Assembly: GCA_026874595.1 (NCBI GenBank)
Contig: CM049313.1
Location: forward strand, 19,731,508-19,795,507
Direction: 5' to 3'
DNA from: Sipunculus nudus
Lineage: Eukaryota; Annelida; Sipuncula; Golfingiida; Sipunculidae
DNA length: 64,000 nucleotides
Under the pieces are notes generated by a model. It had not been told where the DNA came from, ran no database searches, and saw only the letters and a program-made list of their open reading frames with translations. This document shows, piece after piece, positions 1 to 64,000 of this stretch; position 1 is the stretch's first letter; every line of letters starts with the position of its first letter. Both the position numbers and the translations under genes were made by a program.

Positions 1-337
1 TCTAATAAAAATGTCTTGTGTACTTCTACCGGGCACACATTATTACTCCGAACTGTTTCTAATTAGCAAATGCAGTTATTAAATAAGGGACACCGAATAG
101 GCATCACCTGTCAGAACGGTCAATCAGGTAAAACAAGCTTAGGAAAACTTACTTTATAATAAATAATCATCCTTTCCCCAACAAATTCACTTATATAACC
201 GGACAAAAATGTTTTTATATAACAAAAAAAGGGGATAGGTAATAATGTTCCTGTTTAGGACCTGGGTTAATGTTTTAACTCGCATGAGATCATGTGGTAC
301 TGAACTGTGTAACTGAACTGAAAAGGTCAAAGGTATT

Positions 338-339
<2 letters not shown>

Positions 340-396
<57 letters not shown>
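340..396. repeat. (AT)n microsatellite, about 57 bp
   Basis: Pure TA/AT dinucleotide tract. It generates a spurious minus-strand reading frame of alternating Tyr-Ile. Confidence 0.98.
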
Positions 397-397
<1 letters not shown>

Positions 398-1481
398 CAT
401 TGAATTATTATAAATAGCTGTTCTACAAGCATACCAATCACTGATTCCCGGCAATCATAGTTTAGTTCAAGAGCACAGTGAAAGACGATTTTAAAAGGAC
501 TATAGGTCTGTCTTTCATAGACGCATGGGCTCCGGTGGAAAATGGTATTCGGTCTTAATATCAAAGAAGTTCGTCTCCCAGGGGGTCTTTTTCATTTTTT
601 AAATAATCGGTAACATGAAATCATTCCACATATATGTGTGGTTTCGGGTACCCTCCAATCACGTCCCCTCTCCTTGATGTAACGTCTTTCTCGGTACAGA
701 CTCCCAATGTGGTTAGATTTACCTCGATATCAACCAATCAGGGAAAGGTTCTACTATATACCTTCGTGAATTAATATGACATTCGTTGAGTTTCAGGTGG
801 TTCTTAGTCATGCTGAATTCAGGTGCGGAAAGGCAGGACTCACCGGTGCGTTCCCATACGTGGTCAAAAGAGGTGCGGACCAGACAAACTGTAGGCGGTC
901 CGATCAAGTAGGTCGACCAATCAAAGCGGCCCGGCACATTTAATGAAATATAATTAAAAATGAATAAAAATGATATGTTTTTCTACGGCTTTTATTCTAT
1001 ATAATTTCTCACCACATATTTGTTCAAATGTTAAACAAACCCTAATATTAGATACAGAGCAAACCATTCAATAAGTGTTATAGAATAATCTATAAATAAG
1101 TCGGAAGACCTGCATGCATGGCTTTGTTTTTAATGACAAATTTAAATCTTTGTAAATAGTTTGACAACACTGAAATATTGTTAGTAACTGTGCGGGGCGT
1201 GGTGGTTAGAATATACATCACATACGCTGAGTAAGTGATAAAGTGGATAAGTGCGGTTTGAAAACTTATTACTAGAAACAGAAAACTTTTAATCCATTGT
1301 TAATGATATAGTATATAGAGTATATGTAGACCTGTGCATGTATTTAAGATATTCAAACAGTGATACACAAAGTAAATCATCAGCATTGTGCAGCACAGCG
1401 GGGGATGATAATCCTAATGTTGAACGTGTCACTTTAATCATAAGTTAATAACAAAAATTTACCCTTTAATGTTATTCAGAG

Positions 1482-1483
<2 letters not shown>
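398..1483. other. Non-coding stretch
   Basis: AT-rich sequence with no convincing coding frame, RNA gene or element boundary apart from the diverged repeat at 740-945. The 72-codon minus frame at 719-937 lies in that repeat and is not taken as a gene. Confidence 0.5.
740..945 (-). repeat. Diverged repeat, inverted partner of 1700-1830
   Basis: Read on the minus strand, this stretch contains tctggtccgcacctctttt followed by tgaccacgt. That resembles actggttcgcacctttag and tggtcatgtg at about 1792-1822 on the plus strand. Both are enriched in ggtccg words. They may be arms of one degraded element, since the inner region has no recognised gene. Confidence 0.3.

Positions 1484-1538
<55 letters not shown>
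1484..1538. repeat. (AT)n microsatellite, about 55 bp
   Basis: Pure AT dinucleotide tract. Confidence 0.98.
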
Positions 1539-1540
<2 letters not shown>

Positions 1541-1699
1541 CTATTTACTTATACTATTGCAGTTGTCATTAGTTGAAATACATTTTACGTATAGTTAAAG
1601 AGTCTTTCAGAGGTTCATTAGCCATTATTCATATTAAGGTTTGTGGGTTGAAACTAAATTCATGATGTCATCTGTTTAGTAAAATCCTTTACGAATTAG

Positions 1700-1830
1700 G
1701 AGTGGTCCATACTGGTCCGGTCCAGGGACAAGCAGTCCAGTATTTTGTGTTAGCGGTCCGGTCAAGGCAACACTTTTGGGCTGGTCCAAGCGGACTGGTT
1801 CGCACCTTTAGTGGTCATGTGTCAATCGTT
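1700..1830 (+). repeat. Diverged ggtccg-rich repeat, inverted partner of 740-945
   Basis: Several ggtcc/ggtccg words occur within about 130 bp, and one block matches the minus strand of 840-900. The 81-codon frame at 1702-1947 is repeat sequence, not a gene. Confidence 0.3.
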
Positions 1831-1962
1831 AGGGACACGGTAAGTATGGTCATTCCTTCCAATAACCATCATTGGTCACAGTATGAGCAAGTCTGGTACA
1901 TAAAGTGTGATCTGTTAAATTATATTTTCAAACTAGAATACGGGTAGTCCACAAGCCACTAC

Positions 1963-3116
1963 TTGTATCCGCCAAAATCAGAGTGGGCCGGGTGAAGTGA
2001 GGCATGGATTGAGTGGCAAGGGGAAATAGAGTGACGTGTGTTGCATATTAGCATGGATGTCTGCAGCCGAAATGTGTATGTAAGTTGCGCCACCTATCAC
2101 TTAATCCAGAAAGCTGTCCAAGTTGTATACATATGCAAAATTTTAGGCAGATAAGTCAAACCACTACTTGTATATTAGTGATTTTATCCCAAAGCAGACA
2201 AACAGAAGGAGGCTGTGCAAAAATGGTGGCAAGTGGCGCCACCAATCTTGTGTATGATTAGGAGCTATGTGAGATCTTTACACATGCAAAATATTTCAGG
2301 GGGATAAGTCAAACCAGTCCTGAGATATAAGTCTGAATGTCTGCAGCGTAAACATATATGTAGGTGGGGCCACCTGCCACAAAATACAGAAAGCTATCCA
2401 AGATGTATAAATCTGCAAAATTTTAGACAGATATGTCAAACCACTGCCCAGATATGAGTGATTTTATCCCACGGAAGACAAACAGACGGACGTTGTGCAA
2501 AAATGGTTGCAAGTGGCGCCACCAGTTTTGCGTATAATAAAAGGCTATGTTAGATCTATACACATGCAAAATTTTCGCCCAATCGGTCAGACGGTTCCCA
2601 AGAAAAGAGCTTGGATGTCTGCAGCGTTAATGTGAATATAGGTGGCGCCACCTGTCATAAAATCAAGAAAGCTATCCAAGATGTATACACATGCTGAAAA
2701 ATTCGGTTGGATAAGTCCAACCAATACAGAGATATGAGTGATTTTATCCAAAGGCCGATGAACAGATGTACGCTATGCAAAAATCGTTGCAGGTGGCGCC
2801 ACCATTTTTAGTGTATGTTATGAAGCTATCAAAGGGCTACTTTTTGCAAAATGTTTAGCCTGATTGGTCAAACTGTTCCCGAGATATGTGGGTTTATGTG
2901 TGGAAACAGACGCACAAACTGACGCTGGGCAGAGAGGAAAGGTCAGAGGCCAACCAAAAGTGAGGGCGCAGCAGTTCACATGTGACCCGAGCATAATCCC
3001 GAATTTAATAAAATTCCGCCCAGTGGTTACGGAGGAGTTCTCCGGAAACCTATGCGGCTGCGGCGGCGTCCGACTGAAAACATAGAATCCGCACAACTCT
3101 TTTTTGGCGGATACAA
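1963..3116. mobile_element. Non-autonomous TIR element with internal ~280-bp tandem repeats
   Basis: The 15-bp sequence TTGTATCCGCCAAAA at 1963-1977 recurs exactly inverted at 3102-3116. Between them is a tandem array: atgtctgcag starts at 2057, 2337 and 2615, a period of about 279 bp. Each unit consists of two related ~140-bp halves sharing ggcgccacc and acatgcaaaattt. The last unit runs into a GC-rich tail (2930-3085). A diverged inverted copy lies at 15480-16035. Homology between the copies reaches about 30 bp outside the left TIR, so the true end may be near 1935. No transposase ORF and no clear target duplication were seen. It is probably a MITE-like DNA transposon; the superfamily is unknown. 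Confidence 0.65.
2040..2900 (+). repeat. Tandem array, ~279-bp units of two ~140-bp halves
   Basis: Three units with the phrases atgtctgcagc, ggtggcgccacc, aagctatccaag, gtgattttatccc and agtggcgccacca in constant order. Mutations are scattered, so the array is moderately old. It forms the interior of the 1963-3116 element. Confidence 0.8.
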
Positions 3117-3119
3117 TTA

Positions 3120-4850
3120 CATGAGTAAATTGTTCTCTGTCACGTACTGTGGGTAGTATCGATCCAGTGGCATGGCGTTATAAACTGTTTTATTTGCGAT
3201 GTACATAAGTAGAAGTATCCAGTTATTTAATATCCGCTTTCTGTAATAAGTTTTGTGAGTTCTGTCAAACAAAGTAACAAAGGGTGTTACATCTAAGATT
3301 CGCGTAACGTGACGTTGCATCTTATTTACTTACAGAATATTAGATACTTTTTGATGTGTTTTTATCAGTTTCGGCTTGGCATACAGGAGATACAGTGTGA
3401 CCACCATTCTCAAATGTGTATATAGAATGAAAAAAGTCACATTCTTCTCATATCAAACGACGAATAAAAAAAACGACACATTTTAGGAACAATTCCTTTG
3501 CAGACAAAAAAATAACCATCTAGATCCATTATGCAGGGATATACGAACACATGGATATTTAAAAAACACACATCACCCCATCAAACTACCGAATGCTGCC
3601 ATTCTTGAACAACATTTTCTAGGGTCGACTTTATCAGAATAAAATTCTGTTTACAGGGCACGGTAATACATAAAGAAATCAAAATAAAATAAAATGTCCA
3701 GTAGGTCCATTAAACTAAGATGAGATCATACAATCACACTGCAGGATATTAAGCGAAAACGCAGTGACGTATAGCACATCTAAAATTCAGGTACAAATAT
3801 ATAGTAGAGTTAAGGAGTGAAAAGTATGCAACAGAGTTGTTAGATACATAAAAGGAAGCTCGGTTAAAGCACAGATACAGCACCATAGCGTACAACTGAA
3901 ATGAAATATGTATGTAAAAGCCTAGTTAAAATTCGCATGAGTACGGTAATGAATAAATGTAATTAGAATTATATAAGTATAATTTATCTAAATAAGTGGA
4001 TAATAATAGGAAATTATTCTACAATACAATTTAAATCTTTCTTTAAAAAAATAATTACAAAAACATATCGCAGAACTAAATTAATATTTAGTTAGTGAAT
4101 GTAGCTAAATTTTTTATGGTGAGAGCATGAGCTTATGACGTGGCAGTTCATGATCACAGACCTTTATTGGTGTTTTAATTTAAGCACAAGACGGCAATAT
4201 TCCAGGATGATGTTAAAATGAGTGAATCGCAGGAATGTCACTTCGGCAAAAGGACCTGGATTAAGTGATTAGGGTACATTGTATTTCGAAACATTAATTG
4301 ATAACATTATTTCGTTGGGAGTTCGCCAAAACGAAGTTTTCGATTGTTTTCTCCGACACGGTGCCATTCTTATTATATGAAGCGGTGCTCCGTATACGTG
4401 ATGCTTACGTTCAATTAATTTAACTTTCAAAATGAGCATCACGATGTGATATCCATATTTTTGTAAACTTTGGAGTCGAGGATAGGGTTTTAGTGTGTAT
4501 TCACGTCAGTTATCTGCTTTTCAGAGATATGGAGCCTGGCGATCGCTATACAGTTTAGCAGGAACGGCTTATAGTCACATGACACGTTCCGAATACTTTC
4601 GAGACTGTTTGTGTAGGTACTCAGTTCATGAGTATCTGATAGGTAACGCCTGTATCATAGAACATATAAACATGTAAAACGTTGGTCATGACTACTGTCA
4701 AACGTTCATGCCCAGGCTCCATCAAGTCGATCTGCACGGTCAGTAACGGATATCAACTTAATGGCACTTAATGGCAATCTCCTGTTATGCGGGTCAATGT
4801 AAGGTCATATGTAGAGGTACACATAAATCATTTCAAAATTACAATGCCTA
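3120..4850. other. Non-coding stretch, nothing recognised
   Basis: AT-rich. The frames at 3117-3320 (-) and 4495-4677 (+) are short and feature-free. An 11-bp inverted pair, atggagcctgg at about 4529 and ccaggctccat at about 4712, flanks the latter and may be chance. Confidence 0.5.
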
Positions 4851-4851
4851 G

Positions 4852-5425
4852 TACAGTGAAACCCCGGGCTACGGACACCCCTCTTGAGCGGACACCCCGC
4901 CTAACGGACACTCTTTGGGCCGACCGAGCGTTTTTCCTACTTTTAGAACCCCTCTGGGGCGGACACCCCGCTATTCAGGACAACGGACACTTTTTGTCCG
5001 CCCGATGGCTAATTACCTCGGCTAACGGACACTCGAGCGGCCGCGCCGATCGAAGTGGGCAAAAATACCTTGAAACTGCAAATATGGTCTGCTTCCAGTG
5101 CGCCTTATTTCACTTAAATGTTCTTATGATTTAGATTTATTGCCATGTCTATAAGACCGGAGCTAGATTTATTCAATTTACCTTATTTTTCAGTTGGAAC
5201 ATTTATTTTCGTATCCTACTATCAATAGCAGTGCCCACAAAACTACGGAATTCACGGAGTTTCTATGTTGCCGAGCTTTTAGTGAAGTTACATATCCATT
5301 CGATATTCAGGCCACATTATTTTATCATAGGCCAAGGAGCGAGGATAATGACGTATCTGTTACACACCTGGACGATATCAGTCACGGGTTATGACCTCTC
5401 GCCTGGGTCGGGGGCTCAGCTGGGC
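4852..5425 (+). mobile_element. pogo/Tigger-like DNA element fragment (copy 1)
   Basis: The stretch starts TA-CAGTGAAACCCC (4852-4865), the same terminus as at 57960, followed by repeated cggacaccc words to about 5040. This layout, with TA followed by a CAGTGAAACCCC-type end and subterminal repeats, is known in pogo/Tigger-like Tc1-mariner relatives. The superfamily call is inference. The rest matches 58560-59290 in inverted orientation, including a gcgaggataatgacgtatct block near 5340. No transposase is visible. Frames at 4787-5134 and 5194-5455 are repeat sequence. Confidence 0.5.
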
Positions 5426-5429
5426 TTTA

Positions 5430-7925
5430 AGATCAAAGATAATCAAAGACGTTAATTATGCATCCATAAGGGCACTTATGCAGTCAGTCTCTGCTCCAAA
5501 ATGATTAACTCGCGATTTTTTTAGGTTGAAGGCATGTCAGTCTCTTCAAATAAAGTTTTACCGTATGAATGGTGTGTGATCTATTCATAGATCCTTTGAT
5601 CCTTAAAACAACGGGGACAGTTATTGTACAATAAAAACAAGTTACTTTTCGCACATTTGTATATATATATACTGCTTGGTTTCTACTCTGGATCACTGCG
5701 GTTTCGAATCTGATATTGCCATTGGCAAGCATCAGTCTTCAGTGCTTATGAGAGAAGCTCGGGTCTAACACAACTCGTGCAAATTCGACCGTCACTACAA
5801 AAAGTATTTGTTATTTAAGTAACTGAGTATGCATTACTTCATCCTGTATACGCAACCAAATGGTTGTTATGTTTAAATGAAATCTGGTTAAACCTGATGT
5901 TAACCTTAATTAATTATCTATATACTTAAGTTAAACAAAGAAGTTGACATTGATAAAGAGCCTGATGATTTGCGTGTTTTCCGGATGTGATTCCGGAATA
6001 TCATAACACTGACTTTTCTCTGTCGGAACAGGGTTTCATCTGGAAAACGTCTGTCACTTGAGATTAGTCTTTTTATTTACACAGGAAATACCGTGAACGA
6101 GCACAAATATATGAGAGACTAGACTGCAGAATGAAACGCGTATAACACATGAGTCAAATTTGGATGTTCTTGGAAAGTTTTATTTTAATTTAAATTTCGG
6201 TAAAAGTAACTGTCTCCGTTGTTTTAACGATGTACAACAATACAACGCTCGTTCCTTCGATCCTGCGTATGCCAATGAAAAGCGTCTGGTTGGTAGTTGT
6301 AACTGTGCATGTATCTGCAATGAGGTTAAGTCACTTCAGAGCGTTCACGAATCAGTGACGTCATAAAACAAACGATAGTCACTTCCTTCGCAGAAATTAA
6401 AACAATTCAAAACGAATCAAATTCGCCTATGCATGCTGTATGAACGTGGTTTTTGCATTATAAACGATAACAGTTTGCATTTCTTTTATCGAGGATAATT
6501 AAAGCGTTTATGAAAAGTTCTGAATCTTGAGTAGCCGAAGCTAACCAGAAATTAAAACCAAGTGTAATAATATCTATCGAATTGCTATGCATTTCCGCGA
6601 TGTAGGGATGGGAAAGGTTTAGCTCTCATGGCTTCCACGTTTACAAAGGTTCACTAATATCCGGAGGGTTCCTGACCGGATACGTCGTGCCGGGGAGAAC
6701 CAACATCGCAACAGTGAGCAGGCAGATACGACCCGCAGTGGTGCATCGTGATTAGCAACAGGTAGCAATCAATGGACCCCTCCCTGACGTGCCGGTCCGG
6801 CTTAGAACATGAAGGTAAAAGGGCAAGTGTTCAAGTCACCTTTAATCGTTCAGATCACTTAAACCAAACCGGGAAGAAAACATCAAATTTTTATCATATG
6901 ACGTAGCCCCCGAATATAAACGTACATCATGCAAAGATGATCATGTTTCATCGTTCCAGAAAACCTGAAGGATATCTGTAATAAGAAATGGGAGTCTTAA
7001 AACTGTGCGTGGGTGGAAGTATGTGCGTCATGTGTTTTTAAGGAGGCTTCATCGACTTTTATGATCAGGCTGAATTCTTTCATTACTTTCCAAGCTCAGC
7101 GCAGAAAGTACAATGTTTGCCGTGCGTGCTTTGGTTGAAGGAAAAACAATTAATATCAGGAAAAAAATATCGTAACCAATTAAGACTGCATGGGAATAAG
7201 GTGAGACTATGCTTGGGGATATGGTGACAAGTTTGAGTTATCATTTCTGGAAAAAAAACACATTATTTTAAAATCCACCGATAAATTGTTTTAAATTCAT
7301 ATTAAACCCCACATTGTTTTGTCATATTATCATAGCTTAATACGCATTTCTTTCTAATGATATATGTATTAATGAACGTTCCATCCTATTTTGTATGAAA
7401 TTTAATAAGAAAACAGTTTGACTTTTAAATAGTGCGCTCTGGAAGAGCAAGTGCCTGTTTAAAAATGAAATTTTACTAAATCAGAATTTAAAATTCAATT
7501 AGGAGCAAGAAATACACATGATAGAAAAAAAAAGAAAGTTTCTAATTGTCATGTAGGAAAAGCGAGCGTTGTTTTATAAATGAATATCAAAACATTAATG
7601 CTTGTTGCAATCTGGACAGAGGGTGGATCAGCTGTGGTCGTAATAAATTGTATTCGACAGGCTGAGCTAGTTCATTACAGCAGTCACGTACAGCATGAAA
7701 ATCTGAGACTAGAAAAAATATTGATGTAACGAAGTTAAATCATGCAAACTATACAAGAAGTTTCTACTGCCACCCTCCAATGTATGCCGATAGACCATTT
7801 TATTGTGCAGTTTCTGAACCATTTCACTTTCACCCATTTTGGAACCCATTTAATCGTCATATTATCATTATCATAATTAAATATTCTCTTCCAACTCGCT
7901 CCCTCCTCCTTTCTGTCTGACTTTC
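5430..7925. other. Non-coding stretch, nothing recognised
   Basis: No convincing exon. A GC-richer patch at 6660-6800 (ccggagggttcctgaccgg and following) stands out from the AT-rich surroundings and may be an old repeat. A short (AT) run lies at 5658-5671. Confidence 0.45.
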
Positions 7926-7928
7926 TCT

Positions 7929-7998
<70 letters not shown>

Positions 7999-8007
7999 TG
8001 AGAGAGA
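7922..8007. repeat. (AT)n tract forming a long hairpin with tctctca/tgagaga arms
   Basis: TTTCTCTCA at 7922-7930 is followed by an (AT)n tract of about 68 bp with one 'cat' interruption, then TGAGAGAGAA. The unique flanks are inverse complements, so the whole is one extended palindrome. Confidence 0.85.
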
Positions 8008-8009
8008 AT

Positions 8010-8967
8010 GTATGTATATGTATATGTATATTTATACTTATATGATCAGGTTTAAATTAAATATTTGCTTAATTTCTAAAATTTGAAAAGATTTGTTTTA
8101 ATTCCATGTATGTTTTGGAAAGGGGACTTCGTTCATGAAATATTGTACAGGTATGATATTTTCGTACGTATGAACGAGGCATTTACGTATGTTCAAGTGC
8201 TGGTTTTGGCGTAAAGTCGTATAGAAGGATGTTCTACACTCCTTTCCTGATACCATCGGTAATACAATGTCTGTGCGGCCAGCTGCGATTATCAGTCACG
8301 AGAAGGTGTCAGTGATGTATTATTTAAATTAATTACAGTTATACACATGAAGCGTGCCGAAGGTTCCGTGTTTGTCGGAGTTGATATAGTTTTGTCATTA
8401 TCACGGGCCCCTTTCGTCCAAATTCCATTTTTGCTCAGCCTCTCGCTGACGTTTTGCCATGAAATTCAGGTAAAATTCAAGCTGACTAAATCGCATAGTG
8501 TCTGAAAAATATGGATGATTTCTGTCGGAACGGAATCTAAACATTTTATTCAGCCAATGGATATATCAGCAGGGCTACAATAAAATTTAGAAAACCTCCA
8601 TTATGTAAAAGGAGCTTTATTTAGCTCATATTTCACGGAGTCTTTGGAAGGTTCTTTCAGGCAGATAATAATTACTGTGTGGAACTCCCGTGGCAGACGT
8701 ATTAAGACGGTGTGGTTACCCTGACATATCCTTCGCCTTTATCAAGTCACGGAGTCGGCGACACCAGCGGGAGAATTAGGTCATACTCTCAGATTCACAT
8801 TGCAATAATTCAATTCTCCTCTTAGTTAATCCAGCGAGAGGGAAACATAAAAAATAGACTTAAAAGAGAAAACCCGAAAAAAATTGTTTTATCGAATTAT
8901 CATATTCTATAATGGCTAATTAAAATATCGGGTTTTCATCAATATTTGACATATCGAATGATTATTA
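8010..8967. other. Non-coding stretch, nothing recognised
   Basis: AT-rich sequence without coding signals or recognised repeats. Confidence 0.45.
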
Positions 8968-8971
8968 TCAT

Positions 8972-9809
8972 TGTTACGGAACCTAACATCAACAGATCAC
9001 GTAGTCGTGACGAACACAAATTTTGTCATAGAGATAAAAAAATAAGATTCTGTAACACAAGGCAGCGTGAAATGTCTAGGGGAATGAATAAAGAAGTCAT
9101 TCCATTACAATACACTAAATCAATACAATTTCACAGAATAACAACAGTACAACAGTAAATCAATACAAGTATATAAATAAAGTGTAGAGTACCTGGACAC
9201 CACAACTGTCACAGCGACAACAAGTCCTTTATAACGTAGAACCCAGATGAACAGTTCACATAAATCTTCTCAGAGAATAACAGTCCAGCTCATTCAAAAA
9301 ATCAATCCGTTGTAATCCAAAAGTGAAGTTCTTCTTATAATCCAGAAAGCAAACTGAAGACTATATAAGATCCGTCACAAATTTAGAAGAAAATCTATAA
9401 CTGCCGCAGTTATCGGAAAAGGTCTACAAACTGACACACACTCTTCCGTGTCCGCTGGAATTTTTCTCTCCTCTCTCCCGGCTCTAAAACACAGCCCCTT
9501 ATTTATATCTTTTCACCTCAAGCCGAGATCTTTCCATTTTTCGAACAATCCAAAGAATCCAATACTACACACGTTACAGGAAACATCTAGAATAACGAAC
9601 ACTGTGTTTCTACATATTAGAGTTCACACGTGAGCCGGCCCGGCTCGGCCAGACGAGAAAGGCCCCAGACTAGCATGACCGCTGTGTTTACACGTGGGCC
9701 GCACCCGGCCAGCTAGAACAAGAAACGCTGTAGCATAGCAACGCCCATGGCTTGAACCAAACACGTATCAGAATGTCAACAGCGCACAATAAAAGAGACA
9801 TCTGTAACA
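8972..9809 (+). mobile_element. Solo-LTR-like element (copy 1), 838 bp with 4-bp TSD
   Basis: It begins TGTTACGGAACC and ends CTGTAACA, so it has TG...CA termini with a 6-bp inverted TGTTAC/GTAACA. TCAT is duplicated at 8968-8971 and 9810-9813. A second copy with its own, different 4-bp duplication occurs at 56335-60239. Shared blocks include gcagcgtgaaatgtctag and gtccgctggaat. AATAAA motifs occur inside. TG...CA ends with 4-6 bp duplications are typical of LTR retrotransposons, so solo LTRs of a Gypsy-type element are the best reading. A non-autonomous DNA element with short TIRs is the alternative. No internal gag/pol region is present. Confidence 0.65.
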
Positions 9810-9813
9810 TCAT

Positions 9814-12800
9814 GAATAAATGTAAGCCATGTTTACCATGTATTCCTATTAAAGTGTCTAAAAATATATTGGAAATTGTTTTCTTCCTTTAAATAGAGTT
9901 CATTTGATATCATTTGTATTAAAGGTCTGAATATTGAATATTTGCGCCCCGCATTATGCCGGAGGTAAAATTATGAGTCTTTATCCGGAGGCTGTCCAGA
10001 GGACTTATTTTGCAGAAATTTTCTTCCTTAAAGTATTAGTTAAACGGCGGCATTAATACCTACAACCCTTACAAAATGAAGCCTGTTAACGACAAAATGG
10101 AATCAAATATTTTCCTGCCAGATATTTTCACTTGACAATGATGTTCAAATATCATCCATCAAATATTGCAAACGTCAAGAGGCTATTTGTAAACCACACG
10201 AATTGGGAGTCAAAGGAATAGATGATTTAATTTCCGATGTCACGGTCCAAGCTGGTAAAGATTCCCTAGAGCAATCCTAGCTACAGCAATCAGGCACATT
10301 TGGCGAACTTGGCCACGGTTTCGTCGCCGCGTGGGAGGCAGTCCCTAGGGCCATTAGACAGCCTGGTTCAGTCGCAGTCTTTGCTGTCGGTACACTGCGC
10401 TGGCCGTGTCTGTATCTCTTGTCAAAGAGTAATGAATGCTTCATTTTCCAATTTGTAATACCACCGTATGCCTCTATAAAATCGGCTGCTGGAGACCACG
10501 TTATCTGCTTTGCTTGACGATCCACATTTCGTTCACTTCCAAAGAAAGTGTTTGTTCATTATCTTCAAGTTCATAATAGATCTGTTTGTTTAAAGCACAG
10601 CCGCTGCAATCAATGAAACTTTGCTGAGCAAACACTTTTCAACATCGTTTCTGTCTATGCGACTGTGCTCAAAGAAATATTTGAAGTGACTTATTGGGCT
10701 AGCGAAGTGTTGCTTCAGCAAAGCACAGGTAAGTCCATAATTTCCCCGTTGTTATTTTTTTCTTGATAAAAGATGTTCATAGTTTTAAACAATAATTCAA
10801 ATTATATATACATTTAATTTAATTATTTCATATATGCATTCATATTATATGGTTGAAATAAATGCAAAAGTATGGGGTTTATATATGTGGGTTTATATTA
10901 TGGGGTTTCTTTACTTAAAACCATATATTTGCTATGACAACCGCTTAAGGTCTGCACAAACCTAAAGAAGTGAGGAATGAAATGACAAATATTTATTATC
11001 TGTTATAAAGTGGATGAATTGTCCTTGACTGAGGTATCTCTGAAAGTAGCTTTTGCATTTAATCGAGCTCTGGTATACACATCACATGAATCAAATGGTT
11101 CGTTTTATATCCTCAGTACAATCAATTGTTGGCTACTTCAAAGTAAAGTAGGTGTAAATGTCGTTGATTGCTGTTTGTTAAATGGACATGATATTTTAAT
11201 TTGTTAATTTATGTACAGGGACGATGGGTTGTTTTTACATCTGTGTAAAATTTAAATTAATAATTCAACACGATGGTTACGGATCAATTAATTTTACAAA
11301 TAAAAGCAGTCCTTTGTTTAAAATTTATCTTGCATGTTTTTCAGACAAATTTTTTTACATGGTATTTATCTGAAAAGAAATATAATTAAATATGTTATAA
11401 AAGAAACATAATTCCCTTCCTATTTTAACTGTAATACAAAGCAATGATTTATAAAAAACAAAAAGTGTTATTGTAGCATATTCAATAAGCGATTATATAG
11501 TTATTAGGTTTTCAGTTAATTCAACTAAAATAAGTATTAATAAAACCATAAGTTTAATCTGTAGCCTACTTTGGATATATAAAAATAAGGACCTATAGCT
11601 TGAAGCAGGCCGCACACAGAGGATTCAACGAGGCCGGAATGGAACAGACCGGAACGGATTCAGAATCCTGTAGGGTTCGACACCCTATTTTTCCTCTGTC
11701 AGTGTGGTCCGAGCCAGTGCTGATTTTGATGTTGTCGAAACGGGAAAACGCATCATTTTGATATTTATCTGCTAGATGACAAAGAAGAAGTTAGGGGAAA
11801 ATGAGCTAACTGCCAATATCATTATGGAAAGACTAAATAAAAATGATATCACAAGGGACCCTTGAAAACCTTTATGAGAAAATACATGCGAGTAGCACGC
11901 TCTCGACATATTCAATGAACTAGATTTCAAGCATGGCAAAAGAATGTCGGAAAAAATGAATAAGATTGCGGGACCATATATATATATACTTACTTTTCCT
12001 TAAAGTAAATTTCTGCTTATTATTATTCATATTCCATATACTGTAAATCAGCATACGTAAATGCCAAATAGTGTTCACTAGACTAGATATACAAAGTTTC
12101 GGAGGGTTACTTTAAATTGATTGAGAGTTCGTTAGAATCACGCGATTGGTCCAGAGAGAACACATCACGATCCGTCAATAATTATATTGTTGGTCTCGAA
12201 TACAAGTGGTCTGTTAACAAGATCACAGGATAAACTAATTAAATAAGGAGCGGGGGTGTTCAAAGACGATAGTACCAGATAAATCAATGTCAATCTTTGC
12301 ATCCGGTGGACCGTATGGAACCCCTGCCTGGACTCTGTCGCCGTGTTACTTCAGTCATCAATCGTACGTCCATTCACCAAATAAACTGCTCGTAGATTCA
12401 CTGAGAACGTCCGTTTAAAGCTTTGCTGAAGGATTACTACAGCCTGCCAGTGCTTAATAATGGCTGTTTATGACGGCTTGTTTCTCCTGCTACAAGTATT
12501 TTATTCATGGCTGTTCAGACGGGAGGAAAAAATTTGTTTACAATCAACTTGCATGAGGAGTTTTAACTGACCATTTTTGTGGTTCTGATTCGGATCGGGG
12601 CGATATATCAGGATTCTCTGCTGTTTTGGAGATATCCATCGCTGTTAGCAAGTACTTCCGCATGGCTAGTAGCCCTATACCTCTACGTAACAACACGCCC
12701 ACCGCGCGAACCTGAGAATCTGTATTACGCTGTTTTTTATTAGGAGGCTTTGAGTTGGTAATATATTGAAGTATTGTGAGGTTGTAAAATTGGCCAGGTT

Positions 12801-13580
12801 TAGGGGGATTCTCGTGAAGGCAAACAGGCGTGAAAAGTAGAACCCGTGACAGTCATGCTCAATAAGAAATCTTCCTATACGTAAGCAAATGTACTTTATA
12901 TATTAAGTAAGAGTTTACCTGTGATTCTATAATACAACCGATGAAAATGATAAAATATTTTTGTATGTTCTATGAAAACTTGAAACATAATAGAGGTGAT
13001 ACACAGGCGCGGAGGAGGCAGTTTAATGCAAGTAAAAGGGGCCATACGTCTAATAGGACAAGTGGTCTCTTACTGCATAGGATTGGACTTTAGCTTAGTA
13101 TGCACTGGATGAAGGAGCGAAAGGTCCGCTGTTTGAACCCCGCAGTTAACTCTGTGGCATAAAATAATCTGGATTAAAACTAAGAGATTAAAGCTAGTGT
13201 TGTAACAACAGTTTATGACCTGGATTATTCCCTATATATGAATCTTTGATTTAGAAGGCTTATTAATAACAAACCATTCTCATCGTAGGGTCTCCTTCAT
13301 CTTTCTCATTAACCTGACTGACCTGTCTTTATTAAAGTATACTGTAGTTTCTCCTTACACAGTAGAAAAAGATATGGGTTTGCACCTGACTTATTCGATT
13401 TTCAAACATCGCATCTTGTCATGTTGAGAAAACATTCTTCCAATGGACTGATCCAAATGCTACTTACAATTTTATTGTTCTTGAACCGGATTTTTATTCT
13501 TTAAAATATTGAATTATATCAGATAAGTGGGGCTAACTGACCTATAATATTAACAAGAAATGTGCAAGCTTCCCTCATGT
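9814..13580. other. Non-coding stretch with weak signals only
   Basis: No gene is supported. The 82-codon minus frame at 10277-10525 is unrecognised. A strong donor-like CAG|GTAAGT at about 10726-10734 could end an unseen exon. At 11605-11720 two imperfect inverse blocks (ggccgcacacagagga and its near complement cctctgtcagtgtggtcc) suggest a decayed hairpin element. The rest is AT-rich and featureless. Confidence 0.4.
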
Positions 13581-13582
13581 GG

Positions 13583-13830
13583 TGGGTCCCTTTTGTGCGA
13601 TGCTCCTCACCAGTGTTTGCATTCACTTATTCGGCCCATATTCCCACGCCATTCACGCAAAAGTGACTTTACTTTTGTGAATATTGCTTGATGACGTTGC
13701 TGAATCCGGAGCATGTGCCGGATCCTCACCAACATCTACTTGATTCTTCATTAATACCAGTATCATATACACATATATGAACGAGGATGAACGCATACCC
13801 TCCTGCCATGGCGGAGGCAAGTATCCCAGT
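13583..13830 (+). repeat. Interspersed repeat family D, copy 1
   Basis: Shares gtgtttgcattcac, attcggcccatattc and gatgaacgcataccctcctg with inverted copy 14640-14960. Its end block also matches 30330-30355. It contains a small hairpin, ttcacgcaaaagt/acttttgtgaa. Possibly a retroposon (copy 3 ends in an AAT repeat); the family is not known to me. Confidence 0.5.
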
Positions 13831-14639
13831 GCTATTTTGGATTCAAGAACGGAAGACCAAAGGAGCCATTAGTTCTTTATCATCGCACCAACAGGCTCAT
13901 CAAATGCGATATTAATAAACCGAGCTAATACTAATTTTACTAATTTTCCTTTCTGACTTCCTCTATAGGGTAAATTAGTCCCAGCATGACATAAAGGTTA
14001 AAATACCGCTTTATCATTTGAAACGAATATCTCTTTATACGCTCCTTATATGTATATTTAGTACGGATGAGCTATACTTGGGCGTGTATTCCCCAATGTC
14101 ATAATGATTTGCTTGCATATTAAATCAGACAGGGTTCTGATTATGTAGTAAATACTTTTGTTGTTTGTCAGTGGCTATCAATAGCTTTTATCAGTTTAGA
14201 TTAATAACATGATGTCAATCAATGGCACATTTAGAAACAGAGGAAATACTACAGGAATCATGTTGTCTCATTTTAAGTCAAAGTCGTCTAATTTGGCGTC
14301 CCGTGAGAGTATGGCTTGCGCTGACTTTAACCACCTAACTAAATTACTGTTTTATTTTTATCCAGATTATAAAAATAGATTTACTTTATATATATAGACA
14401 CGATTAAAGTTGGTTGTAATCCTCGTTGAATATTTTAAAACTGACAAAATAGTTTGATATACTCCTGTTTTCCTTGAAGATTAGGCGTCAAAAGATGTCA
14501 TATATCAAAGGGGGAAACAGATTCCTAACAGAACGATGATTTAACTACTGGGGGTACCACACTTGGATGGGTTTAAAACATAGACAGGTATCATAATTAC
14601 CGGACTCACTCAAATCTTAAAAAAATGGGAAGACCGCCT

Positions 14640-14960
14640 TCTCCTTTTGCCTCTCCCAGGTCATACCCGTTCATTTCCATGTGTGTTAATGTGCATGTGT
14701 ATGTGTTTGTTCACAATAAAACTTACACAGTCATGCACGGAATCACATGAAATTTTCAGGGCAGTTCGGGAATGGAGCAATGAAGAAATGAATCGATTTT
14801 GGTGTGGGTCCTGCTCTTGATCCGGATCCAGGAGGGACTTCCAAGAAGTGCAGTCACATATACCCGATTGAACATTAGAATATAGGCCGAATAGGTGAAG
14901 GCAAACACTTGTTAGGGCACATATGTACCAACGAACCAGGCAAAATCGGGTAATAAATGA
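14640..14960 (-). repeat. Interspersed repeat family D, copy 2
   Basis: On the minus strand it reads ttgccttcacctattcggcc, gatccggatcaagag, gacccacaccaaaat, tgccctgaaaatttcatg and gaacgggtatgacc. These blocks are in the same order as in the copies at 13583 and 29985. No coding frame. Confidence 0.55.
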
Positions 14961-14964
14961 ATGA

Positions 14965-15478
14965 AAACGGGTCGCAGAGTACCCACATTAAGGACCATCA
15001 CATGGCGGAGGTCTGCATCCCTGAGAATGCATATTTCTAGTTACAGAAAAGGTCATATTTCGGAACCACTTCATTTCTGACGACGCGAAAAATTGTGGGA
15101 GCGTGATGTAACAATTAATTTTATTTAATAATATCAGGGATAACCTTGCTTCACGATATTCAACAGAACCCCCTTTTAAAGCTAAACCCTCACAAAAGGA
15201 ATTTTTCGTAAAACTGGGGAAATACGTTAAAATAATTTCAAACGAGTTCATGCATTCATTCGAACATGACTTTCGAACCAACACATGTAGGCCAACAACG
15301 TTCTAGTGAGACCACCGCATTCTTTTTTGTTAATATATTTCATTCAACTAGGTTTATTCAACTATGGGGTGTCAAAACGGTTCGAGACTACTTTGAATGC
15401 ACACCATTTGAATCCACAAACCGTTTTATAATGAGTTCAAACCAGTTTATATTTGTGGTGAAACGGGAAATTATTATA
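14965..15478. other. Non-coding stretch, nothing recognised
   Basis: Two overlapping opposite-strand frames at 14988-15284 and 15266-15505 show no domain, signal peptide or splice support. Confidence 0.4.
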
Positions 15479-15479
15479 A

Positions 15480-16035
15480 GTGCACGCCACATATACGGTC
15501 CCTAAATTTAAGGTTTCGCCAAATAAGGTCTTGCAACATAAGGTCCGAGCTCTGACCTTTGCTCTCTGGAGAGCGTCCATCTGTGCGTCTGTTTTCACTC
15601 ATAAACCCACATATTTTAGGACTCGCTTGACCAATCGAGCTGAAATTGTGCATGAGTGTAGCTGTTGGACACCTTTATACCATACACTGAACTGGTGGCG
15701 CTCTCTACAATCTTTCTTTCACAGCGTCCATCTTTTTATCTGCCTTGCACATCTATGCGGTGGTTTGACTCAATTCGCCTTAAATTTTGCACAAATAGAC
15801 ATTTTGGATGGGTTTTATCGTATTATATGACATATGGCGCCACCTCTATCACATTTATGCTGCAAACATTCCTGCTGTAATCTCAAGACTGGTTTGACGT
15901 ATCGGCCTAACCCTAGCCCCTGAATAAAGCAATATTTCTCACTCTATTTCTTCTGACCACTCAATCCATGCCTCACTTCACCCACACCACTCTAATTTTG
16001 GCGGATACACGTAGTCGATTGTTCACTACCCGTAT
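15480..16035 (-). mobile_element. Truncated, diverged copy of the 1963-3116 TIR element
   Basis: On the minus strand it shares a gtatccgccaaaat terminus (TIR equivalent at 15996-16008), a cctcacttcaccc block, ggcgccacc motifs and aacccacatat with the first copy, in the same order. The opposite TIR near 15480 is not visible. The frames at 15480-15880 are repeat sequence. Confidence 0.55.
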
Positions 16036-17390
16036 TCTTGTTATCTGCCTTTAGAAACAGCTGTGTGGTACATTTTTTTTTCATGAGTGCTCTCACGCAT
16101 AAATCGAACCTTCCATGGCTAGTGTAGTCCTTGAAACGATACAGAGTATATGGTTTTATTGGTAACTAAAAAAAAGACTTGCCAAAAACAGACAATGATT
16201 CTTGGTAATGAATTCGCCCACGCATTATATAAATATCGTAGATTCACGGCTCTCATCTTGAGAATTTCCACGGAAGATAGTGAGTAATGAGCCGAGATAG
16301 CCCGTCCTAACCACAATGCCGGTTTTTATACAGCAAAAATTAGTTGTAAATTCTCACGCTGAAGTAGAAACGTAATTAGATAAGGTAAGGGATTGTGAAT
16401 CATCACTCCGGCATACTGGGCTGGGCTCTCTTGGCTTGAAGTTAAATCAGCATTTCGTGAATTATACAATGATGTTCTTATTTTCAATACATGCTTCATA
16501 TATTCTTACACTGCATATTAGGCCCTAATAATTAATTTGAGAATCGCGCGCTTCGTATATTTCCGCTTTAAAAACTTTTTCTCAATGACCTAGTTATTAT
16601 AATCGTGATAAGGACCCGTATCAATTTCGCTTAAATAAATGTTATTTTTTTCCTTGTCATGAATCCACCTGTTAATTTATTTCCTACATGGTTAAAGCTT
16701 AATGAAGTTTATTTTATATTTTTTGTCGATCGCTTTATAAAAGAAATACTGGGAATAACAATTTATTAGAAATACACTTAAAATTAAATTTTCTATCAAC
16801 TGGACTGACTCTGACCTGATGACACATGACTGCAATAATTGGAATGATAAATGACAGAGAAATGGTTTTAAAAAATATTTACAAAGCTTTGAATCGTATA
16901 TGTTATGTAAGTGAACTGGTGAACTAATTGAAACAATTTTTAGAATTGTCTTAAATGATGAATTAAAAAAAAATCTAATCATTGACTTCAATCCTGTGTC
17001 AATAAAAATTAATATTTTATATACATTTTGCTTGAACTCTTTCATTTAGTGGTAAGTATAACACACTAAACATTCTGCTGTCAATGCCACAAACATATCT
17101 TACCCAAATGCGTTATATCGCCATTAAATTAACCTGCACCCTTTGTAGTGTGGTTACGCTTAACCATCACTTGTTCAGCACGGTTTGCTCTGTATCACCA
17201 CCAGGGTCATTTCAGACCTTTGAAAGCAGGGGAAGGCGGGTTTCAGACTTGGAGCTGGATGCACAATATGATACCCCACCCTCATTGGTTTGATTATATT
17301 CTTGACCCTGTGCCAAGCCGATGGTGGTGATTTTAAAACGAGGGTATTTTTCCTGAGATGCTACCTCAGGCTTTCAATTGTGAAAATTAC
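16036..17390. other. Non-coding stretch, nothing recognised
   Basis: AT-rich. The 117-codon minus frame 16692-17045 is low-complexity (Ile, Phe, Lys, Asn) as expected of AT-rich DNA, with no family resemblance. Confidence 0.45.
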
Positions 17391-17393
17391 TTA

Positions 17394-17828
17394 AATATAA
17401 TATGAATCACTGAAGCCACCCCGCAAGTAGTTTATTAAGACCGAGTTATTGAACCTGTTATTGACCTACTGCCCATTCCGTTAAACGTTCTTGAATAGCC
17501 GCCTGGTGATGTAATCGTGAGTCGCGTGCCAGTGTCACTTGATATCGGAAAGAGGTGTCGATTACTTCCTGCGTAAGTCATGCTTTCACACCTCCACGTT
17601 GTCCTTAAAATAACTCCAAATCGAAAATAGTTCGTGTACAGCAAAAATTGGTTTATTAAGGCTGACTCAACAAAGACTGATTTTTTTCCATCTATGTTAA
17701 ATCCAACTGTTTCAGTCTTTAAGCACAACCTTAAATAAGCTGATTTGAGAAAAAGGATATCAACCGAAATCCTACACTCGGTCTAAATAAACTACTTGCG
17801 GGGTGGCTTCAGTGATTCATATTATATT
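17394..17828. repeat. 52-bp inverted repeat, 51/52 identical, 331-bp spacer
   Basis: The arm at 17394-17445 is the reverse complement of 17777-17828 with one mismatch. The arms contain gaagccaccccgcaagtag and its complement. No target duplication flanks it (actta versus cacc). It could be a MITE with long TIRs or a recent inverted duplication. The minus frame 17435-17728 lies within and is not a supported gene. Confidence 0.85.
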
Positions 17829-17829
17829 C

Positions 17830-20800
17830 ACCGAATGAATGCGTTATACGCCAGTCGGATGTCTTGGGACCTTTGACCTTATTAAATATGCACATATTTG
17901 TTTATATAATTGAAATCGGGGAGTTACTTTGATGGTTTCATATTTATACTGAATTTCATATTTTTATCGTGGCGGCAACACAAATATAAGCACGGTGACA
18001 TTTGACTTCATTAAACATGCGCCGATTTTGCCGGAAATTCCATTCGTGTGAAAAACTTTATTAGTATACTTATAAATATTATGATTTTTACTTAAAAATA
18101 TTATGATTTGTGACGAAACTAAAAGTTAACGGACAGACGCACGGTGCCCACAATTATACATTCCGTCTTAGACAGGCGTATAATAGAATATACTGGTTTC
18201 TTTTTTCTTTTTGTTTAATGAAGAGGTAACATTAACCAGGACTTGTGTCCTTTTTAACTGTGACTTTTGTTATTATGTAAGCGGAACTTTTGTCATTTGT
18301 AATTATAACAAACGCTGATTTTGTTTCAGAGAAAAGTCATTTTAACTACACTCCTTACGTAGTGGTTACATGTATACCGTAACGTCGATTTACATCTCCT
18401 TCATTTTAACCGCTGCTTTTTTTACAAGGTTTCCCGGGTTTCAGTACCAGACCTGGCACAGGGCCAAGAATTCCAATCAGACCAATGAGAGAAGGGTATC
18501 GCATTTATGCATCCAGGTCCAAGTTGCAAACCCTCGATACCCGGCTGTCATGTTTAGAGTATGTTTAAAACGACATCACACAAAATATATAACTGATGCA
18601 TTCATTTTGACCGGATTCTGCAAGTCTGATGGCCGTGTTACCTGCCGTGATTCATGAAAGCATGTGTCTTCTAGATTTATATCGCAAATATCATGTTTAA
18701 ATGCATTTTCCTGAATTGATGCTGTCTGACACCGGTACAAATCAGCTTCACAAGTTCAGATTTTCTTGTACTTAACTACTGCACTATCTACGAGAAGCAT
18801 AAAAAGGAAGACTCTGCAAACCAGTACGCGCATGATAATCTGGCTTTTTGGTTTAGGATTAGTCTGCCATGACAACTCTGTTTTCACTGAATCAGCAATA
18901 TTGTTTCATTTCCAGAACGGACAACAATAGACATGATATGGGCTCAGTTTCATGAAAATATATTTTGTGATTAGTCATGCTTTATCTTTGGCATCTCGCC
19001 TATCACTAAAGAAAGCACTATTTTTTCAGTCGGTAATCTTCTAAGCTATGCAGACTCCGATTCCTCCGCCCACAACCATAACAAGCGAGACAAACTGGTG
19101 CACGGGTACCGAAATAATAGTTTCCGTCGTTAGTCCAGAAAAAAAAATGTTTTAATCATTTCAGATGTGTCTGTCTTCGGCAAATGGGAAATAAAACCGG
19201 ACATCGAGAAAAAAAGGAAATATTAAAAATAATACACTAGAGTGGAGAATTATTTATCTAAAACCAGGTCACAATCTAATTGCTGTGCGCACCTGCAGAT
19301 GTTGTAATGGGATGTTTGGGAAAAAGGTTATAATATAAACTTATTTATTTTACATGGATTGTACAAATAGTTATTAAACTAATCAAGTCACTCTCCATGG
19401 CTCAGATGATGGTGTTCGGTCGTCTGTAGAAACTGAAGAAACCGGAGAACCCGGTCAGATGATTGAAACGCAAATGTCCCGTTTCTGTGGGTTTATTGTG
19501 TCACGTGTTGAAACGAATGATAAATCGTGTCCATATTCAGACTTACACATTTTGAAATATCCCGTTTGTGCACACAAAAGCTTTCTTGATATATTTTTTT
19601 GGTTTTATTATGTGATGTTAATGAGTTTGTTTGTGCTATAAAATGATGTCATGACTTCGACAGTTATTTCTGAGGATACAGGAAAACATATTTCTTGAGC
19701 TTTTGCCGATTATACATCCGTATCAGATGATGGTTAACCTTGTTGAAATTATGAATACTTAATATCACCATAGCGGATGACCATTGTATTTTCAAGTTTT
19801 ATTTTTCATACTGGCCCTGAATATACGACTCAGTAAGCATTTTGTAAAAGAAGTCCGCTATGCGCGCTGTGTTGATGTTTGGAACACTGATTGCGCTCGA
19901 TGCATGCTTAATCAAACTCGTGAACTGGAGTAAACCAAACGAGATTAGAAGGAAACTTTGGTAGATACCATTATTTTCTGAAAAGGAAACCACATTTTTA
20001 AAGAATATTTAACATGCCTTGTATAGGAAATAGTCCCTTAATATTAGGCGACGAGTGATAGATTAAAACAAAGGAAAACATGTGAACGTGCAAACCAAAG
20101 AGTAAATCCCACCTGTATGGTAACCGTCTCATTTCCTGTGCCTCGCACAACATGTATTATACATCTTCCCTAAGTTAAGTGTAACCAATTTTTTTGCTCA
20201 TCTCGGTTAGTCGGTTGTTAGGTTGATTGGTTATTTGATTAGTTTGTCTGCTATAAATTTAACTCAGAAAGATATGCACGATAAATTTGTGAAGGGTTAA
20301 GATAACACAATGCAATATATTTTTTAAGTATTCTAGATTACTAAAATATGTTCCTCTAACATCAATGGTTCTTTAATATTGCACTATCACGCAATTTATT
20401 CAAATTGCCACGGCCGAAGGCAAAAGTAATTCACTTGGATTAGGGGCCGCCATTGTTCTGTTGGTTAGAGGCCACCTGTGGTGAAACATTGTGACACACA
20501 TTTATCTTGGTTTGCAACTATGTATTTATTAAGCACACACCAGAATTTGATCATAATCCTATCGGAAGTAAATATGCGGTCATTGACTGCTTTTAATTTC
20601 CTTGTTATTTTGACAATGACATATCAAAACAGTCCGTCAGTTTACAAGACGCGAATCTGATCCGTTCAACCTTATAATCTTTAAATCTTTTTGTAACCCA
20701 TAAATACAAATTTAGATATCTATTTTTACACTTCAGGTTACGGTGCAAACAACAAGAACTCTTTTGAAAGCACAGATGATATGGGGATAAAATTGCAATC

Positions 20801-21798
20801 AATTCCTAGAGAAATAATGTGCCTAATTTAAACCAAAACACAATAATTATGCCATTGCAAGATGTTAGAGTTATTATCTTTACCCGTTGTTCATAGGCGA
20901 CACTAACAGTTAAAAAAGGTTCATTATGTATAGACCATTCTGTGTGTTAAGAAATCGAATATTTCTCAGTTTTAGGTGCGTAAATTACCTTGATACGGTA
21001 GATACGTATTCATTATGATTATATATTTATCAGATTATGAAGACATGTGAGACCACCTAAAATTTATATTTTTACGCCATTCTAATCGCATAGTTTATAT
21101 TACAGCAGACAAATTACTACGGCCATGTCCCGGTTTCAAAACAGCTATCGAAGTTTTACATCTGATTGATAATCCGGAAAAATCTGACTCGTTCTGGCCT
21201 GTATCCGTATCATCACGCAAAGCTTGAGGGATATGGGCTTTAGTATTTATTCACAAATAGCATACACATCTTCGAAATGAAACCATTTTGATTACAATAT
21301 AAGAAAAAAATAGGGAACACTTTTTCAGGAACTGGTGTATCGATCGTCCGGCACTATAGCAGTCATTTTTCTTTATTGTATATTCAGTTATACAAGACGA
21401 CCTTTCTTAATTTGGCGCATTTTTTTATCTATATTTGAGTATGAAGAATTCAAGCAATTTATTGAACCTAACCATAGGATGCCTCATTCACATTTATCTG
21501 TTATCATACTAATTTAGAGCCAGACATTTTTATCATCTAACCCACAATCTCCTCATTGGCCAGTATATCTTCCACCTATTACTGTAATTGTATACAAATT
21601 GTTTTACTTATTTTCTCACTGAGCACGATGAATCAGCTAATTGGCCTGCCATAGTTCTCTTTGAGAACCAGCTGACTTGAAATGTCGTTATATTTGTCCT
21701 GTCATCATTTCTCAAGTATACGCAGGTTTAGCAAGAATCACTGGAATAAATGTCATTACATTAAGTGTTCTCTAAGAGTTCATTATATAACGCTTTTG
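17830..21798. other. Non-coding stretch, one weak repeat
   Basis: At 17860-18180 related phrases (gacctttgaccttattaaa and gacatttgacttcattaaa) recur about 120 bp apart, suggesting an old internally repeated element. The 95-codon frame 18370-18657 has a hydrophobic start but no other support. The rest is AT-rich and featureless. Confidence 0.4.
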
Positions 21799-21800
21799 CA

Positions 21801-22145
21801 CCGGCTTCCGCGGTCTTTAGGGTAGCTACAGCACAAGGCTCAACAGATCGTGAGTTCACCAGCCGAGGCGGTGAGATTTTTCACGGTTGGTCCCCACCCA
21901 GGGTGAGCGCTCGGTGGGCTTAATGAGGTGACTATGCCCAACAGTCGTGGGTCACTCACAAACGTGTTATCACCCAGCAATGGGAATAAGACACACCCAG
22001 GACCCGCAGAAATGGTACACGAACCGGGTTGACATGGATAATCGCGTGTAAGCCCATGTCACGAGGTCTGAAAAGGAAGAATTCTTCGGATGTACATAAT
22101 ACTTGGTGAAGCAAGCAATAAAAATGGAGGTGGTTACCTCACACA
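21801..22145 (+). mobile_element. tRNA-derived SINE, degraded copy
   Basis: The 5' head (ccggcttccgcgg, gggtagctacag, gagttcaccagccgaggcgg) matches the tRNA-like head of the intact SINE at 49175. Body blocks ccccacccagggtgagcgct and acacacccaggacccgcag are shared, and the 3' end tggaggtggttacctc is the same as there. The B box is mutated and several internal segments are missing. No target duplication is visible, so it is older. Confidence 0.75.
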
Positions 22146-22149
22146 AAGA

Positions 22150-23162
22150 AATATCTTTGAAAAGAAATGTACGTTTTTTATGTTTTTTTTTTCTGAGATT
22201 CGCTTAAGATAACGAACTTGTAACAGTCAGCGATTAGTATAATGTACTGCGAAGTATAATATATTGAATCAGAATTATGAATAACTGCACAACACCACAT
22301 TCATTTAGACCAGAAATTAAACATTGTAGAGGTATAATGTTTTACCCTTGGTCATTTCGACTGCCTGTAAGTAGTACGCAAGAAAGTTTTGACTAAAAAT
22401 ATTAGGGTAACACTGAACGAAGAGTCCATTAAATTGTGGATTCGATCACCATCATATGTCTTTTCACTCAGAGGTTTCCTTTTCGTTGTGACGCATGACT
22501 ATTTCCTTTGTCCTTGAAGAAGCCCAGAGCCATGCAGTCCCGAAAAGGACGTGGTATATTCAAAGCCACAGGCCTATAGCGCATGAAACCGTTGGGCAGC
22601 ACATCTGTGACCAAGTGTGTTTGGTGTCCTTCCCATTGAGCTTGCCCTGATTACACACGATTGTTTCAGCCAGCGTGTTCATGTATTACATTTTGAAAAA
22701 GACGTTTGCAAACTATTCTCGGAAAATTACAAAAAGACAGATTAAGATATAGTTGAGAGTATATATACCAAGCCAAGTATCTGTATCGGGAGTTAGATGT
22801 AATTCAAAATTAAAGCAAAATCATGTATAAACTAGCAAAAATACACCTGATGATCTCAAAGTTAAACTTTAAAATGTTTTTAAGACATTTTGGACTCAAA
22901 CTCGGTCTTAAACATGAATTCAAAAAGACTCGGACACGGAGGAGGACTCTGGTGGCTTGGACTCATACTCAAGTGTCGATTTTCTGAACTCCGCTAACCT
23001 TGGCCGATGCAATTAAATTTGGGCCGGATTCACTCAAATTTCCAGGGCCCCTGTTGTTACCCAGTCTGCTCCTGGGAATAGGCCTTCTACAGATGAATGC
23101 TACATACTGTTGAAGAAGCAGTAGGCTTTTTTATCATACACAGGGATGCCATTTTAATGGCC

Positions 23163-23165
<3 letters not shown>
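22150..23165. other. Non-coding stretch, nothing recognised
   Basis: Upstream flank or intron of the precursor gene. A TATA-like gtatatatacc lies at about 22760, but no donor site near it completes a first exon. Confidence 0.4.

Positions 23166-23235
<70 letters not shown>
23166..23235. repeat. (AT)n microsatellite, about 70 bp
   Basis: Pure TA tract, about 650 bp upstream of the precursor exon. Confidence 0.98.
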
Positions 23236-23237
<2 letters not shown>

Positions 23238-23409
23238 GTTATATAAATTTCGTTTATTTAAGCACATATTTGGCTTTATCAATGAACTCTATCATTTCAT
23301 ATTTACTTTTTTTCGTTCAGTACAGCCTCAGAATTCACGGACTACCTTTCCTTTCCGTGTTCATTTATGCACAGACTATATTTACAAAAGTAAAAAATGC
23401 CTTTCACTG

Positions 23410-23440
23410 AAGCTGGGCGTCATGAGCCATGGGTCACTGG
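23410..23440 (-). repeat. Isolated 5'-terminal signature of the Helitron-like family
   Basis: gggcgtcatgagccatgggt is the near complement of the acccatgggtcatgacgctc terminus at 45410, 46650 and 50490. No matching 3' signature was confirmed to the left. Confidence 0.35.
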
Positions 23441-23865
23441 TTCTATATGGTAGTAATTGTCCAGGTTGCTCTAGCCGGGCTAGATTGACCAATTTCAAAG
23501 CCAATATACTTTATGAATAGTCAACAATGTCGGGATCTGTGCAAGTTCCAATGTTAATGTTGACATAACTTTCATTTACCTGTACTTGTCCTTCATCACT
23601 AATTTGAATACTCGTTCGGACATACAGTTGATGCTCATTCTTTTCAGATCAATGAATTAAGTGTCCCTTTTTTTAAACTGAGCTAATAATGAGTGCTAAA
23701 CATGTTCAAAACATGATAGAAATATATTTGCTTTGTACTCTCTGATTCGATTACAAAATCTGTTTTGAAGAAAAGAATTACATGATAATTATTATGATGA
23801 TAGAATTTTAATAAAGATCTCCCAAGGATTTGCTGATACCCTTGGTCAATTTAAGGTAACGTATT

Positions 23866-23883
23866 ATTCTAATCTCTTTGCAG
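23866..23883 (+). other. 3' splice acceptor before the precursor gene's coding exon
   Basis: A pyrimidine-rich stretch, ttctaatctctttgcag, ends in CAG at 23881-23883, two bases before the ATG at 23886. The intron therefore sits in the 5' UTR, and the first exon and promoter lie upstream, possibly many kilobases away. The taat inside the tract is a possible branch point. The -3 base of the start context comes from the unseen upstream exon. Confidence 0.7.
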
Positions 23884-23885
23884 AA

Positions 23886-24281
23886 ATGAAGAGCTGGGTT
23901 GAGTATATCTTCCTTCTTTCAACGGTTGTGGCCTCGTTTTCATTGGCCTTGAGCATAGACCGAACTATCTGGGCGGAGGATAGCCAGAACACCCTTGACG
24001 CTTGCAGAAGATGTTCACAAACGCCATGGGACAAATATGCCTGTGACAATTGCTACGAGCTGATTGGCCAGTCGGACGCTCCAAGCCCAGGACTTTTGCT
24101 GCATAAGCGTGCCTTCACTGGACGTGAGCTCACGGAAGCTGTTCACAAACGTTCGGCTTTCCTCCTGTGTCGCTGTTGTGTTACCCTGATGGATACCCAT
24201 TGCTGCTACCATTGTGGGTACCCGCCATATTACGGAAAGAGAAGTATGACCAGCAAAATGCTTCCATACAAAAGACGATAA
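23886..24281 (+). CDS. Secreted cysteine-rich neuropeptide/prohormone-like precursor, family not recognised
   Basis: A 131-residue ORF that looks like a peptide-hormone precursor. Residues 1 to about 23 form a signal peptide (MKSW, then a hydrophobic core IFLLSTVVASFSLAL). The first segment has paired CxxC motifs (C40, C43, C53, C56). KR at 74-75 and 88-89 are dibasic cleavage sites, and GKR at 117-119 is a cleavage-plus-amidation signal. The peptide between 90 and 116 would be 27 residues with six cysteines (C95, C97, C98, C106, C107, C110) and an amidated C-terminal YPPYY. KRR ends the chain. The start is chosen because it opens the signal peptide and lies 2 nt after a splice acceptor; the whole coding region fits in one exon. 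It is inferred to pass through the secretory pathway and act as an extracellular signal. The spacing C-x-CC-x7-CC-x2-C did not match CCAP, trissin, allatostatin C, elevenin, insulin or conopressin as I know them. It could also be a cysteine-rich defence peptide. The antisense ORF at 24015-24299 is taken as a shadow. Confidence 0.8.
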   Translation: MKSWVEYIFLLSTVVASFSLALSIDRTIWAEDSQNTLDACRRCSQTPWDKYACDNCYELIGQSDAPSPGLLLHKRAFTGRELTEAVHKRSAFLLCRCCVTLMDTHCCYHCGYPPYYGKRSMTSKMLPYKRR

Positions 24282-24760
24282 ACCCATGACAGAGTCCAAG
24301 TTCTATAGTCCCCATCAAGGACTGTTTCGTTTTGAATGTCCACAGTCAGAAAAGGCTTACACAATCCAATTCCCCGTGCGTGACGATGAAACACTTGCTT
24401 ACATCTGGCCGATTTGAGAGCCCAACACCAAAGGCCGCGTGAAGTATTTTCTGGACCCCTGTTTCATGAAAATCAAGGTATTGGTTAAACCGAACTCTTA
24501 AAACACAGTGAGTTCCCTAGCGATATTCTATGCAATGTTATATCCCATATTATCAGCCACCACAGTACTGACGATCACACCTGATGATGAGGTACAGCCT
24601 CACATCCCCGGTATTAGTATACGTTACCGTGGTTCTATAGAAAGTTCATGTTGTCTGATGTTTAATGTACATATTTGATGCACGGTTTCATTTTCCTGTA
24701 CAAGACAGAAAACCACAAATTCCTCTTGAAATTGAAATAAATAATTTCTCCTTCAGTCTG
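24282..24760 (+). other. 3' UTR and poly(A) signal of the precursor gene
   Basis: After the TAA at 24279-24281 about 450 nt of non-coding sequence lead to a canonical AATAAA at 24736-24741. About 20-30 nt further on is a GT/T-rich stretch (gtaatgtggttgag, then a T run) that fits a cleavage and polyadenylation downstream element. The exact cleavage site, about 24755-24760, is inferred. The signal supports reading 23884-24760 as a terminal exon. Confidence 0.6.
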
Positions 24761-24764
24761 TAAT

Positions 24765-25090
24765 GTGGTTGAGTTTTTTTTTATTGTCCTGGTGTAAGAA
24801 ATCACTTCATATGTCGGATGTTAAACCATAGGGCCGCTCTGTCGGGGAAATGAAAGTGAAAGTTATCAGTGTATGTTGGTAAAGTGAAAATATAATTATT
24901 GGAGAGCCTTCCGGGCTAACGTTTATACATATTGTTAATTGGATTCCAGTTCAAGCATAAGAAACGTCTAAGGGCTTCAATTTAAAAAATTTGTTAATAT
25001 ATTTAAATTGAGATAGAGGCATATCACACGGTCAGTCGGTAGAAAGCCATTATACGATAGTCGCAGAGAGGTGATGGGGTGGTGGCTTAT
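24765..25090. other. Non-coding stretch
   Basis: Flank downstream of the precursor gene. Nothing recognised. Confidence 0.45.
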
Positions 25091-25099
25091 TCATACTGG

Positions 25100-25439
25100 A
25101 GCGATATATCATTGATATATCAGTATTCGCATATTGCGTATTGCGATATCTTTCTTATTTATGGTTATTTTTCGATATTCAATCAAACGTGACTGAAATT
25201 GATTATTTAAAAAAAAATGAGGCCGCTGTTAAAAATAAACGTCTAAATATACATATTGTGTGTGCATTTAAATGTAACCATTAATATGTTTATAATATAT
25301 GAAATTATGTTTATCTATACCAGAAAATACATTTGTTTCCTACACTGATACTATGAAAATTTTGCAATTTCTATCACAATACGCAACCTCATATCGCTAT
25401 ATATTGCAAATCGAAAATCACAGGCGATATACCCAGCCT
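25100..25439. mobile_element. hAT-like MITE, 340 bp, 8-bp TSD CATACTGG
   Basis: CATACTGG is duplicated at 25092-25099 and 25440-25447. The right terminus, read inward, is AGGCTGGGTATATCGCC, matching the ends of the elements at 39911 and 56583. The left end starts AGCGATATATCA and seems to have lost the RGGCTG portion. Subterminal regions are rich in cgata/tatcg. An 8-bp duplication fits the hAT superfamily. No ORF. Confidence 0.75.
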
Positions 25440-25449
25440 CATACTGGTT

Positions 25450-28190
25450 TGTAGGACTGTCATGGGTTTGAAGTAGAATAAACGGAGGCAGGAAATTCTT
25501 ACGATGACATGACCTCAGGTCACTAAATAAATACTACGAGGCTGAAAACTGAACATTATTGGTTGTTTGTGAAAGCACCTTGACCGAATATCTGTCTGTA
25601 ACCGACGGCGGCGATTCCTGTAAAATAATTAACGATTTACCACAACGGACTTACGACGCGGGATATCATGACAAGTCGCGACATACCGTGATACATCGTA
25701 GCTACACCGTAGCATTACCGTAGAGAAATCGTGCGAAATGTGAGGAACTGACCTACGACTGTCCAATATTATCCACGACTATTGCCGAGGCCTAAGACTG
25801 CCTCCCTTTAAATGACGTTCGACTTACGATGAAGCTACCATAAAAAAGTTATAGTTCGGGTTCCACGACAATATGGGACCGGTTTAAAATAATCGTAGAC
25901 CTCTCATGATCTACTATAACTCATAAGGCCCCTGTTACTCATTCGCAGTTTTTGGTCCCGCATCCAGCGTTATGACTGCACGTTTTGTTTACAACTCCAC
26001 TAATAGAAGTTAACTGCGCGTGGGAATGGGAATATACTTCGGAAAAAAGAGACAAAGTGAAAAGGGGCCTCATGACCTCATCAGTATCTATGATACTAGT
26101 TAATCAATAATTGAAGAGAAGGATACTGGCGCTGGCATTTAAATAATTTAGATTTTTTGGTCAATATTTTCCTTCACCAGACATGGTCAAACAGTAGCCG
26201 ACCCTCCTGGCATCCTACTAAATCCTCCTAAACCCGCGAAAAACGTCGCAAAACGTAGCTACGGGTAGTTCTGCTGGGCGTAACCTTAGTAAGCCCTATC
26301 TAGTAGGGTCAACCTTAAAATAGTCGATGGGAGTAGAACCGTGGCCAAAACCGTACCTAGAACCTACTTGAAAATCCGGGGGGGGGGGGGGGGGGCTACC
26401 CTGGTGTGCCGTACGTGCAGCGACGTACTAAGCTTCATTGCCGCCCGTGGCGGTCTTAGAATGGCGCCCCTCTAAACGTTTCATAACTGGACAACTTGTA
26501 GAAAAAGTTTCCTTGTTATAGGCGTTAAGTTGACAAAAACGCAATATTTATATGAATGAATTCATTATCAGGGAATTCCTTCGCCACACTTTAATGCGCA
26601 GTCATCTCTTTGCTTATGTAAATCAAAAGATCGCTCTAACTTCCAACTAATAAATTTGATTATGAAGTGCGCTGAAAATAATAAACATTAACTAGAAAAA
26701 AAATACACTGCAGAATACACATATAATGTGGTTATTCATTTTTTTATGTAAACACGATCTATAATTAGCTTGAACTTCATTTGGTGAGTGTTATTCAATC
26801 CTCAACGCATATAAATACTTGTCACTTCTATAATTTATCTCTTGTTATCGCAGACAACAGCTGCACCTAATAGAGCTTTGTGATATGCATGGTACTGCGG
26901 CAAGCAAGACATTTATACTCTCGTCTTTCCTCAAACTGCGTAATTTCAGGAGTAATATTTGGGCACGGCATGTTTAATGTGTTCAGATAAAAACAATTAA
27001 ACTGTGACTGTTTAATTACAATATCTTCAACGTAACAGCATACTTTTATTCAAGGCTACATCATTTTCATTTTAGACTTAGTAATTATGTTCCTGCACTT
27101 TACGATCTTTTAATTATAAACGTATGATTATTTCTTATTCAATAAAGGATATGATTAAATCCAAGTAATTATATAATTGAAATATATATTATATATTAAC
27201 TTAAAATGATATGTCACAACATACAACAATTATCTGTATGTAGTGGATCATTAAACGATTAATAACATTACAGCCAAATATAATTCATTTATTTCAGTTT
27301 TGAACTCTTAAAAAGTAACACTGATACTTGATACGTATATTGATATATTAGCGGCCAGGGGGTTTCATCCCGCCGGACAATTATAATAAATTTATATTTG
27401 AAATGCGATATTAGGATAAAATAACTCCTCCATAGTTCATGCAGGGTTAAAGATTGTTATTATTCACGTAAAATAAGAGATTATGCAGGTCATATCAACA
27501 AATTCTATAACTAGTGGTAAATCAAAAGACACAGGAATTCAGTTATAGAACTATATCCACGACAGTGTAAACCTTTGTATTTTAACGAGACTGTTGTAAG
27601 AGTATGGGAGTTCTGGAAAAGGGCATTTCTTAATACCTTCCAAGGAAAGAGCAAGAGAATTCGTAAAAATATTTTCCACATAATGTGTCAGACAGACACC
27701 CCACAACCAGGGGCTCTTCTGGCAGGGCTTTACCCTGGTTAGTGCACCCTAGTATGTTCTTTAAACGTAGACAGCTCTGAAATGCACGCTTTTTCATGAC
27801 TGGTCAATTTATATATGGCACTCTGACATTGCAAACCGCTGATCTAATAACGAATAACAACAGATCTGTATTTCTTCTTGCTGTAGAGAGATTGTCCGCA
27901 AATTATTTGGTTGGTTCCACTGCCCAGCAAATATTTCCTAAAATACTAGAAATAGGACACACAGCAAAAAAAAAAAAAAAGAGAAAAAAAAAAAAAAACC
28001 AAACATTTAAATTTCTCACCAATCTTTTAAGTTACATGGTTTTTCTGTTTGTCAACATTAGCGCATATAATGTGTTTACTGAGAAGCTAACAACTCCGTC
28101 ACAGAGACGTTGTAAGAACTCTTCCTAACAGGAATCACCGATAGTTCATTAATATGTAGGCAGAGTAGGCTAGAAAAAAATAAATTTTAC
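25450..28190. other. Non-coding; CpG-rich patch 25600-26480 then AT-rich
   Basis: 25600-26480 is notably rich in CpG and in cgtag/tacgac words (gtagctacaccgtagcatta and similar) compared with neighbours, and holds an 18-G run at 26378-26395. No exon is supported there. From 26500 the sequence is AT-rich. The frame at 27796-28128 includes a poly-Lys run from an A-rich tract and is not a gene. Confidence 0.4.
26378..26395 (+). repeat. 18-nt poly-G run
   Basis: Uninterrupted G run in the CpG-rich patch. Confidence 0.95.
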
Positions 28191-28194
28191 AAAA

Positions 28195-29060
28195 AAGCAG
28201 GTGGATGGCTGGTATCAATAAACCCTGTGCAACAACTTCGTTCGCCAGCTTTTGGTTGGCGACTATAGTCTGATCATCCTGTCTGTCTGTCTGCTTGTCT
28301 GTCCGTCGATTTTTTTCAGATATGCCTGATGCAAAGTCTTCCAACTTGGTAAAAATGGTATGCTAGCCTAGGAAAGAACGCTATAATTTTCTGTGGCCAT
28401 GGTCACCAGGGGGTGTACCATTTTTGGGCGATTTCTCGATAATGATAACCAATATCAGAATTTTTAGGCTGCACTTGAAACTCCATGGGCTTTCTGAGGA
28501 CAAGGAGTATCATTCTTCAGTAATAATGTTAACACATTCTTTGGCAAAATTTGTGAAAATGTAAAAATATCGACCCTTAGTTTTACATCTTACAAGTTGT
28601 CTGCATAGGGTAGGATCTGACACGTTTTCATTGATACAGTCTAGTCAAACTTCGTCATGTTTGGCGTCAATCAAGAATATTTAACATTTTGCAAAAATAG
28701 GTATAACTAATTCACTTTTTAAGATAGAGAGGTCTAATTTCTGCATAGGGTAGCATTTGAAAGCTCCCAGTGAAACTATTGCAGTTGTGTCGAAATTTTT
28801 ACGTTTGGCATCACAAGAGAATAAGCGAGATTTTACGCAATACTTTTCATGCTTGAGAGGTGGCATTTTACAAGCTTTCAGTGACTGTTCAGCAAGTTGC
28901 ACCAGATCTCGCGACTTCTGCTGTCAAACGCGAATAAGTGAGTTCTAGTTTAATGCTTCTGGTAATAATTGATAAGCTGTCAGTGATCCGAGTCATTAAA
29001 CTTCAAGTCTCGTCATACGAGAAGGAGCGAGATTTCAAGAACATGTTCTTACCTCTGTCA
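28195..29060. repeat. Degenerate ~110-140-bp tandem repeat region
   Basis: Related phrases recur: tgcatagggtaggatctga at about 28603 and tgcatagggtagcatttga at about 28742, then ggcattttacaagc at about 28862. Each is followed by tcagtga, then tcgtca or tcgaaa, then aagaataa or gcgagattt. A (ctgt)n stretch at 28281-28303 precedes it. The frames at 28135-29258 on both strands come from this repeat. Confidence 0.55.
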
Positions 29061-29984
29061 TGTTTCATGCTAAAGAGGTCTGTTTTACTGCATGTACATG
29101 TTATAAGCACTACTTGTACCTTGTCTAGTCTTGTCAAATCTGCCTGTTTCACCTCAAATGAGAATGCAATTGTATCGTTTACAGCTGTCTGCTGGTCTGG
29201 CCTGGCGATTATGTTACGATTACATCTTGTTTCTGTAAATTATTACAAAACATTTTGAATAAATTATTGTTTTGTTACAATAAATCCCTTTAAGCCAGAA
29301 ATTCACCTGCCTTATCGGTAAAATGTATGAGATTTCTGAATTACTCTGGGAAACTATAATGACATTTTAGCTGAGGATTGACACTATTGTGAGTACGGTT
29401 TCCTACGATATGCCATGACATTTTAATAGGAACGTTTCACTGCGACTGACAGAACCACTTGTATATGATTCTCTATCGCAACTCAACAGAAATTTGATAA
29501 CATATTTCCTTTCCCCTTCAATTTACCAATATGACACGGATTTTGATCATACTCAAAACCTAAGGTTTCACATGATTTCTTCTGATTTTTTTCTGATTTC
29601 GGGCAATTTTCCTCGACAGGAACTTGTCGCGTGTGCCCTGACATGCTGCAATATCCCACAAGAGTGCGAAAAGGCAGGCAGTTATAAACTGTAACACCTG
29701 TTTATAGATAATGATATTTATGCTCATGTAGGATCGAGGTTAAATTAAAATGAAATGGGAGGGGGGGGGGGGGTATTTGTAATTTCACACGAGCAGTCTG
29801 CTCTCCTTTCCATTCAGAAGACATACGTTGATAAATAGGGATTATAGTAATATAATAATAAATAGAATCTGTATTCTAAAGAATTCAAGCCCCGCCATTT
29901 ACTTATTCCACAATAATCCCAGGTTCATTCCTGCATGAGTGACCGTACATTTGTGACTTTTCTTTGATGACGTCATGTGCCGAA
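29060..29984. other. Mostly featureless; one candidate exon and a poly-G run
   Basis: Contains the low-confidence exon 29620-29694 and a 13-G run at 29761-29773. Otherwise nothing recognised. Confidence 0.4.
29620..29694 (+). CDS. Possible terminal exon with a cysteine cluster
   Basis: A pyrimidine-rich tract (ttctgatttttttctg, then ttttcctcgacag) ends in CAG at 29617-29619. The open frame that follows ends LVACALTCCNIPQECEKAG plus four residues and TAA at 29692-29694. The acceptor-like signal and four cysteines are visible. No upstream exon, poly(A) signal or known family supports it. Confidence 0.15.
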   Translation, partial: ELVACALTCCNIPQECEKAGSYKL

Positions 29985-30364
29985 TGACCCACACCAAAAT
30001 CTAATCGATTAATCATTGGCCCAAGAAGGTTTAAGGGAGTGCAGACCACTTTGGAACGGGCTATTCGCTCGGCGGGGCTTGACGAGATGTCAAGATAAGC
30101 GGGAGAGCGGAGAACAATAGCCGATCACGGCCGGGACAATAGGGTATTACAAGTTCGTAAGTTGGACAGCGTGGCCAACGATCTCTGATGTCCGAGTGCT
30201 CACTCCTTCCCTTAAACCTTCTTGATTGGCCCATTCCCGAAATGCCCTGAAAATTTCATGGGTTTCCGTTTAAGATTGGGTGCATTATGTTGTGAACAAC
30301 ACAAAAATTCACACACAAACACACGAACGGGGATGAACGGATACCCTCCTGGCAGATGCTATAA
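29985..30364 (+). repeat. Interspersed repeat family D, copy 3, split by a MITE
   Basis: gacccacaccaaaatct at about 29988 and cattcccgaaatgccctg at about 30232 are contiguous in copy 2 (14640-14960) but are separated here by the 203-bp insertion 30022-30224. It ends in gatgaacggataccctcctg and an (AAT)n tail at 30365-30408, which suggests a retroposon. Confidence 0.6.
30022..30224. mobile_element. MITE, 203 bp, 20-bp TIRs, 7-bp TSD
   Basis: It begins CAAGAAGGTTTAAGGGAGTG and ends in the near-exact complement (cccttaaaccttcttg). ATTGGCC is duplicated at 30015-30021 and 30225-30231; counting one ambiguous C gives 8 bp. The uninterrupted family D sequence elsewhere supports a clean insertion. 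The duplication length allows hAT, P or Mutator-like; the superfamily is not decided. Confidence 0.8.

Positions 30365-30408
<44 letters not shown>
30365..30408 (+). repeat. (AAT)n microsatellite
   Basis: About 14 AAT units forming the tail of family D copy 3. Confidence 0.97.
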
Positions 30409-30409
<1 letters not shown>

Positions 30410-31051
30410 CACAAATAGACTTCTTGACTCCATCTGTCAACAGCTGTCAGTTCTTGGGTATTCCCACTGATCTTACTTTTTATTCATGTCTAACGGTTTT
30501 GGAAGAACTTTAGTTCTGTAAAACAAATAAAATTTGGTCGTTCTTTTTTGAGTTTTCACAGATGAGCAGAAATTGCTGATGTCACGTTTTCATAATTTGC
30601 ATATTATTCAACAACTCTTAAACCTATTGCTACCCAACCTGCCACTCCTACATTGTAAATGGCATATGTCTGAAGAAGTTTGTAGGTCAAATAGTTTATC
30701 TGGAAACGTTGCCTTGCTGAAAAATGCTGAATCACTTATCTCATGTGATTCCAAAAGTTTGCAATAGGCATGTTAGGAACTAAATTTGGTATTGGCATTT
30801 CTATCCATTTGTCTGTACCCTTTGTAGATCAGAATAAAATCGACATTGAATATTTATAAGAAATCGCACAATTGGACCCCTGCGACCTTGAAAAATAAGT
30901 CAAAGTCAATGGAAGTGGGTCACATTAACCATAATAAGGTAATTCATAATCTTGGGTAAGTATCAATGAAATTGCATTAAAAAATGACAAATTAAAAAAA
31001 AAAGAAGAAAAAATAAGGCCAAAACAAATATCTCCACCTTTGGATTATTAA

Positions 31052-31090
<39 letters not shown>
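31052..31090 (+). repeat. (AAT)n microsatellite
   Basis: About 13 AAT units. More irregular aat/aac runs follow at 31356-31400. Confidence 0.97.
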
Positions 31091-31091
<1 letters not shown>

Positions 31092-31094
31092 GAT

Positions 31095-34000
31095 GGGTGG
31101 ATAGAGGATCTTAGAATACTTGGGGTGGGGAGTGGAGGCTAAACACCTTGGCAAAAGTAATTGTGACGGGTGTGCCAATTAAGTTCTGAGTTTCTCGCAA
31201 GCGGAAGTGGGGATATTAACGACGCGAAAGCAAAATGCGGCGCTGTTTTTCAGTGTGTATTGTTCAATTTCCAAGATTGTATAGGTCAAAAAGGGAGGCG
31301 CGCTGGCGCCCTATCTAAATCCGACCCTTTTAATAGTATTTAAAACAACACCAACAATAATAATAATAACAATAATAATATAATGGTAATAATATAATAA
31401 TGCTTGATAATTATCAGTTGTAGTATACGTATCAGTATTATAACTATTCCACCTAGAGAGTAATAATAAAATTATATGGTTTTATATTTTATTCTGTAAA
31501 AATTTTCCTAACAGTCGGATCAAGATTCGACAGTGGGTATTATGCTTTTTTTCCATTGGAGAAGTCAGGAGATTTCCACCCACATGATCTATGTAGCACT
31601 AAACTGAACTATCAGGTCTGATACAGCTATGCTTGATAGGCGCTGCATGTGCACCCTGTTGTTCAGTGACTTGGAGAAGACGGCCGCCCATTGTAGACGG
31701 GGACGCTAATTCGGAGATACGCGCTGTCGTTTGTGCGACTTATCCAGAGATATGGCGCATGAATCAGCGATCTGGCGCCAAGGTGAAAAAAAATCACATT
31801 GGATTCTCTGTTGTAGTAATATCAGAGACTCGCTTCAACTACAGCCAGGCACACCAAAGAACTAGCCAGTCATGTGATCATCATAGGCCCATGATTTTGC
31901 AAATTGGACGCCCCCATCTTATACACAGATTTGTGCTAAGGCAGGAAAAAGTGCATATGTACTCGCGGTTGATGTCCCGAACATTTTTTTTTTATACAAA
32001 GATACGCCGTTTTATTCATCCATTTGCCCAAAGTCTTGTAAGACTATCAGTCTGTTTCTTTTCAACAGTCGTTCTTTCTAGATGAGTGCCATCTTGTTTA
32101 CTCTGACCTGCGGTGGGTTGACAGGGAATTATACATTTCTGTCTACTTTTTGCTTACACGGAGATAGAGTATTTTTTCTTTGATAACATTTTTGCATTAT
32201 TAGAGGAAGATGGCTTGCTGTTTGGTCATCGTCAAAGTTTATAATGACGTCATTTTGTCATTATATTAAGATATATAGTTTTATGATTCTGCCGAATGGG
32301 AAAACTTGTTTAAAATAATGCGCTAGCTACGGGCATGCTGCCATCGTATTGGCACTCTTTAGAGTACACAGCAGTCCCATGGTGAAACAGTGCTATACTG
32401 GACCTGCTCCAATATAAGGACCCGCACCTAACTTTAATGGCCAAACCCCCACTCCTTAATTAAGTGTAGGAGCAAACACCCCCGAACTTGACTTTATCAA
32501 TCTCTGTGTACACTCGGTAATGATTGTGTTAGATATAGTTCATAAAAAGTACTAACAATCCAGTTCCCTAAACTTAAACATAATCACATACATAATTTGC
32601 CCAGTGCACGAATGAGGATTTAAGATTTAATTTGTCACAAACAATTCCTGATAAGTGTTAACATGAATATTTCAAAAACTTCTTGATTATTCAAGGTAGT
32701 TTAGCCTTGTTGCATAAAGGAGGTTACAAAGTTAACTTTTACAGTTACCATGTTAGCAATATTTAATCAAATAGAAGGCCAATTAATAACTTTTGAATGC
32801 TTTCCTTTTTCCATATAACCAATGCTTCTAACCATTGGCCTTGTTCAAGTGGGGAAAGGGAAATATTTGCCCCCCTTACGTTTAAGAAGTGTTGAGGGAG
32901 GCAAAGCATTTTTTACTTCCCTAATGTTTAAAATTCCAGACAATGCTGTGTATTTGTGAGTCAGCAAAAGGGCAGCAATATACAGAACACTGTTTTAAAG
33001 GTGTTAATTTATGCAAAACTTACCGAACAGTATTCCACAATACCTCTTCTATCTTCGTGTTTAAGAAAAAGGTTAAACAGTATCTAATGTCCTAAAATAT
33101 AAATTATTAATTCAATATTACTCAAGGCATTAGTACGATTTCCCTTGTTATTTCTTTGATGTTTTTAAGTTGGGATAATTTATATCAAATTTAAATTCTG
33201 AAAAATAAATTTAAACGAACCAGGCAAAATATTTTGAATACCTAAATATAAACTCAAGAATATATCACAAGATTGAAGAAAATTAAGAGTTCGGGGAACG
33301 GGCTTTTGTTCTCTTCATTATATGAGGGAAGCGTCGGCGGGACATTTTAGACAACGCCTCATGACCTACAAGTACGCTGACAAAAACCAGAACAGCTTTT
33401 TAGTATCTCTTCTAACACCTACCATGAGCGAGAAAAAGTCTATTTAAACTCAGCATATTGGTAAATCCCTCTACATTTCTAACCGCATGAGTACAAGCAT
33501 GACTCGCACGGTTTACTGGACTTCAGACTACTTGTAAGCGATACAGAAAAATGACTCGTTTCCATATAGACATATTTTCAGTTCGGCTTGTGAGTTCACG
33601 TGTATTCTTTTGTGTTTAATCATCATCCGTAGCGTAATGATAATACTATTGGCTGTTTACCAAGATATCAATATTACTGGACGGAAGAGCATTGCAGTAC
33701 ATAACCCCTTATGGCTTTTTCCCGGCTCAAGTTAGTATAAGGTGGCTAGGATGGGGCTTGGCTTTCGTCCGTACTCCTTCACATTTTCTTAGGGAAACGC
33801 AGCCCAAGACCCTAACCGTTATCAGTAAGGTTGAAACGTTGTTGAAAATAAATTATTCACTCAGATATTTTTTATTGCATTTCTGATGTAGATTACAAAC
33901 GTAGGTTTTCGTTTAGTTTCTGGTTAATTAGAACGATTTCTGATTTTTTTCATTACAGGTAAAGTTTTGGATACTGATTTCAAATTATAAAAAGATAGGA

Positions 34001-34420
34001 GCCCCCTTGTAAAACTTTAATATATTATGTTTCACATCTTAATGAGCAGTATGGTTGTATTATAGTCTATATCCCACTGCAAAAAAATATGAATAATTTA
34101 ATCTGCAATTTAATCTGTATCATCGCATGCTCTAACGAAGAAAGATAGAGCACTCTTTATACGGAACAGAATATGAGATACGTGTGTATCTATTTTAAAC
34201 TTTTATTAATGTAATACTGAAAGGCACCATATGTTCTCTGGAAAAGAAATGTTGAGCCCCGAGCCCGTGGTATAGTTAATGGATCTTAAGCAGCACGAGG
34301 TTATCCTAGGGCAGTTATTTTAATAATAAAACAAAGTCCTCAGAGGTCCACGTAAATTTCTATAGAAAGGAGGTAAACAAAATCTCCTTCTGGACAAGTA
34401 CGTCCTGGAGGGTGAACGCC
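31095..34420. other. Non-coding stretch, nothing firmly recognised
   Basis: The 150-codon frame 31633-32085 is the longest in the area and GC-richer at its start, but it has no signal peptide, domain or splice support. A perfect CRE (tgacgtca) also occurs near 32245. The rest is AT-rich. Confidence 0.4.
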
Positions 34421-34477
34421 GCTTGTGACGTATCACACATTGTTCTTAAATGAGACATTCATCTCCAGATCTTAGAC

Positions 34478-34485
34478 TGACGTCA
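34478..34485. promoter_or_regulatory. Perfect CRE palindrome, with a half-CRE upstream
   Basis: TGACGTCA at 34478-34485 is the consensus CREB/ATF site. A half-matching TGACGTAT lies at 34426-34433. Both sit in a CpG-containing stretch immediately upstream of the 34563 ORF. The motif match is seen directly; function is inferred. Confidence 0.35.
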
Positions 34486-34562
34486 CAAGAGAACTCGAAA
34501 TTAGGATTTCCCTCCGAGTGTTTAGTCCACATGTGATCTTTTGGTAATAAACCGATACCAAA

Positions 34563-34679
34563 ATGGACGATATCAAAGACGAGACGAAGCCACAATCTGG
34601 GGTCGAGCTCTCGGGTCAAACGTTCCGGGGCATTATCGACGAAAAGACAGAATTAACACATAAAGACCAAAATACATAA
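34563..34679 (+). CDS. Possible 38-residue small ORF or first coding exon below a CRE
   Basis: ATG at 34563 opens 38 sense codons ending in TAA (34677-34679). The product begins MDDIKDETKPQSG and is hydrophilic, acidic and lysine-rich. Local GC and CpG content (cgagacgaagc, gtcgagctctcgg, ttccgggg) is well above the AT-rich flanks, as for a coding exon. A perfect cAMP-response element TGACGTCA lies about 80 bp upstream. No family is recognised, and no good donor site was found inside the ORF. It may be a short uORF-like gene, a first exon, or chance. Confidence 0.25.
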   Translation: MDDIKDETKPQSGVELSGQTFRGIIDEKTELTHKDQNT

Positions 34680-35094
34680 AGCCATGGCTTCCGGGAACAC
34701 GCTATTTTATTGTCCATAATTCTGGTCAATTCTACCATTTTGTCGCGTTTCTGTTCCAATCTTGTTACACTTTTTTCTTATTTATTGGTAATATGTCGCC
34801 TGAAGAACAAATCCTTTAGAGTGTTTGAGGCTTCAGGCTCAACGCATGGTTTAAGCATCGATTAATTATAGATCGCGCTGTGCCAAGAAAAACACTTGTC
34901 TCCACTGACTGCTAAATTAAGATGTTTATCCCCAATGATAAAGGACTAAAGACTATTGAAATCAGTCTATACTGATGTCCTAAATATTGATGTACGAAAT
35001 ATTCCGTCCGCAGGTTAAGGAACAAAAGATTTTGCACTTCATTGTAAGAAGACATAATGAGGACTTTGGGCAAACAATCCACCATTAATCGCAA

Positions 35095-35098
<4 letters not shown>
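34680..35098. other. Non-coding stretch
   Basis: Nothing recognised after the small ORF until the (AT)n tract. Confidence 0.4.

Positions 35099-35138
<40 letters not shown>
35099..35138. repeat. (AT)n microsatellite, about 40 bp
   Basis: Pure TA tract. The following 60 bp holds a 32-bp direct duplication with tagcgtctgtatgacac and tagcgtctctatgacac. Confidence 0.97.
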
Positions 35139-35139
<1 letters not shown>

Positions 35140-35500
35140 TTTTAGCGTCTGTATGACACATTTTAAATGTATTAGCGTCTCTATGACACCTTTCAAATAC
35201 ATATGCTAAATTACATTTCAAATATATTACATTTAAGTATAAAAAATAAGATATTATATTTCCAGTAAAACTTAATTCTAAACCGGGTTTAGATATAATA
35301 TTTCACAGTAAACTCATAAGTTGAACCAAAGTCTAATAATTCTAATTATTAATATATTTAATTTGCAATATATTATTATAATCTATTATAATCTTTTAAT
35401 GGGGGGGGGGGTGATTTTATTGACCATCCTCCTTGCCAAAAAGTGTCGGGGGGATATAAAACCCCCATATATCCATATATTCCATCTCCCATATTGACGC
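35140..35500 (-). mobile_element. hAT-like MITE family C, diverged copy
   Basis: On the minus strand it matches 41703-42102: ttgacgcc at the start, a ccatatatgggggtt-type purine block, ttggcaagga, ggtcaat, poly-C, attaatatatttaatt, and an end with gtcata and gacgc. An 11-G run at 35401-35411 marks the poly-G/C position seen in the other copy. The target duplication is not clear. Confidence 0.5.
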
Positions 35501-35509
35501 CCATGGCCT

Positions 35510-35890
35510 GGTTGATCTACTTTACTTATTTAACAATGTTCGGAAAAATTATATTCTGGAAACAACCAAAATCCGTTATGCTGTTATCGCGTGCCCTCCT
35601 CAGTTCATCATGATATTATAAATGTGTTGTATACATGTTGAATGCACGAGTAACATTATTATATGAAAAAAAAGAATGCTAGAGATCATTGAAAAGGAGA
35701 GTGCCCATTAACCTGATGTTATAAAAGGGGGAGCAGTTGAGAGATCTAGCATGTTTGAATTTATAGGTTTGGTTATCGACAATCCCCTGAGCACGGAAGC
35801 ATGTTAAATTCATTCACGACGAAGTATTAGTTGCACGGTCTCCTTTTGCTCTGACATTTGATGTTCAGTGAGATAAGGTTTATTTGCGCA
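35510..35890. other. Non-coding stretch
   Basis: Flank upstream of the TATA/Inr candidate. Nothing recognised. Confidence 0.4.
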
Positions 35891-35900
35891 TTAGCTCCGT

Positions 35901-36023
35901 TATATAGAGAGGGCTTTCGTTTTCAGTATTATTTGCTGAAGTGATACGGTTGTTGCGGAATCCACAACTGTGTTAGTGCAGAGGACCAGAGCGAATCGGA
36001 TTCTTGGGACGAGACAAGTGGTA
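35901..36023 (+). promoter_or_regulatory. Candidate TATA/initiator core promoter with a short first exon
   Basis: TATATAGA at 35901-35908 is followed about 24 bp later by an initiator-like TTCAGTAT with its A at 35925. Transcribed sequence would run to a splice-donor-like GTACG|GTAAGC near 36020-36026, giving a roughly 95-nt non-coding first exon. The stretch 35940-36020 is more GC-rich than its flanks. The TATA-to-Inr spacing is a little short, and no downstream exon was identified. Confidence 0.2.
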
Positions 36024-36029
36024 CGGTAA

Positions 36030-38850
36030 GCAGACAGAATAAAAACACACTAGAAATATTAATAAATGGATGGGAAGGGTTTGGGAAGGAAACATGACGA
36101 CATTACCACACTTTTTTCAAACAAAACGACACACACCCATTATCACAGAATCGCCTGTTCGGAAGAAGCAGGCATCTACAGACAGCAGCTGTCTGTGCTA
36201 ATTGCACTACTAATTAAACTTAAACGGCTCAGTCACTACATATATATGTTTATATAAGTTGCTCATTTTATTTGTGTTATACTTTTTTTTAGAAATAATC
36301 ATTGATACTCGAGCGAGTCAGTTAAATTGGGAGCCTCGAGTCACGATCAAAGTTCAAAGTGGGAAAGAACGACGAAACTAATTAACTCGGTGGCATTGTT
36401 CTAAGGGGCTGCTTTTAAGAAAAATAACATTTCCTTTAAATTTCACATCCCATTGGGACTACAGTCATGCCGTCATCTACTTAAGTTTGCAAGTTGGACT
36501 TCTTATCGTGAAACACAAGGTTTACAAGCCTTTATATGATTGGTCAGATTCATTTAACCCTAGAGAACGTCCGAGCTGGCTGGGGTTTGTGGGCATAGAA
36601 TTTCAATCCCCGCAACGCACCGGGGCCTCAAAATACACCTGCGATGTTAATGTATTGAAGAGGGTAATGTAGTCCGTTCAAATAAGTAGGATAAGAATTG
36701 TTTCAAGGCAAATTACATAAACGTATTTGTGGAAAGGTCTTTAAAGATAAGAAATATTTTAAGCATGCGCATTTAAATATAAACAGAATGTAACAAATTT
36801 TTGTTATGAAGTTTGACAGGTGAGACAAGTAGTCCCGGCCTTCCCAATTATTCGCAATCTAAAGAGATTCGTTTTGAGTAGAAACGCCCTCTGGCGGAAG
36901 GGTGAACGTCTCCCAACGCCAGACGTTTGATCTAAAAAAAAGTTTTCCCCTTCGAGTATGCAGGCCATATGCGACTCACCTAATTGGTTAAAGTATCTAG
37001 TTAAATATTCATGAGATAGCACGCTCGGGGGTTCGCTGAATCAAGGTCTTTGCTCAACAGCACTTGAGACCTGGTTCCCAGGAGAAGGTATGCGACCCTC
37101 CCCTTTTTCAAGGTATCATTATTTTCTGAAACCCCTATATCTAAATTCAATTCAAAGGTTATCTAAAATTATTTAAGACCAAATAAAGCGTACTATATTG
37201 TAAACATGAGACCGTGATCATTCTGGTTTTTAATGGACTAAAATTAAACTACATAACAATAACGCTTTTTTATTTCTTCTATCATGTTTCTATCTACCCT
37301 TAAACTGAAATTTTAAATTTTTAATTGATAATTATTGAATAAAAATAAAAAATAAAAAGCAGATTATAGTTTGTGGGGCTTAAAGTGTGTACATTATAAA
37401 AAATCGCTTTTTTTAATTTTACAAAATCATGTAAAAATTAGTGAAAATTAAAAAAAATATGAACACCAGCAGAAAGATTGCTGTAACAGGTTTAAAATAA
37501 TGTATACTTTACGGGACTAATATGAATATGAACCACTTTTGGATTGATTTTTGATAATGGGGTTTTAGACAATAATTTTACCTTAAAGTACTTTATCTGC
37601 GCCTAAACTGCCCATGGCCATAATAAATATTGCATGTTTGCAAAGAATTGAATCAAATTTTCATGATATATTTGGTTTGATTCATTTTAGCACATTAAAC
37701 GACAGGTAAATAAGATTAAATGGGCCAAAAGTAGGGCATGCATCTTCTGCCTAAGGTGGAGGCTGAGAACAAGAACTCAAAAGTAACCCGAGTAAGGCAT
37801 TATGGGATTATCAGGCACTCATGTATTCTTCTTTAGACAACAATTGGTTCAGAATCGTGCTTCGTATCAATAGGCCCCTGTTTTTATGTCATTCAATCTT
37901 TTATAGGCTTTTTCTGGTTTTCTCAGTTGTACGTTCATCAAATATGTAGAATCGTCATTTGCTAAACAATCACTGGAATACTCTAACCTATCATCTGTCT
38001 TTCAAATAAAGGACAGTGAAAAAAAGATTACAAAAACAGCTTTGGCTCACATGTCAACTACATTACAGTGATTATGTCAAGAACATATCTATTGAGGTAG
38101 TGTCAGAAACAAGACAGAAACGTCAAACTTTTACAAACCTAAATGCATTTACGTTGATAAATAAAAAAAATTGAGACCCGATAAAATTGTGTTCTTGTTA
38201 TCCAATTTTGTATATTCAAATTTCACAAATTGAAAATTCCACAGGCACGTTTTCTAAAAATTTTTGTAAGGAGTAAAATTATCTCGATATTACTACATTC
38301 GGAAAAACACTGTTAGCATTAGCGATGTTGGCGAAAGGGAAACTGTCGGTAAAATAAACATTCTTGAATAAGGTCACCACTTCTGCCCAGGTGAACGGTC
38401 AGTTAAACAGCAGCCTATACGTGGCTTCTATCTCATTTATTCCATCCGTGCTTGTAGCGATGAAAATCGAACAGAATAAGATTGATAAATCTTGTATCCA
38501 TATGTCACAAATGTATAACATGTATAAATATTAAAATATCATTAATCTTACCCGGTTATCAAAGATTGTTATTACAGCTTAATTTTTCATTTCGTCTGTC
38601 CATAATCGGAAAAGCCTACTCGTTCCTTTGAGTCCTCCTTCAATCGTTAAGAGTCCTCACGCATACTAACTAATTGATATATAATAACGGATACTCTGTT
38701 AGGTAATTGTATGATAAATTGGCAAAAAAAGGAACTCTCGGGAAACAATGAAAGTTTAACTCCAAGTTTATGAAGCCGACCTTCGCACTAGGTTTATTAT
38801 GTTTTTCCAGGTCATGCTAGTTAGTATGTATTTGTCATATTAGGGTTAAA
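36030..38850. other. Non-coding stretch, nothing recognised
   Basis: Short frames at 36066-36257, 36487-36672 and 36804-37022 lack supporting signals. From 37150 the sequence is strongly AT-rich. Confidence 0.4.
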
Positions 38851-38861
38851 TCGCGATAATG

Positions 38862-39005
38862 AACATGAAGAACAAATAACCGACATATCAAAAGTAAACG
38901 ATATTGGACGTAAAGAACAAATAACAGACATGCCAAGGTAAACCATAATAGGCGTGAGGAACAAATAGCCCACATGTATAACGGGCGTCAAAAATAAATA
39001 ATTCG
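38862..39005 (+). repeat. Degenerate 44-45-bp tandem repeat, about 3 units
   Basis: gaacaaata recurs at about 38870, 38915 and 38959, each followed by a ccgacat/cagacat/cccacat variant. The minus frame 38821-39084 (repeating YLFLTP/VICS) is a product of this array. Confidence 0.65.
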
Positions 39006-39880
39006 AGATGACGCTGTTGTATACTATATATTTGTTTTTTTTTATGAAGATAACAAAGACAGCTGAGTGATCAATCATTGTCATTGCGACACATTTAAAA
39101 GAACCCGCTCAGGCCGATTCTGTAGGGTATACATATACAGTTACGAAAGCTCTCTCTGCATACATGAACTGAGTTGGTGTCATTTCGCCTGCAGGTTTTA
39201 AATGGATATTATATCCTTTTGGCCCCTGAGGGCCGCCCGACCTACGTTCCCTAGCTAGTCTAAGTAATTTTTGTTCGGGACATTTTAGCAAGTGTTGATG
39301 GTAATTCAATGGCAAGTAAAAAAGCATACCGACAACGGACGACCAGAGAAACAGATTTATGGAAAATGCCGAAAGCAGACCAACGTAATGCAAGAAAGGA
39401 CACGCTTCAAATTATTCTTGTCTCGAATACTAGTTTTTCAATTAGAAAGCCCATTGGGATGAGACATGGAAAATTGCATGTAGGACAAGAAGTAAAAAAA
39501 CAGCACTAAAATAATTACAAAAAATTACTGAGCGAGATGAGGTTTTACTTAGATGATTGTTTTCAGTGTTGTGCTGTTTCTGGTGATCGCATGTTAACCG
39601 ACCCTCGGCTGATAGAACTGAAAGTTAATGGCAATGAAGATAAAGGGGTTATTGCTATAAATACATGTATCCAATACTACCATTAAGCGGGCAGTCATCC
39701 TGCTGTGAAGCGTGCATTCATCCAAATTGAAATGTGAACACCTGGAGGATTCGGACTCGTGACACCTGACGTTTCTCAGTCCTACTAAACCTTAAGTAAC
39801 GGGAAATCAGTTCAATAAATGGTTACAAAGTGGGAGTTTTTGAGTCTACCAGTCTGTGCATAAATAAAGCTTATAAAACG
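39006..39880. other. Non-coding stretch with two opposing short frames
   Basis: The frames 39109-39393 (-) and 39309-39509 (+, very basic) overlap and are not recognised. Local GC at 39190-39260 is higher than in the flanks. No splice or poly(A) support. Confidence 0.35.
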
Positions 39881-39881
39881 G

Positions 39882-40288
39882 CACTCCAGTAGAAATGTAC
39901 CACTCGTTTGTAGGGCTGCGCGATAGTATCGATATATCGGTAAATCACCACACGGTGATTCGCATATTGGGAGTCGCGATACAGCTAGCTTTCATATATA
40001 GATATTTTTTTTTATATTTTGTTGAACCTACTTAAACTGATTTTGTGGCAGAAAAATTATGTTTCTGTTACAAAAACAGACATTCTGTTCTACTCCAGAA
40101 GAAATGTACCACTCGTTTGTAAGGCTGCGCGATAGTATCGATATATCGGTAAATCACGATACGGTGATTCGCATATTGGGTGTCGTGAAATAGCTTTCAT
40201 ATATAGATATTTTTTTAATTTTTTGTTGGACCTGCTTAAACTGATCTTGTGGTAGAAAAATTATGTTTCTGTTACAAAAACAGACATT
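39882..40288 (+). repeat. 209-bp tandem duplication across the hAT-like left junction
   Basis: Two copies, 39882-40085 and 40092-40288, about 93% alike by eye. Each contains flank (agaaatgtaccactcgtttg) and the element terminus (ggctgcgcgatagtatcg). The duplication therefore post-dates the insertion. Confidence 0.85.
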
Positions 40289-40801
40289 TGAAGATATCTG
40301 ATACGGCTGGGATTAATGACAGGCTAAACGTGAACCGCCATCGTGTCTTTAGATGTTTAGTGGAAACTGTTCATGTAGGCCTAATATACCAACGATCAAA
40401 GGTACGTCCCAGGTAATATGCATGTTTGCTAGATGACTTATCGCTATACAAGAAGTATTTCCATATCGCTATACAAGGAATATTTCCATAACACAAAAAG
40501 AAAGAAGTGCTGAACACGGTCAAAATACTTTATGTTTATTAATAATCCCTCCTTACATATTAAGATGAAGTGTCAAGTTAACAGTACGGCAGCCTGCCAA
40601 ATGGTGTTCTGTACTAAACCACAGTCGACAATTCTCCAATTGACAAGTAAATTACGCATGCAAGGCCCAAAGACTATAATGTTAAGGTGTTCTTTAAATA
40701 ATGTCAACAAGAAGTAAGTACTTTTCTAAGTATATAAGTAAGTAATATTTTCTTATACTTCGCGTTTGAAATAAACTGTATAAACTTTTGTCTCATAATA
40801 T

Positions 40802-40804
<3 letters not shown>

Positions 40805-40873
<69 letters not shown>
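40805..40873 (+). repeat. Compound (AT)n(AG)n microsatellite
   Basis: AT tract 40805-40846 followed by AG tract 40847-40873. Confidence 0.97.
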
Positions 40874-40877
<4 letters not shown>

Positions 40878-40894
40878 AAAAACTCATTTCCTAT

Positions 40895-41551
40895 AATGTT
40901 AATACAATAAAAATATCGCAATACGTATCGCAATACGCTACTACATATCGCAATATATTGCACTACGAAATTTGTAGGCGATACCCAGCCCCACTCCTTT
41001 CATATAATGTTAATACAATAAAAATATCGCAATACCTATCGCAATACGCTACTACATATCGCAATATATTGCACTACGAAATTTGTAGGCGATACCGAGC
41101 CCCACTCCTTTCATATAATGTTAATACAATAAAAATATCGCAATAGGTATCGCAATACGCTACCACATATCGCAATATATTGCAATACAAAATTAGTAGG
41201 CGATACCCAGGCCTACTATTTTTTTTATAAATTTAATACAATGCAATTATCGCAATATTTATCGCAATACACTACCACATATCGCAATATATTGCAATGC
41301 AAAATTTGTAGGCGATACCCAGGCCTACTATTTTTTTATATAATGTTAATACAATAAAATAACGCAATACGTATCGCAATACGCTACCACATATCGCAAT
41401 ATATTGCAATACAAAATTTGTAGGCGATACCCAGGCCTACTATTTTTTTTATAAATTTAATACAATGCAATTATCGCAATATGTATCGCAATACACTACC
41501 ACATATCCCAATATATCGCAATGCAAAATTTTTAAGCGATACCCAGCCATA
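40895..41551 (+). repeat. 112-bp tandem array, six units, of the hAT-like right end
   Basis: Unit starts are near 40895, 41005, 41117, 41229, 41342 and 41453. Each unit has atcgcaata words and ends in ggcgatacccag, the element terminus. The last two alternate unit types (ataatgttaat versus ataaatttaat) suggest dimer expansion. The frames at 40958-41146 and 41465-41719 are repeat-derived. Confidence 0.9.
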
Positions 41552-41702
41552 CTTGTTTGTCTGCCCAGTGTTGGCAACGTTGCAGATCTGATTTCCGTGA
41601 AGTTCTATTCTGTATCTTTTACCAAAAGACTTGGTCATGTTCTAAAAATAATCTTAGTGTTAAAATGCTTTCCTAGATCAGAACAAAAGTCAAGATATGG
41701 AC

Positions 41703-42102
41703 CAGGGGCGTCAAAATAAGGGGGATGGGGGGGTATATATACCCCCCACTCTTTGGCAAGGGGGGGGGGATGGTCAATGTAATCGCCCCCCCCCCCCACT
41801 TTTAAGAGAATAATATTATATTATTGCAAATGAAATATATTAATAGAATTAAAGTTTTTGGATCCATTTTCTAAATAATGTTATATCTGAACCTTGCTTA
41901 GAATTCACAAAATAACTTATTTTCTAAAACAATTATTTAAAATATTACGTATATACATAATAATTATAATTATATATATATATATATATATATATAGTTG
42001 AATATGTCAATCTGACACGCTGAAAAGGGTATAAATATATGTGTGTGTATATGTATCTACAAAGTCATACCCCCCACACTGGAAGAAAAATTGACGTCAC
42101 TG
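41703..42102 (+). mobile_element. hAT-like MITE family C, 400 bp, perfect 8-bp TSD ATATGGAC
   Basis: It starts CAGGGGCGTCAA and ends TTGACGTCACTG (12-bp imperfect TIR). ATATGGAC is duplicated exactly at 41695-41702 and 42103-42110. Poly-G (41760-41769) and poly-C (41786-41797) runs can pair internally. CAGGG-type ends and an 8-bp duplication are hAT hallmarks. Relatives lie at 35140-35500 and 49827-50139. Confidence 0.85.
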
Positions 42103-42114
42103 ATATGGACTAAA

Positions 42115-42398
42115 AAAAAGCAGATTTTTGAATTAAACATGAATCTAGAATGGTAATCATTAGACCACATATCTCCACCGAAGCAAAAACAAAAGCCCTT
42201 GATACGTACCTTAATCCATTTGTGAACCAAAAATGATTTGGGGTTGTCCCACTCCTTGATACAGTTTTGTAGTAATTGCTTAAGTAATTTCGATCAGTTC
42301 AGTAATCTTGCCATATAGTCCTGGTAATACACCAACCAACCAATCGCAAAAATTACAGACACGGTTTAAAATATAACTTCCATGGCGGAGGTAATCAG
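42115..42398. other. Short non-coding flank
   Basis: Nothing recognised between the MITE and the satellite array. Confidence 0.4.
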
Positions 42399-42407
42399 TT
42401 TTATTAT

Positions 42408-42584
42408 AACATGAATAATTGAAAAATAAAATAAAAATAAAAGAACTACACAGTTGATTAAATATTCACCGTATCACGCAGATACCTGATTTATTTGTAT
42501 AAAGATAGTTGCAGAAAATATGTGATAAAGAATTGTAAATAACTGCAGTATGCAGTACACATTATAACATTTTATTATAACATG
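42408..42584 (+). repeat. ~175-bp satellite array, first unit (left of the insertion)
   Basis: aacatgaataattgaaaaat to ttattataacatg is one unit, matching the three units at 44864-45375. The array is interrupted by the 42585-44863 element, which enters at an aacatg unit boundary. Confidence 0.85.
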
Positions 42585-44863
42585 CAGGCCCGTAGGCTGA
42601 CTGCTGAGTGGGAGGGTTCGTTTTCACTGATGGTGGAACCTTTATATATATATATATATAAATACCCGATGTTTTCTTTTAACGAAATAAAAACAATCCA
42701 AATAAGCTATTATTAGCGGATTGTCCTTTTTCTCGCCCTGTGTAACGTTACTCAGAACGTCCCATCCAAAGCGTTTCACAAGCTTCTGCTACAGCAAAGT
42801 ATGCATGGTCATAAGGAGGCTGTATATACGTGTACACTAAACAAAAAGTGCATTGGCATCCATTTCATTTCAGATTTGAAAAAAAGAAAACAATCAAATT
42901 CAATGTCAAACTTACACCTCAGTCATCTGATATTCTCCGGTAGCTGTGCATCCGAGTGATTATCACGGTTACTAACAATTAAATAGGGTTGCTTGAAATT
43001 GATATCATTCAATGCAGTTAACTTGTACATTAACATTCATGGAAAGAAATGAAGCGGGCGATGTTTGGTGTTTCTATCTATACTTGAAATTTGCATAAAT
43101 TAAAAAAAGGACCAGCAGGCGAGGCAGTTAGAAGCTGAAAATGTCAGAATTATATTCAAATTCTCTGACAAATGAAGCAGTATATAGGACAGAACTGGGC
43201 CGGAGCTAGAACTTTAGGGGATCAATTAAGATCCGGGGGATTTCTGCGAATTCCGAAAAAAAAAAAAAAAAATGTGTAGACTGAACAATTTAGGAGTGTA
43301 TAGCCTAGAAAACTTACAAAATAAACGATCAAAGTAACTTAGAGAGCCTTGGTGAGTGAAAACCATGTTAATATTAAATATATTAAATGATAATTATGTC
43401 ATTCATCAGTCCCTGTACAGGCAGGGGCACACGCGTACACAGCAGGTGTGCTACACTTCGCCATATACCTTTACCAAATACCAGCTTGCCCTCCGGTACA
43501 CTGTGGAGATGGCCTGTTCCCTGATCTAGAAAACTCATAAATTATATAGTATTAACCCCCTGAAAACTTCCATACCTGGCCAATTGTCTTTGGGTAACTG
43601 CATTAGAATTTCAGAACCAATAGCTTAATTCCATGTATTCATGGTATATTTGAAAATTAAATCACCAGTGATTACAAGAAACAATATGCGATTTTCAAAG
43701 TATAGGGCGAAATTCATGCATGGTAGTGATTTTACATTTGATTAATATAAAAATACATTGAATTTTTGACTTTATCTCCGGTGTATATACTTACATCTAA
43801 ATCAGCTATATATTTTTTTTCTGGATGAACTGAGCTCTAGCTTAAGCGGTTAACATATTAATTTAGTAAAAATATTCTCCACTGAACATATGATCCAGTC
43901 CCTAATTATCTTAATAACTCAATCTTGACATAATTTTCCTCATATACAAGCTAAACTTTTTCTTATATAAGGCAGTCTTGAATTGGTATTATAGGTTTTG
44001 AATGCAAACTGGTTTAGTTTAATTTTTCAAAGGAACAAAGCACAGTGGCCTAGTTTCCGGTTTGGTAGAACTTCTCTACATCGTACTGTGTGTAAAATTT
44101 CAAATCCATAGGTAACGATGTAAAATCGTGCTTATCTAACGGGCAGACACACTGCTGATAGGACGACTATAGACAGTGGATCATCGCCATATATATCTTC
44201 TGAACTAACGAAGTAATATACAAGGCCCTCCTTTTGATTTGCAACACCAACAAATCGAAAAGTTCCATAAGCATATTTATAAATCTCAATATGATATATT
44301 TTTACTTTTTTGTTTTTTTTTTTTGTTTTTTTTTTCTTTTATTTATTATTCTTATGGAGTCAAGCTTGGTCTGGACTCTTGACACGTATGTCCCCTGTGC
44401 TCTATAGACAAAGTGGTCTCAGTTACAGCCTTTGGCCCGGAAACAAGAGGGTGCTACTGCCCTCTTTGCATGAGACGCGGCATTCAACAATTTTCTCTTT
44501 ATCCTCTCTCACACGGCAACAAACATCCAGTTCTTGACTATAATCAGAAGCAAGCAGTGAACGGGTTATTTAAAGCTTGTTTCAGAGGTGAAATTAAACA
44601 TTTTGATTTGTACTTGCAATCTACATCCCTGACAGAGCTAAATAAAGAGGCCGCTAATCGGCGCTATAAACAATATTTATACAGAAATATGGTCTCTCCC
44701 TGTGAGGATATGAATGGAACCGGACGACAAAAAAGGTTAAACATAAAGTTGTGTATAACTTTCCCAGATTATAGCATGTCAGTATTCGTCAGGTGGAACT
44801 CAGATGCTCAGCGGGGGGGGGGGGGGGTCCGAACCCACCGAACCCCCCCAGCCTACGGGCCTG
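42585..44863. mobile_element. 2.28-kb TIR element inserted in the satellite array
   Basis: It begins CAGGCCCGTAGGCTG and ends CAGCCTACGGGCCTG, exact 15-bp TIRs. ACATG flanks both sides (42580-42584 and 44864-44868), a 5-bp duplication of the array sequence. A 15-G run at 44813-44827 and gaacccaccgaaccccccc lie just inside the right TIR. The 154-codon frame 44413-44877 reads out through the right TIR and is unlikely to be a gene, though its CYCPLCMRRG start is unexplained. No transposase is recognised; the superfamily is undecided. Confidence 0.8.
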
Positions 44864-45375
44864 ACATGAATAATTAAAAAATAAAATAAAAATAAAAGAA
44901 GTACACAGTTGATTAAATATTCACCATATCATGCAGACACATAATTTATTTGTATATAAATAGTTGCAGAAAACATGTGATAAAGAATAGTAAATAACTG
45001 AAGTATGCGGGATCTATTACACAATATTTTTTTTAATTATAACATGAATAATTGAAAAATAAAATAAAAATAAAAGAAGTACACAGTTGATTAATATTCA
45101 CCGTATCATGCAGACACCTAATTAATTTGTATATAGATAGTTGCAGAAAACATGTGATAAAGAATTGTAAATAACTGCAGTATGCGGGATCTATTACACA
45201 TTATAACATTTTATTATAACATGATTAATTGAAAAATAAAATAAAAATAAAAGAAGTACACAGTTGATTAAATATTCACCATATCATGCAGACACATAAA
45301 TAATTTGTATATAGATAGTTGCAGAAAATATGTAATAAAGAATTGTAAATAACTCCAGTATGCGGGATCTATTAC
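44864..45375 (+). repeat. ~175-bp satellite array, three units (right of the insertion)
   Basis: Unit starts are at about 44863, 45041 and 45218 (177-178 bp apart). Each contains agtacacagttgatta, ttgcagaaaa and gtatgcgggatctattac. Units are about 93% alike by eye. The reach to the left is at 42408-42584. Confidence 0.9.
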
Positions 45376-45398
45376 TTATTTCTTGGAATAAAGAAAAA

Positions 45399-46034
45399 TA
45401 GAACAAGAGACCCATGGGTCATGACGCTCAGCCGACTGACATGTTGATAATATGAACTTGCACAGACAATTAATATAGGTGGCATCATTGTTCTTGCATT
45501 TTAGCTTAAGTTCATCAAGACCCATAAGCACAACAAGAGGAATCTGGCAATTTGTGTGTATTTTGCATTATTTCTGGGGTGCTCAAACATACCAGATGAC
45601 TGAGAATATAGGTCACTGTGAATCAATTTCAGGTTTCTGGAGACAACTTTTGAGGAACTCTCAGGATGACAAGTTAGAGGATTCTGTGCCTCATGGTTAT
45701 GATTTGTGCCCCACTTTAGTATCAAATTTTAAATTATACTGTGGTGTACTTCTGAGTCCCATAGCTCGGACAATTTGGGTGACAGAGACCTAATTTTAGG
45801 TTTCCAAGGAGACTTTTCATGGGCCTCCCAGCATGTCAAAAAGAAGATCTAGGTCTAGTCGTTACAATTTGTGCCCTAATAACAGATGACGGCATCTTTT
45901 AAGGTCTCATAAATAGAGGTCCATTCTTTACGATTTGTGCCTTGTTAACGGACAGACTTCCGGATGGCCGGACGGACGACGGACAAAGAGTGATCGCTAT
46001 AACTCAGATGACTTACAGTCAGCTGAGCTAAAAT
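45399..46034 (+). mobile_element. Helitron-like/pearl-like element, copy E1
   Basis: Its 5' signature aacaagagacccatgggtca is followed by tgacgctcagc. Its 3' end is gatGACTtacAGTCagctgagCTAA, a short hairpin ahead of a CTRR end. A gacggac stretch precedes the 3' end. There is no target duplication or TIR. Internal blocks of gtgcc and ttacgatttgtgcc repeat. This layout fits non-autonomous Helitrons, including the bivalve pearl type; the assignment is inference. The frames 45479-45793 (+) and 45501-45725 (-) are repeat sequence. Confidence 0.55.
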
Positions 46035-46645
46035 TGTCTTGGCCGTCATGGTAAATACGGACACAGAGTACATGTATTTTGAAAACCAGACGACAGGTGA
46101 GATCTATTATGCATAACGTACTGAGTAATTTAAGAGTTTTTTCATCGTGATAACACGAAGTTTGCATTGTCTATCTTGTTGCAAATATAGATAGAATTAC
46201 GCAACGAATCCAGCCGGGTCACTTTGTGCCATTAATGGAACAATTTCAGCGTGTCAGAATCTAGCGGAGTTTCCATAGCCCACCACAGACGTCAGCAACA
46301 TCTCAAATAACCCGGGGGCAAAGAGGTCTTAGTGTGTCGTTAAACAAAAGTGGGAGTAAACTGTGTTCAACTGAGATTGCCGAGAATCGTTATGACAAAT
46401 ATACTGTAGTTAGCTTCATATTCGCGCAGTTAATATTTCGCGATTTTCACCTTTTAATTGTCAATTATCGCGATCTCACCATACAAAAACCAACACAGAA
46501 AATCTCCTATTTATGAATAAATTATACAAAGTAACATGTGCGCAAATATATCGTAAAGTTTGGACGAAGACCCAAATGAATATCGAACGAGTTGAAAACA
46601 TTGTTAATTTTGGCAGTTAATTTGAAAGATCTGAAAATTTATACA
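46035..46645. other. Non-coding stretch between Helitron-like copies
   Basis: Nothing recognised. Confidence 0.4.
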
Positions 46646-46646
46646 A

Positions 46647-48917
46647 ATGACCCATGGGTCATGACGCTCAGCTGCCAAGCATGCCCTGCCAATTTGTTGA
46701 AATTTTCTACGACAACAGAAATATATATCATCTATGCCTGATTAAAAGTGAATTTATTGTCTGAGGAAAATGTATTATTGTTAAGCTATCAGAAACTATT
46801 CCCATAGCTTGCTTGATACCTGTCAGTCTCAAAAGGAACACCACAAGGGGCAAATATAAGATCAAAATATTTAGAAAAAATCAAGGAAATCCTTGCAAGA
46901 GTTATTGAGAAACGGGTGCTTCTGTATGAATTTTTTATTCAATACAAGCCAACTGTATTGTACTTTATAAATGATGGTAATATTTATTAAGAAATATTTG
47001 ACCAAATCCTTTGCTAGATTACATTCATATACGTCCGACTGCATTCACTTTAATAGTTCTTGAGATAATATGATCAAAAGGATTTTAAAGATGGTTGCCT
47101 GGTGGCTATATTGGACTTCTGACAGGTCTGAAATCAGACAACAAACATTCTCTAAATCGGACCAAACATTGAAGAAAAATCACTGAAACTGCACTGACAA
47201 AAAGATTTCTAACTGGCAGACATAAGGGCTTTCTGACAAGTTTGACATTTGATATCACACATCCTCCAATAAGAGACCAAACTTGGGGCAAATTCTCCAA
47301 AGGATATTACAGTAATGAATGACCAAAACAATTAGAAGGCATGTTCAGGCTCTGCTTCACTCTGCTTTTCAATTGGGCAGCAGGGTAGGTAAACTACAAA
47401 ACCTGAAAGAATAGAAATGCAGAAAGCATGACTAAGAGTCTCGTAATAAAAAAAGCCATCCTAAATCCAGGTACACATCCACATATTATAAGAACAAACA
47501 CTTGCTTTTATATCTGGTGATTAATATAAAAATATTCAGATATCTAGGAAACTAAGTTTATTGCTATGCTTCCATAAAATAAACTGCAAAATCTCATATC
47601 ATCAATATTCCCATCATCTTATAAATCAGCAGCTAAACCTTAATACTATACTCTCATAGTCTTAATGCCTGACTGAAGCATTCCGGCAACAGTGTTTTTG
47701 TAATGCAGTAACGAGGTACTTATCACTCAGCCTTATCACTTAATAGGCTTATACAAAAGGGAGTCATATGTCATCAGTGTCACTCACAATTACAGCTACA
47801 CGGTCAGATGTAACAGTTGGAGTGCAATGATTATGTAAACAAGAAAAATATAGATGGTCTACAAAATAAGTTATTGTGAACATCCCTGATCTATGACCTT
47901 GGCCTTTTGCCCCCATATCAACTGGATTCTTTCTAAATGATGGGTAACTACAAACTACTTAAATCTGGTGTAATTACTTGGCAACCAATGAGGGAATAAC
48001 TTGCAACCTTTTACCTCCTGACCAGCTGACCCCAAAATCAATAAGTTATTTCTTCAAGGAAAAAGACCTATAAATATGAAGTTTGAATCAAATTGAGTGC
48101 TGCATAGATGTGGCATATGTGAAAGACTGAAGGTTTGGGTTGAACAGTTTCACTTGAAATATGTTCACAAGCATTTAGAACAATTTAACATTGTTACCTT
48201 GACCTCAGACCTTTTGAACTCAACATCAATAGGCTTCTTCCCCTATTGGTAGGTAAGCCATATATGACAGACGGATGGTATAGATTGAAACGTTTGCCTG
48301 AAAATGACTCCACGCAAGAAGTGGGTGCTGTGAACTTGACCTTTGACCTCAAAATAAATAGGTCTTTTCCCCCGTTAACAGAAAAGCGATATCAGTGCTG
48401 CAAGGTTTGGAATGAAAAGTCTAGCTTGAAATGTGTCCACAACCTATTCAAAGAAGTGGATCCTGTGACCCTGACCTTTGACCCTGTGACCTCAAAATCT
48501 ATAGGATTCTTCTTCCAATTAGTAGGTGAGCTATATGTAAAAAATTAAAGATTTGCATTGAAAGGTTTGGCTTAAAATGCATCCACAGGCTTTTCAAAGA
48601 AATGGCCCCTGTGACCTTTACCTTTGACCTCGTGATCTCAAAATAATTATGGATTTTATCCCTGTCGGTAGGTGAGCTGTATGTGAAAGATGAAAGGTTT
48701 GGGATGAAAATTTGGGCTAAAAGAAGAGCATAGGTCACAGTGACCGAATTTCAGGTTTGCAAGGAGATCTTTTTAGAACCTCTAAGACTGCATAGGGTTC
48801 ATGACCCACGGTTACGATTTGTGCCCTGCAAACAGACGGACGGAAGGACGGACAGACGGAAGGACAACGGACAAAGACCCATCGCTATAGCCCAGCATGA
48901 CTGAAAGTCAGCTGAGC
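46647..48917 (+). mobile_element. Helitron-like/pearl-like element, copy E2, with core tandem repeats
   Basis: It has the 5' signature gacccatgggtcatgacgct at about 46651 and the 3' end GACTgaaAGTCagctgagCTAG at about 48896-48915. A (gacg/gaag)n stretch lies at 48835-48870. The interior has a tandem array at 48180-48720. At 2.27 kb it is the longest copy. No Rep/helicase ORF. Confidence 0.5.
48180..48720 (+). repeat. ~137-bp tandem repeats with a tgacctttgacc core
   Basis: Four units carry the ccttgacc/gacctttgacctc core at about 48198, 48339, 48473 and 48616. Each is followed by caaaat or caataggcttcttcc, then a taggtgagctatatgtga-type block. I associate this core with bivalve interspersed repeats (memory). 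It is the core array of copy E2, and the frames 48246-48738 come from it. Confidence 0.75.
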
Positions 48918-49174
48918 TAGAAACCTATCTTAGATTAATGGTAACAGACAAGATCTTTTGCTTATCGGTTTCCTTCGACGTTTGGCATCTCCTTCATGAA
49001 GCTTTTTATTTTCGCGATAATTTCCTTTTCGCGAATATCGCGAATTTGAAACCCTCACGAACAATATGTCAAGCACGGTATATAGTTATAATATCATTTA
49101 TACTGATATTAACAAATTGTGAAACTTAATTTTTTCCTTTCTTTTCCCCATGCTCTCTTTAACTCTGCGTGTGA

Positions 49175-49604
49175 TAACCGGCCTCTGTGGCTCGGGGGTA
49201 GAGCGCAGGACTCAAAGCCGGGAGATCGTCGGTTCGAATCTCAGCCGAGGCGGTGAAGTTTTTCACGGTCGACCCCCACCCAGGGTGAGCGCTCTGCAGG
49301 CTTAATGGAAAGGCTGGGCCCCACAGCCGTGTATCACTCACATACGAGTGCGTCTTTGGGGGGGTTCCTTGGTGTTAGGACCCAGCAATGTTGATGATAA
49401 CACACCCAGGACCCGCAGGTGCGGTTTATCCCGGCCTGGGTGACACCAGATACAAAATAAAAATGATAGGAAGCGAGTGCTACCGCCCTGTCAAGAAGTC
49501 CCAAACCGAAATGGAAACTCTGCAGATGTACATACTTAGGTTAAGAATTAGATAAGTCAGCATTAAAAGATGGCGGCGGTTACCTCCACACACACAAAAA
49601 AAAA
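49175..49604 (+). mobile_element. Young tRNA-derived SINE, 430 bp, perfect 14-bp TSD
   Basis: AACTCTGCGTGTGA is duplicated exactly at 49161-49174 and 49605-49618. The tRNA-like head at 49181-49251 has a 6/7-pair acceptor stem (gcctctg/ccgaggc) and a perfect D stem (gctc/gagc). It also has an A box (tggctcgggggta, 49188-49200) and a B box (ggttcgaatct, 49231-49241). A unique body follows, and the tail is tacctcc(ac)n with an A run. The anticodon and T stems are decayed, so it is not a functional tRNA. It would be transcribed by Pol III and mobilised by an unseen LINE. Confidence 0.92.
49181..49251 (+). other. tRNA-like Pol III promoter head of the SINE
   Basis: A 71-nt cloverleaf-like region with recognisable A and B boxes. 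The anticodon arm does not pair well enough to name an amino acid. Confidence 0.8.
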
Positions 49605-49826
49605 AACTCTGCGTGTGAGTATATTGGTGCTGGTGTGCGTGTGTTTGTGTGTAAGTCCTCATGTGGTTTAGAAAAAGCCTTATGTTGCGTAGATCATACC
49701 CAGAGTATATCTCAAGATGGTGCACCACGGCGGAACAGAAATTCCTTAAATTAATCTTTGGCGCATTTTCTTCAGAAAATATGGCATCGTTCACCGATGT
49801 TTATTCACACAACAGTTCGTACCCAC

Positions 49827-50139
49827 CAGTAGCGTCGATTTACCTTTAAAGGTAGGGGAGGAGTCGCAGACGTGGGAGGGACAAATTTTTATACATAGGC
49901 CTTTATATATTAATACTTAAATAACCCATTCTTTCCACTTACCAGTTTTCATAGTAAACTCAGAAATGGAGAAATCAAACCAATGTCTATCATTCTAACT
50001 ATTAATATATTTTATTTCCAAAATATAAATCCTATCCTCTGAAAGCATAGGGTGATTACAAGTATCATCCACTGTTGCTAATAAGTAGGAGGAATTAGGA
50101 GGATATATACCTCCATCCCTACTTGTATCGACGCCCCTG
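49827..50139 (-). mobile_element. hAT-like MITE family C, copy 3
   Basis: Left end CAGTAGCGTCGA and right end (inward) CAGGGGCGTCGA give a 12-bp TIR with two differences. The interior ggaggatatatacctcc, attaatatatttt and poly-purine blocks match the 41703 copy inverted. The target duplication has decayed. The frames at 49661-49849 and 49995-50258 overlap it and are not genes. Confidence 0.65.
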
Positions 50140-50485
50140 ATTTTCACTAATTTCGATACATGAAAGCTGATTAAGTAATCAGTACGTCGCATCAGGAATG
50201 TGGTTGTCATTAACAGGAGTAAGTTGCATAAGGACTGTGGTTCCCATAAGCTGGCCATAAATTTATAATCAATATGTCAATCCAAACTGCAGTTACCATT
50301 ATGAAACATATTCGCGGTTGGAAGGACGGAAAGACAGACATACAGACGAACAGACGGACGGACAGGTGATCACTAAAGGGCACCCGCTTATGATCAATAA
50401 ACACACCAGGTTTCGGGACGGACACTAGATGAAACAAGAGCTGAGAATATGATTGCTGTCATTTTATACTCTAAAAATAAAAAAA
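50140..50485. other. Non-coding stretch with a gacagac-rich patch
   Basis: Contains a simple gacg/gaca stretch at 50325-50365, typical of the local repeat families. No gene. Confidence 0.4.
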
Positions 50486-50486
50486 A

Positions 50487-52549
50487 AACAAGGGACCCAT
50501 GGGTCATTGTGCTGAACTGAAGTTGACCTTGAAGGTAAAAATCAAAATAATATTAAATGGAGATAAAGTCTGAGAGGAAGAGGTTATATAAGCCATGGTT
50601 GGTTGATATGATTTAGGGAATCGTTGCAAATAGTATTTTGTATTCTGACCATGTCTTTCCTAATGTTGAAACTGAAGCATTCAAGCAGTTTGTAAATCTA
50701 AGATCTATACTATTACCATGATCATTGGTTGGCTTTTTGATGAGCTGTTGACAGTTCACCAGTTTACACAATTGTCCAATTAGATCCTATTTTTTTATTA
50801 AGCCATTTTTTTCTATTTTATAAAATGTATACAGATGCCATAACGTTCCCACTCCACAGGCGGAATGACTTGATGGTAGGTGGGGGGCGTTTGGGTTGGG
50901 GGTGGGGGGCGGATAATAATGGGAGCTGCAATACCTCTGTACCTCTGTATATATTTTATTTATTCAATGAATTTTATGCAATTGCAATAAAACTATTTTC
51001 AACAGTGGTCAGGTGCAAGGCCTGAATGGGGTGGGTGGATTGGGGGGGGGGGGGGGATATATAAGATATTTACAAACAGGCAGAGAACTGGAAAAACAAA
51101 GCGAATCACTTTGAAATTCCCATTCTACTGAGGCAGGAAAATAATACACAAATGTTTGCATTAGATCCTTTTTTTATTACATCAATTTATTTTTCAAATC
51201 TATAAATTTAATTTACTTTAGATTTACAGTAACATATATACCTGAATATTTAAGTTGATTCACAATTCTAAATTGCATCAACATTATTTTATAGATAATT
51301 TAGTCAGGTAACATCACATTATGCACACAGCTGTATTTATTTTTTATAAGTGTATTTATTTTTTTTTATAAAATATATTTTTAAAATTTGCAAAACAATA
51401 AATATATGAAAATTACACTTGATTAAGAATTCCCACTTCTAAATTGTACCTTATCTATACATAATTTGGCTCATATATTATCAAATTATGCATACTGATG
51501 GGTTTAATTATCTTAATTCGCTTAAATTATTTAAAAGGAAATTTATTTATTTAAATATGGTACCTTACCAGAACATGGCAACTTCTGGAGTACTCCTTGA
51601 ATTAATATTTCAAGAAAAGTTTTGTACATTGGAATTGATACAGCTTTCCAGTTAAAGAAATACAGTTCAAATTATAACAACTATTGTAATACACTCTGGC
51701 GGGGTGGAGGTAACATAAGAATAACTGTAAACCTGTGACAGCAGGGGTGCTCGAACAGCGTTGCATCACTAATAAGGTTACCCAGGCAGGACTGTAGTGA
51801 CCAAAAGTAGGCAGCCTGGACCTTGACCATGCAAATGAAGACAATAGAGCCTCTGAAAAAAACTTCATTAACTAGCCTAATGTTAAGTGTCTCAATTTTT
51901 AGAATTTAACAGATTCAACCGTATGTGTATCTGCAGTGAAAATTAAATCAAATGTAATAACAGGACAAAAATGTGCCATTAGCGAAGTTGGTCAAAATGT
52001 AGGGTACTGAATTTATATTTATGCTTATAACTTAAAAAACAATCATAACATTCAGATCAAACTTAAGATATACAATTGAATCTTGATTAAATAAAGTTAT
52101 GTCCCTGAAAAAAAGGTTCTAGCTTTAACAATTATCAAGTTAAGTGAGTAAATATCTTTCCTGATATTTTACAAAATGAATTAAGTTACGGCCCGTAATT
52201 GTGTAATATTTTACGTAATACGGACCTAATTTCTGGCATCTTCATATAGGACCTAAATAGGGGAATATTTATGGTAAATATGAAGAAAGGAAGATGAGTT
52301 GTTTCGATATTATGCAGTCCTGATGTGTGATAATAGCCTAGATTTTCAATGGAAATTTGAGATTTTTTCATTAATTTCTCGTAGGAAATAAGATCTTGGG
52401 GACATCTATCACTATGCCGAATTTTGGATTCGTAGGTCTAACGGTGTCAAAACGTGCCACTCTAACGAACGGACGGACCGACGGCCCGACGGACGGACGA
52501 TGGACCATGGACCATGACTATAGCTCAGGAGACTTAAAGTCAGCTGAGC
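50487..52549 (+). mobile_element. Helitron-like/pearl-like element, copy E3
   Basis: It has the 5' signature aacaagggacccatgggtca and the 3' hairpin GACTtaaAGTCagctgagCGA near 52520-52540, preceded by a (gacg)n stretch at 52470-52500. The interior holds G-rich tracts (50882-50909, 51042-51056) and AT-rich sequence. The ends are clear, but whether the whole interval is one element is inference. Confidence 0.4.
50882..50909 (+). other. Canonical G-quadruplex motif
   Basis: Four G runs (GGGGGG, GGG, GGGGG, GGGGGG) are separated by loops of 5, 2 and 1 nt. It meets the usual G3+N1-7 rule. Confidence 0.75.
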
Positions 52550-52634
52550 GAAAAAAAATAAAAAAAAACACATCATATTAATTATGATGATCCGGGAAGT
52601 TTTTTTATAACATTTAAATTATTATGGGGGTACT

Positions 52635-52845
52635 TTCATGCACCATAGCTCTGAGGATATAGATCGCAGTGAACTTATTTCAGGTATATGAGAACCTTTT
52701 ATTGACCTCTATGAATATACACTGAGAAGCTTCTAGAGTCAGCGGTTACGATCTGTGCCTTGCTAACGGACAGCCGGCCGGCCGGATGACGGACTAAGCG
52801 CCATACCTGTTCTTTAGTTGACTTTCAGTCAGCTGACCTAAAAAT
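52635..52845 (+). mobile_element. Helitron-like 3' fragment, copy E4
   Basis: Carries the conserved ggttacgatctgtgcctt, an acggacagccggccggcc variant and the 3' hairpin GACTttcAGTCagctgacCTAA. The 5' part is absent. Confidence 0.5.
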
Positions 52846-52849
52846 GAAG

Positions 52850-53810
52850 AAAATTAGTCATTCAAAATTGTTGACAATACAAAAACGAAATTTTAACTTT
52901 TTGGCCGTTAATGTACGTACATGAGTTTTCAATGAGTTTTCAATGAGGTGCAGCAGTCAAATTACATAAACAAACTTATGCGGCAGCTGATTTTACATAA
53001 AATTCAAACTTAAACTCAAATATCAAAGGTGTTTAGTTGTTGTATGTTATGTTTTGAAATTTGATACGTTTATACATCCTGGATTGCTCTTTCAGATGTG
53101 GAATGTTCGAGGTGTCATCTATATTTGCTTTTTACGCGTTATGGTTGTATTGTCTGTACTCAGAAATTACAAATGGTCATTCGTCAACAAGGCACAAATT
53201 GCAAACGTTAGATCATAAAAAATGTCTTACTTTATTTTAAGGTAAGTCAGTAGTAAATATTATTGCATGCATACAATAAATCAGGTTACTGTGACATATT
53301 CTGCGAGATTCACATATTTGTGTGTTGTTTAAGCACTCATAATACTTACAGCAATGTTCAGATATTTTGCATTCAACCCCCCCCCCCCCCCCAAAGGAAC
53401 ATTGTTCCTCACCTGCACATATAACATTGTTAAAACAATGGTGAAATTCATCTGAGCGAGTGCTTCAGAACTGTTAAAGACACATTTGTTCAATTTTAAC
53501 ATTTCGCTTGTTGATGATTAAAATTCTTACTTTAGATAAGATATCTCAGTTTGCCTCGACATTACTGAAATGGTCTGATGTCCTATGTTGAGATATATAA
53601 TCATAATACACGATATGAAAAGTGCGACGCAAAAGGGAGCAATTTATGCCCGGAAGGACAGGGGGCGATTACTGAAGCTAAAATGATCTATGGTCAACTG
53701 AACTAAAGATAATGCATGTAATGGACTGCTAGGTCCATGAAACATGCGGAAGGTCTCATGATTAGGTTATCATTAGATTCAAAGTGGCTTCTTTGGACTG
53801 GTCAGGTCCG
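52850..53810. other. Non-coding stretch
   Basis: A 16-C run lies at 53377-53392. A possible decayed Helitron-like 3' end lies near 53640-53705. No gene. Confidence 0.4.
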
Positions 53811-53815
53811 ATAAT

Positions 53816-54120
53816 GTGTTATTACATTACCGATTAATTTTGTTTTACATAAACGGTTCTACGGCACTTTGTTACATTACCGGGTAATTTCGTATTACGT
53901 TCTCGATTAGCAAATGTTGTTATATTATCGGTTGGTTTTATATTACATAATTGATTAGTGTTATACTATCGGTCATTTCTTTATTATATTATCGGTTGGT
54001 ATTACATTATCAGTTGATTTGTTATTACGTTATCAGTTTGTGTTACATTATTGGTTAATTTCTTATTACATTTTCGGTTAATATTACATTATATGATGAT
54101 TATTACATTATCAGTGGAGG
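53816..54120 (+). repeat. Degenerate minisatellite, ttacattatcggtt words
   Basis: Variants of attacattatcggttaatt recur about every 18-20 bp, in places paired as 36-40-bp units, over some 300 bp. Confidence 0.8.
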
Positions 54121-54124
54121 GTAT

Positions 54125-56325
54125 GTCAAAGGTAAAATATACATTTTATGAATAACATCAGATCTTATATATGTTACCTCTAAATCAAAGAATGCTACTT
54201 TTAGTGATATCAGATCTTTCAACTTGAACAAAACCAATCGATGTTCATATGGTTCCAATTTGTTATATATAAATTAATATGATTAATTCATGTAATAGAG
54301 GATATACTCTGTGTAAGTTGTTGTATGATGGTATTGCGGAAATTGAACCCTCGCGAAACAATGAAAAATGAACCACCACCACCAACCCCCCCCCCCCCCA
54401 ACCCCCAACCCCCCCCCCCCCTCCTCTCACGGATCCGTTTCAGGCATGCGCATCGGAGATAATAGAACTAGAAATTAGGAAACTAGAAAAGCATGGAACA
54501 TAACATTATGACGGGATACTCGGGTCATGGTTGCCGAGTTAAATGGCCAGGTATCCATTTTGACTTATTAATAGTCTGGTGTTCCCCGATGTTATAATGC
54601 CACGTCTGAGAGTTCAGCGTAAAGGCATGACGGCCTCGGGCAAGGTTCCACTCACAACGACGTTAGAAGATGACCATTTGGTCATGAAGGCCCTTCAGGG
54701 AGAGTGGCTTGACCTCAGTCAGCTTACAAGCATGTCTAGAAAGTTTTATCTACTAAATATACACTTGGTCTCATGCAGATAGGCACTCTTCTTTTGAACG
54801 TCCTTTGAGAACTTCCACGACCTATATATCCCATTAATTTTAAATTTTAAACATTTACTTAATGCCCTATTGAGCTTTTTTGTTGTATTTGGGATGAAGG
54901 AAACTACATATTCCATGGATAGTTCACGGATGTTAATAAATCAAATCTGGCTAACAGAAAGACTACAAAAGTCATGTAAGGCTTTTGAGGAATTACTATG
55001 TTTTATAGCAAATGTAATTTAGCGAACAAGTGACATTTTACTAAAAGGTTAGTATTAAATGACTGAATGTCAGGCTAGACCTGCCTGATGATTCATAAAA
55101 CTACATCGTTCGTTCTCACAGAGAACACACTCCGTCGCCCACACTTTGAGGACTACTTGGGCAGCTCTGAAAAGTTGTAAGATGAGAATGTATTGGTAAA
55201 ACCAGTATTTGCACGGGCGGTGCAAAATGATGCCCGCCGGGTCAAATGTTTAATACACTTAATTTACGTACTTGATCCTTATATTCCCTGAGCCAAGTTT
55301 TTAATTATCCAGTCCCAGGAAGCAAGGATTACGGAAGACTGAAATTGATTTAAATAACACAGAAACATTTTTAAAATATAATCTGCTTCAAACATACTGT
55401 GTTCAGAGTGACAAGACATTAGGAATAAAGCTGACCAAATTTGCACGTAAGTTTTGAAACGTATAATATCCTTTTTTTCAATTTCTTGATTTACAAAGAG
55501 AAAAAGTTCTTGATTTACAAACAAAGAATCATTGCTTATTGGTCAAACATTTTAAAACTGAAAATTTAAGAAGAAGGAAAGATGATAAATATTCAATAAA
55601 AAAAAAAAAATAATATTCCACGATGGTGTGTTAAATGGATGCTTACTTCAAAATGTGAGATATATGGTGTTATTTTTAATAAATGAAAACTGTTTTAATC
55701 TTCATACAAACTACAACAAAAATGATATATATGGCATATCTAATACAGGGTATTCTGACGATTTCAAATATATGAGGTGTCTATCATTGGGACTAAAATT
55801 AATGAGATTTTAATGCCAAAATATACTCTGACGATGCTAGGATCCTCTTCTTTATTTGCACATACATCAATTTAATTTGATGAAAGGGCCTCTGCTTGAA
55901 GTAAAACCTCGCAAGGGCCCCCCGCAACCTAGCGCCATTTCGGCCCTTTAATATTAGAGTCTACGACCTTGGTGCTCAAGATATAGACTAACCAGCCCAA
56001 AATAAATGCCTACTGATTCATATATTCACGGTTACATGGAAACTTGATCCGCTCAAGCCAGTTTTGCAAAAGTCAGAAATGTTAACGTGGAGTCTGAGAA
56101 TTTTCCATTTTCCATCACATTGCAGAGACAATTTGAACTACATAGACGGATAGGTAAAACTGGAGAACACTGTTCGAAACCTACACATAAACCGGATTTG
56201 CTAGATTTCTTGCACTGGCCGGCCAATACACAGTACTCATGCAGAATTGTATTTAAAAGTTCTAACAGTTTTCACACTGAAATATTAAATTTTAAAAGTT
56301 GAATGTAATAAATGCCGTGATCTTC
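54125..56325. other. Non-coding stretch
   Basis: Poly-C tracts lie at 54386-54421. Short frames at 54579, 55279, 55628 and 56087 show no support. Confidence 0.4.
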
Positions 56326-56698
56326 AGGTTATGTTGTTACGGAACCTAATATGAACAGATCATGTATGCGTGATGAACACAAATTTTGTAATGGAAATAA
56401 AAACAAATCAGATTCTGTAACACTAGGCAGCGTGAAATGTCTAGGGGAATGAATAAAGAAGTCAGTGGTTTTTTGTTAACAAATAACTATAATTTATTCT
56501 TTAAACAACCCTAACATTACAATACACTGAATAAATACAATTATACAGTAAAACAGCGATATCACAACAAATCAATACAATCTAGGGCTGGGTATCGGTC
56601 CGCCTCATCCGGTACAATACGTATCGCGATAAAGTTAATTCGATACCGATACGTATTGACGATACGCTTCATTTCTCTCATTTTTTAATAAAAGCTCT

Positions 56699-56701
<3 letters not shown>

Positions 56702-56752
<51 letters not shown>
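56702..56752. repeat. (AT)n microsatellite
   Basis: Pure TA tract near the left end of the hAT-like element. Confidence 0.97.
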
Positions 56753-56755
<3 letters not shown>

Positions 56756-57038
56756 ACTTTAATATACCACATATTCCGTGTGCTATGCACCCAAGTTAAG
56801 CAGCTTAAGCTTGATATAAAATACATAAACAGACCAGTTGATTTTAATTTTCAAAATCTATCTAATTAAAACTACCAAAATCTCGATCTTCTTTGAGCCC
56901 TTTGCATCCCCTCCCCCCCCCCCCCCCCTTGCACAAACAGTTTTATTACTTTTGATGGGAAAGATCATAGGCTTTATTTTTTGTGTCATGAAATTACACA
57001 GTTTTGTATATTTCTGTGAATATGAATCCATTAGTGAT

Positions 57039-57073
<35 letters not shown>
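57039..57073 (+). repeat. (GA)n microsatellite
   Basis: AG dinucleotide tract with one AAA interruption. It explains the Arg-Glu and Ser-Leu repeat frames on the two strands. Confidence 0.97.
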
Positions 57074-58751
57074 ATATTTTATTCGACATAAAAGTAAAGC
57101 ATCCATACAAAATATATTCAGTATGTTTGTAAATATTTTTGTTTTTATTATGTCTATGGACTGTTGTTAAGGATTTTAATCCGCCGACACAACAGCCCCC
57201 TGTGCATGAAACATGGAGAGAGAGAAATTGTACATAAATATGGAGGTTAAATGATTACACATTCTTAATATTTGAGACTATATGATTTAATGAGGTAATT
57301 TGTAAAAAAAAAAAAAACTGGGAAGATTTACAACTTTAATTACTGAAATTATAGTTTGTTATTGATTAAAACCATTTTTTTATGGCTTAGACTAATTTTT
57401 GTTACAGATGTAGCAGTTTATCTAAAGGCATTTGTCTTTATATGATTTTTTTTTAAAAATGTTGTTTGATGTAGCAAATCAAACCTTGAAGACTATGAGT
57501 GAACATTTTGTCAACAATGATTTAGTCGGTTTCATTTATGACTTTTGATGTTATGTTTCTCAGACAGCTGTCTGCTATCTTAGGTCTGGTTTTATTTGTT
57601 ACAAGGGTATCTTTATGTCTTGTGTCATGTTCGTGTGTCATGGTCCTAGTTGAAAAATTAAATGTTTATAAATATTTTGATAGTGATTCATGGCTGTTAT
57701 TATAGTAAAATTTTAATATATTTAATCTGAAGATGTCATTAATTTTAAGGATTTTTAATAATTTAAAAATCGGTTCACTGTGGGCATTGTATTTGCGTTA
57801 ATCCTTATAGCTTTTTTTTGGAGTTAGTCAATCTCCTGTGTGAACAGAATTTGTCCCCAGGCTTTAACCATTTATTTTACGTCTGATGTGAAACGTGGGA
57901 TTTTCAAGTAACCTATGACTGGCTGCGAAAATAATAAAAAAAAAAGAGATAAAATGATATACAGTGAAACCCCTCTGGGGAGGACAGTCACGGGACTGAC
58001 AATTTGTTCGTTGTAGCGGGGTGTCCGCCCTAGAGGGGGTCGGGCCTAGGAGGTCCTGCTGCGGCAACATGTCAGAGACCCAAGTATGGGATTTTATCAA
58101 CCATAAAAAACCGGTATTTTTCCTTTAATATTAAACCTTAAATATATGTTACATGTGAATAAAATTTAATGCTACCGGTTGTGTTTTATTTATTTATTTT
58201 ATTTTTATTTTATTTTTGAATGAGGCTTTTCATATTAACTGGAACATTATCGTCATTACCTATTATTAAAATAATATTTTTACATTAATTGACATCAACA
58301 GGACTTACTCGTCTCGACATATACATTTCTGCACTGGGTCTGTAAAATTTCTCAATTATTCACTCTCCGTGATAATAGACCCAAAAGAATCGCTTATGAC
58401 ATAAATTAATTTTTGACAACTCGTTCAAGTTTTGTGAAAATCTGTTTGGAGCGTAAGCAAATATGATAAATAAAATCATGATATCATATACGCCTTATAA
58501 TTGGTAGTTGGGATTGATTTCCGTGATGCAAATGTTACAGGATCTGGGATTGGTTGATATCGCTGAGCCATCACCCAAGCGAAAGGTAATGAGTCGTGAC
58601 TGTTATCGTCCGGGTGTGTAACAGATACGTCATTATCCTCGCTTCTGGGCCTGTGATAGAATAATGTGGCCCTTGATACAGAATAAATATGTTGCTTCAT
58701 ATGTTGCTTCACCGAGAGCTCGGCACAATAGAATTTTCGTTAATTCCGTCA

Positions 58752-58792
58752 TTTTTTTTTTTTTTTTTTTTTTTTTGGGGGGGGGGGGGGGG
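58752..58792 (+). repeat. T25 G16 homopolymer pair
   Basis: A long T run abuts a long G run. The same site in the 4852 copy is a short mixed sequence, so this is a local expansion. Confidence 0.9.
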
Positions 58793-59082
58793 ACTGCTAT
58801 TAATAAAATGATACATAAATGAATGTTCCAGCTGAAATATAATAAGGTAACTTGAGTAAAAACTAGCTCCGGTCTTATAGTCGTGGCAGTATGCCTAAAT
58901 CATGATAACATTTAAGTGATATATAAGGCGTACCAGAAGCAAATTATATTTGCAATTTCAAAGCATTTCTGAGGACTTCGATCAGGACGGCTGCTTTGGT
59001 GTCCGTTCGCCGGGGTGAGTTTTGCCATCGGGCGAACAAAAAAAGTGTCCATTGTCCCGAATAGCGGGGGTGTCCGCCCTAA

Positions 59083-59233
59083 AGGCCCGGCCACACCGAA
59101 AGCTGCGCTGCGCCGTGCTGTGCAGCCCGTCAAAACAAAGCTGAAAAAAGTTCAACTTTCTCCGCTTTGCAGCGCCGCAAAAATGCTCAGCCGTTTATTT
59201 GCAGCGAAGCGCAGCGTTCGGTGTGGCCGGGCT
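59083..59233. mobile_element. PIF/Harbinger-like MITE, 151 bp, TAA TSD
   Basis: Its ends are inverse complements over about 17 bp (GGCCCGGCCACACCGAA and TTCGGTGTGGCCGGGC). TAA is duplicated at 59080-59082 and 59234-59236. GC content is far above the surroundings. A 3-bp TWA duplication with G/C-rich TIRs fits PIF/Harbinger. The related 4852 copy lacks the insert, confirming an insertion. The plus frame 59015-59236 spans it and is not a gene. Confidence 0.8.
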
Positions 59234-59304
59234 TAATGGGGTTTAAAACGTAGTAGAAACGCTCCGTCGGCCCAAAAAGTGTCCGTTATAAAGCGAATAA
59301 GTGT

Positions 59305-59315
59305 CACACACACAT

Positions 59316-59360
<45 letters not shown>
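59305..59360 (+). repeat. Compound (CA)n(TA)n microsatellite
   Basis: CA tract to 59332, then TA tract to 59360, at the eroded right end of the pogo-like element. Confidence 0.97.
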
Positions 59361-59362
<2 letters not shown>

Positions 59363-60258
59363 ATATAGACTTAAATGTACCTTGTACCTAGTAGCAATAT
59401 GTGATGTGAATATGGATTTCATTAATAAAGAGGAAAGTCAGTATATCATTTTCCTATTATCGCTCACAAACACCTGTTTTAAATGGTAGTACTGACTTGC
59501 ATTCGTATAAACATTTCTAATCAAGTCATTAAAGGCAATACAACAAATATACAGTGCATTTAGCTTTATAAATCGTCGAGGTTATATTTAAACTTCGAGT
59601 CATATCCCTATTCGTTAGCAATCAATGTTTTACATCGATACGACCGATACAGCATGCAACGGATTCGGTTATCGTATCGACGTCGCGTATCGATTCGTAT
59701 CGATATATCGATATATTGATACAGCCCTAATACAATCACAGCGAAAATAATGTATGTGCACGGTACCTGGTTACCAAAACCATCACAACGATAAGTCCTT
59801 TAAATGTAAACCCTACGAGAATGACAGTCCAGTGGAAAGTTCTTGCAACAACCCAGAAAGTAAACTGAAGTCCAATTGCATAAAATCCAGGAGAAAGTCT
59901 TTGAAACTCTATAATTGCCGCATTAGTTGGATAAGGTCCTAGAATATGACAAACGCTTCTGCGTCCGCTGGAATCTTCTCTGCTCTCTGTCCTCTAAAAA
60001 ACACTTCTCGAACAGTCTATAAGGACCTTACTCAACAGTAAACACGCGTTTCAGGAATTCTCTAGAAAACATCGCCGTGCCTCTTCACACCATGGTGTAC
60101 ACGTGATCTCGCCCAAAGCCAGCACGACAACAAGAGTTCAACCAGTACGGATTAAACATAGAATGTAATACGCGGCCAGACACGAGTGCCACAACAGGAG
60201 TTAAGCCCGTGTCACATAATAAAAAGAGCACCTGTAACAATGTAGATTCTATTACCAC

Positions 60259-60261
<3 letters not shown>

Positions 60262-60335
<74 letters not shown>
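60262..60335. repeat. (AT)n microsatellite, about 74 bp
   Basis: Longest dinucleotide tract in the window, just right of the LTR-like element. Confidence 0.98.
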
Positions 60336-60337
<2 letters not shown>

Positions 60338-60519
60338 CGGGACAGAAAACTTTGAATTCTTACGTTATATGACATATGGTTATTTTCAAATATAAATGGC
60401 TATTAAATTATTTCTATTTTGCTCTTCATTTTAAAAGCGTGTATATTTTAATATATTTCTGTCATATATTTTAAAACATTTCTGTCAACCTAACCGTAGC
60501 GGTCAGTGGTCACTTTTCT
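60336..60519. other. Short non-coding spacer
   Basis: AT-rich, nothing recognised. Confidence 0.5.
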
Positions 60520-61510
60520 ACTAGCATAAAAGTATACCAAAGAATAAAAATACACCAAAGTATAAAGGTACACAAAAGTATTAGAGGACACCAAAGTATG
60601 AAAGTACACAAAATTTTTAAGGACACCAAAATACAAAAGTACATAAATGTATAAAAGATCCCCAAAGTATAAACGTACATAAATGTATAAAAGAATCCCA
60701 AAGTATAAAGGTAGACAAAAGTTTTAGAGGACAACAAAGTATAAAAGTACACAATGTATTAAAGGACACCAAAGTATAAAAGTACACAAAGTATTAAAGG
60801 ACACCAAAGTATAAAAGTACATAAATGTATAAAAGAATCCCAAAGTATAAAAGTACATAAATGTATAAAAGAATCCCAAAGTATAAAGGTAGACAAAAGT
60901 TTTAGAGGACAACAAAGTATAAAAGTACACAAAGTATTAAAGGACACCAAAGTATAAAAGTACATAAATGTATAAAAGAATCCCAAAGTATAAAAGTACA
61001 TAAATGTATAAAAGAATCCCAAAGTATAAAGGTAGACAAAAGTTTTAGAGGACAACAAAGTATAAAAGTACACAATGTATTAAAGGACACCAAAGTATAA
61101 AAGTACACAAAGTATTAAAGGACACCAAAGTATAAAAGTACACAATGTATTAAAGGACACCAAAGTATAAAAGTACACAATGTATTAAAGGACACCAAAG
61201 TATAAAAGTACACAATGTATTAAAGGACACCAAAGTATAAAAGTACACAATGTATTAAAGGACACCAAAGTATAAAAGTACACAATGTATTAAAGGACAC
61301 CAAAGTATAAAAGTACACAATGTATTAAAGGACACCAAAGTATAAAAGTACACAATGTATTAATGGACACCAAAGTATAAAAGTACATAAATGTATAAAA
61401 GAACCCCAAAGTATTAAGGTAGACAAAAGTTTTAAAGGACAACAAAGTAAAAGAGTGCACAAATGTATTAAAGGACACCAAAGAAATAAAGTACACAAAT
61501 GTATTAAAGG
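60520..61510. repeat. 35-bp minisatellite with higher-order structure, about 28 units
   Basis: The unit reads caaagtataaaagtac, then acaatgtattaaaggacac, period 35 bp. A middle zone (60710-61070) has variant units (aaaggtagacaaaagtttta, agaatccc) recurring as 4-5-unit blocks near 60711, 60890 and 61031. A homogeneous zone follows (61070-61370). Five overlapping minus-strand frames (TFILWCPLI-type repeats) are its by-products. Confidence 0.95.
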
Positions 61511-61514
61511 GTAT

Positions 61515-63735
61515 ATGTTATCATACCGTTTTAAGGCAAATGTTTACCCTTTTAATATGTTTGCAGGACCAAGTATAGGATATTAGAAATGGGCTCATAT
61601 AGGGATGCAGAAAGCGCGCTCAATGCGAGGGGCGAACTGCAAAATCGGGAGGGTTTGGAAGGAGGGGGTGGGGTGGGGGTGGTCGGCGAAGGGTATCCTC
61701 AACGTTCTTGAAAATTTTTGCTGTAATGGTGCAAAATGGGTTAGTTATAAAGCATAATGATTTAAAATCCGAGCTGTTTCTTTGAGTTACGCGTTTTTTT
61801 TTTTGCTATTTATCAGCCTTTTAGGTCGTTTACATAATTTTGTGATGTTAAGCCTAAATTGACTGGATCTCTGTCAAGCATGAACAAAAGGAATGTACTG
61901 GTAGACAATAATAATGGATATAAATATGGTAATAACCACGATGACTCAATTAAAGGTCAGACAACTCTGTTTGCGCCCTGTGTTGTATAGAGTGGTGAAA
62001 AACCGAACCTTCACCCGTAACATCTTCAGTATTTCTGTGCATTAAGCTCTTTCGTTAATAACTTCACGTTAACTTATTGCAGATTGGTCCTAGAATCGAC
62101 GTTGGTTCTTATAACAAAATTAGACACGTAACCCTATTGATCTGTGGATATTTATAACCCTGTAAGGATGCTATAAAAACGACTGGAGGCCCCTAAGTCT
62201 GATATTAGCGACAAAGCATTGATGAATGCGAAAGGGAGACTTATTTCAGAGCACAGATTTTCAGATATCGCACACCAACCTGTGCCGATCATGGGTTCCT
62301 GGTCATCCACTTAGCGTAGTAGTTTGGTTTGATGATTTATGGCTTAATCTTCATATAAGTGTTGGTCTTACACTTCAAAGCGCTACAGCGTGGGAGTCGA
62401 TCACTAATTTAAAAGGTGTTTAGTCAAATTGTTCGTGGCAGCGTCGTCGCTGTTTAATGGCTCCCGGTTAAATGTCGGAGTTCTGCACTTATCATGGATA
62501 ACAAATAAGGTCCACATATCTGCAGTTGGCAATTAGTTTCTTCTTTCAGGCCTCATAACTAGTCACCTGAATTCTATAAATAAATAATGATCATGAGCCG
62601 GTCCAATTTCGACCGACAGAGGTTAATTAAAGGCAAACTCAAGAAAACTACTTTTTACATTTTACTGAGACAGAACTTCTAGCATGATATGGACCACCGA
62701 ACATTGAAGTATCATCGTTTATACGTGACTAGGTAATAATGATCCTATTTACTAATTTTCATTTGTTCCGAATAAATATTTATCGATCCAAATCACATTT
62801 AATCCTCAAAGAAGTAAGACCAATAATCTGAGGAACGAATTCCTTATTTTGTTTCAACGGATAACTGTGCAGATCGGACTATCTAGAATGGTAACATTAA
62901 ACTTCACAATCAGGACACAGTTATCTTTGATTGGAAATTATGGAAAATTTTACCCTATATAAATCAATGAACATGCTTGGCCTAATGGCCATTTAATCAA
63001 CCCATAACATCAATAAAAAGCAACAGTTTGAGTTTTAACTTTTATTATTCGCAAAAATATCGCTGAACTACCTACCTTTCTATATAAGATGTTAAAAAAT
63101 ATATAAACCTTTTATCTGTACAATAAGAGTAATGACAATAACAATGATTAATACCCATGGGAGTTCTTCTTCTTTTTTCTTCTTACAATTTATAATTATC
63201 AGAAAAAGAAAAGGAAGAAGAAGATTTTTATTCCGTTTTTACAAACTTTAGTCTAAATAAAATCGGAAGAATAATTTGAAAACATTCGCTATTGTAACGC
63301 ACATGCCGAGTGACGCAGACATTGTATTATATCCGTTACATTTCTTTTTCTATGTTTAGCCATTACAGTCCAAGTTAGGTGCCAGGATGGCTTTTTTTTA
63401 AGTTTACACCGAAGTGTCTACGTGACCAAAAGACTCATTTTGTGCCATATGATATGAAATCTGGTCATGTGACAGGCGCAGTTCGATTCTAACTCCAATC
63501 GTTTACCCTTCCCCCGCCTCCAGTGTTTAAGCGTTATATATAGCAACAGGGAGTATATCTTATCACCAACCACCCGAAGATAAACCACAGCCGGACAGGT
63601 GCGATACGGAATGAGAACATGCTACTGAGCTAAAGGAAATACTCTTAATTGTCTTGATGGGCCTCGTGAAAGTTAGACTCGCTTTGACGCAGGTTATGAT
63701 GGAATGGACGCTGCACCAAGTACACAATAACGGGG
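61515..63735. other. Non-coding stretch with a G-rich patch
   Basis: A purine-rich G patch (ggagggggtggggtgggggt, 61660-61681) is a possible quadruplex. The frame 62226-62423 has no support. The rest is AT-rich. Confidence 0.4.
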
Positions 63736-63740
63736 TTGGT

Positions 63741-63938
63741 TTATTGGCTCTCTTCTTCTGCAGCCACGCCAGACTTCAAATAAACCTGCGCTGGGCATCC
63801 GGCATGACGTTTTCTTTTTAGCCTCAAGATGCATCGGACAAGTGATGGTGGCTTTTTGGGAATTTCCGAAGGCTCCTCAAGGTATTTTTGTCGATGTTTA
63901 CGAAAGAGCAGCAGAAAAGGCAAAAACGCCCGTGTCAC
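63741..63938 (-). CDS. Possible terminal coding exon, product unknown
   Basis: A minus-strand frame of 65 codons is rich in Lys, Arg, Glu and Pro (KKPPSLVR, LKRKRHAG). It has higher GC than the surroundings and ends in CAA-TAA. The stop overlaps an AATAAA motif, and the next bases (gttattgtgtacttggtg in minus orientation) are GT-rich, as after a poly(A) site. The frame may continue toward or beyond the right edge through splicing. No family is recognised, and a chance ORF is quite possible. Confidence 0.2.
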   Translation of the reverse strand: MTRAFLPFLLLFRKHRQKYLEEPSEIPKKPPSLVRCILRLKRKRHAGCPAQVYLKSGVAAEEESQ

Positions 63939-64000
63939 AGAGTGCGGTCAGAAAGCAGACCAGCCTTTTCTTGATTTGAGCTATGCTTGATTTTCCTTTA

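Follow-up and report, generated by a model that had tools for sequence, protein, structure and literature searches.

A candidate neuropeptide-like precursor gene with a cysteine-rich, predicted amidated peptide in Sipunculus nudus

The locus described here lies in a window of 64,000 nucleotides, the whole stretch of Sipunculus nudus DNA that was analysed (C8:19731508-19795507). The ORF listing of the window contains a single unbroken plus-strand frame that starts with ATG, extends from 23886 to 24281 and encodes 131 amino acids; its full translation is MKSWVEYIFLLSTVVASFSLALSIDRTIWAEDSQNTLDACRRCSQTPWDKYACDNCYELIGQSDAPSPGLLLHKRAFTGRELTEAVHKRSAFLLCRCCVTLMDTHCCYHCGYPPYYGKRSMTSKMLPYKRR. The features of the gene model are compiled in Table 1. 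The initial annotation had let the feature begin at 23884 and had placed a splice acceptor directly before the ATG. Both statements agree with the letters: by eye, a plausible acceptor AG occupies 23882-23883, and 23884 is accounted for by the ATG at 23886 plus two exon bases after this AG. The open frame extends 5′ of the ATG as far as 23769, and splicing at the predicted acceptor would take this extension out. A downstream poly(A) signal had also been claimed. An AATAAA is indeed present at 24736, 455 bases past the stop codon, but it is a weak signal because the plus strand of the window carries 217 AATAAA/ATTAAA sites. The G+C content per 100-base block is 0.34 from 23800, 0.49-0.53 in the 23900-24100 blocks and 0.43-0.45 in the blocks 24200 to 24500, followed by 0.37. 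This profile is as expected of an exon with a 3′ UTR. The step at the exon edge lends weak support since the blocks at 23000, 23400 and 25000, where no exon is proposed, rise similarly (0.49, 0.48 and 0.44). The exon does not overlap with the internal repeats of the window as revealed by self-comparison (blastn, E 1e-8).

Table 1. Features of the predicted precursor gene (positions in the window)
Feature	Positions	Strand	Basis
Predicted splice acceptor TTATTCTAATCTCTTTGCAG (23864-23883) and last 2 bases of 5′ UTR	23860..23885	+	Sequence, by eye
Complete coding sequence, 131 aa, uninterrupted	23886..24281	+	Sequence and match to host assembly
Signal peptide, residues 1-23, predicted cut ALS/ID	23886..23954	+	Hydropathy; cut by eye, -3,-1 rule
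N-terminal propeptide, residues 24-73, C-x2-C-x9-C-x2-C	23955..24104	+	Sequence
KR cleavage site (predicted), KR74-75	24105..24110	+	Sequence
Short peptide AFTGRELTEAVH, residues 76-87	24111..24146	+	Sequence
KR cleavage site (predicted), KR88-89	24147..24152	+	Sequence
Predicted mature peptide SAFLLCRCCVTLMDTHCCYHCGYPPYY-amide, residues 90-116, six Cys	24153..24233	+	Sequence; processing inferred
GKR amidation and cleavage site (predicted), G117 then KR118-119	24234..24242	+	Sequence
C-terminal peptide SMTSKMLPY, then KRR129-131	24243..24278	+	Sequence
Predicted 3′ UTR, AATAAA at 24736-24741, end approximate	24282..24760	+	Sequence; G+C blocks

The N-terminus of the encoded protein is hydrophobic, with Kyte-Doolittle means over nine residues of up to 2.62. 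Judged from hydropathy alone, the signal peptide proposed at the outset has a leader-like start. Ten cysteines are located at residues 40, 43, 53, 56, 95, 97, 98, 106, 107 and 110, spaced as C-x2-C-x9-C-x2-C in the N-terminal segment and as C-x-CC-x7-CC-x2-C in the predicted amidated peptide. Counting of residues recovered the KR, KR and GKR sites of the initial annotation (KR74-75, KR88-89 and KR118-119 after G117) as well as the two CxxC motifs in the N-terminal segment (cysteines 40/43 and 53/56). Likewise, the sequence matches the predicted 27-residue amidated peptide with its six-cysteine spacing and YPPYY-amide end. The dibasic positions of the protein are 41, 74, 88, 118, 129 and 130. 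RR41-42, which had gone unmentioned, sits within the first CxxC. It could be cleaved, and the processing scheme would then be altered. In terms of general prohormone criteria, the sequence contains a leader (from hydropathy), KR, KR, GKR and KRR. A single-sequence AlphaFold2 prediction gave a mean pLDDT of 46.7, the cysteine-containing parts being modelled with no confident fold.

Four hallmarks were used to estimate how easily such an ORF arises by chance, namely a hydrophobic N-terminus, at least three [KR]R sites, a G[KR][KR] site and at least ten cysteines, with thresholds chosen after the ORF had been seen. Only one of the ten real ATG-initiated ORFs of at least 90 aa in the window combines all four, and this is the ORF at 23886-24281. 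More than two hallmarks were found in none of 313 random ORFs of at least 90 aa from 3.84 Mb of first-order random sequence with the composition of the window. When random ORFs were given the composition of the ORF itself, 1 of 2295 had all four hallmarks and 4 more had three. The pattern C.CC.{5,9}CC.{1,3}C, uninterrupted by a stop, occurs once in the six frames of the window, in this very ORF. For C..C.{6,10}C..C, the six frames contain three occurrences: one at 24003 and one at 24168, both within the ORF and the latter overlapping with the mature pattern, and a third outside it at 53104.

A protein search of the host assembly (1,426,538,692 bases in 153 contigs) returned one copy, the full self-match; all other matches had E values of 0.586 or worse. 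Distant paralogues could be missed by this search because only the top candidates from an initial pass are scored. Two of the weak matches, L002 (E 0.586) and L003 (E 0.856), contain internal stops. A third, L004 (E 2.25), shares GYPP and some cysteines; chance is the simplest reading of this resemblance since L004 is a 60-residue frame lacking an ATG start and a dibasic site. The 131-aa protein matched no family in Pfam and NCBIfam at E values up to 10. Seven PDB sequence matches, all with E 0.12 or worse, comprised six antibody heavy chains and one aldolase and are not credible. Pattern scans of collections not meant for animal genomes yielded 4 stretches in viral contigs and 24 in genome contigs, none of them confirmed. 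Twelve short strings from or near the 131-aa sequence were not found in the main texts of the searched papers, a result of limited reach because precursors are usually printed in figures or supplements, outside this search. None of the nine papers whose text contains the string CRCCV deals with neuropeptides, judged by title. Rfam (gathering scores) and tRNA searches of the window returned no hit, and Pfam gave no match above the curated cut-off for nine other frames of the window, a selection from 284 stop-to-stop frames of at least 55 aa in which the frame of the gene itself is counted. A prohormone-like gene is supported by the sequence features, the chance test and the single match in the host assembly, and we consider it worth annotating with moderate confidence.

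Among reported lophotrochozoan precursors, GSWN appears closest. In the relevant excerpts of PMC8398477, the GSWN precursor of Crassostrea gigas (Cragi-GSWN) is described as containing N-terminal cysteine-rich, short, cysteine-rich amidated and C-terminal peptides, with homologues in C. virginica, P. yessoensis, L. gigantea and A. californica. By that description, in which the order is only partly stated, the window gene is made up of parts of matching kinds (PMC8398477). However, the GSWN sequence and the cysteine positions are described there as strictly conserved among the homologues, and the GSWN motif is absent from the 131 residues. Membership fails on this motif because the short peptide of the window gene reads AFTGRELTEAVH. 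Moreover, its C-terminal peptide has 9 residues before KRR, in contrast to 16 in Cragi-GSWN (PMC8398477, in part). A KRGSWN-type pattern gave 46 matches in the host genome as compared to 38 for a reversed control. In-frame inspection covered 35 of the 46; the codons of the remaining 11 do not encode KRGSWN. None of the 11 distinct true KRGSWN places in the host genome is precursor-like, although other flanks or an intron would hide a gene from this search. The nearest one (L037) is a 121-residue frame with nine cysteines in which KRGSWN is not preceded by a leader and G[KR][KR] is missing. At another locus (L027 1138-1520; G000:C7 near 69384811), KRGSWN, KRGTWN, KRGSWD and KRGTWD recur in a short-period tandem repeat, where they lie in different short frames with stops and are not precursor-like. 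A paper on squid describes precursors that each carry multiple GSWN or GSWD peptides; they are taken to be a family different from Cragi-GSWN.

CLCCY is the second candidate. This family is reported in annelids, molluscs, brachiopods and phoronids (PMC3890597, PMC6425005, PMC8557429, PMC8398477, each in part) and is known from Platynereis, oyster and other lophotrochozoans (additionally PMC5747525, in part). Compared by name only, it implies C-x-CC as in CRCCV of the window gene (residues 95-99), but the CLCCY motif itself does not occur there. Other families fit less well. Like the window gene, the CCWamide/agatoxin-like precursors encode one amidated, cysteine-rich peptide that ends in an aromatic residue. 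In the sections of PMC8557429 that deal with them, they usually have three exons, the last of which encodes a C-terminal mature peptide with eight cysteines, whereas the window gene has six cysteines in this peptide, a further peptide downstream and an uninterrupted frame. The A chain of molluscan insulin-like peptides, CxCCxxxCxxxxxxxxC, differs from C-x-CC-x7-CC-x2-C. Whitnin/PKYMDT is likewise a multi-peptide precursor, with an amidated peptide bearing two cysteines (excerpts of PMC3434067 and PMC5996578). The window gene contains no PKYMDT, and the shared letters MDT are judged to be a coincidence. A whitnin query (Haliotis asinina peptides) found no match in the host genome in a search that had no positive control.

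Taken as a whole, the locus probably (probability about 0.7) represents a single-copy gene that encodes a secreted neuropeptide or peptide hormone precursor, most probably a divergent relative of one of the reported lophotrochozoan families, with GSWN the first candidate and CLCCY the second. The initial annotation had left the gene unassigned and suggested a possibly new family. This assessment is not established, given that the description of GSWN lists parts of matching kinds and that the name CLCCY implies C-x-CC. It appears unlikely to us that the gene represents an entirely new prohormone family lacking any published relative. Such a reading would accord with the empty family searches, the absent GSWN motif and the twelve strings not found in the main texts of the searched papers. 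Against it stand the corresponding parts described for GSWN of oysters, scallop, Lottia and Aplysia (PMC8398477, in part) and the restriction of the text search to main texts, whereas precursors usually appear elsewhere. Moreover, the gene is set apart from GSWN and CLCCY by descriptions, not by sequence, and in our judgement divergent relatedness to one of the two is more probable than a new family.

The prohormone pathway involves signal peptidase, prohormone convertases, carboxypeptidase and amidating monooxygenase. By analogy to this established biology, signal peptidase would take off residues 1-23 of the candidate precursor, and prohormone convertases would cleave at KR74-75, KR88-89 and KR118-119. 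Carboxypeptidase would then remove the basic residues, and peptidylglycine amidating monooxygenase would convert G117 to the amide. The predicted product is the 27-residue SAFLLCRCCVTLMDTHCCYHCGYPPYY-amide, probably with three disulfides and a free YPPYY-amide tail. With four cysteines in the N-terminal segment and six in the amidated peptide, each part could be closed separately after cleavage, which fits two independent disulfide modules. The N-terminal CxxC-CxxC segment may serve as a folding or sorting aid. The amidated peptide might act on a cell-surface receptor, most likely of the rhodopsin type.

Antimicrobial peptides commonly have six cysteines in their mature form, and a leader with ten cysteines would also fit a cysteine-rich defence peptide that is synthesised as a propeptide and secreted. 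We regard such a non-signalling role as very unlikely. A neuropeptide is a better match for the GKR site, the aromatic amide end and the presence of several peptides between dibasic sites, and the 27-residue peptide is not strongly cationic because besides two histidines it contains only one basic (R96) and one acidic (D103) residue. There is only a slender chance of an accidental open frame or a decayed pseudogene: the lack of a homologue in Pfam, NCBIfam and PDB beside the one copy in the host assembly, the lone random ORF with all four hallmarks at the composition of the ORF itself and the similar-sized G+C steps nearby at places with no exon would agree with it, whereas the failure of any random ORF at window composition to exceed two hallmarks and the plausible acceptor directly 5′ of the ATG argue against it. 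Insect trissin presumably resembles the predicted peptide in cysteine number (six), in a CC late in the sequence and in its aromatic tail. The lophotrochozoan trissin-type receptor is listed as an orphan in a section of PMC8557429. It would be a long shot to see in the gene a new six-cysteine amidated neuropeptide family that possibly supplies the ligand this receptor lacks.

If the preferred reading of a divergent neuropeptide or peptide hormone precursor is real, the gene would add one more signalling peptide, with a defined amidated and disulfide-rich product, to the lophotrochozoan set awaiting receptors. If it can be joined to GSWN, the name-giving tetrapeptide would be dispensable and the cysteine-rich amide would be the conserved and probably active part.

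Several repeats were observed elsewhere in the window. A 112-base tandem unit is present in 5.9 copies at 40892-41553, and a related single stretch of 89 bases (25348-25436) with 76-78% identity lies 3′ of the gene. Two stretches that are 81% identical (21860-21967 and 49242-49349) are copies of a dispersed repeat, which may be a short interspersed element. The inverted pair at 4951-5420 and 58562-59085, about 73% identical over 525 aligned columns, may be a dispersed transposable element. About 2.7 copies of a 280-base tandem unit were found at 2045-2884, with diverged inverted relatives near 15550-15903. Finally, a tandem array of a 35-base unit (60526-61510; 27.7 copies, 85% matches) underlies a repetitive open frame on the minus strand at 60759-61073.
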